Part shown: positions 1 through 64,000 of the stretch, piece after piece
How positions within the stretch are numbered: the first letter of the stretch is position 1
Layout: each line of letters opens with the position of its first letter
Assembly: GCA_016795295.1 (NCBI GenBank)
Contig: JAEUHP010000008.1
Location: 1 to 64,000 of the forward strand
From: Planctomycetota bacterium
GTDB taxonomy: Bacteria; Planctomycetota; UBA1135; UBA2386
DNA: 64,000 bases
Direction of reading: 5' to 3'
The notes under the pieces: model-generated
Databases searched by the model: none
What the model was told of the DNA's origin: nothing
What the model saw: the letters and a program-made list of their open reading frames with translations, nothing else
Translations under genes and position numbers: made by a program

Positions 1-178
1 CACTTTGACCACCCAGTGGTTCGACCTGATCCAGCCGGCGACCAGCAACGCCCTGCGCTGGTCTGTCGGCAGCAGCGCGCCGACCCTGGACTTGGCGCAT
101 CTCGATGGTGTGCCTGGGGATGCGGCTGGCAACCTGACCGTTCACCTGGCCCCGGTCTACCGCTTCGAAGTGCGCTGA
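1..178 (+). CDS. C-terminal end of an unknown protein (5' end outside window)
   Basis: The second forward frame is open from the window edge to a TGA at 176-178 and gives about 58 residues. The tail ends LAPVYRFEVR and alternates polar and hydrophobic residues (for example LTVHLAPVYRF) as in a beta-strand domain. No catalytic motif is visible and the family is not recognised. It looks like the last strand of a beta-sandwich of the kind common in large planctomycete surface proteins, but that is a guess. The overlapping longer frame starting at 16 has the arginine-rich composition of an off-frame reading in high-GC DNA, so I prefer this frame. Confidence 0.5.
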   Translation, partial: TLTTQWFDLIQPATSNALRWSVGSSAPTLDLAHLDGVPGDAAGNLTVHLAPVYRFEVR

Positions 179-296
179 GCGCCGCGGACCTGCGGTTTGG
201 CGAGCGGGCGCCAGGCTCAGGCTGGCTGGCTGCCCCGCCGGGGCGTTGCCGCCGTCACCTGCGCAAGGCCCCGCGGCTGTCTGGTGTGGTCGGACT

Positions 297-416
297 TTCG
301 GTCCTACCGATGTCTCAAAGATGTGCCACTTCCGGGAATCGGTGAAATTCCGGTGAGGAATCGAGCCACTCGCGACGCCTTGGGCGTAGGGAACGGCATC
401 CCCCAGGAGGTCTCCG
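297..416 (+). promoter_or_regulatory. candidate structured leader with cobalamin-riboswitch-like segments
   Basis: The stretch GGGAATCGGTGAAATTCCGG (334-353), followed at 361-374 by a GCCACT segment, resembles the conserved core of cobalamin riboswitches (GGGAA, GGTGnAAntCC, then GCnACTGT). At 402-415 the segment CCAGGAGGTCTCCG resembles the 3' B12 box (GCCAGGAGACCTGCC) but differs in its last half. Two small hairpins lie between: 375-379 with 383-387, and 389-392 with 399-402. The AGGAGG of the box-like segment is also the ribosome binding site of the 35-residue ORF that follows, so ligand-dependent folding could mask it. The match is by eye and partial; the 5' half of the expected fold is not convincing. 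Confidence 0.35.
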
Positions 417-524
417 ATGGCTGTAGCTGCGTGGATCGTGTGCTGGTGCTCTGGTTCCCTGCTGGTCGCCCCGCTGGTTGGCCGGGCGATGCGTTCGGTG
501 CGGCCCGACGAATTGGGTGGTTAG
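417..524 (+). CDS. small hydrophobic ORF, 35 residues
   Basis: ATG at 417 follows AGGAGG (405-410) with a 6-nt spacer, the best ribosome binding site in the first 4 kb. The peptide starts MAVAAWIVCWCSGSLLVAPL and ends RSVRPDELGG, so about 22 hydrophobic residues are followed by a basic tail and an acidic end. This fits a single membrane helix. It contains two cysteines (CWC). It is not CbtB: it lacks the histidine-rich end expected of that cobalt transporter subunit. It could be a real small membrane protein or a leader peptide read under control of the upstream structure. No family is recognised. Confidence 0.45.
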   Translation: MAVAAWIVCWCSGSLLVAPLVGRAMRSVRPDELGG

Positions 525-3861
<3,337 letters not shown>

Positions 3862-3868
3862 GTTCCGC

Positions 3869-3896
3869 CGCGCGCGGGGGCGGGAGGGCGCGCGCG
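3869..3896 (+). terminator. GC-rich hairpin after guaA
   Basis: Seven CG/GC pairs (3869-3875 with 3888-3894, extendable by slippage to 3896) enclose a purine-rich loop 8 bases after the guaA stop. There is no T tract, so intrinsic termination would be weak; it may instead stabilise the 3' end or mark the boundary to the chemotaxis leader. Confidence 0.3.
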
Positions 3897-3912
3897 TCGT
3901 GATGGTCGCTGC

Positions 3913-4026
3913 GGCAGAGCGGTGGTTTCCCCTCAGTGCGTAGGGGAAAGACGCTAGCAAGTTCTGCCATGCGGTCGCCGAGAAAGAGGCCACGACCGCA
4001 GTAGGAAACGCGGTCGCCGAGGAGCC
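3913..4026 (+). ncRNA. structured leader of the chemotaxis operon (possible riboswitch)
   Basis: Outer helix GGCAGA (3913-3918) pairs with TCTGCC (3963-3968). Inside it, TTTCCCCT (3926-3933) pairs with AGGGGAAA (3942-3949), leaving an asymmetric internal loop of GCGGTGG against GACGCTAGCAAGT. Downstream, CGACCGC (3993-3999) can pair either with GCGGTCG at 3971-3977 or with a second identical GCGGTCG at 4010-4016. The second copy touches the cheW ribosome site GAGGAG (4019-4024), so the two pairings are mutually exclusive and differ near the start codon. Parts (GACGC plus AGC, GGTCGCCGAG) loosely recall the GEMM c-di-GMP-I class, often found before chemotaxis genes, but the match is incomplete. 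Confidence 0.45.
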
Positions 4027-4620
4027 ATGACCGCAACCGCTTCGCCGCCGATCTCGGCGGCACCCGATGTCGAAACCACGGCCGCGCCCAGTGCCAAGGC
4101 CCCGGTCGTTCCAGCCTCCGCGCGCCTGCCCGGTGGCCTGCTGCCCAACAAGGACGGCAAGACTTTCCAGGTGGTCAGTTTCCGCATCGGCGACGAAGAA
4201 TACGGCGTCGACATCATGGCGGTGCAGGAGATCATCCTGGTCGGCGTGATCACGCAAGTGCCAGAGGTGCCCGAGCACGTGCTCGGCGTCATCAATCTGC
4301 GCGGCAACGTGATCCCGATCATGAACCTGCGCCGGCGCTTCGGCATGCCCGACCAGCCGGTCGGTGAAACGACGCGCATCGTGGTGATGAACCTCGGCGG
4401 GCGCACCGTGGGAGCCGTCGTCGACGGGGTCGACGAAGTGCTGCGGCTCTCGACCGAGGAGATCTCGGCGACGCCTGCTTCGCTCGGCGGCGCGGGCAAG
4501 GACTACGTACTCGGATTGGCACGCCGCAAGGAGCGGCTGCTGATCCTGCTGGACATGGCGCGCCTGCTGGGTGGCAGCGACGCCGGAATCACGACCAACC
4601 ACACAGGGACCGAAGGGTGA
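4027..4620 (+). CDS. cheW: chemotaxis scaffold protein CheW
   Basis: Couples receptors to the CheA kinase in cytoplasmic arrays. After about 45 Ala/Pro-rich residues, the CheW fold starts with [20 protein letters not shown] and continues with the conserved [20 protein letters not shown] and [11 protein letters not shown] segments. At 197 residues it is slightly longer than usual because of the N-terminal tail. GAGGAG lies just before ATG 4027. It is the first gene of a tight cheW-mcp-cheA-cheD-cheB operon, behind a structured leader. Confidence 0.93.
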
Positions 4621-4624
4621 TGGA

Positions 4625-6379
4625 ATGACGACCACGACCACGAAGCGCAAGGCTGCGAGCCAGCGGACGACCAAGCCGGCAGGACAGGGTGCCGAAGCGG
4701 TGAAACTCCTGGAGGCGGTGCGGCGGCAGTTCGCCGTCATCGAATTCGACCTGGACGGCACGGTGCTGGACGCCAACGAAGCGTTCCTGCAGGCCATGGG
4801 CTACGGCCGTGACGAGCTGCTCGGCAAGCACCATCGTCTGTTCGTCGACCCGCAGTACGCCGAGTCGCCGGCGTACCGCGAGTTCTGGGCCAAGCTGAAC
4901 CGCGGGGAGTCGGACAGTGGCGACTACCAGCGCTTCGGCAAGGGCGGGCGTCCGGTCTGGATCAACGCCACCTACTTCCCGATCACCGACGCGGCCGGCA
5001 ACCCCACCAAGGTGGTCAAGCTCGCCACCGACATCACCAACCAGCGCCAGGCGCAGGTTGCGGCGAAGCGCGCGTCGGACGCAACCGATGCAGTGGCGAC
5101 CAACGTGATGATCTGCGACGCGCAGTTCCGGGTCGTCTACAGCAACAAGAAAGCGCATGAGACCCTGCGCAAGCTCGAGCCGGTGCTGCTGGAGAAGTTC
5201 GGCGTGCGCGCCGAGCAGATCCAGGGCATGAGCATCGATCGCTTCCACCGCGATCCGAGCCACCAGCAGCGTCTGCTGCCGAGTCTGCGTGGGCGCACGC
5301 ACACTGCCGAGTTCCCGCTCGGCAACGAAGTGATCTCGCTTTCGGCCGCAGGGCTGTTCGACGCGCAGGGCAACTTCACCGGCGCCGTGGTCAACTGGGA
5401 AGTGGTCACGGCGCAGAAGCAGCTCAACGCCGAGATCGAACGCAAGGCCAAGGCCGAGGCCGCCGCGGCTGCCGAGTTGCGGGCCAAGGTCAACAGCCTC
5501 CTGCAGGTGGTCGAGAAGGCCGCCAAGGGGGATCTCACCGCCAGCCACGACGTCAGCGGCCAGGATCCGGTCGGCCAGCTCGGGGAGGGGTTGCGGCGCA
5601 TGATCGCGGACCTGCGCAACATCATCGTGCAGATCAAGGAGGGTGCCGAGCAGTTCAGCCAGAGTGCCGGCACGATCAGCAATGCGTCGAGCAACCTCTC
5701 CGAGGCTTCCCAGACCAACGCCGCGACCGTCGAACAGATGACGGCGTCGGTCGACCAGCTCACCGAGAGCATCCGCCTGATCGCCAGCAACGCGTCCGAA
5801 GCCAATTCGATCGCCACCGAGACCAGCACCAAGGCGGCGGCGGGTGGCCAGGCGGTCGATCGCTCGATCGCGGCGATGAAGGACATCAACCGTTCCAGCG
5901 AGCGCATCAGCGAGATCATCCAGGTGATCAGCGAGATCGCGAGCCAGACCAACCTGCTGGCGCTCAACGCCGCGATCGAAGCGGCGCGCGCCGGCGAGCA
6001 CGGCCTCGGCTTCGCGGTGGTCGCCGACGAGGTGCGCAAGCTCGCCGAGCGCAGCAGCGAAGCGGCCAAGCAGATCACTGGCTTGATCCGCGAATCGACG
6101 CAGCGGGTGGTCGAGGGCACGCGCCTGTCCGAGGACACCGGCCAAGCACTGAAGCAGATCATCGAAGGCGTGCAGAGCACCGCGCAATCGATCGCCCAGA
6201 TCGCGACGGCCACCGACGAGCAGTCGGCGACGGCCACCGAAGTGGCGCGGGCGATCCAGAACGTGGCCAAGCTCACCGAAGGCAACTCGAACAACGCCAC
6301 CAACATGGCGGCGTCGGCCGAGGAGCTGTCGGCGCAGGCCGTGGCGCTGAAGGAGCTGGTGCGGCGCTTCCAGATCTGA
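4625..6379 (+). CDS. soluble methyl-accepting chemotaxis protein with two PAS domains
   Basis: A receptor of 584 residues without a membrane segment. PAS domain 1 covers roughly 30-145 ([20 protein letters not shown]) and PAS domain 2 roughly 150-265; a HAMP-like coiled region ([14 protein letters not shown]) leads into the signalling hairpin whose tip is [18 protein letters not shown] near residue 440, followed by [13 protein letters not shown]. It should sense an intracellular cue (redox, ligand or energy state) and control the CheA encoded next. The C-terminus, VRRFQI, has no CheR/CheB-binding pentapeptide. Start: ATG 4625 lies 4 nt past cheW; an in-frame ATG at 4571 inside cheW is less likely. 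Confidence 0.92.
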
Positions 6380-6399
6380 GTCCTGCTGGAGGAGGGAAG

Positions 6400-6431
6400 C
6401 CACCCGAGAGCCGTACGCGGCGCTCGGGTGG
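6400..6431 (+). promoter_or_regulatory. strong hairpin between the receptor gene and cheA
   Basis: CCACCCGAG (6400-6408) pairs perfectly with CTCGGGTGG (6423-6431); beyond an A-G mismatch, GCCG (6410-6413) pairs with CGGC (6418-6421) around a TACG loop, giving 13 pairs in all. It is the only gap of more than 5 bases inside the operon. No T tract follows, so partial attenuation or an RNA processing site that sets the receptor-to-kinase ratio is more likely than full termination. Confidence 0.5.
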
Positions 6432-6470
6432 GGCGATCGGCTTCGGTCGTCGGGCGATGGGGATGCAACC

Positions 6471-8363
6471 ATGACGGCGCAACAAGGCAACGCAGATCTG
6501 ATCGCCGACTACCTCGGCGAGGCCCACGACTACCTGGAGCAGCTCAGTCGAGTGCTGCTGCAACTGGCCGAAGCCGATGGCAACTGGCCGCAGGAGCGCG
6601 TCGTGGAACTGTTCCGCAGCGCGCACTCGCTGAAAGGCTTGTCGGCCTGCTTCGGCTTCGAGAAGACCAACCAGGTCACCCACGAGCTGGAGAACCTGTT
6701 GGTGCTGGTGCGGGACGGCAAGGTGCAGCCGCATCCCGGTCTGGTGAAGGCGATGTTCGCGGCGATCGACATGGTCTCGCACCTGACCGCGGAGATCGCC
6801 TCCGGGGGGCACGAGCATGCCGAGACCGGGGTGTTGCTGGATGCCCTGAAGGGGGCTGCAGCTGCCAAGGCGGCGCCGGTGGCAGGTCTGCGGACCAGCG
6901 GGGGAGAGCCAGCCCGTGCAACCAGCACGCCAGCGAACGGCAACGCCGAGGCCAACGAGACGGTGCGCGTGCGCATGGACCGCCTCGACCGCATGGTCAA
7001 TCTGACCGGCGAACTGGTGATCACCCGCTCGCGGCTGCACCTGGTGACCCGCCAGATGCGGCCGCTGCAGCGGGCCGGCGAACTGTTCGCGGCCGCGGCC
7101 GAACTGCAGCACGGTCTGCAGGCGCTCGAGTGCTTTGCCGCGGTCGCCGGCGCCCATGGCCCGGCCCTGCTGCGTCTGCAGGAGCAACTCACGACCCACG
7201 CCCAGCTCTTGCACGGTGGCCTCGGCGACCTGCAAGGCATCGGCCGGGTGTTGCGCGAACTCGACGAGACCACCTACGACCTCGACGGGGCCGTGGGCGG
7301 CATCCACGAGGCGGTGTTGCAGTTGCGCATGGTGCCGCTCGACAGCGTGTTCCGCCGCCTGCAGCGCGTGGTGCGCGACACCGCCGAAGTGGTTGGCAAA
7401 TCGGTGGCCTTGGAGATCTCCGGGGGGGACACCCAGATCGACAAACGCGTCGCCGACGAACTGATCAACCCGTTGGTGCACATCCTGCGCAACGCGGTCG
7501 ACCACGGCATCGAGGCTCCGGCCGACCGGACTGCCGCCGGCAAACCGGCGCAAGGCACGGTGCGGGTCAGCGCCTTCCAGCGCGGCAGTTCGGTGGTCAT
7601 CGAGGTCCACGACGACGGCCGCGGCATCGACCCGCAGCGTCTGCTCGCCAAAGCCGTCGAGAAGGGCATCCTGACCGCAGACGAGGCCGCGGCGACGTCG
7701 CCTGCCGCGGCGCAACGGCTGATCTTCGCGCCTGGGTTCTCGACGGCGGCGGCGGTCACCGAAGTGTCCGGCCGTGGCATGGGCATGGACATCGTGCTGG
7801 CCACGATCAAGGCCCTGCGCGGCAGCCTCGACCTCGAATCCCACGTCGGCAGCGGCTCGCGCTTCACCATCCAGCTGCCGCCGAGCATGTCGATCCTGTC
7901 GAGCCTCTTGATCGAGGTGCGCGGCACCATGTTCGCCCTGCCTTTGACCGAAGTGCGCGAAATCGTCGAACTGCCGCGGTTGCGCCAGCACGTGGTCCAG
8001 GGGCGGCCGACGATCGTGGTGCGCGACCAGCCGATGCCGCTGGTGCGCCTGCCGGCGACCTACCGCTTCCCGGGCGAGGGCCTGGCCGGTCCCGAGGTCG
8101 AACCGCAGCACGCGGTGTTGTTCGGTTCGGGCGAGATGCTGTTGGCGCTCGCCGTCGACCGACTGCTCGGCAAGGAAGACTTGGTGCTGAAGCCCCTGTG
8201 CAGCGAACTGCAGCGGGTGCCGGGGCTCGCCGGCATGGCGATCCGCGGCGACGGCCGGGTCACCTTGATCCTCGATCCGGTCGGCTACGCCGAGCACGCG
8301 CTCGGCCGACGTCGGGTGCGCCCCAAGGTGGAGGAGCCCGAGCCATGTCCGACCGCAACGTGA
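6471..8363 (+). CDS. cheA: chemotaxis histidine kinase CheA
   Basis: Autophosphorylates on a histidine and passes phosphate to response regulators. The 630-residue protein has an Hpt domain at the start with the phosphorylated His52 in FRSAHSLKGLSACFGF, a spacer, the dimerisation helices (RMDRLDRMVNLTGELVITRS), a GHKL ATPase with N box LRNAVDHGIE near 340, DDGRGID and GRGMGMDIV, and a C-terminal CheW-like domain from about 490 that docks CheW. No receiver domain is fused. The 3' end overlaps cheD by 19 nt. No cheY is present in the window, so its main phosphate acceptor must be encoded elsewhere. Confidence 0.95.
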   Translation: MTAQQGNADLIADYLGEAHDYLEQLSRVLLQLAEADGNWPQERVVELFRSAHSLKGLSACFGFEKTNQVTHELENLLVLVRDGKVQPHPGLVKAMFAAIDMVSHLTAEIASGGHEHAETGVLLDALKGAAAAKAAPVAGLRTSGGEPARATSTPANGNAEANETVRVRMDRLDRMVNLTGELVITRSRLHLVTRQMRPLQRAGELFAAAAELQHGLQALECFAAVAGAHGPALLRLQEQLTTHAQLLHGGLGDLQGIGRVLRELDETTYDLDGAVGGIHEAVLQLRMVPLDSVFRRLQRVVRDTAEVVGKSVALEISGGDTQIDKRVADELINPLVHILRNAVDHGIEAPADRTAAGKPAQGTVRVSAFQRGSSVVIEVHDDGRGIDPQRLLAKAVEKGILTADEAAATSPAAAQRLIFAPGFSTAAAVTEVSGRGMGMDIVLATIKALRGSLDLESHVGSGSRFTIQLPPSMSILSSLLIEVRGTMFALPLTEVREIVELPRLRQHVVQGRPTIVVRDQPMPLVRLPATYRFPGEGLAGPEVEPQHAVLFGSGEMLLALAVDRLLGKEDLVLKPLCSELQRVPGLAGMAIRGDGRVTLILDPVGYAEHALGRRRVRPKVEEPEPCPTAT

Positions 8364-8857
8364 TCCAGGTGCCGATCGGTGGCATCGCCACGGCGCGCAA
8401 CCCGGGAGTGCTGACCACGCTGCTGGGCTCGTGCGTCGGACTCGTGCTGCAGGATCTGCGCAACCAGGTGGCGGCGCTGGCCCATGTGGTGCGGCCGAAC
8501 GGCAAGGGGGCGGGCATGGGGCCGGGCTACTTCGCCGACCAGGCGGCGGCGAACGCGCGGGATCTCCTGCTGCAGGCCGGGGCCGACCCGCGGCACCTGT
8601 TGGCCAGGTTGGCCGGCGGTGGGCGCATGGTGCGCACCGGCGTCGACATCGGCGCACGCAACGCTGCGGCGCTGAAGGAAGAGTGTTACCGCCTCGGCAT
8701 GACCTTCGGTGGCCACGTCGACGGTCCCGTCGACGGCGGATGCTTCCTGGTGGTCGAAACCGCGACCGGCAAAGTGTCGGTGCGACCGTTGGTGGCTGGT
8801 GGCGCCGACGACGGCGCGTGGCGGCAGTTGCGTCAGGACTTGGAGGGCCCGAAGTGA
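8345..8857 (+). CDS. cheD: chemoreceptor glutamine deamidase CheD
   Basis: Deamidates specific receptor glutamines to methylatable glutamates and, in some species, interacts with CheC. The 170-residue protein shows the CheD core: TLLGSCVGL with nucleophile Cys30, LAHVV with His47, then a GPGYFAD segment and ARLAGGGRMV. ATG 8345 lies inside the cheA end, and the stop overlaps the cheB GTG, so translation is coupled on both sides. No cheC is visible nearby. Confidence 0.93.
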   Translation: MSDRNVIQVPIGGIATARNPGVLTTLLGSCVGLVLQDLRNQVAALAHVVRPNGKGAGMGPGYFADQAAANARDLLLQAGADPRHLLARLAGGGRMVRTGVDIGARNAAALKEECYRLGMTFGGHVDGPVDGGCFLVVETATGKVSVRPLVAGGADDGAWRQLRQDLEGPK

Positions 8858-9843
8858 CCGGCTCTGTGCGCCCTTGGGTCGCCATCGTCGACGAAGACCC
8901 GGACAACCATGCGGCCCTGGCCGAGTGGTTGCGCGCCGCCGGTTACGAGCCGGTCGCCCACCCGACGGCCCAGGCCGTGGCGGCCGTGGTGGTGCGCTGG
9001 CCGTCGCTGCCGCCGCTGCCGCAGGGCACGTCCAGCCCGCCGGTGGTGCTGCTCGCCCCGCCCGACGTGGCGTTGCCGTCGTCGGCGGCCGCCGCCATCG
9101 CCGAAGTGGTGGTGGCTCCGGACCAGCAGGACGTGCGCAGCTTGCTGCAGTGGTCCAAGCAGTTGCACTCCGCATTGCGCCAACTCACCGCGCCGCCGCC
9201 GATCGCTTGCCAGGTGCCCTGGTCGTGCCGCACGGGGCCGGTGGGGCGCGACGCCCCCAGCTTGGTCGCGGTCGGCGTGTCCACCGGGGGGCCGATCGCG
9301 CTGCGCGAACTGTTCCGGGCCCTGCGCGGTGCGGAGTTGCCGCCCTTGGCGTTGGTGCAGCACATTCCCAAGCCCTTCCTCGCCCCGCTGGTCGAGCGAT
9401 TGGCCCACGAAGGCGAGCGTCCGGTGGTGGTCGCGGACCACGGCCAGCCGCTGGTGCCGGGCACTGCCTACCTGGCACCCGGGGATCGCCACCTGCGCAT
9501 CTGCCACGACGCCGGGCGTCTCGAGACCCAGCTCGACGACGGGCCGCCGCGGCGCGGCCATCGGCCGGCCGTCGAAGTGCTGTTCGAGAGCTGTGCCGGG
9601 CTGCCGCGGCCGGGCATCGCGGTGCTGCTGACCGGCATGGGGCAGGACGGGGCGGCGGCCATGCTGGCCTTGCGCACGGCTGGCTGGCGGACGATCGGCC
9701 AGGACGAAGCGAGTTGCGCCATCTACGGCATGCCCAAGGCGGCCCGGCAACTCGGCGCCGTCGAATGCGAGCTGCCGTTGGCCGAGGTGGGACCGTGGCT
9801 GGTGCGGGCCTGCCGTCGTGCCGGGCGTCCGGTCGGCGCGTAG
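8854..9843 (+). CDS. cheB: chemotaxis methylesterase CheB with a degenerate receiver domain
   Basis: Removes receptor methyl esters. The esterase domain (about 135-329) keeps the triad: Ser143 in VGVSTGGP, His170 in LVQHIPKPF and Asp265 in LTGMGQDGA. The N-terminal receiver-like domain retains the early acidic residues (IVDEDPDN), but the strand that should end in the phosphorylated Asp reads PPVVLLAPPDVALP, with Ala68 in its place. CheA therefore probably cannot activate it by phosphorylation; it may be constitutive or controlled by binding. The GTG start overlaps the cheD stop (GTGA). Length is 329 residues, within family range. Confidence 0.92.
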   Translation: MTGSVRPWVAIVDEDPDNHAALAEWLRAAGYEPVAHPTAQAVAAVVVRWPSLPPLPQGTSSPPVVLLAPPDVALPSSAAAAIAEVVVAPDQQDVRSLLQWSKQLHSALRQLTAPPPIACQVPWSCRTGPVGRDAPSLVAVGVSTGGPIALRELFRALRGAELPPLALVQHIPKPFLAPLVERLAHEGERPVVVADHGQPLVPGTAYLAPGDRHLRICHDAGRLETQLDDGPPRRGHRPAVEVLFESCAGLPRPGIAVLLTGMGQDGAAAMLALRTAGWRTIGQDEASCAIYGMPKAARQLGAVECELPLAEVGPWLVRACRRAGRPVGA

Positions 9844-9850
9844 GGGGCGC

Positions 9851-12454
9851 TCAAGCCAGCGTGCGGTCCAGCATTTCGCGGCTGTTGGTCGACAGGCCGC
9901 GCGCCGTCAATCCGGCGAGGGCCGCCCGCACCTGCTGTTGCCGCCCCTGGTCGAACCGCCGCCAGCTCTCGAACGGCTGCAGCAGGCGCGCGGCGAGCGC
10001 TGGATTGCGCGGGTCGATCGCCGCGACCACTTCGGCCAAGAAACGGTAGCCGCGGCCGTCCGGCTGGTGGAACGCGCGCAGGTTCTGCGTGGCGAACACC
10101 CGGGCCAAGGCGCGCACGCGGTTCGGGTTGCCGAGATCGTAGTCGGGGTGGGCGCGCAGTTGCTCCAGGCGCTGGTGGGCGTCGCTGCGGTCGGCGGCGG
10201 CCTGCACCGCGAACCACTTGTCGAGCACCAACGGCTCGGCCTGCCAGCGGGCGTGGAACGCGGCCAAGGCGCGGTCGAAGTGCCCGCCGGGGAGCTGCCC
10301 CAGGGCCTCCAGAGCCGCCATGGTGTCGGTCAGGTTGCCCGCCTGCGCGAAGGCCTGCACCAGCAGCGCTTCGTGGCGGCTGCCCAGGGCGGCGAGCAGA
10401 TCCAGTGCCACCGCGCGGCGCGCCCGGGCCCCGGCGGCGGTCGCCGTCACGCCGCTTTGCGTGGCCCGGGTGGCCACCGCGACCAGGCCCGGCTCGAGGG
10501 TCGTGGCGATCTGGCGGCGCAGCGCGGTGCGCGCCGCCGCGAGCGCTTCGGGATCGGGTGTCGTGGCGAGCTGCAGCAGTTCGCCCAGGTCGGGCAGCCG
10601 CAGAGCCATGGCTTGGAAGGCGGGGTCGCTGCCGCGTTCGAGTTCGATGCCGAGGGCGTGGACGAACGGTGCGGCGTCCGGGGCTTGGCCTGCGGCCGCG
10701 GCGAACAGCCACTGGCGGGCCAGTTCCTGGCCAGCTTCCCAGCGGGTGAACGGATCCGCGTCGTGGGCCATCTGCAGGCGTCGTTCGGCGGCGTCGAGGT
10801 CCGAGCGAAGGTGCACCGGCGCACTGAAGCCGCGCAGGAGCGCGGGCACGGGTGGGTGTGCACCGAAGGCGCCGAAGCACTCGACCGTGGCGGTGGCCTG
10901 GTCGAGCACCACCAGGTGTTCGGCCTGCATCTTGCCGCCCGGAGCCAGTGCCGTCGGCACCGGTTGGCCGTGGGCATCGAGCCAGCCGAGGCGCAGTGGG
11001 ATCGGCAACGGCTGCTTCTCGGCCTGGCCCGGGGTCGGCGCGGTGCGTTGCGTCAGTTCCAGCACCCACGCGCCCCGGGTCGCGTCGAAGCGACGTCGCA
11101 CCGTCACTTCGGGCGTGCCCGCCTGGTCGTACCAGGCGAGGAATCGGCGCAAGTCGACGCCCGCGCCGCGGCCCAGGCAGTCGACGAAGTCCTCGATCGT
11201 CGACGCGGTGCCATCGCGCTCGGCGAAGTAACACTGCATGCCGCGCTGGAACGCCGCCGCGCCGAGCACGGTGTGCAGCATGCGCACCACTTCGGCGCCC
11301 TTCTCGTAGACCGTCGCCGTGTAGAAGTTGTCGATCGCGTGGTAGCTCGCCGGGCGCACCGGGTGGGCCAGCGGCCCCTGGTCCTCGGCGAACTGCCGGC
11401 TGCGCAGCCGGCGCACTTCGAGCAGCCGCTGCACGGCCGGCGAACGCATCGCGGCGCTGAATTGCTGTTCGCGGAACACCGTGAGCCCTTCTTTCAGCGC
11501 CAACTGGAACCAATCGCGGCAGGTGATGCGGTTGCCGGTCCAGTTGTGGAAGTACTCGTGGCCGATCACTGCCTCGATGCCTTCGTAGTCGCCGTCGGTG
11601 GCGGTGGCCGGGTCGGCCAGCACGTAGGCGCTGTTGAAGATGTTGAGGCCCTTGTTCTCCATCGCCCCGAAATTGAAATCGCGCACCGCGACGATGTTGT
11701 AGACCTCGAGGTCGTACTCGCGTCCGTAGGTCTGTTCGTCCCAGGCCATCGCACGCTGCAGGCTGTCGAGCGCGTAGGCGGCGCGTCCGCCTGCCCCCGG
11801 GTCGACGTGCACGGCCAGGCTCACGGCGCGCCCGGAGCGCGTGGTGAACGATCCGGTCACGGTCTCGTAACGCCCGGCCGCCACCGCGAACAGGTAGGCG
11901 GGTTTCGGGAACGGATCGTGCCAGACCGCAAAATGCCGCCCACCCGGCAACGCGCCCTGCGCCACCGGATTGCCGTTCGCCAGCAGCGTCGGGAACTGGG
12001 TGGCATCGGCCGTGAGGCGCACGGTGTACACCGACAGGCAGTCCGGGCGGTCCTGGGCGTAGGTGATGCGGCGGAAACCCTCGGCTTCGCACTGGGTGCA
12101 GAAGCGGCCACCGGAAAGGTACAGCCCAGACAGCGCGGTGTTCTCTGCCGGCCGCAGGCGGGTCACGACGCGCAGGCGAAACGCCGCTGGCGGATGGCGG
12201 AGGCGCAGGCCGTGCGCCGTGGTTTCGCAGGCGCGTTCGGACACCGGTTGCCCGTCGAGCTCCAGGGCCTCCACGGTGAAGTCCTCGCCGTCGAGCCACA
12301 GGTCGGCAGGCTCCGGGCCCGTGCGTTCGAACCACGTGGTGGCCACCACCCGGGTCGCGGCAGGGTCCAGATCGAACTCCAGCTCCAAGCGGGTGCTGCG
12401 GTAGGCCGAAGGGCGGTAGTCGGCCAGCCGGACCGGGGGTTTTGCAGTCGACAT
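9851..12454 (-). CDS. pepN: aminopeptidase N, M1 zinc metallopeptidase
   Basis: Cytoplasmic broad-specificity aminopeptidase that finishes peptide breakdown. At 867 residues it matches the E. coli PepN type. The exopeptidase motif GAMENKGLN lies near residue 262 and the zinc site HEYFHNWTGNR near 298, with the third ligand Glu in LKEGLTVFRE about 19 residues on. A Ig-like domain and a long helical C-terminal domain follow. I chose ATG 12454 (MSTAKPPVRLADY, the usual family start); the frame is open 12 codons further upstream but without family resemblance. It converges on cheB with a 7-nt gap. Confidence 0.95.
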   Translation of the reverse strand: MSTAKPPVRLADYRPSAYRSTRLELEFDLDPAATRVVATTWFERTGPEPADLWLDGEDFTVEALELDGQPVSERACETTAHGLRLRHPPAAFRLRVVTRLRPAENTALSGLYLSGGRFCTQCEAEGFRRITYAQDRPDCLSVYTVRLTADATQFPTLLANGNPVAQGALPGGRHFAVWHDPFPKPAYLFAVAAGRYETVTGSFTTRSGRAVSLAVHVDPGAGGRAAYALDSLQRAMAWDEQTYGREYDLEVYNIVAVRDFNFGAMENKGLNIFNSAYVLADPATATDGDYEGIEAVIGHEYFHNWTGNRITCRDWFQLALKEGLTVFREQQFSAAMRSPAVQRLLEVRRLRSRQFAEDQGPLAHPVRPASYHAIDNFYTATVYEKGAEVVRMLHTVLGAAAFQRGMQCYFAERDGTASTIEDFVDCLGRGAGVDLRRFLAWYDQAGTPEVTVRRRFDATRGAWVLELTQRTAPTPGQAEKQPLPIPLRLGWLDAHGQPVPTALAPGGKMQAEHLVVLDQATATVECFGAFGAHPPVPALLRGFSAPVHLRSDLDAAERRLQMAHDADPFTRWEAGQELARQWLFAAAAGQAPDAAPFVHALGIELERGSDPAFQAMALRLPDLGELLQLATTPDPEALAAARTALRRQIATTLEPGLVAVATRATQSGVTATAAGARARRAVALDLLAALGSRHEALLVQAFAQAGNLTDTMAALEALGQLPGGHFDRALAAFHARWQAEPLVLDKWFAVQAAADRSDAHQRLEQLRAHPDYDLGNPNRVRALARVFATQNLRAFHQPDGRGYRFLAEVVAAIDPRNPALAARLLQPFESWRRFDQGRQQQVRAALAGLTARGLSTNSREMLDRTLA

Positions 12455-12675
12455 TCGGGCAGCGTAGGTGCCAGGTGGGCCGGGCACCATGCCGCGCCCT
12501 GGGCGCGGGTGTCCTGGGCGGGGGACACTGCGGCGGCCCGCGCCGCCGGTGCCAAGGCAGATTCTGCGCCACAGGGAGTCCGGGCACGTTATTTGTATCG
12601 GGGTGGGCTGTGCCCCCGCCTCGGACTACACCTCCGGGGTCGGTTGGCCCGAAATCCCCATCCATGGAGGTTGCT

Positions 12676-13488
12676 GTGCTGCTTCGTTCCCCACTTCCGC
12701 GGGCGTTCTGGCTGTCGCTCTGCGCCGCCGTTGCGCTGCCGCTCCTCGCTCAAGATCCCGTGCCGCCCAAGGGCGCCGAAAAGAAGGGCCCTGACAAGGA
12801 GGTCGTCGAGAAGATCGATCTGCTCAAGGAGTGCGTGCTCGACAAGAAAATGGCGCGCGACGCCGATGGGGTGGCTGCGATCGACGCACTGCTGCAGAAG
12901 TTGCAGGCGAGCGTCGAACCCAAGGACCAGCAGGCGATCGTCAAGGCGTTCGACTTCACGCTGACCCAGGGCAAGCTGCGGCCGCCGGAGACCGTGCAGC
13001 TCTACATCGCGGCGGCTGCGGCGCTCGGCCAGTGCGGCGTCGACGGCGCCAAGGTGTTGAAGGCCGCCTACCTGAACAAGCGGTATCCCGAGCGCCGTGA
13101 GTGGGTGCCGCTGCGGGAAGTGTTCCTGCGCCATCTGGGCAAGACCAAGGACGAGGCGCAGGTCAAGTTTCTCTGCGTCGAGGCGCGCACCAACCACGAA
13201 GCGGCGCTGCAGGCCGCGGCGGGCGAAGCGCTCGGCAACTTCGAGGACAGCAAGGACGCGGTGCGCAAGGAGATCGTCAGCATCTTGATCGCCAAGTGGG
13301 GCGAGATCGAGGAGATCGCTTCGCAGATCGGCAGCGGCAACATGGAGGCGCAGAACGCCCAGGACCGCCGCGCGACGATCAGCGACAAGTGGTCCAGCAC
13401 CCTGGAGAAGTTGACCCGGCAGACGCTGCGCAAGTTCACCGAGTGGCAGACCTGGTTCAACAAGAACAAGGGCCAACCGTGGCCGTGA
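12676..13488 (+). CDS. exported alpha-helical protein of unknown function
   Basis: GTG 12676 is preceded by GGAGG (12666-12670) at 5 nt, so I prefer it over the in-frame ATG 12664 that overlaps that site. The product is 270 residues with a signal peptide (arginines, then AFWLSLCAAVALPLLAQ) and a mature part of regular helices, including AAAAALGQCGVDGAKVLKAA and AAGEALGNFEDSKDAV, reminiscent of HEAT-like repeats. No enzyme motif is seen. Cleavage after ALPLLAQ matches several other exported proteins of this window that end their signal in AQ. It opens the cluster ahead of the isoprenoid genes, but a functional link is not evident. Confidence 0.75.
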   Translation: MLLRSPLPRAFWLSLCAAVALPLLAQDPVPPKGAEKKGPDKEVVEKIDLLKECVLDKKMARDADGVAAIDALLQKLQASVEPKDQQAIVKAFDFTLTQGKLRPPETVQLYIAAAAALGQCGVDGAKVLKAAYLNKRYPERREWVPLREVFLRHLGKTKDEAQVKFLCVEARTNHEAALQAAAGEALGNFEDSKDAVRKEIVSILIAKWGEIEEIASQIGSGNMEAQNAQDRRATISDKWSSTLEKLTRQTLRKFTEWQTWFNKNKGQPWP

Positions 13489-13531
13489 CCGATCGCGGGG
13501 AAGTTCCCTGCCACTGCGCCGTCTAGCGCGC

Positions 13532-14608
13532 ATGTTCCGCCGCCTGTCGCTTTGGCTGGTGCTCGCCGCGCTGCTCTCGGCAGTTGCTTGGCTGCTCCGT
13601 GAGACTCGCGAGCTGGCCGAGCAGATCGGCTGGGCCGAACGGGATGCGCGCGTGGTGGCGGCGCGCCTTGTGGCTGTGGAAGCTGCCGCCGCGGCGGCCG
13701 CCCGCGAGGGCGCCGCCGCCGCCGCCGAGCGCGACCGGCTGGCAACGGAGTTGGCCGCCGCACTGTCCCGCAGCACGACGCTTGCCGACGCGCTGCGGGC
13801 GCACCGCGAACGTGCCGCCGCGGCGAAGCCGACTGCGGGATGGGGGCCAATGCCCGAAGGCGTGCGCAGTTGCCTGTTGGCGTTGCGCGACGTGCTGGCC
13901 GCCGAGGGTTTCCCACTGCCGCGCTTCCTCGCCGCCCGCGCTCTGCACGAGCGCGAACTGGCCGACGTCGAAGTCCTGGTGGCCGATGGCGATGGCCTGG
14001 GCGCGCAGTGCCTGGCCGCCGGCCGCATGACCGCGACCCTGGACGCGACGGCGGGCCGTCTCGAACTGCGCTTCTTCGACGGGGTGGTGACCCGCGGCGG
14101 GGTGGCCACCGCGCTGCCGGCCGATGGCTGGCCGTTGGTCTATGCGCCGGTCGATGCGCGCTTCTGTGCCGAACGGCTGCCCGCTCTGGTCCAGGTGGTG
14201 GGGGCGTTGCCGGCCGAGGCCGCGGCCGGTGCGGTCCGTCCTGCCGACCTGGATCCGGTGAGCCGCGAGCGCTGGCTCGAGCGGTTGGACCGCCTGCTCG
14301 CGGTGGCTGGCCTGCCGGAGGCCTGGCACGTGCACCGCTTGCGCGATCTGCGCGCGGGTTGGTTCGAGTCCGTGCAAGTCCTCGCCAGCGACGAGCGCGG
14401 CCTGCTCGCCGGCAGCATCGACGGTGCCCGGATGGCCGTGGAAGTCGACCGCAAGGCGGGGGTGGTCTCGCTGCGGTTCTGCGATGGCTGCTTGCGCCGG
14501 GGGGCCACGGAGACCACGATCCGCGACGAAGGTTACCGCATGCTGTTGCCCAAACTGACTCCGAGCCAAGCGACCGAGCTGATGCTCGGCATGGTGGTCG
14601 AACGGTGA
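13532..14608 (+). CDS. membrane-anchored coiled-coil protein of unknown function
   Basis: The 358-residue product starts MFRRLSLWLVLAALLSAVAW, an uncleaved anchor, followed by about 75 residues of Ala/Glu/Arg-rich coiled coil (residues 25-100). Two similar halves follow, each with a segment like VLVADGDGLGAQCLAAGRMT and VQVLASDERGLLAGSIDGAR and a later FFDGVVTRGG or FCDGCLRRGA, suggesting an internally duplicated beta-rich domain. The family is not recognised. It sits 43 nt after the previous exported protein and 40 nt before ispA. Confidence 0.7.
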   Translation: MFRRLSLWLVLAALLSAVAWLLRETRELAEQIGWAERDARVVAARLVAVEAAAAAAAREGAAAAAERDRLATELAAALSRSTTLADALRAHRERAAAAKPTAGWGPMPEGVRSCLLALRDVLAAEGFPLPRFLAARALHERELADVEVLVADGDGLGAQCLAAGRMTATLDATAGRLELRFFDGVVTRGGVATALPADGWPLVYAPVDARFCAERLPALVQVVGALPAEAAAGAVRPADLDPVSRERWLERLDRLLAVAGLPEAWHVHRLRDLRAGWFESVQVLASDERGLLAGSIDGARMAVEVDRKAGVVSLRFCDGCLRRGATETTIRDEGYRMLLPKLTPSQATELMLGMVVER

Positions 14609-14648
14609 GTTTCTGCGCGCCTTGGTGCTCTGCCGAGGGGGGGGGACG

Positions 14649-15584
14649 ATGACGGCCACGGGTACGTTCGCGCGGTTCACCGCGGATTGGCTGCCCAGGG
14701 TCGACGCCGCGATCGAGGCGTTGCTGCCGCCGCGCACCGCGGCCCCGGTGCGGCTGCACGAAGCGATGCACTACGCGTTGTTTCCGGGCGGCAAACGGCT
14801 GCGCCCGATGCTGGCCCTGCTCGGTGCCGTCGCCGTGGGCGAGGCCCCGACCCGGGTGCTGCGGGCGGCGGCCGCCCTCGAGTGCCTGCACACCTACAGT
14901 CTGGTGCACGACGACCTGCCGTGCATGGACGACGACGCGCTGCGCCGGGGGCGGCCCACCTGCCACGTGGTCTATGGCGAGGCGTTGGCCCTGCTGGCAG
15001 GGGATGCCCTGCTGACCCTGGCCTTCGAAGGCGTGGCCGACGCCGGCCCGGCGGCGGTGGCCGCTCTGGCGGTGGCTGCGGGCAGCCGGGGCATGGTGGG
15101 CGGGCAGGTGGAGGATTTGGCCGCCGAAGGGGATCCCGGGGCGCACACCGAAGAGCGGTTGCGCTGGATCCACGACCACAAGACGGGGGCGCTGATCACC
15201 GCCTCCTTGCTGGTCGGTGCGCACGCCGCCCGGCACCCAGAGCCCGTGCCCCGAGCCGTCCTGGACCTGTTGACCCGGTTCGGGGACCAGCTCGGCCGGG
15301 CCTTCCAGATCGCCGACGACTGCCTGGACCTCACCGGTACCGCGGCCGAATTGGGCAAGAACCCCCTGGCGGACGTGGCGCTGGGCAAGCTCACCTGGCC
15401 GGCCCTGGTGGGGCTCGAAACCAGCCTTGCCACGGCCCGTGGCTTGGCTGCCGCCGCCGCCGGTCTGGCCCCGGCGATCGCCGCGGCCGGGGCGGCAGCC
15501 GCTGGAGTTCCCCCGGTCGCTCTGGACGCCGCGGCCCAGCTCCTGCAAGATGTTGCGTTCCAGGCCGTGGAACGGCGCCGCTGA
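14649..15584 (+). CDS. ispA: short-chain polyprenyl diphosphate synthase (farnesyl/geranylgeranyl type)
   Basis: Condenses isopentenyl diphosphate with allylic diphosphates. The first aspartate-rich motif reads HDDLPCMDDDALRRG near residue 86 and the second QIADDCLDLTG near 222; FPGGKRLRPMLALL is the conserved basic binding segment. Length is 311 residues. The two extra residues inside the first motif (DDxxxxD) are typical of bacterial IspA-type enzymes. ATG 14649 follows a GAGG-rich purine run. Adjacent dxs makes the pathway entry compound, so the pair supplies isoprenoid precursors; chain length cannot be read with certainty. Confidence 0.92.
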   Translation: MTATGTFARFTADWLPRVDAAIEALLPPRTAAPVRLHEAMHYALFPGGKRLRPMLALLGAVAVGEAPTRVLRAAAALECLHTYSLVHDDLPCMDDDALRRGRPTCHVVYGEALALLAGDALLTLAFEGVADAGPAAVAALAVAAGSRGMVGGQVEDLAAEGDPGAHTEERLRWIHDHKTGALITASLLVGAHAARHPEPVPRAVLDLLTRFGDQLGRAFQIADDCLDLTGTAAELGKNPLADVALGKLTWPALVGLETSLATARGLAAAAAGLAPAIAAAGAAAAGVPPVALDAAAQLLQDVAFQAVERRR

Positions 15585-15632
15585 GCGGCCCGTTCGCGGC
15601 CGAACTCGATACCCGCAGCAGCGGACACGGCT

Positions 15633-17603
15633 TTGGACCACAGCTCGCCGACGCCTCTCTTCGACCAGGTCGACAACCCCGCGGATCTCAAGCGCCTGGG
15701 CCGCGACCAACTGCCGGCCCTGTGCGCCGAACTGCGTCGGGTGATCCTCGACACGGTCAGCATCACCGGGGGGCATCTCGGTTCGGGCATGGGCGTGGTC
15801 GAACTGACCGTGGCCCTGCACTACGCGTTCGATTTCCGCTCCGACCGGCTGGTCTGGGACGTCGGGCACCAGTGTTACCCGCACAAGCTGCTCACCGAAC
15901 GCAAGGCGCGCTTCCACACGCTGCGCCAGAAGGGGGGGCTGTCGGGCTTCAGCAACAAGTTCGAGTCGCCCTACGACGTCTACCTGATGGGCCACGCCGG
16001 CACCGCGGCCTCGGCGGCGCTCGGCATCGCCATGGGCGACCGCATGCAGGGCGTGCAGCGGCACTCGGTGGCAGTGGTCGGCGACGCGGCGATGGGCTGC
16101 GGCGTGGCGTTCGAAGCGCTGAACCACGCCGGCGCGCTGGAAGACGACCGGCTGCTGGTGATCCTCAACGACAACCGATGGTCGATCGCGAAGACCGTCG
16201 GCGCGCTGTCGCGGCACCTCAACAAACTGCGTTCGGGCAGTTTCTACAACCGCGCCAAGGAGGCCATGCACGGCCTGATCCAGGCGATCCCGGTGGTGGG
16301 CAAGGACCTCGACCAGCGGCTCGGCGACGCGGTCGACATGGTCAAGAACATGGTGGTGCCGGGCCACATCTTCGAAGAGCTCGGTTTCCGCTACTTCGGG
16401 CCGATCGACGGCCACGACGTGCAGCAGGTGCTGGCGGCGCTCGAGGACGTGAAGAAACTGCCTGGCGTGGTGCTGCTGCACGTGCTGACCGAGAAGGGCA
16501 AGGGCGTGCCCGGCAGTGAGGATCGTTACGACCGCGCCCATGCGGCCAAGCCGCAGCCGCCCAAGAAGAAGGCCGAAAAGGTGCCGGTGGAGCCGTGCGT
16601 GTTGCAGCCGGTGCTGCCGGTGCAGAAGCCGGGCCGGTCGTGGACCGAGTGGTTCGGCGAGGGCATGCAGCAGCTCGCCGAGCGCGACCGCCGGGTGGTT
16701 GCGATCACGGCCGCGATGCCCGATGGCACGGGCCTCATGGAGTTCCGCGATCGTTTCCCCGACCGGTTCGTCGACGCCGGCATCGCCGAGCAGCACGCGG
16801 TCGCCATGGCCTCGGGCATGGCCACTGCGGGCATGCGCCCGGTGTGTGCCATCTACTCGACGTTCCTGCAGCGCGGCTACGACCAGGTGTTCCAGGAAGT
16901 GATCCTGCAGAAGCTGCCGGTGCTGTTCGCCATGGACCGCGGCGGCTTGGTCGGCGAGGACGGCATGACGCACAACGGTCTGTACGACCTGGCGTTCCTG
17001 CGCTGTCTTCCGGGCATCGTGCTGATGTCGCCGAAGGACGGCCCCGAACTGCACGAGATGATGTTGTTCGCGCTGGATCTGCCGGGTGCCAGCGGCATCC
17101 GCTACGCGCGCGGCAACGCGCCGAATGCCGGCGATCTGCTCGGCTGGCACGGCCGCCGGCAGCCGCTCGAACTGGGCCGCATGGAGATCCTGCGCCCCGG
17201 CAGCGATGGCGCCGTGTTGGCCTACGGCCACATGGTGCAGACGGCCCTCGAAGCGGCGGCGCTGCTCGACAAGCGCGGCATCCACATCGAGGTGGTGAAC
17301 GCGCGCTTCTGCAAGCCCCTCGACGAGCAGGGGGTGCTCGCCCTGTGCGACCGCCACGACCGGGTGGTGACCCTGGAAGACCACACCCGGGTCGGCGGCT
17401 TTGGCAGTGCGGTGCTCGAGTGTCTGGCCCAGCACGGTCCGGTGCGCGCGCGGGTGCAGGTGATGGGGGTGCCCGACGAACTCCTGGAGCACATGAGCCG
17501 CAGCCAGGTGCTCGAACACTGCGGCCTCACCGCCGCCGCCGTGGCCGAACGCTTCTTGGCCGAGCGCTACGTCCCGGGCAACTCGGCGCCGCTGCGCCGC
17601 TGA
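15633..17603 (+). CDS. dxs: 1-deoxy-D-xylulose-5-phosphate synthase
   Basis: Thiamine-diphosphate enzyme joining pyruvate and glyceraldehyde 3-phosphate, the first step of the MEP pathway. The 656-residue protein has GGHLGSGMGVVELTVALHYA, the ThDP/Mg site GDAAMGCGVAFEALNHAG with NDNRWSIAK, and the transketolase pyrimidine half with DAGIAEQHAVAMASGMA. Translation begins at TTG 15633, 48 nt after ispA; there is no strong ribosome site and no better start upstream. It is followed by nadK after 3 nt, so ispA-dxs-nadK probably form one transcript. Confidence 0.95.
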   Translation: MDHSSPTPLFDQVDNPADLKRLGRDQLPALCAELRRVILDTVSITGGHLGSGMGVVELTVALHYAFDFRSDRLVWDVGHQCYPHKLLTERKARFHTLRQKGGLSGFSNKFESPYDVYLMGHAGTAASAALGIAMGDRMQGVQRHSVAVVGDAAMGCGVAFEALNHAGALEDDRLLVILNDNRWSIAKTVGALSRHLNKLRSGSFYNRAKEAMHGLIQAIPVVGKDLDQRLGDAVDMVKNMVVPGHIFEELGFRYFGPIDGHDVQQVLAALEDVKKLPGVVLLHVLTEKGKGVPGSEDRYDRAHAAKPQPPKKKAEKVPVEPCVLQPVLPVQKPGRSWTEWFGEGMQQLAERDRRVVAITAAMPDGTGLMEFRDRFPDRFVDAGIAEQHAVAMASGMATAGMRPVCAIYSTFLQRGYDQVFQEVILQKLPVLFAMDRGGLVGEDGMTHNGLYDLAFLRCLPGIVLMSPKDGPELHEMMLFALDLPGASGIRYARGNAPNAGDLLGWHGRRQPLELGRMEILRPGSDGAVLAYGHMVQTALEAAALLDKRGIHIEVVNARFCKPLDEQGVLALCDRHDRVVTLEDHTRVGGFGSAVLECLAQHGPVRARVQVMGVPDELLEHMSRSQVLEHCGLTAAAVAERFLAERYVPGNSAPLRR

Positions 17604-17606
17604 CCC

Positions 17607-18473
17607 ATGCCGGGTTCGCCGCCCAGCCGGGTGCTCGTCGTCGGCGACGAGAAGAAGGGCGGAACCCGTGCCCTGGTGCAGCACCACGCCGCGTGGCTTG
17701 GGGCGCGCGGCTGCCGCGCCGAAGTGGTCACCGACCGCGACAGTTCCCTGGCCGAACGCGGCGCCGATGCGGTGGTGGTGTTCGGCGGCGACGGCTCGTT
17801 GCTGGCCACGGCTCGCCGGCTCGGGGCGCACCAGGTGCCGACGCTCGGCATCAACCGCGGGCGGCTCGGCTTCCTGACTTCGTTCGAGATCGAACAGGCC
17901 GAAACCGCGCTCGCCGCCCTGTTGGCCGGCCAGCTGCACGAAGAGCAGCGTCTGATGTTCTGGTGCGAAGCGCGCGGCCCCGACGGCAGCCAGTTCGGTC
18001 CGGTGCTCGGCCTCAACGACGTGGTGGTGAGCCGCGCCGCGGTCGGCGGCATGATCACGGTGCGGGCCGCGACGGGTGGGGTCGAAGTGGCGAGCTACCG
18101 CGGGGATGGGCTGATCGTGGCCACGGCGGCCGGCTCCACGGCGTATTCGCTGGCGGCCGGTGGGCCGGTCCTGAGCCCTGCGCTGGACGCCCTGGTGCTG
18201 ACCCCGCTCGCTTCCCACACGCTCACCGCCCGGCCCCTGGTGGTGCCGGTCGGCGACGGGCTCGCCATCGAAGTCGTGGAGACCGGCGGCAAGCGTTACG
18301 CCTATTGCCAGGTCGACGGCCAGGTGCAGGCGCAGGTGCCGGTCGGCGGCACCCTCACGGTCCGGCCCGCCGCGATGCGGTTCCGGCATCTGGCGCCGAG
18401 CCCCGACCACTTCTTCGCCGTGCTGCGCAGCAAGTTCGGCTTCGCCGACCTGCCGCGCCGCCGCGACGCCTGA
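17607..18473 (+). CDS. nadK: NAD kinase
   Basis: Phosphorylates NAD to NADP. The 288-residue product shows VVFGGDGSLLATARRL near residue 60, INRGRLGFLTSF, and the glycine-rich GLIVATAAGSTAYSLAAGGP, all in the order of the PpnK family. ATG 17607 lies 3 nt after dxs; NADPH is consumed by the MEP reductases, which gives a plausible reason for the linkage. Confidence 0.95.
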   Translation: MPGSPPSRVLVVGDEKKGGTRALVQHHAAWLGARGCRAEVVTDRDSSLAERGADAVVVFGGDGSLLATARRLGAHQVPTLGINRGRLGFLTSFEIEQAETALAALLAGQLHEEQRLMFWCEARGPDGSQFGPVLGLNDVVVSRAAVGGMITVRAATGGVEVASYRGDGLIVATAAGSTAYSLAAGGPVLSPALDALVLTPLASHTLTARPLVVPVGDGLAIEVVETGGKRYAYCQVDGQVQAQVPVGGTLTVRPAAMRFRHLAPSPDHFFAVLRSKFGFADLPRRRDA

Positions 18474-18516
18474 GCCCCTGGTTGCGAACCGGGTGCTCCC
18501 CCTGCATCGTGCCCGG

Positions 18517-19413
18517 ATGCTGCTGGGCCTCGCCACCTGCCGGAATCTGCCCGCCCACGAAGCCGACGATCGCCACTTGCACGCTGCCTTGCGCGCGCGC
18601 GGCCTCGCCTTCGAGCAGCCGGTGTGGAACGATCCGGCGGTCGACTGGGGGCGTTACGACGCGGTGCTGGTGCGCACCACCTGGGACTACCAAGAGCATC
18701 TGCCGGAGTTTCGCGCGTTCGCTGCCGCAGTCGGAGCCAGGACGCGACTCGACAATCCACCCGCCGTGCTGCACTGGAACACCCACAAGTTCTACCTGCG
18801 CGAACTGGCCGCCCGCGGCGTGCCGATCGCCGACACGGAGTGGCTGCCGCGCGGTGGGGCCGTGGATCTCGGGGCGTGGGCCAAGGCGCGCGGCTACCGC
18901 GAAGGCTTCTTGAAACCTGCGGTGGGTGCCACGGCGCGGGAGACGCTGCGCTTTGCCACGGATGCCGCGGGTTTGCGCCTGGCCGCTGCGCACGTGCAGC
19001 GGCTGCTGCCGCATGAAGATCTGCTGCTGCAGCCGTTCCTGCCCGAAGTGCTGACGCGCGGCGAGTGGTCGGCGGTGTTCGTCGACGGCGCGATCGTGCA
19101 GTGTGTGCGCAAGATCCCGGTGCCGGGGGATTATCGGGTGCAGGACGATTTCGGCGCGCGCGACGAGCCGTACGAGCCTCTGCCCGACGAGCGTCGGCTC
19201 GCCGTGGCGGCGATGGCGGCGGCGTGTGGCCCTGGTGGGGCAGTGCCGGGGGCGTCCGGGCAGCCGCTGCTCTACGGGCGGGCCGATTTCCTGTGGGGCG
19301 ACGCGGGGCCGGTGCTGACCGAACTCGAACTGGTCGAGCCGTCGCTGTTCTTCCGGCATGCGCCGCACACTGCGGAACTGCTGGTGGCGGCGTGGCTGCG
19401 GCGGCTCGGGTGA
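18517..19413 (+). CDS. ATP-grasp domain protein (RimK/glutathione-synthase-like ligase)
   Basis: About 298 residues with the ATP-grasp layout: an N-terminal Rossmann-like part (MLLGLATCRNLP, VLVRTTWDYQEH), a middle part with the ATP-binding lysine in GFLKPAVGATARE, LLLQPFLPEV and GEWSAVFVDG, and C-terminal metal ligands in GRADFLWGD and LTELELVEPSLFF. Such proteins join a carboxylate to an amine or thiol using ATP; the substrate is not predictable here. A GTG at 18493 in frame could add 8 residues; neither start has a ribosome site. It is 43 nt after nadK. Confidence 0.8.
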   Translation: MLLGLATCRNLPAHEADDRHLHAALRARGLAFEQPVWNDPAVDWGRYDAVLVRTTWDYQEHLPEFRAFAAAVGARTRLDNPPAVLHWNTHKFYLRELAARGVPIADTEWLPRGGAVDLGAWAKARGYREGFLKPAVGATARETLRFATDAAGLRLAAAHVQRLLPHEDLLLQPFLPEVLTRGEWSAVFVDGAIVQCVRKIPVPGDYRVQDDFGARDEPYEPLPDERRLAVAAMAAACGPGGAVPGASGQPLLYGRADFLWGDAGPVLTELELVEPSLFFRHAPHTAELLVAAWLRRLG

Positions 19414-19423
19414 AGTCGAACCA

Positions 19424-19446
19424 CGGACGGTTCTGCGGGCCGTCCG
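19424..19446. terminator. hairpin between convergent genes
   Basis: CGGACGG (19424-19430) pairs with CCGTCCG (19440-19446) around a 9-nt loop, in the 82-nt gap between the ATP-grasp gene and the convergent sigma-fusion gene. No T tract on either strand. Confidence 0.35.
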
Positions 19447-19495
19447 GAACATGGGATTGGGCGCCGGCTGGACGACGTGCGGCGCGGCTCTCGCG

Positions 19496-22400
19496 TCACT
19501 TCGCGACGCGCACTTCGACCACCGGCCCCGGCGCATGGCCGACGGTGAAGTCCGTGGCACCGCGCCAGCCGTCCCTGGTTTCGACCTCGACGCGGTAGCT
19601 GCCGGGCAGGAAGCCGCGCACCGGCGCCACCGACTTGTGCAGGGTTTCGCTGAGCAGTTCGACCCCCTGCTGGCGGAAGAGCAGCGTCGCCATGGTCGGT
19701 TCCGCTGGCAGGCCGACGATCTGGAACGTCGTCGGCACGGCGCGCTGCGGCGTCACCGACACCTGGACGGGCATTCCGGCGACCACGATCGGCAGGAACA
19801 GCGGCGCGATGTCGGCGCCCCAGACCAGCAGTTCGAAGTGGCCCGCGGGCAGGCTCGGCACGCTCGCGCGGTTTGCATCCAGCTCGCAGGGCAGTTTGCC
19901 GAAGTGGCGCGGACGCTCCGCCATGGCCAAGCCCGCCAGCAGGTCGCGCACACTGCCACCATCCGCGCAGGCGAAGTCGATGCGCAGGCTGGTCGGCATG
20001 TGCAGCGCGATCGTGCCGGTGTCGACGTCCGCCGCCGCCGCGACGTCGATTCGCCGCGGTAGCGTCAGGTATTCGCCGTCGTTTTCGCGCCGGAACGAGA
20101 GCTCGTAGATGCCGGCAGGGAGATTCGGGAAGCGGAAGGTCGCATCGGGTGCCTGCAAGCGCCGCCCCATCGAGCCGCGGTTGGGCGCCTCGAACAGGCC
20201 GAGCTCGGCGCGCACGTCGGCGAGCGCGATGCCGTCCGGCAGTTGCACGGCCCCGTGGATCGCCGCCGTCGGCATGGCCGCCTTGCCCACGACCACGACG
20301 GTGCGCCGACCGTTCGCCACCTTCGTGCGCGCCGAGGACACGATCCCCTTCCGCTGGTGGACCGAGACCTCGTAGGCTTCGTCGGCAACCTGCGGGAAGC
20401 GGACCACGCCCTCACGGTCGGTGTCGGCCTCGCGCACCGTGCCTGGGCCGGGATGCAGCGCCACCAGCCAACCGGCGAGCGGGGTCCGAGCCTCGTCGAC
20501 GACCTGCACCTCGACATCGACTGCAGGCAGCAGCGACCAGTCGCAGCGGGTCTCCTGCCCGGCGACGAGCACGAGCTGCTCCATCTTGCGCCACGACGGC
20601 CCGTAGCCGTAGACCTCGTAGTCGCCGGGCATCACGCCGTCGAACGAACAGCAGCCACGCGCATCGGTCCGACCGCGCGCAATCGCCGAAAAGTGCCTGT
20701 AGACCTCGCGCTCCGGCCGCCAACTGGCACAGATCTCCTGACCGACCACGGGCCGCCCGTCGGCACCGGTGAGCGAAACGACGAGGCGCGCGCCCGCATC
20801 GAACCGTACGTCGACCTGATGGCGCTGCTGGCCTTGCACGTCGGCGTCCGCACGCGCGAAGCGGAGCTCGCCTCCCCCGAGCTGCCGCAACGCGAACACC
20901 GTGACCGCTCCTGGCGGAACGTAGGCGCATTCGTAGCGACCCTGCGCATCGGCGACGAGTGCCATCGGCCGTTCGCCGGCCACGCCGGGCATGCGCGGCT
21001 GGATGGCGATCTCCGCCCCGGGCAATGGGCGGCCATCGGGGCCGAACACCGTGCCTGCGACGAGCGCGGGTCCGTCGTCGAGCACCAGCCGCGCCCGCGG
21101 TCGTCTCTGGTGCAGATCGACCGGGTGCGACGCGACGAAGCCGTTGGCGGTGGCCCGGATCGGCACACCCGAATCGAGGAACTGCGCGCGCCACCAGCCA
21201 TCGGCGCCGGTGTGGCCGAGCTCGCGTTCGACGACTTGCCCGACGTCGCTGTGCGTCCGCCCGAGAATGCGTGCGCCGGCGATCGCCTGGCCGCGGGCAT
21301 CGACCACTTCGACCGCAGCGGCCAGTTGGACCGGCAGCGTGATGAGCAGCTCGGTCTCGGCGTTGGCGACGACCTCGGCTTCGACCGGCTTCTTGTGCAT
21401 CAGGATCGCCGAACTCACCTTGGCCTTGCCTTCCGGCAGCGTGAACACCGCGACCCCCTGCGCGTCCGTGGTGCCGAACTGCAGAGCGCCGGGAATGGCA
21501 GCGCGCGGCGCGCCGTCCGGGCCAAGGCCTGCGGTCACCTCCAGGTTCAGGGCCACCGGCTCCTGCGTGCCGCCATGACGGAGAACCACGCGCAAGCGTC
21601 CCATGGGCGTCCGCCGCGCCGAGGCCGCCGCCACCACCTGCTCGCGGATTTCGGGTGCCGTGGCCTCCTCGTCCGCGGGTGCGGGTGCGATCGGTCGCAT
21701 CGTCATCGCCACGAGCGGCGGAGCACTTGCCGCCGCGTCGAGGTCGCCGCCGAATTCGGGCCACAGGCGCCACGCGCCCAACCCCAGCCCCAGAATCGCC
21801 ACCACCGCCAGAATCGACTTCTTCATCAGCAGTACTCCGATCACGCCCAAGACCACGTGACCCGAGCCCAGTGCGGCCACCGCAGTGCCACCCGGCACCG
21901 CGGTGAGCACGGCCTGCCGCATTGCCGCGAACGACTCCGGCGCCAACGCCGCGACGGCGAGCCCTCCGCCGACGAACCCCGATGGCAGCTTCTGCCGCAG
22001 TTGGTCGAGGCCGCGGTGCAGGCGCATGCGCACGGTGCCGGCCGGCACGCCGAGCTCGGCGGCGATCTCGTGCGCGGCTTGGCCGTGCACGAGATGCCGT
22101 TCGAGTGCTTCGCGGAATGGTTCGGCGAGGCGCTGCAGTGCCGTGCGGAACGCCGCCCCGAACTCGCCGTGTTCGGCGAGCTCCGCGGGATCCCGCTCGC
22201 CGGCCAACACGGTCACCCGCTCGCTCTCGAGCGCCCGCGCGTCCCGTCGGCGGTTCTCCCGCACGCGGTTGGCGAGCAGCCCGAGCAACCACGGCAGCAG
22301 TGGCCGCGCTGCGTCCCAGCGGTCCTTGGCTTCGATCGCGGTGAGGAACGTGTTCTGTACGGCATCCTCGGCGGCGTGCCGGTTGCGACACAGGTGTGCC

Positions 22401-22510
22401 GCCACCTTCCAGAGTTCAGGCGCCGTGCGATCGAATGCCTTCGCCAGCAGCCGGGGGTCCCCGGTGCGCCGGAAGCGTTCGAACCAGCGGTCTTCTCGAG
22501 CTCGGATCAC
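19496..22510 (-). CDS. ECF sigma factor fused to a membrane segment and a large carboxypeptidase-regulatory-like region
   Basis: One 1004-residue frame. Residues 20-90 are sigma region 2 (AAEDAVQNTFLTAIEA, PWLLGLLANRVRENRRRD) and 115-175 region 4 with the helix-turn-helix QAAHEIAAELGVPAGTVRMR. A hydrophobic stretch follows, then KK and a clear membrane helix at about 232-250 (ILAVVAILGLGLGAW). Residues 260-1004 are repeated beta domains of the CarboxypepD_reg type, for example VAGTVFGPDGRPLPGAEIAI and VSLTGADGRPVVGQ. The KK on the sigma side argues that the large part faces outside. Start is GTG 22510. No stop or frame break separates the parts, so this reads as a true fusion and not two genes. 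Confidence 0.88.
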   Translation of the reverse strand: MIRAREDRWFERFRRTGDPRLLAKAFDRTAPELWKVAAHLCRNRHAAEDAVQNTFLTAIEAKDRWDAARPLLPWLLGLLANRVRENRRRDARALESERVTVLAGERDPAELAEHGEFGAAFRTALQRLAEPFREALERHLVHGQAAHEIAAELGVPAGTVRMRLHRGLDQLRQKLPSGFVGGGLAVAALAPESFAAMRQAVLTAVPGGTAVAALGSGHVVLGVIGVLLMKKSILAVVAILGLGLGAWRLWPEFGGDLDAAASAPPLVAMTMRPIAPAPADEEATAPEIREQVVAAASARRTPMGRLRVVLRHGGTQEPVALNLEVTAGLGPDGAPRAAIPGALQFGTTDAQGVAVFTLPEGKAKVSSAILMHKKPVEAEVVANAETELLITLPVQLAAAVEVVDARGQAIAGARILGRTHSDVGQVVERELGHTGADGWWRAQFLDSGVPIRATANGFVASHPVDLHQRRPRARLVLDDGPALVAGTVFGPDGRPLPGAEIAIQPRMPGVAGERPMALVADAQGRYECAYVPPGAVTVFALRQLGGGELRFARADADVQGQQRHQVDVRFDAGARLVVSLTGADGRPVVGQEICASWRPEREVYRHFSAIARGRTDARGCCSFDGVMPGDYEVYGYGPSWRKMEQLVLVAGQETRCDWSLLPAVDVEVQVVDEARTPLAGWLVALHPGPGTVREADTDREGVVRFPQVADEAYEVSVHQRKGIVSSARTKVANGRRTVVVVGKAAMPTAAIHGAVQLPDGIALADVRAELGLFEAPNRGSMGRRLQAPDATFRFPNLPAGIYELSFRRENDGEYLTLPRRIDVAAAADVDTGTIALHMPTSLRIDFACADGGSVRDLLAGLAMAERPRHFGKLPCELDANRASVPSLPAGHFELLVWGADIAPLFLPIVVAGMPVQVSVTPQRAVPTTFQIVGLPAEPTMATLLFRQQGVELLSETLHKSVAPVRGFLPGSYRVEVETRDGWRGATDFTVGHAPGPVVEVRVAK

Positions 22511-22588
22511 ATCGCTACCTGGACCGGCCGCGCGGCGGTGTCACCGGAATCGCAGAAATCGTGGCGCTGGGCGAGGGGCTGCTCCCGT

Positions 22589-24097
22589 TCACTGGAAACG
22601 CAAGCTCACCAGCGCCGCCTGCAAAGCCGCACCATCGCCTTCGTGCTGCAGCACGCCGTCCGCGAGCACCAGCAGGTTGTCGCGCAACAGCATCCTGAAG
22701 TGGTGCGTCGCGGCGCCTGGCTGCCCGCTGCGCGCCTGCCAGCTGCGGCTGTGTTCCTGGCAATCGTCCGCCCCGTCCCAGCCACAGCTCGCATCCGCGA
22801 ACGGCAGCCCGCGCTGCCGGCACAGTTCTGCGGCCCACGCTTCGGCGCTGGGTTTGCACCAGCGCAACATGCCGGCGGGCACTGCGTAACCGTGCAGCCA
22901 CAGCCGGCTGCCGCGCGGGCTGGTCCAGACCACGCGGAACAGGGCGCCGCCGGCCCGCTGTTCGGGGCGCCAGTCTTCCGGGCCGACACAGAGCACCCGG
23001 CCCGGATTGACGTAGCTCGTGCCTTCGAAGGTGCCGCCGGAGTGGTGTTCGAGCGCGTCCGCGGCCGCCGTCGCCGGGGTCCGTCGTGGATCGAGCAGGC
23101 GGTAGGTCTGCAGCAGCGCCTCGATCTCGATGCGGTGCTCGGCGAAGCTCGTTCGGCTGCCGCGCACCACGAGGCAGTGCTGCAGAGGCCCCTGCACCGC
23201 AACATGAGCCACCAGTTGCGCGTCGTCCGGAGCGGTACTGGGCGGCACCAGCGCCACCCGGGCACTGCCGGCCGTGGTCGTCGAATTGGGGGCCAGGCCC
23301 GGCAGCGGCCACGGCTCGGGCAGGACCCGGACTGCGCGATTGCCCGTCGCCGCACCGAGCGACCCAGCGAGGGCGGCCGCCGCCGCGTTGGCGGCCACCA
23401 CCGGGTTGGTCGCCGCCGGCAACGTCTGGAGGTGCACCGCGAGGTCGCAGGCGAGGTCGGTGCCGACCAGGTAGAACGTCGCTGCATCGAGGGCCTGGGC
23501 GCTGGCGCGGTCCTTCGGCACACACAGCCAGCCAGTGGCGCCGCCGAACACCAGGTTGCACGGTGGGCAGGCGAAACGCGCGTCGGCCGGGTGCGGTTCG
23601 GGCTGTGGCAGGGGGATGCAGAACGTCGGCACGGGAGCCTGGCCCGTGCGGCCGGCGAACGCGAACAGGGCGAATTCGACTCGGGCCGGCGCTCGGCCCT
23701 CGGCCGCGGCGAAGTCGTGCTGCACGCGCACTACGGTGCGGTTCTGGATCTGCCGTGGCGCGTCGAGCAGCCGGGAGGTGCGCTTGGCCGGCTCGGCGGT
23801 CGTGAACTGCAGCGCCAGCGCGCGGCCGAGCTGTTCGTGGCAACCCGGGTGGTCGGGCGCAAAGGCCGCCAGATAGGCGGCGCGGTCGCCGCGCCGGTGC
23901 AGGGTGTCCAGGTGGTCGAGGACCGGCTGCAGGGATTCGCTCGGTAGTGGTGCGGTTGGCCGTGGTGGGTTCGGCGCCACCGGTGCTTGGGCGGCGAGCG
24001 GACCCAGAGCCAACCAGCCCCCGAGCGCCGCGGCCACGAACGCAACCGGTGCCACGGACCGGTTGGGGGGCGCAGAGAGAACGCCGCAGCTTTGCAT
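22589..24097 (-). CDS. exported protein of unknown function in an ECF sigma operon
   Basis: ATG 24097 overlaps the stop of the upstream anti-sigma candidate (ATGA) and has GGGAG 7 nt before it, which decides the start over an in-frame ATG 10 codons upstream. The 502-residue product has a signal peptide (VAFVAAALGGWLALGPLAAQ). The mature part has a cysteine-containing segment FACPPCNLVFGGATGWLC and a C-terminal GWDGADDCQEH. It is Ala/Pro-rich with mixed alpha/beta character. No family is recognised; the operon position suggests a sensor or target of the sigma system. Confidence 0.75.
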   Translation of the reverse strand: MQSCGVLSAPPNRSVAPVAFVAAALGGWLALGPLAAQAPVAPNPPRPTAPLPSESLQPVLDHLDTLHRRGDRAAYLAAFAPDHPGCHEQLGRALALQFTTAEPAKRTSRLLDAPRQIQNRTVVRVQHDFAAAEGRAPARVEFALFAFAGRTGQAPVPTFCIPLPQPEPHPADARFACPPCNLVFGGATGWLCVPKDRASAQALDAATFYLVGTDLACDLAVHLQTLPAATNPVVAANAAAAALAGSLGAATGNRAVRVLPEPWPLPGLAPNSTTTAGSARVALVPPSTAPDDAQLVAHVAVQGPLQHCLVVRGSRTSFAEHRIEIEALLQTYRLLDPRRTPATAAADALEHHSGGTFEGTSYVNPGRVLCVGPEDWRPEQRAGGALFRVVWTSPRGSRLWLHGYAVPAGMLRWCKPSAEAWAAELCRQRGLPFADASCGWDGADDCQEHSRSWQARSGQPGAATHHFRMLLRDNLLVLADGVLQHEGDGAALQAALVSLRFQ

Positions 24098-24858
24098 CAG
24101 CGGCGCTCCCTTTGCTGCAGCAGCCAAGGGCCATCGGGCGCGCCCGCCGGCAGCGCGTCGGGATCGTCAGCGGCGACCAGCCCACCGAGGGCGGCGGCCA
24201 GGGGGCCTTCGTCACGGTGGTGGGCGAAGGCCGGCGCCACGGCTGTGTGGTGTCCCGTGGCGGGGGAGGTGGTCGGGCGGATCGCCAGCAACAGCCAGGT
24301 GCCCGCAGCGAGCGCCAGCAGGGGCGGCACCGCGCGCGAGAGCGTTCGCCAGGCCACGACCCGGCGTGGTGTGGCCGGTGCGGCCGGAGCCTGGGCCAGG
24401 GCGGCCAGGGTCTGTGCCACGAAGGTGGGCGAGGGCTCCGGCGCCACGTACTTGGCCAGCAGTGCCTGTAGCCGCTGGCGCTGGGCCTGTAGCCGCTGGC
24501 GCTGGGCCTGCAGCTGCTGGCGCTGGTCGGCGGCGATCGCCCGCACCGTGCGTTCGACGAACGTGGGCGAAGGCGGTGGCGCGGCGAATGCGGCGAGCCG
24601 GGTGCTGGTCAGTATCGGATCAGGGATGATCGGATCAGGGATGTCGACGGGCGCCCCGGAAACCGGCTCCGCAGCGTCGGCCGCAATGCGTGCCAGCGTG
24701 CGCGCCACGAAATCCGCGGAGATCTCCGGGGTCGTCTGGTTGGCGGGCAAGAGCCAGGTCGCCGCATCCGGGCAGCGCGCGGCGAAACGAGCCGCGGCTG
24801 CGGCCTCGGCGCTGCTCGGCCGGTTCGGCGCACCATCCGTCGGTTCGAAGGGGTCCAT
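24097..24858 (-). CDS. membrane protein, probable anti-sigma factor with three repeated helices
   Basis: The gene starts 2 nt after the ECF sigma gene stop, the usual anti-sigma position. The 253-residue product has one membrane helix near 176-193 (AVPPLLALAAGTWLLLAI) with about 175 residues on the cytoplasmic side. That side holds three copies of a short motif: ISADFVARTLARIAADA (46-62), SPTFVERTVRAIAAD (97-111) and SPTFVAQTLAALAQA (143-157). A Gln/Arg coiled segment (QRQQLQAQRQRLQAQRQRLQ) encoded by tandem DNA repeats separates the second and third. No zinc-binding HxxxCxxC is present. Assignment rests on context and topology. Confidence 0.65.
   Translation of the reverse strand: MDPFEPTDGAPNRPSSAEAAAAARFAARCPDAATWLLPANQTTPEISADFVARTLARIAADAAEPVSGAPVDIPDPIIPDPILTSTRLAAFAAPPPSPTFVERTVRAIAADQRQQLQAQRQRLQAQRQRLQALLAKYVAPEPSPTFVAQTLAALAQAPAAPATPRRVVAWRTLSRAVPPLLALAAGTWLLLAIRPTTSPATGHHTAVAPAFAHHRDEGPLAAALGGLVAADDPDALPAGAPDGPWLLQQRERR
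24465..24526 (-). repeat. tandem 21-bp repeat inside the anti-sigma candidate
   Basis: The unit starting CCTGTAGCCGCTGGCGCTGG is repeated exactly at 24465-24485 and 24486-24506, with a diverged third copy at 24507-24526. It encodes the Gln/Arg-rich heptads QAQRQRL. A second, 15-bp direct duplication (ATCGGATCAGGGATG at 24614-24628 and 24629-24643) encodes PDPIIPDPI in the same gene. Both keep the frame. Confidence 0.85.
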
Positions 24859-24860
24859 GG

Positions 24861-25442
24861 TCAGGCTCCGGCGCGCAGGTAGGGCTCGAGTTTGCGCCGC
24901 AGGGCTTCTTTGGCGCGGAACAGGCGGGACTTCACGGTGCCTTCGTTGACCCCGGTCACGGCGGCGATCGCCGGCACGTCGAGGCCTTCGTACTCGCGCA
25001 GCACGAACACCATGCGCTGGTCCTCGCCGAGTTCGCCGAGGGCTTCGCCGATGCGCCGGCCGAGTTCGCGGTTCTCGAGGTCCTGGGTCGGCAGCAGTTC
25101 GCGGCGGTCGGTGGGGGCCGGCACGGGCGCGCCGTCTGGATCGCCGTCGAGCGGCACCGTGCGCAGCCGGCGGCGCTTGTGCGCGTCGTAGCAGTGGTTG
25201 CGCACGAACGTGTAGACCCAGGTGGTGAACTTGGCGCGGCTCGGGTCGAAGGTGCCGAGGGCGCGAAACACCTTGAGGAACACCTCCTGGGCGAGGTCTT
25301 CGGCCTCCTGCTGGTGGCCCGGGCCGAGGAAGCGGTAGATGGTGGCGATCACCGGCCGGTGCAGGGCTTCGACGAGCGCGCGGCAGGCGTCCTGGTCGCC
25401 TTGCTGGGCCCTCTGCACGGTGCTTTCGGCGACCTCGGTCAT
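24861..25442 (-). CDS. ECF RNA polymerase sigma factor
   Basis: A 193-residue sigma factor with region 2 (EAEDLAQEVFLKVFRALGTF, FTTWVYTFVRNHCYD) and region 4 (VFVLREYEGLDVPAIAAVTG followed by VNEGTVKSRLFRAKEALRRK). ATG 25442 gives MTEVAESTVQRAQQGD, the normal start of RpoE-like proteins; longer readings upstream lack similarity. It is followed on the same strand by the anti-sigma candidate and the exported protein, forming a three-gene signalling operon that ends 78 nt before the sigma-fusion gene. Confidence 0.93.
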   Translation of the reverse strand: MTEVAESTVQRAQQGDQDACRALVEALHRPVIATIYRFLGPGHQQEAEDLAQEVFLKVFRALGTFDPSRAKFTTWVYTFVRNHCYDAHKRRRLRTVPLDGDPDGAPVPAPTDRRELLPTQDLENRELGRRIGEALGELGEDQRMVFVLREYEGLDVPAIAAVTGVNEGTVKSRLFRAKEALRRKLEPYLRAGA

Positions 25443-25534
25443 CGGCACGAACCCCGGTTCTACGCCCCAGCGCGCGCTGGGTTCCAAGGAATCCGCGGCT
25501 CGCAGCGGCCCGGGCCACGGGATAGCGTGCCGGC

Positions 25535-26854
25535 ATGCGCTGCCTGTCTTGCTGGTTCGCCTGCGCCGTCCTGGCCCAGGATCCCGTGACGAAACCCGTG
25601 GTGCCACCGGCCACTGCGCCGGCGGCGGTGGCCGCGCCGGCCGCGACCTTCCGCCCGCTGTGGAACGGCCGCGACCTGCAGGGTTGGCATGGCCAGCGCG
25701 AAATGTCGCCCTACCAGCTCGCTGCGCTGCCGAAGGACCAGGCCGAACGGCTGCGGGCAGAGGATGCGGCGTCGGCCGCGGCGCACTGGCGGGTCGAGAA
25801 CGGCGAGCTGGTGAACGACGGCCACGGCGCGTTCCTGACCACCGACGCGGCCTTCGGCGACGCCGAGTTCGTGCTCGAGTACAAGACCGTGGCGCTGGCC
25901 GATTCGGGCATCTACCTGCGTGGATGCCCGCAGGTGCAGATCTGGGACACCACGGAGGCCGGGGGCAAGTGGTCGCTCGGCGCGGACAAGGGCAGCGGTG
26001 CGCTGTGGAACAACCAGCAATACGAACGTTTCCCATCGCGCTGCGCCGACCGGCCGTTCGGCGAGTGGAACCAGCTGGAGATCCGTCAGATCGGCTCCTT
26101 GGTCTGGGTGCGGCTCAACGGCGTGGTCACCGTCGACGGGGTGGTGATGGAGAACTACTGGGACCGCAAGCGGCCTCTGCCGGCGAGCGGGCCGCTGCAG
26201 TTGCAGACGCACGGTGGCGAGATCCGCTTCCGCAACCTGCAGGTGCGGGAGATCCCGGCCGACGAAGCGAACGAGCTGCTGCTGGCGCACGAGGCCAACG
26301 GGCTCGAACCCTTGTTCGACGGCGTGTCCTTGGCGGGGTGGCAGGGCAACACCGACAGTTACGAAGTGCGCGACGGTGCGATCTGCTGCAAGCCGGGCCA
26401 GGGTGGCAATCTGTTCACGGCGGCGCGGTATGGCGACTTCACTGCGCAACTGCAGTTCCGGCTGCCGCCCGGCGGCAACAACGGTTTGGCGATTCGTTAT
26501 CCCGGCACCGGGGATCCGGCGTATGCGGGGATCGAAGTGCAGGTGCTCGACGACACGGCGCCGCAGTATGCGGACCTGAAGTCCTACCAGTATTGCGGCT
26601 CGGTCTACGGGGTGGTGCCGGCCCACCGCGGGTACTTGCGGGCGGTTGGGCAGTGGAACACGCTGCGGGTCACGGTCCGCGGCAGTGTTTACACGGTGCT
26701 GCTGAACGGTGTGCCGATCGTGGCGGCCGATGTGGCGAAGGCCGCGTCGGCGCTGGCCAACCACGTGGGCAAGGATCGCACCGAAGGCCACTTCGGCTTC
26801 TGCGGGCACCAGGATCCGGTGCAGTTCCGCAAGGTGTCGATCCGGCGGGAGTGA
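25535..26854 (+). CDS. exported protein with two DUF1080 (3-keto-disaccharide hydrolase) domains
   Basis: The 439-residue product has a short signal (MRCLSCWFACAVLAQ) and two tandem copies of the concanavalin-like DUF1080 domain. Copy one, about 40-245, starts FRPLWNGRDLQGWHG and contains LADSGIYLRGCPQVQIWDTT; copy two, about 255-439, starts LEPLFDGVSLAGWQG and contains GGNNGLAIRYPGTGD. The family includes enzymes that hydrolyse 3-keto-glycosides and is strongly expanded in Planctomycetota. It probably acts on sugars in the periplasm. It diverges from the ECF sigma gene with a 92-nt gap. Confidence 0.88.
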   Translation: MRCLSCWFACAVLAQDPVTKPVVPPATAPAAVAAPAATFRPLWNGRDLQGWHGQREMSPYQLAALPKDQAERLRAEDAASAAAHWRVENGELVNDGHGAFLTTDAAFGDAEFVLEYKTVALADSGIYLRGCPQVQIWDTTEAGGKWSLGADKGSGALWNNQQYERFPSRCADRPFGEWNQLEIRQIGSLVWVRLNGVVTVDGVVMENYWDRKRPLPASGPLQLQTHGGEIRFRNLQVREIPADEANELLLAHEANGLEPLFDGVSLAGWQGNTDSYEVRDGAICCKPGQGGNLFTAARYGDFTAQLQFRLPPGGNNGLAIRYPGTGDPAYAGIEVQVLDDTAPQYADLKSYQYCGSVYGVVPAHRGYLRAVGQWNTLRVTVRGSVYTVLLNGVPIVAADVAKAASALANHVGKDRTEGHFGFCGHQDPVQFRKVSIRRE

Positions 26855-26890
26855 GGCGGATGGGGCTCTGTGCCCATCGCAGCCGCGGCC

Positions 26891-26909
26891 GCAACCGAAC
26901 CTCGGTTGC
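26891..26909. terminator. hairpin between convergent genes
   Basis: GCAACCGA (26891-26898) pairs with TCGGTTGC (26902-26909) around ACC, an 8-bp perfect stem in the 117-nt gap between the DUF1080 gene and fmdB, which converge here. No T tract is present. Confidence 0.4.
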
Positions 26910-26971
26910 CCGGACCACGGCACGGCTTGCCTGGGCCCTGCCTTGCAGTGCCCAGTCAGGCCGTCGCAGCC

Positions 26972-27274
26972 TCAGCCGTCCTGCTTCTTCATGCTGCAGC
27001 CCGCGGGCGCATCCGCGGTGCCGCACTTCGGCGTGCAACCGCCGCTCGTCTCACTGCTCGTGTCCTTCTTGGCGTCCGCCGAGTAGCTGCTGGAGCGGTA
27101 GTCGGTCTGGTAGAAGCCCGAACCCTTGAAGATCACGCCGGCACCGGCGCCGATCAGGCGTTCGAGCTGGTTCTTGCTGCAGGCCGGGCACTTGCGCAGC
27201 GCCTTCGCCGTCATCGACTGGAATTCTTCGAAGCGGTGGCCGCAGGCGCTGCACAGGTAGTCGTAGGTGGGCAT
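26972..27274 (-). CDS. FmdB-family zinc ribbon protein
   Basis: A 100-residue protein beginning MPTYDYLCSACGHRFEEFQS with a second pair KCPACSKNQLERLI, the standard four-cysteine zinc ribbon of the FmdB/regulatory-protein family. The C-terminal third is low-complexity and carries three more cysteines (GGCTPKCGTADAPAGCS), which is unusual and could be a second metal site. ATG 27274 gives the canonical MPTYDY start. It is the last gene of the chaperone cluster. Confidence 0.88.
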   Translation of the reverse strand: MPTYDYLCSACGHRFEEFQSMTAKALRKCPACSKNQLERLIGAGAGVIFKGSGFYQTDYRSSSYSADAKKDTSSETSGGCTPKCGTADAPAGCSMKKQDG

Positions 27275-27330
27275 CGGTACCTCGGTGGTTCGTTGGAATG
27301 CGCGGGGGGGCGCCCGTCTCGGCATGCGGA

Positions 27331-27903
27331 TCAGGACGTCGCGCTGGGCTCGGTGGGCTTGCCGGCGACCACGACCCGGCTGTGCCGCACCACGCGGTCG
27401 CCGAGTTGGTAGCCGGTCTGCAGCACCCGCACCACATGTCCTTCGGGCACCGTCGGGCTGCTCTCGACTGCGATCGCTTCGTGGCGGGCGGGATCGAACG
27501 GCAAGCCGTTGGCGGGGATCTCTTGCAGGCCGTGGCGTTCGAGGGCGCCGCTGAGCAGCGTGCGCACCATGCGCACTCCGTCGATCAGCGCCTTCGGCTC
27601 GCCACCCTGGTCGTAGGCCGCCAGCGCCATGCCGAAGCTGTCGAGCACTGGCAGCAGTTCCTGAGTCAGGCCCTCGACCACGCGCCGGCGCGCATCGTCC
27701 ATCTCCTGCTTCTGCCGGCGGCGCATGTTGGCGGTGTCGGCGAGCGTGCGCTGCAGTTGCCCTTCGAGCTGGTCGCGTTCGTCCTTGAGCCGGGTCAGTT
27801 CGCGCTCGTGGCCGGGGATCTCGACCGTCGGTTCGGTGCTCGGGCCGTGGCCCTGGGTCGGCCCTTCGGCTGCATTCTGGGTGTCGGGGTCGTTGGCGGT
27901 CAT
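27331..27903 (-). CDS. grpE: nucleotide exchange factor GrpE
   Basis: Exchanges ADP for ATP on DnaK. The 190-residue protein has the long N-terminal coiled coil (RLKDERDQLEGQLQRTLAD), the conserved ADTANMRRRQKQE, LLPVLDSFGMAL, and the C-terminal beta domain with PFDPARHEAIAVE and VLQTGYQLGDRVVRHSRVVV. It lies 112 nt after dnaJ on the same strand. No dnaK is in the window. Confidence 0.95.
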   Translation of the reverse strand: MTANDPDTQNAAEGPTQGHGPSTEPTVEIPGHERELTRLKDERDQLEGQLQRTLADTANMRRRQKQEMDDARRRVVEGLTQELLPVLDSFGMALAAYDQGGEPKALIDGVRMVRTLLSGALERHGLQEIPANGLPFDPARHEAIAVESSPTVPEGHVVRVLQTGYQLGDRVVRHSRVVVAGKPTEPSATS

Positions 27904-28015
27904 GGCTGTGGCAACCGGGGGGTGATGGGGGAGGGGGAGGATGGCGAACGTGGGTTCGCTGGGTGGTCGTGGGGCGAGGCTGCGGGTGGGAACGTGTAGG
28001 CCGCGGGGTTCGTGC

Positions 28016-29164
28016 TCACGAGAAGTACTCCTTCACCTTCTCGAAGATCGTCTTCTTCGCCGCCTTCTTGCCCTTCTTGCCGCCGCCGTCGAGTTCGTCG
28101 AACTTGTGCAGCAGCTCTTCCTGTTCGGGCGAGATCTTCTTCGGCACGTCGACCTGCACCAGGACCACCAGGTTGCCGCGGCCATAGCCGTCGCGGCGCG
28201 GCAGCCCGTGGTTGCGCACGCGCAGCTTCTCTCCGGGCTGCGTGCCCGCGGGAATCGCCATGGCCACCGTGTCGCCGGAGATGGTCGGGATCTCGATGTC
28301 GTCGCCGAGCACCGCCTGGCGGAAGCTGATGCGGGTCTGCATCACCAGGTCGTCGCCGAAGCGGGTGAACACGTCGTGTTCCTTGACGTGCAGCACGACC
28401 ACCAGGTCCCCCGGCGGACCGCCGCCCTCGCCGGGTTCGCCCTGGCCGGGGATGCGCTCGGCGTGGCCCGATTCGATGCCGGGCGGGATGGTGATGTGCA
28501 CGGGGGCGGGCTTGCTGATGGCGCCGCGGCCGTGGCACTTGCCGCACGGCTCCTCGATGGTCTCGCCGCGCCCTTGGCAGTGCGGGCAGGTCTGGCGCAG
28601 TTGGAAGAAGCCCTGAGAACGCACCACTTCGCCGTGACCCTGGCAGGTGCCGCAGCGCTTCTTCTTGGTGCCGGGTTTGGCGCCGCTGCCGCTGCAGGTG
28701 CCGCACGGCTCGGCGCGCTTCAATTCGATGGTGCGTTTGCTGCCGCTGGCGACCTCTTCGAGCGTGAGCTCGAGGTCGACCTTCAGCGAGGTGCCGCGCC
28801 GCCCGCGGCCGCGCCGGCCCCCGCCGCCCCCGCCGCCGAAGAACTGTTCGAAGAAGCCACCTGCCCCGCCGAACAGATCGCCGAACGCGGCGAACACGTC
28901 CTCGGCGTTGGCGAAGCCCTGGCCGCCGCCTTGCCCGTCGACGCCGGCATGGCCGAACTGGTCGTAGCGCTGGCGCTTCTGCGCATCGCTGAGCACGGCG
29001 TAGGCTTCGGCAGCTTCCTTGAAGCGCCGCTCGGCCTCCGCGTTGCCCGGGTTGCGGTCCGGATGGTTCTCGAGGGCCAACTTGCGGTAGGCCTTCTTGA
29101 TCGTGTCCTCGTCGGCCTTGCGGTCGACGCCGAGCACCTCGTAGTAGTCGCGCTTCTGGGACAT
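28016..29164 (-). CDS. dnaJ: chaperone DnaJ
   Basis: Hsp40 partner of DnaK. The 382-residue protein has a J domain ([20 protein letters not shown] with HPD in [10 protein letters not shown]), a Gly/Phe-rich linker with a run of nine glycines (FFGGGGGGG), four zinc-binding CxxCxGxG repeats ([32 protein letters not shown]) and the peptide-binding C-terminal domains. ATG 29164 is chosen because it gives [12 protein letters not shown]; the frame is open further upstream but the extra 40 residues are unrelated. There is no ribosome site on this strand. Confidence 0.96.
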
Positions 29165-29270
29165 GCGATCAGGAGGGTACGATCCGGAGGCCAATTGCCG
29201 TTGGCACCGGCGGTTCCAAGCTATCGGCAGCCAACCGCCACGGCTGGAGCCACGCAGTTTCGCCCTTGGG

Positions 29271-29316
29271 CTTGGACTGCCCATGGCCTTGGACTGCCCT
29301 TGGCCTTGGACTGCCC
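29271..29316 (-). repeat. three 17-bp-period copies of CTTGGACTGCCC
   Basis: CTTGGACTGCCC occurs at 29271-29282, 29288-29299 and 29305-29316, separated by ATGGC or TTGGC. The array lies between groL and dnaJ. The core TGGACTGC recurs in another intergenic array at 37094-37138. Confidence 0.8.
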
Positions 29317-29320
29317 AAAC

Positions 29321-29357
29321 GGCTGGTAGAAAGCGGCTTCAGCCGCTTTCACCAGCC
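29321..29357 (-). promoter_or_regulatory. long hairpin in the groL-dnaJ gap
   Basis: GGCTGGT (29321-29327) pairs with ACCAGCC (29351-29357), and after one unpaired A, GAAAGCGGC (29329-29337) pairs with GCCGCTTTC (29342-29350) around TTCA: 16 pairs with a single bulge. On the minus strand it lies downstream of groL and about 160 nt before dnaJ, so it could end groL transcription or protect the mRNA. Confidence 0.55.
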
Positions 29358-29429
29358 GCCCCTCGCCGCACGGCCGCATTGGCTGGCTTGCTTCGCCCAT
29401 GTCGTTTCCGGCCGTGCTGCGGGACAACT

Positions 29430-29470
29430 CACGAGCTGAAGAACCGGCTCCGCCGGTTCTTCAGCTCGTG
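29430..29470 (-). terminator. 19-bp perfect hairpin built from the groL 3' end
   Basis: CACGAGCTGAAGAACCGGC (29430-29448) pairs perfectly with 29452-29470 around the loop TCC. The 14-nt segment TTCTTCAGCTCGTG that forms the outer right arm is present again at 29471-29484, where it encodes the last codons and TGA of groL read on the minus strand. The hairpin starts 4 nt past that stop. No T tract follows, so it may act as an RNA-stabilising or rho-dependent element as much as a terminator. Confidence 0.6.
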
Positions 29471-29474
29471 TTCT

Positions 29475-31085
29475 TCAGCTCGTGCTGCCTTCGACCGCCT
29501 TGTGGTCGTCCTTCAGCGAGGTGACCATGGTGTTGGTGGTCAGCATCAGGCCGGCGATGCTCGCGGCGTTCTGCAGCGCGCTGCGCACGACCTTGGTCGG
29601 ATCGACGATGCCGGCCTTCCACATGTCGACCCATTCGCCGGTCAGCGCGTTGAAGCCTTCGTTGGCCTTGCGCGACAGCGCTTCGTCGACCACCACCGAG
29701 CCGTCTTCGCCGGCGTTCTCGGCGATCTGGCGCATCGGCGCCTCGCAGGCGCGCTTCACGATTTCGATGCCGAACTGCTGGTCGCCCTTGCTCTTCATGG
29801 TGTCGAGCACCTTGCTGGCGCGCAGCAGGGCCACGCCGCCACCGGGCACGATGCCCTCTTCGACGGCGGCGCGGGTGGCGTTCAGCGCGTCTTCGATGCG
29901 CTGCTTCTTCTGCTTCATGTCGGCTTCGGTCATCGCGCCGGCGCGCAGGATCGCCACGCCGCCGGTCAGCTTGGCCAGACGCTCCTGCAGCTTCTCGCGG
30001 TCGTAGTCGGAAGTGGTCTTCTCGATCTGCGCCCGGATGCTGTCGGCGCGGGCCGTGATCTCGGCCTTCTTGCCGGCGCCACCGATGATGGTGGTCGCAT
30101 CCTTGCCGATGCGGAGCTTCTGCGCGGTGCCGAGGTGCTCCAGCGTGACGTTCTCCAGCTTGATGCCGAGGTCCTCGCTGATGCACTGACCACCGGTCAG
30201 GATCGCCAGGTCCTGCAGGATCGCCTTGCGGCGGTCGCCGAAGCCCGGGGCCTTGACGGCGCAGACGTTCAGCACGCCCTTCAGGCGGTTCACCACCAGG
30301 GCCGCGAGCGCTTCGGACTCGACGTCCTCGGCGACGATCACCAGCGGCTTGCCGGCGCGGGAGACGGCTTCGAGCAGCGGGATCATCTCGCGCACGTTCG
30401 AGATCTTCTTCTCGTGCACGAGGATCAGCGCGTTCTCGTAGCTGGCCTCCATGGTCTTCGGGTCGGTGATGAAGTACGGCGAGATGTAGCCCTTGTCGAA
30501 CTGCATGCCGTCGACGTGCTCCAGCTCGGTTTGGGCACCCTTGCCCTCCTCGACCGTGACCACGCCTTCCTTGCCGACCTTGAGCATCGCGTCGGCGAGC
30601 AGGTTGCCGAGCTCCTGGTCGTTGTTGGCCGAGATCGCGCCGACCTGGGCGATCTCCTCGCGGCTCTTGTTGTCGATCTTCTTGGCCATGCCAGCGAGCT
30701 GCTCGACCACCTTGGCGACCGCCGCGTCGATGCCGGCGCGCAGGGCGTTGGGGTCGACGCCCGAGGTCAGGTAACGCTGGCCGGTGGTGACGATCGCTTC
30801 GGCGAGCACGGTGGCGGTGGTGGTGCCGTCGCCTGCCACGTCGTTGGTCTTGCTGGCGACTTCACGGACCAGCTTGGCGCCCATGTTCTCGAACGGGTCC
30901 TCGAGCTCGACCTCCTTGGCCACCGTGACGCCGTCCTTGGTCACCTGCGGACCGCCGAACGACTTCTCGATGATGACGTTCTTGCCAGCGGGGCCGAGGG
31001 TGACCTTGACCGCCTTGGCGAGCTTCTTGACGCCTTCCACGGCCTTCCGGCGGGCGACGTCGTCGTACACGATCTGCTTGCCCAT
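29475..31085 (-). CDS. groL: chaperonin GroEL (copy next to groS)
   Basis: A 536-residue 60-kDa chaperonin. ATPase residues are present: [35 protein letters not shown], and Asp of [27 protein letters not shown] is normal. The C-terminus is [11 protein letters not shown] with no Gly-Gly-Met tail. The gene starts 4 nt after groS, the classic groS-groL order, so this is probably the general folding chaperonin. Its last codons are duplicated in the adjacent hairpin. Confidence 0.96.
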
Positions 31086-31089
31086 CGGT

Positions 31090-31383
31090 TCAGCCCTCCA
31101 CCTTGGCCAGGATCTCGCTCTCGCGCAGGATCTTGTAGTCCTCGCCGTCGACCTTCACGTCGCTGCCGGCGTACTTGCCGAACAGCACGATGTCGCCCTT
31201 GGCGAGATCGATCTTGAGGCGCGCACCGTCCTTGCCGAGCTTGCCGGCACCGACGGCGGTGACCTTGCCGCGCTGGGGCTTTTCCTTGGCCGTGTCGGGC
31301 AACAGGATGCCGCCGGCGGTCTTCTCTTCGGCGTCGAGCACCTTCAGCACGACGCGATCGTCCAGGGGTCGCAGGGAAGCCAT
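31090..31383 (-). CDS. groS: co-chaperonin GroES
   Basis: The 97-residue lid of the chaperonin: [20 protein letters not shown], the mobile loop [24 protein letters not shown] and [18 protein letters not shown], all typical. It is flanked by two groL genes on the same strand and could serve both. GGAG lies 10 nt before the ATG. Confidence 0.97.
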
Positions 31384-31439
31384 GTGTCTACTCCAATCGA
31401 ATGTGGGTTGTGGGAATGCGTGGGGGAATGCCTACGGGC

Positions 31440-33053
<1,614 letters not shown>

Positions 33054-33302
33054 CACAACCTCGGGGGGGAATCTGGATACGTTCGTAGTGGTGGCTGCCG
33101 AGCCTTGCTTCGCGGCGAAGCGAGGAGCGGCGTAGCAGCAACCGGTCGCAACCGGCTGCTCGGGCCGCGCGCAGAGCAAACCCGGTGCCGAGCCGCGGGC
33201 GGTCGTGGCAGAGGCCGGAGTGGAAGTTCGTAAGGCATCATGAATAAAACTCTTAGGATTTCCTCCGCGGTCGCGGGCGCGGGCTCCGGCGCGACCGCCG
33301 AG

Positions 33303-33357
33303 TGCCAGAATGGCAGGGTTGGTGGGGAGGCGCCCGGTGTGCTGTGCCATTCTGGCA
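33303..33357 (+). promoter_or_regulatory. 13-bp inverted repeat bracketing a ribosome binding site and start codon
   Basis: TGCCAGAATGGCA (33303-33315) and its exact complement TGCCATTCTGGCA (33345-33357) enclose GGGGAGG (33324-33330) and the GTG start at 33339. Each arm is itself a TGCCA-N3-TGGCA palindrome. In RNA the pair would place the ribosome site in a 29-nt loop; in DNA it could be a double operator for a dimeric repressor acting on the gap between the divergent groL and NPCBM genes. Confidence 0.6.
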
Positions 33358-34619
33358 TCGCCAAGCGCCTGCGCTCGGCCCGGTTTCTGGGGACGCACCT
33401 GCGGACGAACTGCCTCCTGGTGTTCGCGTGCTTGCTGGTGGGCGCACCGGCCCAGGCGCCAACCTTCGAGGTGGTGTTGCGCAGCGGGGAAGTGCTGCGC
33501 GCCACCGCGCCGGTCGGCAGCGCGCCGGTTTCCGGGGACTGGCCCGGGCCACTCGCGGTGGCCACGGCCGAAGGGGTGCGCCGGGTGGCCAGCGCCGAGG
33601 TGCTGGCGCTGCTGGGCTGCCCTGGGGCCGCGCTGGAGTTGCCGGTCGTCACTCTGGCCGGCGGCGAGCAGCTCTGTGGCAGTCTGGTCGGCGGCGATGC
33701 CCAGGGCGAACGCTTCACCGTGCACAGTCCAGCCCTGGGCCCGCAGTCGTTCCCGGTCGATCGTCTCGCGGCCCTGGCCGGGCCCGGTCCCGACCGCGAT
33801 CGGGTGGCGGCCTTGGTCCTGCCGCGTGGCGTCGACGAAGCCCTGGTGCGCCGCGTGCCGCTCGGCTTCGACTGGCTGTCCGGTACGCTGCATCGTTTTG
33901 GCAGCGAGGGCATTCGGTTCCAGACCAAGGGCGAAGACTCGCCGCGCTGGTTCGCAGTCGCCGACGTGCTCGGCCTGCGTCTCGGGGCGGCCGCAGCGCG
34001 CGCCACCCCGCCCGCAGCTTGGTTGTGCACGCGCACGGGGGATCGGCTCGGGGTGCAGGTCGAGGCCTTCGATGCGCGCGGCTTGCGTTGCCGCTTGGAG
34101 ACCGACGAGCAGGTGTTGGTGCACACGGGCGACGTGGCGAGTGTGGTGTTTCTCGGTGCGCACACCTTCGCCTCGGATCTGCAACCCAGCGAAGTGGCCG
34201 AGAGTGGCCACGACGGCGACGTGTTGTGGCCGTGGCGCCGCGACCAGGCCGCGACCGGCGGTTGGCTGGTGGCGGCCGGCCGCACCTACGCCAAAGGCCT
34301 GGGCGTGCACAGCCGGAGCCGTCTCGTGTTCCGTGCGCCGGCGGGCAGCGCCGCGTTCTGGACCCGCGTGGCCTTCGACGACAGTGCCGCGGCCCTCCCG
34401 GTGCAGGGCCGGGTCGACGTGCGGATCAGTGTCGACGGCAAGCTGCGCTTCGAACACCGCGACTTGCAGGTCGGCCGCGCGTTGCTCGATCCCGGCCTGC
34501 TGCCGGTGACCCCAGGAGCCACCGTGGCCCTCGAAGTCGAATGCGGCAAAGGCCGCGACTTGGGCGATCGGATCGATTGGTTGCTGCCGGTGTTCCTGCC
34601 GGCCGCGGAGTCGCGGTGA
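33339..34619 (+). CDS. exported NPCBM-domain protein
   Basis: I take GTG 33339, 8 nt after GGGGAGG, as the start; it gives a normal signal peptide ([19 protein letters not shown]). An ATG at 33240 in frame would add 33 residues without similarity. The 426-residue product ends in an NPCBM (novel putative carbohydrate-binding module) domain: [34 protein letters not shown] and [20 protein letters not shown]. The central part has repeated beta segments such as [14 protein letters not shown] and [12 protein letters not shown]. It probably binds glycans outside the cytoplasm. The stop overlaps the next gene (GTGA). Confidence 0.82.
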
Positions 34620-36994
34620 GCGAAACGCTGGCACTGACGGGGCTCGGCGTGGGGCTCGCGGGCCTCGGCGCATGGTGCCGCGGCGGCGGCGGGGCGGTGC
34701 GCTGGCTCGCGTTCGCTGTGGCGCTCGCGACCGCCGTGGTGGGGCTGTGGCGTTCGGCGCCGCAGTTCGTGCCCGAGGCGCGGCCGCCGGCCGTGGTGGT
34801 ACTCGGCAGTGCAGCTCCGGCAGGTGCTGCAACCAGCCACGATCCCGCTGCGTTGCTGCTGCGCGCTGCAGCCGGGGTCGGGCCGCGCAGCGAGGCCGTG
34901 GTGGTGCAGCTCGCCGGTGCCGGTCCAGGCGCCTGGCCGCGAGGGCCGTTCGGTGCCGCCGCCGAGTTGCGGGCGGAACCGCTGCCGTGGGCACCCGACC
35001 AGCTCACTGCCACCTTGGTGCGCCAGCCTTGGGCTGGCCGGCCCAACGAATTGTTGCTGCACCTGCCCGTGGCCGGCCCCTGGTCCGTGCACGTGCGCCT
35101 CGAACTGGCCGGCAGCGTGCTGCACGACGCCGCCGTGGCCCTGGCCGAACCGCGCCGGGCCGTGCCGTTCCTCACGGCCGCGCCGGGAACTCTGCTGGTG
35201 ACCCTCACCGTGGCGCTGCCGCAAGGCGAACTGGTGCGGCAGGGCCGCATCGAGGTGCTGCCACCGCCGGCGCTCCTGGTCGCCGAGCCCTCCGGGCACT
35301 GCGCGGCCGCGCTCGCGGCGCAGGGGTTCGCCGTGCGGTCGGTGCCACTCGACGGCCCGAACGCGCCGAGTGCCGCGGAACTCGCCGCGGCACCGGCCTT
35401 GGTGTTGGGGACGGCGGTGCCCGAGCCGTTCGCGGCCACCCTGTCGGCGGCGGTGGCGGACGGACTCGGCCTGTTCGCACTGGCGCCCAGCTTCGGGGCT
35501 CCCGGCTCGGCGGTGCGCGCCCTGCTGCCCCTGCTGCCGGCACCGCCGAACGGAACGGGACCGGGATCCGGTTCCGGACCGGGTGCCAACGCGCCGGCGG
35601 AGCCTCCGCCACCCCCCGTGCCTCCGCCCAGTTCGCCCCCGCCCCCGCCACCGTCCGACACGCCGCCGGACCCCGCCGCAGCCGGGCCGGTGGCCAAGGA
35701 GCCGATCGACGTCGACAAACACGCGATTGCGCTGGTGCTGGTGGTCGACCGCTCGGGCAGCATGGGCCAGGAGGTGGTCTCCGGGCGCAGCAAGATGAGC
35801 TATGCGAAGACCAGTGCCTGGCAGACCAGCCAGGCGCTGCTCGCCGACGACGCGGTGGCCGTGGTCACGTTCGGCAACAAGGGCGCGGGCCGGGTCGAGT
35901 TGCCGCTGACGTCGGCCCAGGACCAGCAGGCGATCCGCGCCGGCATCGAACGGCTCGGGCATGCGCGGGAGTTGACCTACTTGCTGAGCGGCCTGCAGGT
36001 GGCGCGCCAGCAGTTCGCCCAGAGCCGCGCCGCCGTCCAGCACGTGGTGGTGATCACCGACGGGGAGTTCGATCTCGACGAGCGGTTCGGCCTGCAGCGC
36101 GAGATCCGCCAGATGCGCCAGAGTGGCATCACCGTGTCGATCCTGTCGATCGTGCCGGCCGGCAGTGCCGACGAGTACCAGGGCATCGCCGCGGAGCTGG
36201 CCCGGCTCGGCGGCGGGCAGTTCCTGGCCGAGAGCGATGCAAGCCGAGTGCCGGTGTTCGTCAGCGCCGAAGTGACTCGCGCGCTGCAGCGGGTCGGCCG
36301 GCAGCCGCGCAGCGGCGCAGGCGGCGGGGCGCCCGAGCCATCCGCTGCACCGGAGGCGCCGCGCGACGGGCCGAAGCCCGAGCCGCCGGTCGACCCGCCA
36401 GCGCCGCCGCCCCCCGCCGTGCCGCCCCCCGCCCAGCCGCCGCAGCTGGTGCCCGTGCGCGCCATCGCCGACACGCCGCTGCTCGAGCCGGAACCTGCCG
36501 AATGGCCACCGCTCGGCGGTGCCGTGCCGGGGCGCGCGCCGCTCGATGCGCGGGTGCTGCTGGTCGCCGGCGCAGAGGGCTGGCCATTGCTCGCGTTCGG
36601 GCACCGCGGGCTCGGTCGGGTGGGGGCGTTCGCTGCGGACCTCGCGGGTGGCGACGGCCAGGCGTTCCGGCAGGAGGACCGGTTCCCGGCGCGCCTGGCC
36701 AAGTGGCTGCAGCATGTGCAGCGCGCCGATCCGCCGGCCACGGCGGAACTGCAACTCACGACCACGCTGCTGCCGGCGGCGCCGACGCCGGCCGCGGTGC
36801 TGGCGTGCGCTGCGCTGGCTGGGCAAGCGCCGAGCCTTCCGGGTGGGGGTGGGGAGGTGGGGGCTGCGCCACGGCCGGATTGGCGGCGCGCCGACGGTGG
36901 CGTGCCGGAGTGGGCGCCGCTGGTGGCGCTGGCGGCCATGCTGGTGCTCGCGGCCGGTGAATGGTGGGCGCGCCGACGGCTGCTGCTCGGCTGA
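34616..36994 (+). CDS. membrane protein with von Willebrand A domain and Pro-rich linkers (BatA-like)
   Basis: GTG 34616 overlaps the previous stop. The 792-residue protein begins with two hydrophobic helices, then a beta-rich and amidotransferase-like part (about 50-300), a proline-rich linker ([18 protein letters not shown], about 325-350), a VWA domain with the MIDAS motif [10 protein letters not shown] near 376 and [10 protein letters not shown], a second Pro-rich linker, a short domain with [20 protein letters not shown], and a final helix [18 protein letters not shown]. The layout resembles planctomycete BatA/large VWA membrane proteins. It probably binds a ligand or partner through a metal ion in the periplasm. 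Confidence 0.82.
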
Positions 36995-37020
36995 GCTGGC
37001 CAGATCGGCAGCCACACCGG

Positions 37021-37138
37021 CCCTGCAGCCACACTTGGGCCCTGCAGCCACACTTGCCGGGGCGTTTCTGCGCACCGGCCCCCGGTGGCTAGGTCTTCTG
37101 GACTGCTCGTCTTCTGGACTGCCTCGTCTCCTGGACTG
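37021..37138 (-). repeat. short intergenic repeats next to the tRNA
   Basis: Two exact copies of CCCTGCAGCCACACTTG (37021-37037, 37040-37056) are followed by three copies of TCTTCTGGACTG (37094-37105, 37110-37121 and the variant TCTCCTGGACTG at 37127-37138). The last copy overlaps the 3' CCA of the tRNA gene. The TGGACTGC core also forms the array at 29271-29316. Confidence 0.75.
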
Positions 37139-37213
37139 GTACGCCCGACAGGAGTCGAACCTGTGACCCCCGCTTTAGGAAAGCGGTGCTCTATCCAACT
37201 GAGCTACGGGCGC
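37137..37213 (-). tRNA. tRNA-Arg(CCU)
   Basis: The minus strand folds as a complete tRNA with encoded CCA (37139-37137). Acceptor arm GCGCCCG pairs with CGGGCGT, the first pair being G-U; D arm GCTC/GAGC; anticodon stem CCGCT/AGCGG with loop TTCCTAA, giving anticodon CCT (reads AGG, Arg); T arm with the invariant GTTCGA. Length is 77 nt including CCA. It is isolated, between the VWA gene and sppA. Confidence 0.96.
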
Positions 37214-37327
37214 GTGGCTCCGTAGCCTAACCACGGCGCAGCCTCGCACCAAGTGACAGAATGGCGCCGCCAACGGCCACCTGCGGCCGCTCGGTCCCGT
37301 CCTCCATTCCCTCGCGCGCTCCGCTCC

Positions 37328-39154
37328 ATGTTGCAACGCATCCTCTCGCCGGTCTCTCCATCCCTCTTGGTTCTGGCCATGGTCGGTGCCGGCCTCGGTG
37401 CCCAGGATCCGCCCACGGCCGAGGTGGCGGGCAAGGCTCAGGCAGCCGCTGCGCCGGCCGCCGTGCGGGTCCCGTTCGTCAAGCCCGACGGGGTCTACGC
37501 CGACCTCGCCGAGATGGGCTTCGATCCGATGCGCCTCTTGACCGGCGGCAACAGTGCGCCGCCGAAGCCGTTCTACCCGCTGCTCGAGACCCTGGAGTCG
37601 CTGGCCAAAGTGCCGGAGCCCCAGGTCCTGCTCGACCTGTCCGGCACGGTTGGCCTCAACCTGCCGCAGTTGCGCGAGGTCGAGCGGGCCCTCAGCGCCG
37701 TGCGTGCGGCTGGCAAGCAGATCGTCTGCTACCTGGAGAACGGCACGCCGACCAGCTACCAGCTCGCCGCGCTCTGCGACACCATCCTGCTGGCCGACAT
37801 GGGCGGTCTCGACCTGCGCTCGCCGGCGATGACGGTGACGCACCTGAAGGACGCACTCGACTTGGTCGGTGTGCAGGCGGAAGTGACCCGGGTCGGCGCC
37901 TTCAAGGGCGCGGTCGAACCCTACCTGCTGCCCGAGATGTCCCAGCACCTGCGGCAGCACTACCAGGCGATGCTCGCCAGCATGAACGAGGACCTGGTGC
38001 GCCGCATCGCCAGTGGCCGCAAGCTGGCGCCGAGCCGCGTGCGGGAACTGCAGGGGCAGCGGCTGGTGCTGGCCAAGGAGGCGTTGGCCGCCGGCCTGGT
38101 CGATGCGCTGGTGCCGTGGACCGGGGCCAAGCGCGCCCTCGCCGTGTTCCGCGGTGGCGACGGCTTCGAACTGCACGACCAGGCGCCGAAGAAGAAGGCG
38201 CAGAACCGCGACCTGATGTCGCTGTTCACCAACCTGCTCAAGGCCAAGAAGGAAGAGGCGATCGAGGATCCGGTGCTGGTGGTCTTGCACCTGGCTGGCG
38301 AGATCGTGGACGGCGATCAGCCGAACGCCGGCAGCATGGTCAGTGGGCCCTCGTGCAAACTGATCGACGAACTCGCCGCCAACCAGCACGTGAAGGGCGT
38401 GGTGGTGCGCATCAACTCGCCAGGTGGCTCGGCGACCGCCAGTGAAGCGATCCGCCAGGCGCTGCTGCGGCTCGCCGCGGTGAAGCCGGTGGCGTTCTCG
38501 ATGGGCGAACTCGCCGCGTCGGGTGGCTACTGGATCACCGCGATCGGCCGGCCGATCTTCGCCGAGGCGACCACCCTGACCGGCTCGATCGGCGTGTTCG
38601 GCATGCGTTTTCAGACCGGCGCCCTGATGCGGCGTCTCGGCGTGCGCAGTGAAGTGGTGGCCCTCGACGACGGCCCGTTGTTCGACCAGAGCGACCGGCC
38701 GTGGTCCGACGAGGCCCGCGCCCGCATGCAGACGATGGTCGACGACGTCTACGCGCGGTTCCTCGCGCAGGTGGCGAGTTCGCGCGGCACCACGGTGGCG
38801 GCGATCGACGCGGTGGCGGGTGGGCGGGTGTGGTCTGGGGCCCAGGCGAAGGAGCGCGGGCTGGTCGACCATCTGGGCGGTGTCGGCGATGCGGTGGCCT
38901 TCCTGCGCCGCGAAGCACAGTTGGGTGCCGAGGTCGAACTGGAGCACCGGCCGGAGCCGAAGAACTTCGCCGATTCGCTGTTCAGTTCGATGTTCGAGAG
39001 CCGGGTGCGGGCGCTCGGCGCCACCGAGGCCCTGCGCCTCCTGTGCGCCGAGGCGCCGTGCGGCGAGGTGTTCGCGGTGCTGCAGCAGGCATTGGCCGAC
39101 GACGGTCGGCCGCGCCTCTACGCGCAGCTGCCGATGGGGCTGCGGGTGCGCTGA
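37328..39154 (+). CDS. sppA: signal peptide peptidase SppA, 67K type
   Basis: Membrane-bound serine peptidase that digests cleaved signal peptides. ATG 37328 starts a signal anchor (LSPVSPSLLVLAMVGAGLGAQ); an in-frame GTG 25 codons upstream adds an Arg/Pro-rich stretch and is rejected. The 608-residue product has both halves of the long form: the N-terminal general-base Lys in VGAFKGAVEPYL near 193, and the C-terminal nucleophile Ser in FSMGELAASGGYWITAIG near 398 followed by LTGSIGVFGMRF. Confidence 0.92.
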   Translation: MLQRILSPVSPSLLVLAMVGAGLGAQDPPTAEVAGKAQAAAAPAAVRVPFVKPDGVYADLAEMGFDPMRLLTGGNSAPPKPFYPLLETLESLAKVPEPQVLLDLSGTVGLNLPQLREVERALSAVRAAGKQIVCYLENGTPTSYQLAALCDTILLADMGGLDLRSPAMTVTHLKDALDLVGVQAEVTRVGAFKGAVEPYLLPEMSQHLRQHYQAMLASMNEDLVRRIASGRKLAPSRVRELQGQRLVLAKEALAAGLVDALVPWTGAKRALAVFRGGDGFELHDQAPKKKAQNRDLMSLFTNLLKAKKEEAIEDPVLVVLHLAGEIVDGDQPNAGSMVSGPSCKLIDELAANQHVKGVVVRINSPGGSATASEAIRQALLRLAAVKPVAFSMGELAASGGYWITAIGRPIFAEATTLTGSIGVFGMRFQTGALMRRLGVRSEVVALDDGPLFDQSDRPWSDEARARMQTMVDDVYARFLAQVASSRGTTVAAIDAVAGGRVWSGAQAKERGLVDHLGGVGDAVAFLRREAQLGAEVELEHRPEPKNFADSLFSSMFESRVRALGATEALRLLCAEAPCGEVFAVLQQALADDGRPRLYAQLPMGLRVR

Positions 39155-39164
39155 GGCACGGCGG

Positions 39165-39791
39165 TCAGCGTTCGAGCCGACCGCGCAGCACCGCCACCAC
39201 GGTGGCGGCCCATTCGTGTGGTTCGTGCTGCCAGCCCAGCACCAGGTCGGCGGTGGCGCGGGCCGGCTCGACGAACTGCTCGTGCATGGGGCGCACCGTG
39301 GTCAAGTATTGCTCGAACACCGAGTCGACGGTGCGGCCGCGTTCGACGATGTCGCGGCGCACGCGGCGCAGGGCGCGCACGTCGGCGGGGGTGTCGACGT
39401 AGACGCGCAGGTCGAAGGCCGAACGCAGCTCCGGCGCGGCCAGCAGCAGAATGCCCTCGCAGAGCACGATCGGCCGTGGTTCGACGCGGGTGCTGGTCGC
39501 TTTGCGCGTGTGGCTGGTGAAGTCGTAGTCCGGACGCTGCACCGCGCGGCCGGCGCGTAGCTCGGCGAGATGGTGGGCCAGCAGATCGCTCTCCAGGCTG
39601 TCCGGGTGGTCGAAGTTGGTCGCCGCGCGTTGCGCCAGCGGCAAATGGGCCAGATCCCGGTAGTAGGAATCGTGGTCGAGCACTGCACAGCGAGTCGCGC
39701 CGAGCTGGCCGAGCAGGGCGCGCGTCAGGGATGTTTTGCCGCTGCCGGAGCCGCCGGCGAGCGCGACCGTGAACGGCGGGTGGGGCTGCAT
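39165..39791 (-). CDS. udk: uridine kinase
   Basis: Phosphorylates uridine and cytidine for pyrimidine salvage. ATG 39791 gives MQPHPPFTVALAGGSGSGKT with the P-loop at residues 12-19; further family segments are VLDHDSYYRDL, NFDHPDSLESDLLA, YDFTSHTRK and PIVLCEGILLL. Length 208 residues is normal. The frame is open 38 codons upstream but those residues are unrelated. The gene converges on sppA with a 10-nt gap. Confidence 0.93.
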   Translation of the reverse strand: MQPHPPFTVALAGGSGSGKTSLTRALLGQLGATRCAVLDHDSYYRDLAHLPLAQRAATNFDHPDSLESDLLAHHLAELRAGRAVQRPDYDFTSHTRKATSTRVEPRPIVLCEGILLLAAPELRSAFDLRVYVDTPADVRALRRVRRDIVERGRTVDSVFEQYLTTVRPMHEQFVEPARATADLVLGWQHEPHEWAATVVAVLRGRLER

Positions 39792-40027
39792 GGGGAGACG
39801 GGCAGCGTAGCCGGAGCCCGGGCCGCGCGGCCCGTTGGATTTTGCCGGACGGTGCCCCCCCAGGCTGCGCGTCCTGGCCGCGCTGCCCTGGCCGCCTCCG
39901 GGCACCTGGACTCTTGCTGGCGATCCGCAACTCGCCCACTACGGGGCTTGCGGCCAGCCCACTCCAGGTCTTAGCTTCGCCCTCGACGTCGGCTTTCGAC
40001 CCGCCGCCGCACCCAGGCTTCGCACCG

Positions 40028-40381
40028 TTGCCCTACGACCCTTCGAACGTGTTCGCACGCATCCTGCGCCGTGAGCTGCCGGCGCAGTTCCTGCACGAGG
40101 ACGAGCACTGCGTCGCGTTCCGCGACGTGGCGCCGCAGGCGCCGACCCACTTCCTGGTGATCCCCAAAGCGCCGTTGGCGCGGCTCGCGGATGCGGGGCC
40201 GGAGGCGGCGCCGCTCCTGGGCCACTTGCTGCTGGTGGCCGCTCGGGTGGCCCGCACCCTCGGGGTCGCTGAGGATGGCTTCCGTCTGGTGGTCAACAAC
40301 GGGGCTGGCGCCGGGCAGACCGTGTTCCATCTGCACGTGCACGTGCTCGCCGGCCGGTCCCTGTCCTGGCCGCCGGGCTGA
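40028..40381 (+). CDS. HIT-family hydrolase
   Basis: Histidine-triad nucleotide-binding protein, about 117 residues, with FARILRRELPAQFLHEDEH, VAFRDVAPQAPTHFLVIPK, LVVNNGAGAGQTVFHLHVHV; the triad is HLHVHVLAG. The first CxxC found in many HIT proteins is absent. The frame is open far upstream, so the start is uncertain: TTG 40028 (MPYDPSNVFARIL) fits the family, GTG 40049 is an alternative. It ends 4 nt before the TPR gene, with which it is probably co-transcribed. Confidence 0.88.
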   Translation: MPYDPSNVFARILRRELPAQFLHEDEHCVAFRDVAPQAPTHFLVIPKAPLARLADAGPEAAPLLGHLLLVAARVARTLGVAEDGFRLVVNNGAGAGQTVFHLHVHVLAGRSLSWPPG

Positions 40382-40385
40382 CGCC

Positions 40386-42221
40386 ATGGCCGAACCACCC
40401 GACCTGCCGGAGTTGCCCGAGAGCCTCGACGACCCGGACGTGCTGTTCCTGCCGTTGGCATTGTCCGCCGACTTGGCCTTGCCGGCTTTGCCGCCGGGCC
40501 TGGACGGTCGGGTGTTGGCGCGCCGCCTGCCGGATTTCGTCCATCAGGTGCTCAACCAGGGCCGGCCGTTGCCGACCGCGATGCTCGAGTTGCAGACCAC
40601 CGAAGAGGACGGTCCGGTGCGTTGGCTGCCGGTCGACGATGTTCCGGACTTCGACGCGGCCTTCGACCTGGTGCCCGACGACCTGCCGGTGCGTGCGGTG
40701 GTCGCCGGCCGCTTGGGACCGATGGAAGGTGGGGTGCGCGTCGAGTTCCACGTGTTCCGCGACGACGATGGCGAGCCGGGCGGCGAACCGATCACGGCGA
40801 TGGTGGCTGGGCAGGTGCTGTTCGCGGATCCGGTGGCCGGCCTCTTGAAGCTCGCGCGGCACTTGGCGCGGTTGTTGGACCTGCGCTTCGAACTGCCGCC
40901 GCCGGGCCTCCTGACCCGGGATGCGCTGGCCTTCGCCCATTTCCTGCTTGGTCTCGACCACGCCATCCTGCTCAGCGGCGACCTGGACATCGCGGTCCCG
41001 GACGATCGCGAGGCGCTGATCCAGCCGTTCGCCGAAGCGCTGCAGCGCGACCCGCGCTTTGGGCTGGCGCTGCGCTTGGCCACCGCCACCGCGGCGTTGG
41101 CTCTCGACGAAGAACTCCTGGACAAGGCGGCGGTGGCGCGCTTCCTCGATCGCTGCTACCACAGCCAGCCGGTCGACGGCGATGGTTGTGTGGCGGTGGC
41201 CGAACAGTTGGTGGAGCTGGGCGACTTGGGGCGGGCCCGCCAGTGGCTCGAGCACGCTTCGCACCTGGAGCCGCCGCCGCCGCGCGGCTTGGAACATCTC
41301 GGCCTGTTGTTGGCCAATCGCGGGGAGCTGGGGCGGGCTGCGGCGCTGTGGCAGCGCGGCGCGGAGCTCGACGGCCATCCGGATTTCTGTGCCCACCTGG
41401 CCCAGCTCGCTTTCGCCGAGGGGCGCGACGCCGACGCCTGGCAGCACCTGCGCTGGGGGCTGCAGCGGCTGCGCGAACGCACGGTGCGCGCCCGCGAATG
41501 GGACGATGGGGCCCGGCGCGGCGTGCTGTTGCAGGTCCTGGCCGACCTGCTGGTGCAGCGTGCGGCGCCGCCCGACTTCGCGGTGGCACTCGCGGGCCTC
41601 GCCGGCCGCTTGGCTGGCACGGATCGAGGTTGGCTCGGGCTCGCCCTGCAAGCGCAAGGCGCCGTGGCCCTGGCGCGCACCGAACTGCGCGCGGCGCTGC
41701 GGTTCCCGCTGCTGCCCGCCGAAGTGCGGGACCGGTGCGCCCGTGCTTGGTTGCAGCTCGACGAGCCGGACTTCGAGGCCAGCTTCGCACGGGCCGTGGA
41801 GCGCGCGGAGCGGGGGCGCGACCCGGCGGGTTGCCTCGACCGTTTCCGCGGTTGGTTCGAGCGGCAGCCGCAGTTCTGGCCCGCGATCTACTACGTGGCG
41901 CTGATCGAACGGCGGCTCGGCCGGCACGACCAAGCGCTCGACCTGCTGGCCAAGGCGCTCGAGTTCGCCCCTGGGCAGCCCGACCTGCTGTTCGCCATGG
42001 CGGAACTGTTCTCGGCGCGCGGCAACGACAAGCGGGCCTTGGAACTGATCGACGAAGCCTTGTCGGGACGGCCGCAGGCCGCGCGTTTCCACGCGGCGCG
42101 GGTGCGTTGCCTGCGCGGGCTCGGCCGGCTCGGCGAGGCGCGCGAGCACCTGCAGTCGATCGTCGAGGCCGGCATCGATTCGCCGGAGCTGCGCAAGTTG
42201 CGGCGCGCGTTGCGGCGCTGA
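40386..42221 (+). CDS. TPR-repeat protein of unknown function
   Basis: A 611-residue soluble protein starting at ATG 40386. The first 200 residues form a mixed domain rich in Asp/Pro/Leu (LPDLPESL-type acidic start, later RFELPPPGLLTRDALAFAHF). From about 250 on, helix pairs follow the tetratricopeptide pattern: AEQLVELGDLGRARQWLEHA, LLLANRGELGRAAALWQRGA, ALIERRLGRHDQALDLLAKA, AELFSARGNDKRALELIDEA and VRCLRGLGRLGEAREHLQSI. Such proteins are usually scaffolds. No enzymatic domain is seen. Confidence 0.85.
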   Translation: MAEPPDLPELPESLDDPDVLFLPLALSADLALPALPPGLDGRVLARRLPDFVHQVLNQGRPLPTAMLELQTTEEDGPVRWLPVDDVPDFDAAFDLVPDDLPVRAVVAGRLGPMEGGVRVEFHVFRDDDGEPGGEPITAMVAGQVLFADPVAGLLKLARHLARLLDLRFELPPPGLLTRDALAFAHFLLGLDHAILLSGDLDIAVPDDREALIQPFAEALQRDPRFGLALRLATATAALALDEELLDKAAVARFLDRCYHSQPVDGDGCVAVAEQLVELGDLGRARQWLEHASHLEPPPPRGLEHLGLLLANRGELGRAAALWQRGAELDGHPDFCAHLAQLAFAEGRDADAWQHLRWGLQRLRERTVRAREWDDGARRGVLLQVLADLLVQRAAPPDFAVALAGLAGRLAGTDRGWLGLALQAQGAVALARTELRAALRFPLLPAEVRDRCARAWLQLDEPDFEASFARAVERAERGRDPAGCLDRFRGWFERQPQFWPAIYYVALIERRLGRHDQALDLLAKALEFAPGQPDLLFAMAELFSARGNDKRALELIDEALSGRPQAARFHAARVRCLRGLGRLGEAREHLQSIVEAGIDSPELRKLRRALRR

Positions 42222-42311
42222 GCGGTTCCAGATCGCCAAGCTTGGCCCCGCCAACCTGACCGGTGCCCTCGGCGCCGACCGGTGCCGGTGGCCCGCTGCC
42301 GATGCCAAGCG

Positions 42312-44519
42312 TCAGGTCGTGCGCCGGTCCTTGCGCCGCCCGTGCCAACGCAGGGCCGACCCGACCAGCCAGCGGCCGACCCGGCCGAGCGCCGGATGCC
42401 GGTCGGCGAAGCGCCCGAGCACGAACGCCAGCTGGTCGCGCACCCGCATGGCCCGCCGGTCGGGGTCCTGCAGCCGCCGCGCCAGCCCACGCGCGTCCTG
42501 CCACAGGTCGCTCGGGTGCCCCAAGGCCGCCACCAGGGCGCCGACGCCCCAACCCTGGATCAGCGTGGTCAGCAGTTCGCGTTCGGCCGGCCCGTCGGCG
42601 GTCGGCCAGTGCCGTTCGACCAGCAGCCCGAGCAGGGCCAGGTGCCGGTCGAACGCGGTCGCGGCCATCATCGAATCCGGCCGCACGCGGTAGTCGTAGA
42701 GCACGCGCGGCACGACCACCCGCGGCAGGCCGAGACGCAGGAAGTCGAGCCACAGCGCCCAGTCCGAGTAGCAGTCGACCACGGGGTCGTAGCGCAGCCC
42801 GTGGTCGCGGAACACGCTGGCGCGGAACAGGGCACCGGCATCGCCGAGCGAGTTGCGGAACAAGGCCAGCGGGCGGTCGAACGGCAGGGGCTCGGCCAGC
42901 ACCATGGGCGTCCCATTGCGGTCGTCGAACGCCTGCAAACGGCCCGCGACGGCCAGCGCTTCAGGGGCCGCGGCCAAGGCCTGCAGCGCCGTGGCGAGGG
43001 CGTCCGGCCGCAGCAGGTTGTCGGCGTCGAGGCAGAAGCAGCACTCCCCGGTGGCGTGTTCGATGGCGTGGTTGCGCGCCGAAGCGAGGCCGCCGTTCGG
43101 TTTGCGCAGGATCCGCACCCGCGGGTCGATGCGGGCCAACGCGGCCAGGATCGCCGCGGCGTCCGGGCGCGGCGAGCCATCGTCGACCACCAGGATCTCG
43201 AGGTCCCGGTGGCTCTGCGCCGCCGCGGAGCGCACTGCGGCGCCGACCATGGCCTCGTCTTCGCGGTGGTAGGGCACCAGCACGGACACGCGTGGTGGTG
43301 GCTTCGGGCTGGCTGGGCGGCGAGGGCGCCGCCGGTGGGTTTCGACCAACTGCTCGATCGCCGTGACGTAGTGGCGCGGGTCGGCCAGGCTGCGGCTGCG
43401 TTCGGCGGCGGCTGCGCCGATGGCCGGCAGGCGGTCGAGTGCGGGTGCGAGTTCGTGCCGCAGCACCCGCACCAGGTCGTCGGCCGAACCGCCGTCGACC
43501 AGGAAGCCGCTGCGGCCGGGTTCGATCATCTCGGCCATGCCGCTGTTGCGGCCGCCGACCACGACGCGCGCCTCGGCCATCGCTTCGAGGCAGGCGTTGG
43601 GCCAGTTGTCCCAGGGCGACGGCAGCAGCACCACATCGGCCGCGCGCAGCCGCGCCAACAGTTGTTCGCGGGGCAGCGGCGGCAGGTAGCGCACGTTCGG
43701 CGGGCCGTGGCGGCGCAGCGCTTCGACTTCGCTGGTCTGCAGCGGTGCCGTGGGGCCGTCCCGGCCGATGCAGTCCAGGCGCAGCTCGGGCAGTTGGGCG
43801 AACGCCGCGGCCAGTTCGCGCACGCCTTTGCGCGGTTCGATGCGGCCGCAGAACACGAAGTCGAGGTCCGCGAGGCGTGTCCGCGGCGCCGGCGGGGGCG
43901 GGGCGGTGGCCGGCAGTTGCAGCGGATAGCGCACCAAGGGGATCGCGGCCGGGTCGAGGCCGAGGCGCTCGGCGACCAGTTCGCGCAGGCGCGCCGACGG
44001 CGACCAGAGCCTCGGCGCATGGCGGATCGTCTCGTGTTCGAGTGCGGCGACCTCGCGCTCGTGCGGCCCGTAGACGTGCAGCGCCCGGTTGTGCTGCCAG
44101 CACTCGAAGGTCGGCGAGTGCAGGGCCACCACGACCAGGGCCGGATCGAGGCTGCCGAACAGCCGCTGCTCGGCCACCGCGACGGCGCCCGCGGCGCCGT
44201 AGTCCGGGAACTCGAGATAGTCGAACGGCACGGCGGCCGCGCGCAGGGCGTCGTAGGCGCGCTGCGCGAAGTCGAGCGTCGGATGGGCCTGCGCGAAGCG
44301 CAGCCGGGGTGCCGCTGCAGCCACTTCTTCGACGAAGCGCACCTGCGCGAACTCGGGCAGGGTCCGCAGTTCGTCGATGCGGGCCGGCTCTGGGTGTTGC
44401 GTCACCAGCCACACTTCGTGGCCGGCCGCGGTCAGCGCCTTGGCGGCCTGGCGCACGTAGGTGCCGATGCCCCCGTGGTGGAAGCCGCCGATCTCGGTGC
44501 TCACCAGCGCACATCTCAT
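42312..44519 (-). CDS. two-domain glycosyltransferase (GT4 + GT2 fusion)
   Basis: A 735-residue fusion. Residues 1-395 are a GT-B, GT4-like transferase: CALVSTEIGGFHHGGIGTYV at the start, DFVFCGRIEPRKGVRELAAA, and the donor-site LEAMAEARVVVGGRNSGMAE. Residues 411-735 are a GT-A, GT2-like transferase: RVSVLVPYHREDE, LEILVVDDGSPRPD, KPNGGLASARNHAIEHATG and the metal-binding CLDADNLL. It probably adds two successive sugars to one glycan (surface polysaccharide or protein glycan). ATG 44519 is the family-like start. It is convergent with the TPR gene. Confidence 0.9.
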   Translation of the reverse strand: MRCALVSTEIGGFHHGGIGTYVRQAAKALTAAGHEVWLVTQHPEPARIDELRTLPEFAQVRFVEEVAAAAPRLRFAQAHPTLDFAQRAYDALRAAAVPFDYLEFPDYGAAGAVAVAEQRLFGSLDPALVVVALHSPTFECWQHNRALHVYGPHEREVAALEHETIRHAPRLWSPSARLRELVAERLGLDPAAIPLVRYPLQLPATAPPPPAPRTRLADLDFVFCGRIEPRKGVRELAAAFAQLPELRLDCIGRDGPTAPLQTSEVEALRRHGPPNVRYLPPLPREQLLARLRAADVVLLPSPWDNWPNACLEAMAEARVVVGGRNSGMAEMIEPGRSGFLVDGGSADDLVRVLRHELAPALDRLPAIGAAAAERSRSLADPRHYVTAIEQLVETHRRRPRRPASPKPPPRVSVLVPYHREDEAMVGAAVRSAAAQSHRDLEILVVDDGSPRPDAAAILAALARIDPRVRILRKPNGGLASARNHAIEHATGECCFCLDADNLLRPDALATALQALAAAPEALAVAGRLQAFDDRNGTPMVLAEPLPFDRPLALFRNSLGDAGALFRASVFRDHGLRYDPVVDCYSDWALWLDFLRLGLPRVVVPRVLYDYRVRPDSMMAATAFDRHLALLGLLVERHWPTADGPAERELLTTLIQGWGVGALVAALGHPSDLWQDARGLARRLQDPDRRAMRVRDQLAFVLGRFADRHPALGRVGRWLVGSALRWHGRRKDRRTT

Positions 44520-44631
44520 GGTCGTGGCTCGGGGCGGGGCGCGGCGGGGCGGCGAAGCATGCGCTGGCAGCCTAGCGCTGCGCCGGGCGCCGGGCATCCC
44601 TGCACTGCGCCAGCCCGGCGGCGCTGCCGGT

Positions 44632-45807
44632 TCAGCGGGGTGGCGCGGCGAGCTGGCCGAGGTCGGGGCGCGGCACGCTGCTGCTGTGCAGCAAGTGGTC
44701 GAGCTTCTCGCTGGCGAGCCAGTCGTAGACCAGCGCGATCGGCGTGCACAGGCCCATGTGCGGCACCACCACCGGGTTGCCCTTGCCATGGGTGTAGATC
44801 TTGCTGAACACCCCGAGCAGCTGCCGGGTGTCGGTCAAGTAGATGCCGCCGCCGCTGTTGCCGAAGTAGGTCGGCGCGTTGATCATCCAGTAGTTGGCGC
44901 CGTTCAGCTCGTTGCGCAGCGAACTGACTTCGCCGTGGCTCGGCACCGGGTCGTTGCCGAGCGGGCAGCCGACCGCGCACACCGGGTCCCAGACCTTGAC
45001 CCTGGCGGCTTCTTCGCGCGACAGCACGTTGGCGACGTTCGGCAGCTTGCGGTCGGTGAACAACCGCACCAGCGCGGCGTCGATCTTCGGCTGGCTGGCG
45101 ACCATGCGCCCCTTGACCACGTATTTTTCGTTGGGCAGGTAGACCGTGACGTCGAAGCCGTCGCGCGCGGCGCGCGGCGTGTCGGCCAGGATGTTGCGCA
45201 CCACGTGGTGGCTGGTCAGCACGTAGTTCTCGACCTTCTTGGTGGTCGGATTCTCGTCCGAGAAGATCAAGGTGCCCGAACCCACCGTGTCGTCGCCGCT
45301 CAGCTGCACGGTCGGCAACAGCATGGTCTTGGTCAGTTCGTTCGGGTCGCGGTGCAGTTGGCCGGCCAGGGTCGCCACGGCGTCCTGGGTGGCGGTGATG
45401 CGTTGTGCGGCGTCGCGTTCGCGGGTGCGCACCTCGGAGAGGTAGGCGTCGACCAGCTGCTTGGTGCGCTCGAAGTCGGTCGACAGCTGGTTGCGGAACG
45501 TCGTCACTTCGTGCCGGGCGCGTTGCACTTCGAGGGCCAGCCCCGCGGCATGCGCCGAGCCGGCGTCGGCCTTCTTCAGCTGCTCTTCGAGCTGTCCCAG
45601 CCGGGTTTCGGTGGCGGCCAGCACCTGCTGGCGGAGTGCCTCCACGTCCTGCGGGCTGCTGGCGCGCGCCACGGCATCGGCGACCTGGTGCTCCAGGGTC
45701 GCCATGTGCTGTTGCTGCGCCTCCAGGCGGGCCAGCTGATGATGGAACGAGCCCATCACCACCACGGCCGTGAGGCCGCCGAACACTTCGAGCAAGGTGC
45801 GTTTCAT
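44632..45807 (-). CDS. membrane-anchored trypsin-like serine protease with coiled coil
   Basis: ATG 45807 begins MKRTLLEVFGGLTAVVVMGS, an N-terminal anchor, followed by about 130 residues of coiled coil. The protease domain (about 160-385) has His in YVLTSHHVVRNI near 200, Asp in PKIDAALVRLF near 239 and Ser in APTYFGNSGGGIYLTD near 315, the chymotrypsin order. No PDZ domain follows, unlike DegP. The 391-residue protein should act outside the cytoplasm, held by a stalk. The frame is open 84 codons upstream but without a start context. Confidence 0.88.
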   Translation of the reverse strand: MKRTLLEVFGGLTAVVVMGSFHHQLARLEAQQQHMATLEHQVADAVARASSPQDVEALRQQVLAATETRLGQLEEQLKKADAGSAHAAGLALEVQRARHEVTTFRNQLSTDFERTKQLVDAYLSEVRTRERDAAQRITATQDAVATLAGQLHRDPNELTKTMLLPTVQLSGDDTVGSGTLIFSDENPTTKKVENYVLTSHHVVRNILADTPRAARDGFDVTVYLPNEKYVVKGRMVASQPKIDAALVRLFTDRKLPNVANVLSREEAARVKVWDPVCAVGCPLGNDPVPSHGEVSSLRNELNGANYWMINAPTYFGNSGGGIYLTDTRQLLGVFSKIYTHGKGNPVVVPHMGLCTPIALVYDWLASEKLDHLLHSSSVPRPDLGQLAAPPR

Positions 45808-46106
45808 CCGCTTCTTCGTGAGTCCCAGGTGCTGCCGTTCGCCCCGATGCCGCACCCGGCTTCGGCGCCCTCGCAGAGGGTGCTGAAGAAAAAAACAACT
45901 ATGGTCCCAGCAAGGACTTGGGACAGCCATGCCATGGCCGGTTCCGGATCCTCGGGCGCCTGCCGGCGGGGCCGATTTTGCCGCCCGGACCGCGCCCGGC
46001 TGCTGCAAGAACCAGCAGTTTGCCCAGAGCGTTGCGAGGTTCGACAGCCGGTCGGCCACCGGGCGGGCTAGACTGCTCGGCCCGGCGCTGCGCCGGATCC
46101 TCCCGC
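45808..46106. promoter_or_regulatory. divergent region before the protease gene and ribBA
   Basis: The only A/T homopolymer of note in this GC-rich window, AAGAAAAAAACAAC (45886-45899), lies here. Next to it GTCCCA (45904-45909) pairs with TGGGAC (45919-45924). Read on the minus strand this is a hairpin followed by CATAG and a T-rich run, the form of an intrinsic terminator pointing toward the protease gene, though no minus-strand gene lies upstream to be terminated. The AT-rich stretch may alternatively belong to a promoter. I found no FMN-riboswitch motifs ahead of ribBA. Confidence 0.35.
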
Positions 46107-47339
46107 ATGACGTTCGCCACGATTCCAGAACTGCTCGACGAACTGGCCAAGGGCCGGCCGATCGTGCTCGTCGACGACCCCGACCGCGAGAACGAGGGCG
46201 ACCTGTGCTTCGCCGCCCAGTTCGCCACCCCCGAGCTGGTCAACCAGATGATCCGCGATGCCCGCGGCTTGGTCTGCCTGGCGCTCGATCCGGCGATCTG
46301 CGACCAGTTGCAGCTGCCGATGCAGGTGCAGGAGAACAAGTCGCGCTTCGGCACCGCGTTCACGGTCAGCATCGAGGCCGCGGACGGCGTGTCGACCGGG
46401 ATTTCGGCCAAGGACCGAGCCCGCACCATCCTGGCGGCCGTGGCGCCCGAGGCGAAGCCGCAGGATCTGGCGCGCCCCGGCCACGTGTTCCCGCTGCGCG
46501 CCCGCGAGGGTGGGGTGCTGGTGCGCACCGGCCAGACCGAGGGCATCGTCGACCTGTGCCGGCTGGCCGGCCTGCGCCCCGCGGGTGTGATCTGCGAGAT
46601 CATCAAGGACGACGGCGAGATGGCCCGGGTACCCGACCTCGAGCAGTTCTGCGCGAAGTTCGGCGTCAAGATGGGCGCCATCGCCGACTTGGTGGAGTAC
46701 CGTCGCCGCCGCGAGCGCCTGATCGAACGGGTCGCCGTGGCACGCATGCCGACGCAGTTCGGCATGTTCGATTGCCACACCTACCACAGCCTGGTCGACG
46801 GCCGGACCCACATGGCGCTGGCCCTGGGCATCGATCGGGTCGGCGGCACTGGGCGCTTCCCGCCGCTGGCAGGGCCGGTATTGGTCCGGGTGCACTCGCA
46901 GTGCCTGACCGGCGATGTGTTCGGTTCGCTGCGCTGCGACTGCGGCGAGCAGCTGCACGAGGCGATGCGGCGCATCCAGGCGGCTGGGCGCGGCATCCTG
47001 CTCTACATCAGCCAGGAGGGGCGCGGCATCGGCCTCGCCAACAAGCTGCGCGCCTACGCCTTGCAGGACCAGGGGCTCGACACGGTGGAGGCCAACGTGC
47101 ACCTCGGCTTCCGCCCGGACGAGCGCGAGTTCGGCACCGGGGCGCAGATCCTGCACGACTTGGGCTGCCGTCAGCTCCGGGTGCTGACCAACAACCCGAA
47201 GAAACTGAACGGGCTCGCCGGGTACGGCCTCGAAGTGGTCGAGCACGAGCCGCTGCGGATTGCACCGAACCCGCACAACCAACGCTACTTGGAGACCAAG
47301 CGCGACAAGTTGGGGCACCTCCTGGCCAAGCCGGAATGA
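46107..47339 (+). CDS. ribBA: bifunctional 3,4-dihydroxy-2-butanone-4-phosphate synthase / GTP cyclohydrolase II
   Basis: Supplies both precursors of riboflavin. Residues 1-205 are the DHBP synthase: VLVDDPDRENEGDL, the PGHVFPLRA segment, and a loop that reads RTGQTEGIVDL where many enzymes have GHTEA. Residues 206-410 are GTP cyclohydrolase II with zinc ligands in SQCLTGDVFGSLRCDCGEQL, catalytic SQEGRGIGLANKL and VLTNNPKKLNGL. ATG 46107 gives the typical TFATIPELLDEL start; the frame is open upstream without similarity. An ECF sigma gene follows after 61 nt. Confidence 0.95.
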   Translation: MTFATIPELLDELAKGRPIVLVDDPDRENEGDLCFAAQFATPELVNQMIRDARGLVCLALDPAICDQLQLPMQVQENKSRFGTAFTVSIEAADGVSTGISAKDRARTILAAVAPEAKPQDLARPGHVFPLRAREGGVLVRTGQTEGIVDLCRLAGLRPAGVICEIIKDDGEMARVPDLEQFCAKFGVKMGAIADLVEYRRRRERLIERVAVARMPTQFGMFDCHTYHSLVDGRTHMALALGIDRVGGTGRFPPLAGPVLVRVHSQCLTGDVFGSLRCDCGEQLHEAMRRIQAAGRGILLYISQEGRGIGLANKLRAYALQDQGLDTVEANVHLGFRPDEREFGTGAQILHDLGCRQLRVLTNNPKKLNGLAGYGLEVVEHEPLRIAPNPHNQRYLETKRDKLGHLLAKPE

Positions 47340-47400
47340 GGCGGCGGCCCGGACTGCGCGGTGCGGGAAGAAAACCGCGGGCAGCCCTTCCAAGAGGGAC

Positions 47401-48084
47401 GTGCTGGCCTTGAAGCAAGCTCCCGAGACCGACCAAGAACTGATCGCCGCCGTGCTCGCCGGCAGCGAAGCGGCGTTCGCGCAGTTGGTCGAGCGTTACC
47501 GCGACCGGCTGTTCCGGTTGCTCGGCCGCTACTGCCGCGATCCGATCGAAGTGGAGGATCTGGCCCAGGACGTGTTCCTGAAGGTGTTCCGCAAGCTGCA
47601 CACGTTCCAGGGCGACTCCGCGTTCTACACCTGGCTCTACCGCATCGCGGTGAACGCCGCGACCGACCGCTTGGCGCGCGCCAGCCACCGCCGCCTGAAG
47701 TTGGTCGGCGACGATGCCATGCTCGACGGCACCTTCGGCGGGGGCGGCTCCCGTTCGGCGGAGGAAGGCCCGCACGGCTCTGGCTCGCCCGGGCGCGGCG
47801 ACGGCCGCCCGCGGCAGGGGGAAGTGGACCGCGACGATCCGGCCGCGCCGCTGCTGCGTGACGAACTGGTCGCGGCGACCCGGCGCATCGTCGACGGGCT
47901 GCCCGAGAAGTATCGGACGATCCTGATCCTGCGCGAGTTCGAGGACCTTTCCTACACCGAGATCGCCGCGGTGCTGCAGTGCAATCTGGGCACCGTGGAG
48001 TCCCGGCTGTTCCGGGCGCGCCAGCGCTTCAAAGCCGCCCTCGAACAGCACCATCCCGAGTTGCTGCCACGCGGCGCGCCCTGA
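47401..48084 (+). CDS. ECF RNA polymerase sigma factor
   Basis: Region 2: LVERYRDRLFRLLGRYCRD, EVEDLAQDVFLKVFRKLHTF, TWLYRIAVNAATDRLAR; region 4: RTILILREFEDLSYTEIAAV and NLGTVESRLFRARQRFKAAL. About 227 residues from GTG 47401; TTG 47410 is possible because GAGGG (47394-47398) sits 2 nt from the GTG but 11 nt from the TTG. The linker between regions 2 and 4 holds an unusual Gly/Ser/Arg-rich run (FGGGGSRSAEEGPHGSGSPG). Followed by the anti-sigma candidate after 76 nt. Confidence 0.94.
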   Translation: MLALKQAPETDQELIAAVLAGSEAAFAQLVERYRDRLFRLLGRYCRDPIEVEDLAQDVFLKVFRKLHTFQGDSAFYTWLYRIAVNAATDRLARASHRRLKLVGDDAMLDGTFGGGGSRSAEEGPHGSGSPGRGDGRPRQGEVDRDDPAAPLLRDELVAATRRIVDGLPEKYRTILILREFEDLSYTEIAAVLQCNLGTVESRLFRARQRFKAALEQHHPELLPRGAP

Positions 48085-48160
48085 CGGCCGCGCCCGTCTC
48101 CATCCCCATCCTCCGTTCCCGTCCCGACCGCCCCGGCACCCGCCCCCTGGTTCCAACCTC

Positions 48161-48649
48161 ATGACCCTCTCCACTGCCGATGCCCGTCTGTTGGCCCGCT
48201 GGCTCGATGGCGAATTGCCGGGTGCCGCCGGTGCGTTGTTCGCCGCCCGGGTTGCTGGCGAGCCCGGACTCGCCGCGGCCTGTGCCGCCGAGCGCCGGCG
48301 CCGCGAACTGGTCGCCGCGGCCGCGGCGGTGCCGACCCCGCGGGCGCGTCCCGGCTTCACGTCCGGCGTCTTGGCCGCCGTGCGCGCCGCCGGACCGGTG
48401 CCGCGCACGCCCGATGCGGATCCGGAGCTCCTGGTGTCGTTCTGCCGGCGCATCCTGTTGGCCGCGGCGGTGCTGGCGGTGGTGGGCTTGGCTTGGCAGT
48501 TCGGCTGGCTGCAGGCCGGTGGCGCGCGGGGCGGCCAGGCACCCGCCACGCTGCAAGCCGCCCCCGACACCGTGCAGCGCGAGATGGAGCGATTGGACGC
48601 CCTCCTGCGGGCCGAAGAGGGCGCGGCATCGCCCGCGCGCCATAAGTGA
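48161..48649 (+). CDS. membrane protein, probable anti-sigma factor
   Basis: The 162-residue product starts with LSTADARLLARWLDGELPGA, the helix typical of anti-sigma N-termini, continues with an Ala/Arg-rich cytoplasmic part, one membrane helix (ILLAAAVLAVVGLAWQFGWL, about 98-117) and a short outer tail. The zinc-binding His/Cys motif is absent. Position after an ECF sigma gene and the topology support the call. The stop overlaps the next gene (GTGA). Confidence 0.78.
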   Translation: MTLSTADARLLARWLDGELPGAAGALFAARVAGEPGLAAACAAERRRRELVAAAAAVPTPRARPGFTSGVLAAVRAAGPVPRTPDADPELLVSFCRRILLAAAVLAVVGLAWQFGWLQAGGARGGQAPATLQAAPDTVQREMERLDALLRAEEGAASPARHK

Positions 48650-49044
48650 GACATGCCCGACTCTGGATTCTGGGCGCCGCTTTCGGCAGCTTCCTCGCCG
48701 GCATGAACACCGGCCTCCTGCTGCCGAACCTGTGGACCGCGCCGGAAGACTCGGTGCCGGCCGAAGTGCGCGGCGACGCCGACTACGTGGCGGTGTTGGC
48801 GGCCAGCTACGGGCTGTCCGCGGCGCAGGCCCAGTCGGTGCGCTTCGTGCTGCAAGCGGCGCGCGAGGAAGAGCTGGCGGTGCTGCGCGCCGCCGAGGCC
48901 ACCCAACTGCCGCCGGCCCTGCAGGCGCAGCTGCTGGCGGCGCGGGCGCGCGCCGAACAACGGTTGCGCGCCGTGTTGACGCACGAGCAGCGGACCCGTT
49001 ACGACGCGGAAAGTCGGCCGGCTGGCCGAGGTGGGTTCCGGTGA
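48646..49044 (+). CDS. small membrane-anchored periplasmic helical protein (CpxP/heavy-metal-sensor-like)
   Basis: GTG 48646 overlaps the anti-sigma stop. The 132-residue product has an N-terminal membrane helix (LWILGAAFGSFLAGMNTGLL) and a helical outer part: VAVLAASYGLSAAQAQSVRF, ARAEQRLRAVLTHEQRTRYD. Helical proteins of this size with a closing LTxEQ segment occur as third genes of ECF sigma operons and resemble CpxP/CnrX-type sensors. No metal-binding cluster is obvious. Confidence 0.7.
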   Translation: MRHARLWILGAAFGSFLAGMNTGLLLPNLWTAPEDSVPAEVRGDADYVAVLAASYGLSAAQAQSVRFVLQAAREEELAVLRAAEATQLPPALQAQLLAARARAEQRLRAVLTHEQRTRYDAESRPAGRGGFR

Positions 49045-49123
49045 GCCAGCACGTGGCCACGCCGGCACCGACGGCACCCCTTCGGATCAAGATCAAGACC
49101 ACTCGAGCGACGAGGACGACAGC

Positions 49124-51118
49124 ATGGTGAGAGCAATGGGCATCGACGCCGGGGACGGCGCCGTCACGGTGGTCGAGATCGACGGCAACTACAAGAAGGT
49201 GCGGTTGCTCGCGGTGCAGTCCACTCCGGTGGCCGACCCGGCGCAGCGCGCCTCGGCGGTCGGCGCCGCGGTCCAGGCGGCGCGTAGCGCGGGCTTGCGC
49301 GGCGAAGCGTTGCTCGCCTACCCCTGCCGCGAGGCCGTGCTGCGCCAGATCGAGCTGCCGTTCCAGGGCCGCGAAGCGATTCGCAAGGTGGTCAAGGCCG
49401 AGATCGAAGGCGAGATCCACAGCCATGCCGTCGACGACATGGTCGTCGACTTCCTGGAGATCGGGGCCACGGCCGAGAAGGGCACCCGGATCCTGGTGGC
49501 CTCGGTGCCGAAGGCCGGCCTGCGCAGCCATCTCGAGGCGCTCGTCGGCAGCGGCGTCGAGCCGGAGCGCGTCGACCTCGACACCCTCGCCTTGTGGCGC
49601 GCGGCGCACTGGGCCTCGGCGTTCGCTCCGGCGGTGGCGGGCGAAGCCGCGCCGATCACGGCACTGGTGCAGCTCGAAGCCCGCACCACCAAAGTGCTGC
49701 TGGTCGAAGGCGACAAGCTGATCGACATGCGCGCACTGCGCCTCGGCGACGACGCAGTGGCCGAGGACTTGGTGCGCAAGCACGGGTTGCCGTTGGCGAC
49801 GGCCCGCGAGGCGGTGCGCGCCTGCCTGCGTGCGGGCACCGATTGCACCCTGGAGGTCGAAACGGCTCTGCCCGCGGCTGCCGATGCGCCGCCGGCCGAT
49901 CCGGGCGCCGCCAGCGCAGCGCCCACGGCCGCCGCCCGGCGCACGGTGGTGGTCCCCTATGCCGAAGTCGAGGCCGCCCACACCGCCTTCCAGCAGCGCC
50001 TGGCGCGGGAACTGGTGCGCTACCTCGCTGCTTCGCCCAAGGCCAATGCGATCCGCAAGCTGCTGGTGACCGGGACCGCTGCGGAAGCGCCCGGGGTGCA
50101 CGAGCTGCTGCGCGAAGTGTTCGCCGCCGAGCCGGAGTCGCTGGATCTGCTCGGCAAGCTGTCGCACGACCTCGACGCCGACCAAGTGCAGAACCTCGGC
50201 CCAGGTCTCGCCACGGCCCTCGGGGTCGCCCTGGCACGGTTGGGCGGACCGGCTGGCTTCGATCTGCGGCAGGAAGATCTGGCCTTCACGCGCGGTTTCG
50301 ATCGGGTGAAGTTCCCGCTGGCGCTGGCCTGCGTGCTCGGGGTGTTGCTGCTGCTGCTGCACAGCACGCTGCTGTCGCGGCAGTTGCAGAACCTGGAGTA
50401 CGAGCTGGGGCGGACCTTCGTCGATCCGAAGGACCCGAAGTCGCTGCCGCAGTTCCACGGTCGCCTGTTCGCGGTGTTCCGCTCCCGGTGGTTCGAGGAC
50501 GGTCGCAACTTCCGCATCGAGAACAAGGGTGGCAAGGACTACACGTACCGCGACCTGGTGGCCGAGCTGCAGACCGTACCGGTGCCCAAGCGGTTGCTCG
50601 TGGTGCGCGAACGGCTGAAGAAGGTCGTCGAGCAGAAGCAGAAGGAGTCCGGCATCTTCGAGGACACCAGCCTCGAGTCGGGGTTGGCGGTGCTGGTGCG
50701 GTTCGCCCAGGTGCTGCTGCCGATCGAGCCGCAGCTCGGTCGTTACCTGTTGACCAAACTGTCGCTCGACATGGGGCGCTCGCGCGGGCTCGAGTTCACG
50801 GTGGCGCTGCGCGGCGAGGATTTCCGCAGCCGGGCTTCGCAGCTCGAGGCGGCGCTCGAAGCCGACACCAAGAAGCCCGACTCACCATTCTTGATCCTGC
50901 CGGGCAACGCCAGCAAGTCGCGCGAGCACTTGTTCCGTCCCGACAGCGGTGTGGTGGGGGCGTACTTCACCATCAAGATCGGCATCAAACCCTCGTTCGA
51001 TCCGTTCGGGCCGAGCGCGCGGGGGGCGGTGGGCATGCTCGATTCGATCGATCGGCTCGGCGACCGGTTCGGCGGCCTGCTGGCCGCGGCGACGCAGACG
51101 ACGGAGGTGCGGCGATGA
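49124..51118 (+). CDS. GspL/PilM-like protein: actin-like domain, membrane helix, periplasmic domain
   Basis: The 664-residue product starts MVRAMGIDAGDGAVTVVEID, an actin-like fold as in PilM and GspL, with LLAYPCREAVLRQIELPFQG and VRKVVKAEIEGEI-type segments. A cytoplasmic part reaches about residue 390; one membrane helix (FPLALACVLGVLLLLLHSTLL) at about 397-417 leads to a 250-residue periplasmic domain with a coiled stretch (LKKVVEQKQKESG). PilM is normally a separate soluble protein from membrane PilN; here they are one chain, as in GspL. Start ATG 49124 has GAGG upstream; an earlier GTG is possible. No secretin or ATPase gene is nearby. Confidence 0.78.
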   Translation: MVRAMGIDAGDGAVTVVEIDGNYKKVRLLAVQSTPVADPAQRASAVGAAVQAARSAGLRGEALLAYPCREAVLRQIELPFQGREAIRKVVKAEIEGEIHSHAVDDMVVDFLEIGATAEKGTRILVASVPKAGLRSHLEALVGSGVEPERVDLDTLALWRAAHWASAFAPAVAGEAAPITALVQLEARTTKVLLVEGDKLIDMRALRLGDDAVAEDLVRKHGLPLATAREAVRACLRAGTDCTLEVETALPAAADAPPADPGAASAAPTAAARRTVVVPYAEVEAAHTAFQQRLARELVRYLAASPKANAIRKLLVTGTAAEAPGVHELLREVFAAEPESLDLLGKLSHDLDADQVQNLGPGLATALGVALARLGGPAGFDLRQEDLAFTRGFDRVKFPLALACVLGVLLLLLHSTLLSRQLQNLEYELGRTFVDPKDPKSLPQFHGRLFAVFRSRWFEDGRNFRIENKGGKDYTYRDLVAELQTVPVPKRLLVVRERLKKVVEQKQKESGIFEDTSLESGLAVLVRFAQVLLPIEPQLGRYLLTKLSLDMGRSRGLEFTVALRGEDFRSRASQLEAALEADTKKPDSPFLILPGNASKSREHLFRPDSGVVGAYFTIKIGIKPSFDPFGPSARGAVGMLDSIDRLGDRFGGLLAAATQTTEVRR

Positions 51119-51753
51119 AGTGGTTGCAGAATCTGGACTCCTACACGTCGTTGATCCTGGTGTGCCTGTTGGCTGCGCCAGCACTCGGCTACTGGTGCTA
51201 CCAGCAGCAGTTGGCGATCGAGGCGTGCCAGAAGGCGATCGCCGATGCGCCGCGCGTGCTCGAAGACATCGGCGGCATGCAGAAGAAGGTCGAGATCGTG
51301 TTGCAGAACCGCAGCGTCACGGCGGCGGCGACGCAGGCGCCGCGCGACTACTTCGAGGGGCAGATCCTGGCTGCCGCCAACCAGAACCTGAACCGCAACG
51401 ACTTCACCCTCAACGATCCGACCGAGGAGAACACCACGGTCGGCAAGCAGCCGGTCACCGACTTCGTCGCCGAAGTGCGCTGGCTGCGCAAGGAGTTGTC
51501 GCTGCCGCTGGCGTTCATCTACGCGGTGCTGTTCAACTGCGAATCGGGGGCGCGCGCCGGTGGGGAAGCTGGTTCCGTGCAGTCGATCTGGAAGCTGCGC
51601 AAGCTCGAGATCGTGAACGCGACCAGCGACAAGTTCGTCAGCGCCCAGCCCGACGTAGTGCCGCCGCTCGAACTCGAAGATCGCTGGTCGATCCGGCAGA
51701 TGAGCTTCGTGCGCCGCGAGCCACGCCTGGAGCAGCGCCAGCAGAGCAAGTGA
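51115..51753 (+). CDS. GspM/PilO-like inner-membrane protein
   Basis: ATG 51115 overlaps the previous stop (ATGA). The 212-residue product has a short N-terminal cytoplasmic part, a membrane helix (TSLILVCLLAAPALGYWCY, about 11-29), and a periplasmic alpha/beta part with a helical start (AIEACQKAIADAPRVLEDIG). Small proteins of this layout follow GspL or PilN in type II secretion and type IV pilus systems. Sequence similarity is weak; the assignment leans on the partner gene. Confidence 0.6.
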   Translation: MKWLQNLDSYTSLILVCLLAAPALGYWCYQQQLAIEACQKAIADAPRVLEDIGGMQKKVEIVLQNRSVTAAATQAPRDYFEGQILAAANQNLNRNDFTLNDPTEENTTVGKQPVTDFVAEVRWLRKELSLPLAFIYAVLFNCESGARAGGEAGSVQSIWKLRKLEIVNATSDKFVSAQPDVVPPLELEDRWSIRQMSFVRREPRLEQRQQSK

Positions 51754-51762
51754 CCCCGCGGC

Positions 51763-51832
51763 TGGGCTGCTGTGGTTGGGCTGCTGTGGCTGGGCTGCTG
51801 TGGTTGGGCCGCTGTAGCTGGGCCGCGGTGGT
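51763..51832. repeat. five tandem copies of a 14-bp repeat
   Basis: Unit TGGGCTGCTGTGGT repeats head-to-tail at 51763, 51777, 51791, 51805 and 51819; copies 1 and 3 are identical, copies 2, 4 and 5 carry one to three substitutions. The array fills most of the gap between the GspM-like gene and the convergent membrane protein gene and reads without a stop in some frames, but no gene is supported. Confidence 0.9.
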
Positions 51833-51851
51833 TGAGTCCGTTCGCGCCGCG

Positions 51852-52652
51852 TCAATTCGCGCCGTGCCGCCGGATCATGTAGGCAGCGAAGGCGATGCCC
51901 GTGAGGCTCAGCAGGTAGAGCGCCGGGAACATCACCACGTGTTCCAGCCAGATCAGCCAGAACTGCTGCTGGCCGCTGCCCGGGACCAGCCGCGGCTCGA
52001 ACTGCAGGCCGGTCATCGGGTTCACGATGTCGCGCACGGCGCTGATGTCGAGGCTGGTGCCCAGGTGTTGGTCGCTGGCGAACTTGCTCCACAGCGCCGC
52101 AGGCAGGCGTGCGGCCACGGTGCCGGCGCTGATCCGGAACAGCACACTGAGCAGGGTCGGTGCCGTGTGCGCCGCGCCGAGGGCCAGGGCCACCCCGGCC
52201 GGGAACAGGAATCGGTCGATGCCCAGGGGTTGCACCACCGGTGCCGGGGCGGCGAGCCACTGCATCGCCAACCACTGGGCGGTGGCGGTCCAAGCCAGCA
52301 GCAGGGGCCACAGCCAGGGCTGACGCAGGGGTGTGGCACCGGCCCGCACCAGGAGCAGGATCCACAGCAGTGCGAATCCGGCGAACGGTAACGGCCACAG
52401 CCAGCCAGCCGCCGATGCCTGCCCGGTCGGGAACGACACCATGCTGACTTCCTGGTCGGCCCCCTCGAAGCCGGCGTAGGTGTGCACGGTGGTCAGGGTG
52501 CGGGTCTCCGGGTCGAGGCTGCCCACGACCAGGCTGCACAAGGCGGCCAACACCGCTACGTACACCGCTACGCGGCGCAGGCGCGGGACCGCGAGTGCCA
52601 AGCCCAGGGTGAGGTAGGTGAGGCCCTGCAGGGCGGCGATCGAGTGGTGCAT
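51852..52652 (-). CDS. integral membrane protein of unknown function
   Basis: ATG 52652 begins MHHSIAALQGLTYLTLGLAL. The 266-residue protein has about six hydrophobic helices, for example RVAVYVAVLAALCSLVVGSL, AGWLWPLPFAGFALLWILLL, PWLWPLLLAWTATAQWLAMQ and MFPALYLLSLTGIAFAAYMI, with a large loop between the last two (about 190-235). No transporter or enzyme motif is seen and I do not recognise the family. It diverges from rpmI across 249 nt. Confidence 0.75.
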   Translation of the reverse strand: MHHSIAALQGLTYLTLGLALAVPRLRRVAVYVAVLAALCSLVVGSLDPETRTLTTVHTYAGFEGADQEVSMVSFPTGQASAAGWLWPLPFAGFALLWILLLVRAGATPLRQPWLWPLLLAWTATAQWLAMQWLAAPAPVVQPLGIDRFLFPAGVALALGAAHTAPTLLSVLFRISAGTVAARLPAALWSKFASDQHLGTSLDISAVRDIVNPMTGLQFEPRLVPGSGQQQFWLIWLEHVVMFPALYLLSLTGIAFAAYMIRRHGAN

Positions 52653-52901
52653 GGTGGGGGTGGGGCAACGCTCCGCGGGGCGGCTCGTGAGCCATGGCCG
52701 GGCTGGGGGCGTTCGGGTGGGGCAACGCCCCGTGGGGTGGCGGGTTTTCCCCGGCGACTCGGCCGGGCGCCAGAGTTTTCCCCCGAGCCGCTTGCTCGGG
52801 GGGGCGGCGCTCGTTACCTTTTTCGCCCTTCCCAGTTCCGGGTCAACGACCCGGTTCGGGCCTGCACTTTCCGAGCTTCCAGTTCCGGCTCCCCAGTTAC
52901 C
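52653..52901 (+). promoter_or_regulatory. leader region of rpmI-rplT with hairpin and direct repeats
   Basis: CCCCCGAGC (52780-52788) pairs with GCTCGGGGG (52794-52802) around CGCTT; 13 nt later comes the only T run of the region (CCTTTTTCG), so this could be an attenuator. Upstream, GGTGGGGCAACGC occurs twice (near 52657 and 52717) and GTTTTCCCC twice. Autogenous repression of rpmI-rplT by L20 through its leader is known in other bacteria; the resemblance here is by position only. infC, the usual first gene, is absent. Confidence 0.45.
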
Positions 52902-53099
52902 ATGACGAAGCAGAAAACCAAGAAGGCGGTGGTCAAGCGCATGAAGCTGACCAAGACCGGCAAGGTCAAGTTCCGCCACGCGTTCACGTCGCACATCATG
53001 GTGCGCCGCAGTGCCAAGCGGAAGCGCCAGCTCCGACAGAAGGGCATCTGCAAGGGGCAGATCGCGGTCAGCATGGCTCAACTGCTGGGTGGGAGGTAA
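52902..53099 (+). CDS. rpmI: 50S ribosomal protein L35
   Basis: A 65-residue basic protein, MTKQKTKKAVVKRMKLTKTG followed by VKFRHAFTSHIMVRRSAKRK, of normal L35 length and motif order (K-x-HTSHI-like segment, RR.A.KR). ATG 52902 follows a pyrimidine-rich stretch without a clear ribosome site. rplT follows after 6 nt. Confidence 0.95.
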   Translation: MTKQKTKKAVVKRMKLTKTGKVKFRHAFTSHIMVRRSAKRKRQLRQKGICKGQIAVSMAQLLGGR

Positions 53100-53105
53100 C
53101 ACACC

Positions 53106-53462
53106 ATGGTTCGCGCAACGAATGGTCCCGCGACGCGCCAGCGCCGCAACCGCGCCCTGAAGCGCGCCAAGGGTTTCCGCCAGGGTCGCCGCAATCTGTT
53201 CAAGATGGCGCGCGTCACCGGCATCCGCGCCGACGCGTTCGCCTTCTTCGGCCGCCAGCAGAAGAAGCGCCAGTTCCGCGCCTTGTGGATCACCCGCCTC
53301 AGCGCGGCAGTGGCTGCCCACGGGTTGCGCTACTCGCGCTTCATCCATGGCGTGCAGAAGGCCGGCATCAAGCTGAACCGCAAGGAGCTCTCCGAGCTCG
53401 CGATCCACGATCCGCAGGCCTTCGCCTCGGTGTGCGGCAAAGCCAAGGCTGTTCTGGCGTGA
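53106..53462 (+). CDS. rplT: 50S ribosomal protein L20
   Basis: The 118-residue L20 begins MVRATNGPATRQRRNRALKR and contains AKGFRQGRRNLFKMARVTGI, FAFFGRQQKKRQFRALWITR and HGLRYSRFIHGVQKAGIKLN, typical of the family. GGGAGG lies at the end of rpmI, 10 nt before the start. In other bacteria L20 also binds its own leader mRNA. Confidence 0.97.
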   Translation: MVRATNGPATRQRRNRALKRAKGFRQGRRNLFKMARVTGIRADAFAFFGRQQKKRQFRALWITRLSAAVAAHGLRYSRFIHGVQKAGIKLNRKELSELAIHDPQAFASVCGKAKAVLA

Positions 53463-53477
53463 CGCCGCTTTGGCGTC
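53461..53477 (+). terminator. hairpin at the rplT stop
   Basis: GACGCC (53461-53466, overlapping the TGA) pairs with GGCGTC (53472-53477) around GCTTT. It may partly separate the ribosomal genes from pheST. No T run. Confidence 0.3.
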
Positions 53478-53575
53478 GCGCGGTTCCAGCGTGACGCCGA
53501 GCTTGGAGCCACGCGCCTCGTCGGGGTGTGGGGTCGTGAGGTCCCGCGTCTGGCGGTTTTGCTGGTTGGTTCGGC

Positions 53576-53600
53576 ACGGCGCGAGCGCAAGCCGCGCCGT
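53576..53600 (+). promoter_or_regulatory. hairpin in the pheS leader
   Basis: ACGGCGCG (53576-53583) pairs with CGCGCCGT (53593-53600) around a 9-nt loop, ending 41 nt before the pheS ATG. It does not show T-box or Phe-leader-peptide features, so the role is open. Confidence 0.35.
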
Positions 53601-53641
53601 TGTGCTGTACGGTGCTCGACTCGTTCTTGCCCCCGCTTCCG

Positions 53642-54700
53642 ATGGACCCAACTGCTCAGCGTGATTCCTGGCTGGCCCAGGTGGCTGCCGCTGCGGACGA
53701 AGCCGCTCTGGCCGCCGTCGAAACCCGGTTGCTCGCCGCCGAAGGCGAGCTCACCCAGCTGCTGCGCTTGGTGACCAGTCTGCCGAAGGAGCAGCGACCG
53801 GCGTTCGGCAAAGCCGCGAACGGCGTCAAGCAGGCCGTCGAGGCCGCGATCGCCGCGGCGCGCACCGGCTTCGCCGCACGCGCCCTGCAGCGCGAGCTCG
53901 CCCTGCCCGACTTCGATCCGACCGAGGCAGCACCCGCACCGCGTCGCGGCGCCCTGCACCCGATCACGATCGTGCAGAACGAACTGGTGGACCTGTTCAC
54001 CAGCCTCGGCTTCCAGTGGCAGGACGGCCCGGAAGTCGAGTCCGAATACTTCAACTTCGATGCGCTCAACATCCCGGCCGACCATCCCGCCCGCGAGAGC
54101 CAGGACACGTTCTGGTGCGAGCCGATCGACGGCGGGCGCCGGCATCTGCTGCGCACGCACACCTCGCCGGTGCAGGTGCGCACCATGCAGCGCTTCGTCA
54201 AGGAGCACGGTCCTGGGCCGCTCAAGGTGATCGTGCCTGGCCGCTGCTTCCGCAGCGAAACCGTCGACAAGAGCCACGAACACACCTTCTACCAGATGGA
54301 AGGACTGGTGGTGGACCGCGGGGTCAGTACCGCGAACCTGATCCACACCATGAAAACCTGCCTGCGCGTGATCCTCGAGCGCGACGTGCAGGTGCGCCTG
54401 CGGCCCGGGTTCTTCCCGTTCGTCGAGCCCGGCTTCGAACTCGACGTGAACTGTCCGTTCTGCCAGGGGCGTGGTTGTTCGGTGTGCAAGCGCTCGGGTT
54501 GGATCGAGATCCTGCCGTGCGGCATGGTGCATCCGAACGTGCTGCAGCAAGGCGGCTACGATCCGGAGCAGTTCACCGGCTTCGCCTTCGGCATGGGCCT
54601 GCAGCGCGTGGTGATGCTGCGCTACGGCATCGACGACATCCGCCAGTTCATGGGGGGCGACCTGCGCTTCCTGCGCCAGTTCCCGGAGGTGCCGCGATGA
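53642..54700 (+). CDS. pheS: phenylalanine-tRNA ligase alpha subunit
   Basis: The 352-residue catalytic subunit: an N-terminal coiled coil for tRNA binding, HPITIVQNELVDLFTSLGFQ, the class II motif 2 VIVPGRCFRSETVDKSHEHT, FYQMEGLVVD, and motif 3 FAFGMGLQRVVMLRYGIDD. The Cys-rich hairpin NCPFCQGRGCSVCKRSGW is a normal feature of many bacterial PheS proteins. ATG 53642 is preferred over a TTG/ATG region 14 codons upstream. It overlaps pheT by 4 nt (ATGA). Confidence 0.96.
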   Translation: MDPTAQRDSWLAQVAAAADEAALAAVETRLLAAEGELTQLLRLVTSLPKEQRPAFGKAANGVKQAVEAAIAAARTGFAARALQRELALPDFDPTEAAPAPRRGALHPITIVQNELVDLFTSLGFQWQDGPEVESEYFNFDALNIPADHPARESQDTFWCEPIDGGRRHLLRTHTSPVQVRTMQRFVKEHGPGPLKVIVPGRCFRSETVDKSHEHTFYQMEGLVVDRGVSTANLIHTMKTCLRVILERDVQVRLRPGFFPFVEPGFELDVNCPFCQGRGCSVCKRSGWIEILPCGMVHPNVLQQGGYDPEQFTGFAFGMGLQRVVMLRYGIDDIRQFMGGDLRFLRQFPEVPR

Positions 54701-57132
54701 AACTCTCGCTGTCCTGGTTGGCCGAACACGTCGACTTGAGCGGCCTCGAGCCGCAGCAGATCCTGAAAGACCTGTCGATGAGCACGGCCGAGATCGAAGG
54801 CGTGCAGCAGTTCGGCCAAGGTCTCGAGTGCCTGCTGGTCGGCCACGTGCGCGCTGCGGAGAAGCACCCCGACGCGGACAAACTGTCGGTGTGCCAGGTC
54901 GATCTCGGCCCGCAGCACGGCGGGGTGCAGCAGATCGTCTGTGGGGCGCCCAACGTGGCCCGCGGCCAACGCGTGGTGGTGATCCGGCCCGGCGACTCGC
55001 TGCCCGAACAGGGCGGCAAGGGTGCACTCAAGATCAAGGTCGGCAAGATCCGCGGCGTCGAGTCGCACGGCATGATCTGTTCGGAGGCCGAACTCGGCCT
55101 GTCGAGCGACCACGACGGCATCCTGGTGCTGCCTCCCGACGCGCCGATCGGGGCGCGCTTCGTCGACGTGCTGCCGGTGCAGGACTGGGTGTTCGAGATC
55201 GACAACAAGTCGATCAACCACCGCCCGGATCTGTGGGGCCACTACGGCTTCGCCCGCGAACTGGCCGCGATCTATGGCCGGCCGCTGCGCAGCCTGCCGC
55301 CGCCGCCGACCCTGCCGGCCCGCGGGGCCACGGTGCCGATCGAAGTCGAGGACCGGGTCGGTTGCCCGCGCTATTGCGGGCTCGTGATCGACGGCGTGCG
55401 CGCCGAGAAGTCGCCCCCGGCCCTGCGCTGGCGGCTGCAGGCGGTGGGCCAGCGCGCCATCAACCTGCCGGTCGACCTGACCAACTACGTGCTGCTCGAA
55501 CTCGGCCAGCCGCTGCACGCGTTCGACCTCGAGCACGTCGGCAGCGGCCCGATCCGCGTGCGCCGGGCCAAGTCCGGCGAGAGCCTGACCACGCTCGACG
55601 GCCAGGCGCGCAAACTGACCGACCAGGACCTGCTGGTGTGCGTGGGCACGCGCCCAGAGGCCCTGGCGGGCATCATGGGCGGTGCGGGCACCATGGTCGG
55701 CGGGGGCACCACCCGGCTGTTCCTCGAGGCGGCGAACTTCCACGCCGCCACGGTGCGCAAGACCAGCATGCGCCTTGGCCTGCGCACCGACGCCAGCGCG
55801 CGCTTCGAGAAGGCTCAGGACCCGGCCAACGCCAGCCTTGGCGCCCTGCGGTTCCTGCAGCTCTTGCAGCAGCACTGCCCGACGGCCACCGCCGCGGGGC
55901 CGCTCGCCGATCCGCTCGGTTGGGTCGAGCCGCAGAAGACCGTGGCACTGCGCCGCGAGCGCCTGGCGCTGAAGCTCGGCATCGAGCTGCCCGACGAGCG
56001 CGTCGCGGGCATCCTGCAAGCCTTGCAGTTCGGCGTGCAGACCACCCCCGTGGGCTTCACCGTGGCCGTGCCGAGTTTCCGCGCCACCAAGGACATCGCG
56101 CACGAAGACGACCTGATCGAAGAGGTCGGTCGGATGTTCCGCTACGACAACATCCCGGAGCGCCCGCTGCGCGGCACCATCGCGCCGCCACCGCGCCACG
56201 ACGAACTGTTCCTGGTGCGGCGCCTGCTCGAAGTGGCCTGCCTCGACCTCGGCTGCAGCGAGGCCTACAACTACAGCTTCGTGCCCGACGCGGTGCTGGC
56301 GGCCTGCGGCGCCGATGCCCATGCCTACGTGCGGGTGCAGAATCCGGTGGCACCCGAGCAGGCGCGGATCCGCCGCCATGTGCTGCCGAGCCTGCTGCAG
56401 AGCGCCGCCAACAACCTGGCCGGTGGCGCGGTGGGCCATTCTGCCGGCGGTGCCGAAGTGCTGCTGTGCGAACACGGCAAGGGTTACCACGCCGAAATGC
56501 GCGCGGACCACGATCTGCCGCACGAAGTGCGCGAGGTCGCCTTCGTGCACAGCCGCCGCGATGGCCTGCATCCGTTCCTCGAACTGCGGGCCAACCTCGA
56601 GCGGTTGCTGCAGCGCGTCGGGCATCCGGCCACCATGGCGCGGGTCTGGCACGGCAAGGACCAGCCGTGGGTGCATCCGAACGCCGCCGTGGCCATCGAC
56701 CGGGACGGTTCGCCGGTCGGCTACGTCGCGCATCTGCATCCGGGGGTGGCGCGCGCCATGAACCTGCCGAGCACCACCGCGATCGCGTGCCTCGACGTGC
56801 GGGCGCTGCTGGCCAACGGCCGCCGCACGGCGCACTACCAAGCGGTGCCGACGTTCCCGGTGCTGCCGGTGGACGTGGCGCTGCTGGTCGACAGCGGCGT
56901 GCAGGCCAGCGCCGTGGCCGAGTTCTTGCGCACCGTCGGCAGGAAACTGGTGCGCGACGTGCAGTTGTTCGAGGTCTACCGCGGCGAACGGTTGCCGCCG
57001 GGCAAGAAGAGCCTCAACTTCACGGTCACCCTCGGGGCCGACGACCGCACCTTGACCGACGAGGACGAGAGCCGCTATTTGGGCAAGGTGCGCGACCAGG
57101 CGGCCCAGGTCGGTGCCGAACTGCGCGGCTGA
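54697..57132 (+). CDS. pheT: phenylalanine-tRNA ligase beta subunit
   Basis: The 811-residue editing subunit begins MKLSLSWLAEHVDLSGLEPQ. It contains the tRNA-binding EMAP-like domain (VGHVRAAEKHPDADKLSVCQ), B3/B4 editing domains (NYVLLELGQPLHAFDLEHV), B5, the catalytic-like core and the C-terminal ferredoxin-fold anticodon-binding domain (YRGERLPPGKKSLNFTVTLG, RTLTDEDESRYLGKVRDQA). Forms a heterotetramer with PheS. Ends 18 nt before a convergent gene. Confidence 0.96.
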   Translation: MKLSLSWLAEHVDLSGLEPQQILKDLSMSTAEIEGVQQFGQGLECLLVGHVRAAEKHPDADKLSVCQVDLGPQHGGVQQIVCGAPNVARGQRVVVIRPGDSLPEQGGKGALKIKVGKIRGVESHGMICSEAELGLSSDHDGILVLPPDAPIGARFVDVLPVQDWVFEIDNKSINHRPDLWGHYGFARELAAIYGRPLRSLPPPPTLPARGATVPIEVEDRVGCPRYCGLVIDGVRAEKSPPALRWRLQAVGQRAINLPVDLTNYVLLELGQPLHAFDLEHVGSGPIRVRRAKSGESLTTLDGQARKLTDQDLLVCVGTRPEALAGIMGGAGTMVGGGTTRLFLEAANFHAATVRKTSMRLGLRTDASARFEKAQDPANASLGALRFLQLLQQHCPTATAAGPLADPLGWVEPQKTVALRRERLALKLGIELPDERVAGILQALQFGVQTTPVGFTVAVPSFRATKDIAHEDDLIEEVGRMFRYDNIPERPLRGTIAPPPRHDELFLVRRLLEVACLDLGCSEAYNYSFVPDAVLAACGADAHAYVRVQNPVAPEQARIRRHVLPSLLQSAANNLAGGAVGHSAGGAEVLLCEHGKGYHAEMRADHDLPHEVREVAFVHSRRDGLHPFLELRANLERLLQRVGHPATMARVWHGKDQPWVHPNAAVAIDRDGSPVGYVAHLHPGVARAMNLPSTTAIACLDVRALLANGRRTAHYQAVPTFPVLPVDVALLVDSGVQASAVAEFLRTVGRKLVRDVQLFEVYRGERLPPGKKSLNFTVTLGADDRTLTDEDESRYLGKVRDQAAQVGAELRG

Positions 57133-57150
57133 AGTGGCGTCAGCGCGGCC

Positions 57151-59514
57151 TCAGCGCTGCAGCAGCCGCAGGACCACCGGGCGGTCGTAGCCCTCGCCGA
57201 ACACCACCGGCACTCGGGCGACGAAGCCGTTCTGGCCGTAGGCGATGGCCTCGTATTCGCCCGGCGCCAGCCAAGCGGTGAAGGACACCGCGCCGTCGCC
57301 TTGGCGCTGGCCTTCGCCCAGCCACTGCTGGTCGCGTCCGGGTACCCGCAGCGCCAGGCTGAGCGTCCGGCCTGCCGCAGCCGGAGCTTCGAGGGTGAAG
57401 GGCCGCCGCACGCCGCGCTGCAGGACGATGTCGCGCTGCTGTTCCACCCCGGCCGGGAGGTCGATCTCGAAGGTGGCCGCCGCCACCGAAGGCCCTTGCA
57501 CCTGCAGACGCTGCCGGCCGTTCGGCACGCCGTCGAGCCGGTAACTGCCGCCGCTGTAGCTGGCGTCGATGCGCCCCTGGTCGGTCAACACGAACAGCTC
57601 GAGGCTGGCGGGCGGCTGGCCATCGGCGCCGACCACCGAGCCGAACATGGCGCCACTGGCCGTGAGCACCACGGTGCCGAGGTCGAGGTCGGCGGTGCCG
57701 TCGAAGGCGAATTCGGCCCGCACCCAGCGCACGTGGCCCGGGTGTTCGACCAGCACGGCCACCGTGCCTGCCGGCACCGAAGCGAAGCGCAGGGTGCCGT
57801 CGGCGGCCGCGCTCGTGCGCACGCTGCGCTGCAGGTCGCGGTGCAGCAAGGTGGCGCTGGCGGCGATGGCCAGGCCCAGGCCGTCGACCACCCGGCCGGT
57901 CACCGCGCGGCGCGGCCGCGCCCGGTCCACCGCGAAGTGCACCGGCGCGCTGCTGGGATCCGGCACTTCGAGCAGGCCGTCGGGCAGACTGCCGGCAGGT
58001 GTGCCGGGGGCGAACGCCAGCAGCACGGCGCTGCCGCTGCCCGGACGCAAAACGAAGGTGCCGTCGCTGCCGGTGCGGGTCCCCTGAGGGCCACCGTCTC
58101 GCGGTTGGCAGACCACTGTCCAACCTGCCAACGGCTGGTCGGCGCGGTCGACCAACCGGCCCTGCAGTTCGGGCCCGCCGGCAGTGAGTTGGGCGTTCCA
58201 GACGTGTTCGCCGCCGGCTTCCAGCAGCACGGCCGACTGGGCGCGCTGGGCTGTGCCGGCGAGGGTGGCATCCACCGCCAGCACCTGGTCGCCTGCCGGC
58301 AGTCCTTCGAGCCGGAAGCTGCCGTCGGCACCACTCCGCGCCGCACCCGTCTGGGTGCCATCGGCCGCGGTGGCGGTGACTGCGGCCCCCTGGACCAGCC
58401 GGCCGTCGGCAAAGCGCACGGTGCCGCGCACCACGGCTTCACGGCTCAGGACCAGGTCCAGACGCACGGGAACGTCCGGTTGCAGCGTGATCGTGCCGGA
58501 GCCCGTGGCGAAGCCCTGGGCGCGCACCCAGTAGTGGCGGGTGCCTGGGGCCACGCGATGGCACTGGAAGGTGCCCGCGGCGTCGGTCCTGGCGCGCGAC
58601 GGCGGTGTGGCGAGTTCGCGCGAATGGGCTGTGGCTTCGCTGGCGAACAGCACGTTGGCGTTGGCGATCGGCTGGCCTTGGGCATCGAGCACGGTGCCCT
58701 GCACCTCGGTGCCCTGGCTGAGCAGTACCAGGCGCACGGCGAGTTCGTGCGGCGGCTCGCCCGCCGCGCTGCCGCGGATCCAGGCGCAGGGGGACGGCGC
58801 GTGGTCTTGGTGGTGGGCACCCAGGTGTCCGGGCCCCGGCAGCGGCAACCAGAAACTGCCGTCGGCGCCGCTGCGGCCGACCGTGCCGCCGTCGGTCGCC
58901 TGCGGGGTCGTCCCACGTTCTGCGCTCCAGGGCAGGAAACACAGAGTCGCGCCGGCGACCGGCTGCCCGTCGCGGGCCACCACGTTGCCGCGCACCACCG
59001 CCCGCGCGTCGACCACCAGGTCGGTCGTGAGCGTGGTACCCGGCTGGAGCCTGACCGTGGTGGGGGGCGTGAGCGAGGTGCGCACCGTGGCCTCCCGCCG
59101 ACCTTGGCACGGCACGGCGAACGTGGCCGCGCCGGCGGCGTCGGTGGCCTGTTCGCCTTGCCATGGCACTGCGGCTGCCCCGGCGCCAGGGCCACTGGTG
59201 AGTGCGGTCACCAGCACTTCGACCCCGGGCAACGCCGTGCCGTCTTGCGCCGTGACCCGTACCCGCAGTGCGGCGGCTCCTTCCGGGGTGGCGGTGCGTT
59301 GCAGACCGGGGTCTGCGACGGGGGTCCCGGGGCTGGTTTGCGGCCCGCTCGAGCCCTCGGCGGGCAATGCCGAGGCGCCCGGTGCACCCGAGCGCAGCGG
59401 CATTGCCGGAACCAGCGGTACCATCGGGATGCAGTCGGCACCACGCGCGAACCAAGCGGCAGTGGCGGCGCACAGCGTGAGGACCACCAGGACCAGGAAC
59501 ACGGGCCACCGCAC
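57151..59514 (-). CDS. exported protein with many carboxypeptidase-regulatory-like domains
   Basis: GTG 59514 starts an N-terminal signal or anchor (VFLVLVVLTLCAATAAWF). The 787-residue protein is a chain of about seven beta-sandwich CarboxypepD_reg-type domains; each carries a line such as LRVRVTAQDGTALPGVEVLV, VQGTVLDAQGQPIANANVLF, VRGTVRFADGRLVQGAAVTA, LQGRLVDRADQPLAGWTVVC or VTGRVVDGLGLAIAASATLL. They resemble the outer part of the sigma fusion at 19496-22510. Such domains are structural or ligand-binding. The gene follows the kinase after 37 nt on the same strand, so it may be the kinase's extracytoplasmic partner. Confidence 0.85.
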   Translation of the reverse strand: MRWPVFLVLVVLTLCAATAAWFARGADCIPMVPLVPAMPLRSGAPGASALPAEGSSGPQTSPGTPVADPGLQRTATPEGAAALRVRVTAQDGTALPGVEVLVTALTSGPGAGAAAVPWQGEQATDAAGAATFAVPCQGRREATVRTSLTPPTTVRLQPGTTLTTDLVVDARAVVRGNVVARDGQPVAGATLCFLPWSAERGTTPQATDGGTVGRSGADGSFWLPLPGPGHLGAHHQDHAPSPCAWIRGSAAGEPPHELAVRLVLLSQGTEVQGTVLDAQGQPIANANVLFASEATAHSRELATPPSRARTDAAGTFQCHRVAPGTRHYWVRAQGFATGSGTITLQPDVPVRLDLVLSREAVVRGTVRFADGRLVQGAAVTATAADGTQTGAARSGADGSFRLEGLPAGDQVLAVDATLAGTAQRAQSAVLLEAGGEHVWNAQLTAGGPELQGRLVDRADQPLAGWTVVCQPRDGGPQGTRTGSDGTFVLRPGSGSAVLLAFAPGTPAGSLPDGLLEVPDPSSAPVHFAVDRARPRRAVTGRVVDGLGLAIAASATLLHRDLQRSVRTSAAADGTLRFASVPAGTVAVLVEHPGHVRWVRAEFAFDGTADLDLGTVVLTASGAMFGSVVGADGQPPASLELFVLTDQGRIDASYSGGSYRLDGVPNGRQRLQVQGPSVAAATFEIDLPAGVEQQRDIVLQRGVRRPFTLEAPAAAGRTLSLALRVPGRDQQWLGEGQRQGDGAVSFTAWLAPGEYEAIAYGQNGFVARVPVVFGEGYDRPVVLRLLQR

Positions 59515-59551
59515 AGTGGGAACCTATACGCAATCAACGGGCGCGAGTGGC

Positions 59552-62500
59552 TCAGATTCTCGCGCCACGGCCCCAAGTGGCCAGGAACCGCTGGCGGCTC
59601 GAGCGGCTGGGCACCCGTTCGGCGATGGTTCGGGCCAGGGACCGGGCCGAGGCCGGGCGCTCGAGCCGCTCCAGGGCGCGCAGGTGCAGCGACAGCGGCA
59701 GGTCGGTTTCGGCCAGCAGCGCTTCGAGTTCGCTGCGCCGCGCCTCGTCGAGAGGGGTGCTGGGATCCTGGGCCAGGATCCAGTTGCACCGCACCGACGG
59801 CAGTTCGAGGGACTCGACCAGCGCGGCCAGATCGGGGTCGTTCGCCCCGAGCCGCAGCAGGTAGGCGCGCGCCATCGCTTCGCCCAGGCGGTCGCCGCCG
59901 GCGTGGGCCATCGCGGCCGCGCGGGCGAAGGTGTGCCGGGCTTCGTCGTCGCGCCGGCGCCAGAACTGGCGTTCGGCCAGGAACAGGGTCGCCCGGCCGG
60001 CGTAGGCCGGCAGCGACAGCCGTTCGGCTTCGTCGACCGCGAAGCGCAGATCCTGCGCCGCTTCGTCGTCGCCGAGCACGGCGCGCACCTGGCCGCGGTA
60101 CAGGTGCAGGCGCAGGCGCACCCGCGGCAGCGCGCGCGCGGCCTGGTTCTGTTCGACGCGCTGCAGGGTCTTCAGCGCGGTGGGGTAGTGGTGCTGCAGC
60201 GCCTCGATGCGGGCCAGGTCGACGAGCAGGTGGCAGCGCAGGTCGTCCTGGTCGCTGGGCAACCGGTGCAAGGCGGCCTGCAACTGGCGGTTACCGTCCG
60301 CGGCCTGGCCGCGGTAGAGCAGGATCCGGCCGTGCAGGCCGTGGGCCTGCGCGGCGAGGGCATCGGGTCCGGGCCCGGTGGCGCGCTGCAGGTCGTCGTG
60401 CACCGACTCGAGCAGCGCGATCGCCGACCACAGCCGGCCGGCGTCGAGCGCGCGCGCGGCCAGTGCAGTGCGTGCTGCCGCCGACCCCTCGACGTCGCCC
60501 AGGGTCTGCGCCAGGGTCTCGGCGCGTTGGAAGTCGCGGCTGGCGGCTTCGTGCTGGCCGGCATTGACGCGAGCCTTGCCCGCGAGCAGCAGGTAGCGCA
60601 GCCGCCGTCGCCGGTTCGCTTCGTGGTCGGGCACCGCGGCGAAGTGCACCGCCAGGCGCCCGGCGATGCGCAGTGCGGTGCGCCGGGAGCCGGCGCGCAC
60701 GCGTTCGTCGAGCCCTTGCAGCAGCGGATCGAGGCACGCTTCGTGCTCCAGCGCCTGCGACAGGTGCATGCCGATCTCGAGCGCCGGGCGGCCGCGGCGG
60801 GCCAGCAGCGCCGCGGCGCGGCGGTGCAGGTCGGCGCGCGCCTCTGCCGCCAGGGTCGACAGCAGGACCTTCAGGAAGTCGCGGTGGCGGAACGACACTT
60901 CACCACCCTGCGCGCGCACGATGCGGCCGCGGAACAGGGACAGGGTCTCCAGCACCGCCAGCGGCGGGCTGCCCACCAGTTCGGCCAGATCGTCGAGCCG
61001 GCAGCGTTCGCCGAGCACGGCGGTGGCCGCCAGCACCGCGCGCTGCGCGGCATCCAGGCTGGCGACCCGCGCGCGGAACCGCGCCAGGTGGCTCGGTGCC
61101 GGCCGCAGTTCGACGCCGGGCTGCAGGCTGTGGTAGTCGCCGGCGCGGCCCTGCACGGCGCCTTCCTGGGCCAAATGGTCGAGGGCCTCGACCAGGTTGC
61201 CGGGCAGGCCGCTGGTCATCTGGTGCGCGCCCGCCAGGAATGCTTCGTCGACGGCGCCCGGGCGGAACAGGGCGCGGCCGAACGCCAGGAATTCGGCTTC
61301 TTCGAGTCCGACCAGGTCGAGCCGGCGGTCGACGTCCACCGCCACTGGCTCGAGGCCGGTGGCCAGCAGCAGCAGCAGGGGCTGCGTCCGGCCGCGCGCA
61401 GCCAGGCGCTGCAGCACCAGGCGGCCGCTGGTGTCGAGCCGTTCGGCGTGGTCGACGCGCAGCACCAACGGCCGCTGCGGCTGCGGCAGGCGCAACAGCG
61501 CCGACGCCAGGCGGTCGGCGCGCACTTCGGGCGGTTCGGTGCTGGTGCCCAGCGCCACTGCCGCGAGCGCTTCGGCCTCCGCTTCGCTGCACTGCAGCAA
61601 CGCCACGGCGGCGGCCGCGGCGCGCGGCGCCGCCTGCGGCGAATCGCGGCCATCGCCGCGCAACAGCCAGTCGAGCAGCGCCGAGGCGAACGGCTCGCCG
61701 TGGCCGAGCCCGCTGTCGGCGTCGCCGCCGAGGTAGAGCGGCGCTTGCTTGCCCTCGAGCCAGCCCGCCATCGCTTCGTCGTAGAGACGCCGGCGGCCGA
61801 TGCCTTCGGGACCGGAGACGACCACCACGCGGCCCACGCCCGTGCGCGCCAGGGCCAGTTCGGCGTCGAGTGCGGTGAGCTCGGCGGTGCGACCGAAGAA
61901 CGGTGTGTCCGCCGGCCGGCGCATGCGCAAGAGACGGCGGCCGCTGGCCAGCGCTGGGGCGCGCGCTTCGTGGCGGCGCCAGTATTCGGACTGTTCGCCC
62001 TGCTGCAGCACACGCTGCAGTTCGGCGGCATCCTTCAAGCGGCGATCGGGGTCCTTCTGCAGGAGGTCGAGCAGCACCTGCTCGAGCAGCGGCGAGATGC
62101 GCGCGCGCAGGTGCGAGGGGCGCGGCGGCGGGGTCTCGCGGTGCGCCAGCATCATCTCGTCGGCGGTGCCGGCGTTGTGGAACGGATGGCGACCGGTGGT
62201 GACTTCGAACAGCACCACGCCGAGTGCATAGAGGTCGGCGCGCGGGCCACTCGGTTTGCCCTGCAGCACTTCGGGAGCGGTATAGGCGAGGCTGCCGGCG
62301 AAGCCGCCGGAGCTGCGGCGGCTGTGGCCACTGCTGCTGCCGCCCGAGCCAGCGCTGCCAGAACCGGCGCTTCCCGAGCCGCTACCGCCCGAGCCGCTAC
62401 TGCCCGAGCCGCCACTGCCAGAACCGGCACTGCCGGAGCCACCCTCCGCGCCCGCGCCACCCGCCGCGAACGGCCGCGCCAGGCCCAGGTCGACGATGCA

Positions 62501-63061
62501 CACGCGGCTGTCCGGGGTCAGGATCAGGTTCTCGGGCTTGATGTCGCGGTGCACGAGGCCGCGGCGGTGCAGGGCGAACAGGCCTGCGGCGGCGTCGGCG
62601 CCGATACGCCGGGTCAAGTCCTCGACCGGCGCGCCGCTCTTGGCGACGAATTCGCGCAGGGTGGTGCCGGGCACGTACTGCATCACCAGGTAGGTGATGG
62701 GCAGGCCGAGCAGTTCGATGGTCTCGACGCCGTAGATGGCGGCGACGTTGGGGTGGGCCAGGGTCTGGCCGAGTTCGCCTTCGGCGAAGAAGCGGGCCTG
62801 GGCCTTCTCGTCCACCGCAAGTTCCTTGCGCAGGAACTTGATGGCGACTTCGGCGCCGGCGGGCAGGTCCTTGTACGGGGCGCGCAGGCGGGCCTTGTGC
62901 ACGGTGCCCGAGGAGCCGCGGCCGACCTCGGCGAGCAGGTCGAAGTGGCCGCCGAGCGCCTGGGAGACGCCTGGGGCAAGGGGGGGCCGGGGTTCCGGCT
63001 GCGGCGTTCCCTTTGGGGTGGACACTTCCTGCGTTGTAGCGGCGGCGGCGGCAAGTTCCAT
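59552..63061 (-). CDS. Ser/Thr protein kinase with AAA-like and TPR-like regions
   Basis: ATG 63061 gives 1169 residues. Kinase domain: G-loop EVGRGSSGTVHKA near 47, Lys75 in VAIKF, catalytic Asp173 in VHRDIKPENL, DLG at 191-193 in place of DFG, APE at 262-264. Between DLG and APE lies a 54-residue Gly/Ser insert. From about 385 an AAA-like part begins (FFGRTAELTALDAELALART); its P-loop reads GPEGIGRRR (417 on), with Arg instead of Lys. The last 500 residues are helical, TPR-like. No membrane helix. Overall layout recalls PknK/AAA16 kinases, which are signal integrators. Divergent from cysS. Confidence 0.9.
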   Translation of the reverse strand: MELAAAAATTQEVSTPKGTPQPEPRPPLAPGVSQALGGHFDLLAEVGRGSSGTVHKARLRAPYKDLPAGAEVAIKFLRKELAVDEKAQARFFAEGELGQTLAHPNVAAIYGVETIELLGLPITYLVMQYVPGTTLREFVAKSGAPVEDLTRRIGADAAAGLFALHRRGLVHRDIKPENLILTPDSRVCIVDLGLARPFAAGGAGAEGGSGSAGSGSGGSGSSGSGGSGSGSAGSGSAGSGGSSSGHSRRSSGGFAGSLAYTAPEVLQGKPSGPRADLYALGVVLFEVTTGRHPFHNAGTADEMMLAHRETPPPRPSHLRARISPLLEQVLLDLLQKDPDRRLKDAAELQRVLQQGEQSEYWRRHEARAPALASGRRLLRMRRPADTPFFGRTAELTALDAELALARTGVGRVVVVSGPEGIGRRRLYDEAMAGWLEGKQAPLYLGGDADSGLGHGEPFASALLDWLLRGDGRDSPQAAPRAAAAAVALLQCSEAEAEALAAVALGTSTEPPEVRADRLASALLRLPQPQRPLVLRVDHAERLDTSGRLVLQRLAARGRTQPLLLLLATGLEPVAVDVDRRLDLVGLEEAEFLAFGRALFRPGAVDEAFLAGAHQMTSGLPGNLVEALDHLAQEGAVQGRAGDYHSLQPGVELRPAPSHLARFRARVASLDAAQRAVLAATAVLGERCRLDDLAELVGSPPLAVLETLSLFRGRIVRAQGGEVSFRHRDFLKVLLSTLAAEARADLHRRAAALLARRGRPALEIGMHLSQALEHEACLDPLLQGLDERVRAGSRRTALRIAGRLAVHFAAVPDHEANRRRRLRYLLLAGKARVNAGQHEAASRDFQRAETLAQTLGDVEGSAAARTALAARALDAGRLWSAIALLESVHDDLQRATGPGPDALAAQAHGLHGRILLYRGQAADGNRQLQAALHRLPSDQDDLRCHLLVDLARIEALQHHYPTALKTLQRVEQNQAARALPRVRLRLHLYRGQVRAVLGDDEAAQDLRFAVDEAERLSLPAYAGRATLFLAERQFWRRRDDEARHTFARAAAMAHAGGDRLGEAMARAYLLRLGANDPDLAALVESLELPSVRCNWILAQDPSTPLDEARRSELEALLAETDLPLSLHLRALERLERPASARSLARTIAERVPSRSSRQRFLATWGRGARI
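62306..62467 (-). repeat. Gly/Ser low-complexity repeat inside the kinase gene
   Basis: On the plus strand this is a chain of 9- and 18-bp units of the type CCGAGCCGCTACCGCCCGAG and CCAGAACCGGCACTG, encoding GSGSAGSGSGGSGSSGSGG-like protein. It keeps the reading frame and sits exactly between the kinase DLG and APE motifs. Units differ by single substitutions, as expected of expansion by slippage. Confidence 0.9.
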
Positions 63062-63195
63062 CGGTTGGCCACGGCTAGGGGACTGGGTCACCCTGCAGCT
63101 GCAGCACCGCGGAGCGGGTCTTCGCGCCCGGATCCGCACCCATCGTTGCAAGCGACACCCCGCGGGCCTTTGATCGGCGCAGCCGAACCGCCCGC

Positions 63196-64000
63196 ATGCC
63201 GATCCAGCTCTACAACTCGCTGAGCCGCTCTCTGGTCGAACTGCGCCCGCTCGTGCCGGGCAAGGTCACCATGTACCACTGCGGCCCGACCGTCTACAGC
63301 TCGCCGCACATCGGCAACTTCCGCAGCTTCCTGTTCGCCGACGTGCTGCGCCGCTTCGTCGAGGACCAGGGCTTCCAGGTCACCCAGGTGATGAACGTCA
63401 CCGACGTCGGCCACCTGACCCTCGACGACATCGAAGGCGGTGAAGACAAGATGGAGGCCGCGTCGCGCAAAACCGGCATGACCGCGTGGGACATCGCCAA
63501 GAAGTACGAGGCCGAGTTCCACGACTGCCAGCGCCAGCTGTTCGTGCGCCTGCCGCACCACATGCCGCGCGCCACCGAATTCGTGCCGCAGATGGGGGCG
63601 ATCATCGACGACCTGCTGCAGAAGGGCATCGCCTACCAGAAGGCCGGCAACGTCTACTTCGAAGTCGCGAAGTTCCCCGGCTACGGCAAGCTGTCCGGCA
63701 AGGTGCTGGACGAACTCGAAGCCGGCGCGCGTGTCGCGGTGAACGACGAGAAGAAGGATCCGCGCGACTTCGCCCTGTGGAAAACCGACGCCAAGCACCA
63801 GATGCAGTGGGATGCGCCGTTCCGCGGCGGCGCGCGCGGCTTTCCCGGCTGGCACATCGAGTGCTCGGCGATGTCGATGCACTACCTGGGCCCGCAGATC
63901 GACATCCACACCGGGGGCGAGGACAACATGTTTCCGCACCACGAGTGTGAGATCGCGCAGACCGAAGCGCACACGGGCCGGCAGTTCGTGTCGGTCTGGA
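63196..64000 (+). CDS. cysS: cysteine-tRNA ligase (3' end outside window)
   Basis: ATG 63196 begins [20 protein letters not shown]. The 268 residues present cover the class I catalytic domain: zinc ligand Cys in [17 protein letters not shown] with the HIGH-type [34 protein letters not shown] and [20 protein letters not shown] with further zinc ligands. The VGHLTLDD...GEDK form instead of the short VDDK is a known variant. The KMSKS loop and anticodon domain lie beyond the window. No ribosome site is obvious. Confidence 0.95.

Follow-up and report, generated by a model that had tools for sequence, protein, structure and literature searches.

A planctomycete ECF sigma factor fused to a membrane-anchored external protein, with a probable second translation start at the joint

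Membrane-tethered sigma factors are known from few examples. According to a published review, IutY of Pseudomonas putida, an ECF243 sigma/anti-sigma hybrid, is the only one with characterised proteolytic activation, its sigma being freed by Prc and then by RseP (PMC5411451, PMC8999054). IutY has 374 aa, carries a periplasmic anti-sigma domain and works with a partner outer-membrane receptor. The ECF48, ECF52 and ECF53 groups of Actinobacteria (e.g. SCO4117) are extended at the C-terminus by one or two membrane helices plus an external region and carry a zinc-finger anti-sigma-like domain before the membrane; proteolytic activation has been proposed for them (PMC8999054). In the SigI/RsgI pairs of Clostridium thermocellum, a single-pass membrane anti-sigma with external sensor domains controls the sigma, each partner has its own gene, and RseP cuts within the membrane helix (PMC12203970). 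Nested in-frame starts in one gene are a known device, exemplified by the long and short forms of SpaO and the AerR isoforms (PMC13059759, PMC6199135).

Here we analyzed a gene in a 64,000-nucleotide stretch of planctomycete DNA (the window). As the first-pass annotation had stated, the frame at 19496-22510 runs unbroken through 1004 codons. It lies on the minus strand, opens with GTG and has no internal stop. The features of the gene are as follows.

19496..22510, minus strand: long product L (sigma, linker, membrane helix, external domains), 1004 aa, GTG start
22235..22435, minus strand: Sigma-70 region 2, residues 26-92; Pfam PF04542 (Sigma70_r2), 2.1e-9
21992..22153, minus strand: Sigma-70 region 4, residues 120-173; Pfam PF08281 and PF04545
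21827..21982, minus strand: cytoplasmic linker, residues 177-228, with a conserved LAAxRxxVL-like motif; in L only
21835..21838, minus strand: internal Shine-Dalgarno GGAG, 8 nt before ATG; based on sequence, conservation and synonymous controls
21824..21826, minus strand: probable internal in-frame start ATG, residue 229 (MKKSILAVV...); based on start-codon constraint and open mRNA
21761..21817, minus strand: membrane helix, approximately residues 232-250; the 19 residues at the junction have a hydropathy of 2.3, and family members keep the helix in this place
19499..21760, minus strand: external part, residues 251-1004 (~750 residues), with three CarboxypepD_reg stretches
20876..21061, minus strand: top-scoring CarboxypepD_reg stretch, residues 484-545; Pfam PF13620
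19496..21826, minus strand: predicted short product S of 776 aa, comprising the membrane helix and the external domains but no sigma; based on the conserved internal start

The sigma regions 2 and 4, the membrane helix preceded by KK and the chain of carboxypeptidase-regulatory-like domains that had been noted at first pass were all recovered. Matches to Sigma70_r2, to Sigma70_r4_2 (residues 120-171, 1.1e-8) and to CarboxypepD_reg (three stretches in the external part, 4.2e-25) each exceed the Pfam curated cut-off. The hydrophobic segment of ~19 residues starts after KK (229-MKKSILAVVAILGLGLGAWRLW) and is a single helix following MKK at 229-231. The external part also has weaker Pfam matches to Ig-like and prealbumin-like folds, and its single-sequence structure prediction gave a pLDDT of 33, which is too low for use. 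The C-terminus of the fused protein presumably faces outward.

Judged by its sequence, the N-terminus of the fused gene is an ECF sigma factor, with regions 2 and 4 present and regions 1 and 3 absent, as the definition of ECF factors has it. Classification by HMM, which the annotation had proposed, placed it above the NCBIfam cut-off for the sigma70-ECF superfamily (68.9 bits, cut-off 42.9) and below the cut-offs of two named planctomycete ECF subfamilies, TIGR02984 (47.0 bits, cut-off 183.75) and TIGR02989 (64.6 bits, cut-off 124.55). The profile of the family (first 242 positions) matches solved ECF sigma structures over positions 11-170, the best being SigW at 1.3e-23. The region between the sigma part and the membrane helix is a linker of only ~50 residues, in which Arg198, Val201 and Gly225 are invariant in an alignment of 21 rows. 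A Pfam search of the fused protein up to E = 1 found no anti-sigma domain of either the FecR or the zinc-finger type.

Like IutY, the protein combines a sigma domain, a single membrane helix and a presumably periplasmic part within one polypeptide. It differs from IutY in its ~750 carboxypeptidase-regulatory-like external residues, in the missing anti-sigma domain, in its large paralogous family and in the probable conserved second start at the joint. It likewise differs from ECF48, ECF52 and ECF53 in phylum, in external domains and in the missing zinc finger. Because the anti-sigma domains of IutY and of these groups are missing here, we do not file the gene as a member of either. Unlike in SigI/RsgI, the sigma here is fused, and S would lack the cytoplasmic sigma-binding part. 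In contrast to SpaO and AerR, the parts that the internal start would set apart here are a sigma factor and a membrane surface protein, and the start signal recurs across a whole paralogous family.

The search for similar fusions suggested at first pass revealed a large planctomycete family. We examined 103 extended members, with more present across the phylum, and nearly all consist of sigma, membrane helix and long tail; the helix lies 20-60 residues past region 4 in nearly all of them, and complete members mostly have 640-900 more residues after it. A layout shared by nearly all of these members indicates that the fusion is not due to chance. The search for relatives gave matches in 61 of 61 genomes, and most of the leading matches lie within frames of ~1000 codons. 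At a threshold of 1e-30, a sigma-linker-helix profile was found in 80 of 154 genomes of the order and in 49 of 392 genomes drawn across the phylum. The source genome has ~60 sigma-like matches. About 12 of these, counting the window gene, run uninterrupted for 780-1400 codons, and the membrane helix was checked in at most eight of them besides the window gene. Orthologues in other genomes (44-53% identity) are fused too, and thus the frame is not an assembly accident. A scan of named genomes for close relatives returned one planctomycete relative (L050), whose frame is broken. No neighbouring gene is common to the window locus and the orthologues checked, so that gene context provides no functional lead.

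At the joint between linker and membrane helix lies a feature absent from the first-pass annotation. The DNA there reads GTG ATC GGA GTA CTG CTG ATG AAG AAG, and its GGAG...ATG has the form of an ordinary ribosome-binding site with its start codon. In three genomes of the order, CCTCC at the 3' end of the 16S matches this Shine-Dalgarno (SD) element; the 16S of the source genome was not found, and the anti-SD was taken from those three. In the DNA of 65 frames the joint pattern recurs as GGA, a G-initial codon, two codons, ATG or GTG, one of K/S/T/A, and lysine. As a control that leaves the protein unchanged, we replaced the junction codons by synonymous ones, following the codon use of the gene concerned. 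An SD with an in-frame start is present in 35 of 63 genes of the discovery set (7.5 ± 2.5 expected from recoding) and in 26 of 40 genes of a second, independent set, taken from different families within the order (7.2 ± 2.2 expected).

We also anchored 81 members by protein sequence only. Codon -4 is a glycine in 54 of the 81, and 49 of the 54 use GGA, a codon that encodes 13% of all glycines in these genes. Its share is 3-28% at the further conserved glycines of these proteins, versus 83-91% at the joint. Where valine replaces the start methionine it is encoded by GTG in 18 of 21 cases, against a background of 43%. Of the 12 anchored members from outside the class, 11 show the same joint pattern. 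The predicted mRNA structure reaches its weakest point right at the joint, at -9.4 kcal/mol per 45 nt compared with about -16 to -19 farther off; it is weaker there than in synonymously recoded sequence (z = 8.2), and there is no such weakening elsewhere. Only where the joint has a start codon is the SD in excess; the 12 members without one are at expectation. An SD with a start occurs at 55 of 78 internal sites versus 14 of 78 sigma N-termini, the latter having been searched widely. Since the members are related, binomial values overstate the significance of these counts, and we rely on the synonymous and conserved-glycine controls, which together rule out chance codon use at the joint. Thus, we conclude that selection acts on the SD, the start codon and the open mRNA at the joint, and that codon 229 is very probably a second, conserved translation start.

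The first part contains an SD with a start in only 11 of the window's 28 coding-like frames. Starts led by an SD thus seem to be the less common kind in this genome, and the internal start stands out against this background. About one third of the members are without a clear SD or start at the joint, and S is therefore not needed for every paralogue. The joint site is weakened in some orthologues, one having GGG (L074) and another no SD (L026).

The gene most likely makes both L (1004 aa) and S (776 aa). The linker ahead of the second start is conserved as protein, which implies that full-length L is also under selection. The first-pass annotation had viewed sensor, anchor and transcription factor as one molecule and a separate start near residue 230 as incompatible with this. 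The single frame and the conserved fusion uphold the first view, but the start signal at the joint points to a second, sigma-less product alongside the fused one. The signal for such a start is indeed present in the sequence; it would add a product and does not abolish the fusion.

Other explanations of the joint were considered. If only the full-length protein were made, with the sigma freed by proteolysis, as the first-pass annotation supposed, the GGAG could be a translational pause that aids insertion of the helix. The site immediately precedes the membrane helix, and SD-like elements are known to pause translation in membrane-protein genes of E. coli (PMC4359368). However, a pause has no need of a start codon, yet ATG or GTG is constrained at the joint, and the SD excess disappears in the 12 members that lack a start. 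Moreover, the published pauses are at codons 16-60 and are not raised in E. coli proteins with at least 80 residues ahead of the first helix (PMC4359368). We regard a pause as improbable. It is also unlikely that the gene is mainly a surface protein whose sigma part is non-working or just a cytoplasmic dock. The external part makes up most of the protein and S should be the major product, both as this explanation would have it, but regions 2 and 4 align over their length with structurally solved ECF factors and the core positions of the sigma are invariant, which argues that the sigma fold is under selection.

The joint signal could be a dead relic of the fusion, through stop loss, of a sigma gene and a downstream membrane-protein gene. 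This is the obvious origin of the arrangement, and standalone S-type genes exist, as at 57154-59523 (minus strand), where an N-terminal hydrophobic anchor is followed by five CarboxypepD_reg stretches. However, members are ~40-75% identical to the window gene in this region and the linker is conserved, so that the fusion in the main subfamily looks ancient. The GGA of a relic would have been lost at such divergence, and its preference at the joint over other conserved glycines requires continuing selection, which leaves a relic with a slim chance. Programmed frameshifting driven by the SD-like element, giving a free sigma that ends just past the joint, is very unlikely. Frameshifting in dnaX and prfB is stimulated by internal SDs, and lysine codons come next here. 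However, stops within 15 codons are near the synonymous expectation in the +1 frame (0.78 versus 0.70) and in the +2 frame (0.00 versus 0.06), and no common slippery sequence occurs at a fixed distance.

We favor, with somewhat more confidence than doubt, a dual-product signalling gene that combines a tethered-sigma L, a sigma-less S that tunes it, and release by proteases. In L, an ECF sigma would be covalently attached to the inner membrane and continue into a sensor or surface domain on the outside. S, started at ATG229, would be this membrane-anchored external protein alone, with neither sigma nor cytoplasmic linker. Of the two starts, the internal one seems to have the better ribosome-binding site. 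S should therefore be the more abundant product, which would leave L as a sigma-carrying minority among identical external domains. An external event may turn L into a substrate of a periplasmic protease and then of a site-2 protease, and cleavage would free the N-terminal ~230 residues for binding to RNA polymerase. Proteolytic release is plausible given the IutY precedent (PMC5411451) and the RseP-like site-2 protease (614 aa) encoded in the source genome; we consider the case for it evenly balanced. S could share a ligand, partner or protease with L outside, and would set the share of the external signal that reaches L. With almost no cytoplasmic part and no linker, S is unlikely to act as an anti-sigma from inside.

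In its broadest form, which in our judgment may equally well hold or fail, the proposal is that multi-copy genes with two nested starts occur throughout the phylum, each encoding a surface protein and a minority form with its own internal sigma. The cell would read the fate of the surface protein directly, by way of its sigma-bearing fraction and without a separate anti-sigma, two ribosome-binding sites setting the sensor dose. In this genome about a dozen copies place sensor, anchor and sigma in one gene, in a phylum whose signalling is poorly understood. The conserved internal start leads to a testable tuning rule, namely the ratio between surface protein with sigma and surface protein without it. 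Annotation of the long frame alone would miss the probably more abundant product, and tagging or knock-out studies of these genes would be misread if the second start were ignored. Our literature search, whose coverage did not extend to the ECF reclassification and two planctomycete surveys, found no paper on the fusion or its second start, and none that brings Planctomycetes together with both sigma-70 and carboxypeptidase regulatory domains. It is the fusion, rather than the second start, that may have been mentioned before. What is unusual here is a sigma on one of two nested forms across a paralogous family.

Several further observations concern related genes and the surroundings of the locus. 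Short frames with intact starts that might have been split sigma/membrane gene pairs, and hence intermediates (L213, L215, the end of L216, L219), reach contig ends and were rejected. Upstream of the fused gene on the same strand is an unknown 512-codon gene (22589-24127). The region 24097-25520 (minus strand) contains an ECF sigma gene of the usual kind (~24861-25440) and, after it, a frame that may include a membrane helix and could encode the matching anti-sigma factor. Another ECF sigma gene, without extension, is at 47209-48081 (plus strand). Immediately upstream of the standalone S-type gene is a gene for a serine/threonine kinase that also has an AAA domain (59555-63265). Fusion genes occur in tandem on one strand elsewhere, five in L217 (1450-18671, gaps of 43-230 nt) and four in L107 (3903-15616). 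Distant sigma subfamilies with another linker (RDW...) are also fused to a helix and external part (L007, L009, L059, L088 and L100, the last at 139-2814), which suggests that the arrangement predates the main subfamily or arose more than once. GGA-G...ATG is present at the joint in four of these as well (L007, L009, L088 and L100).
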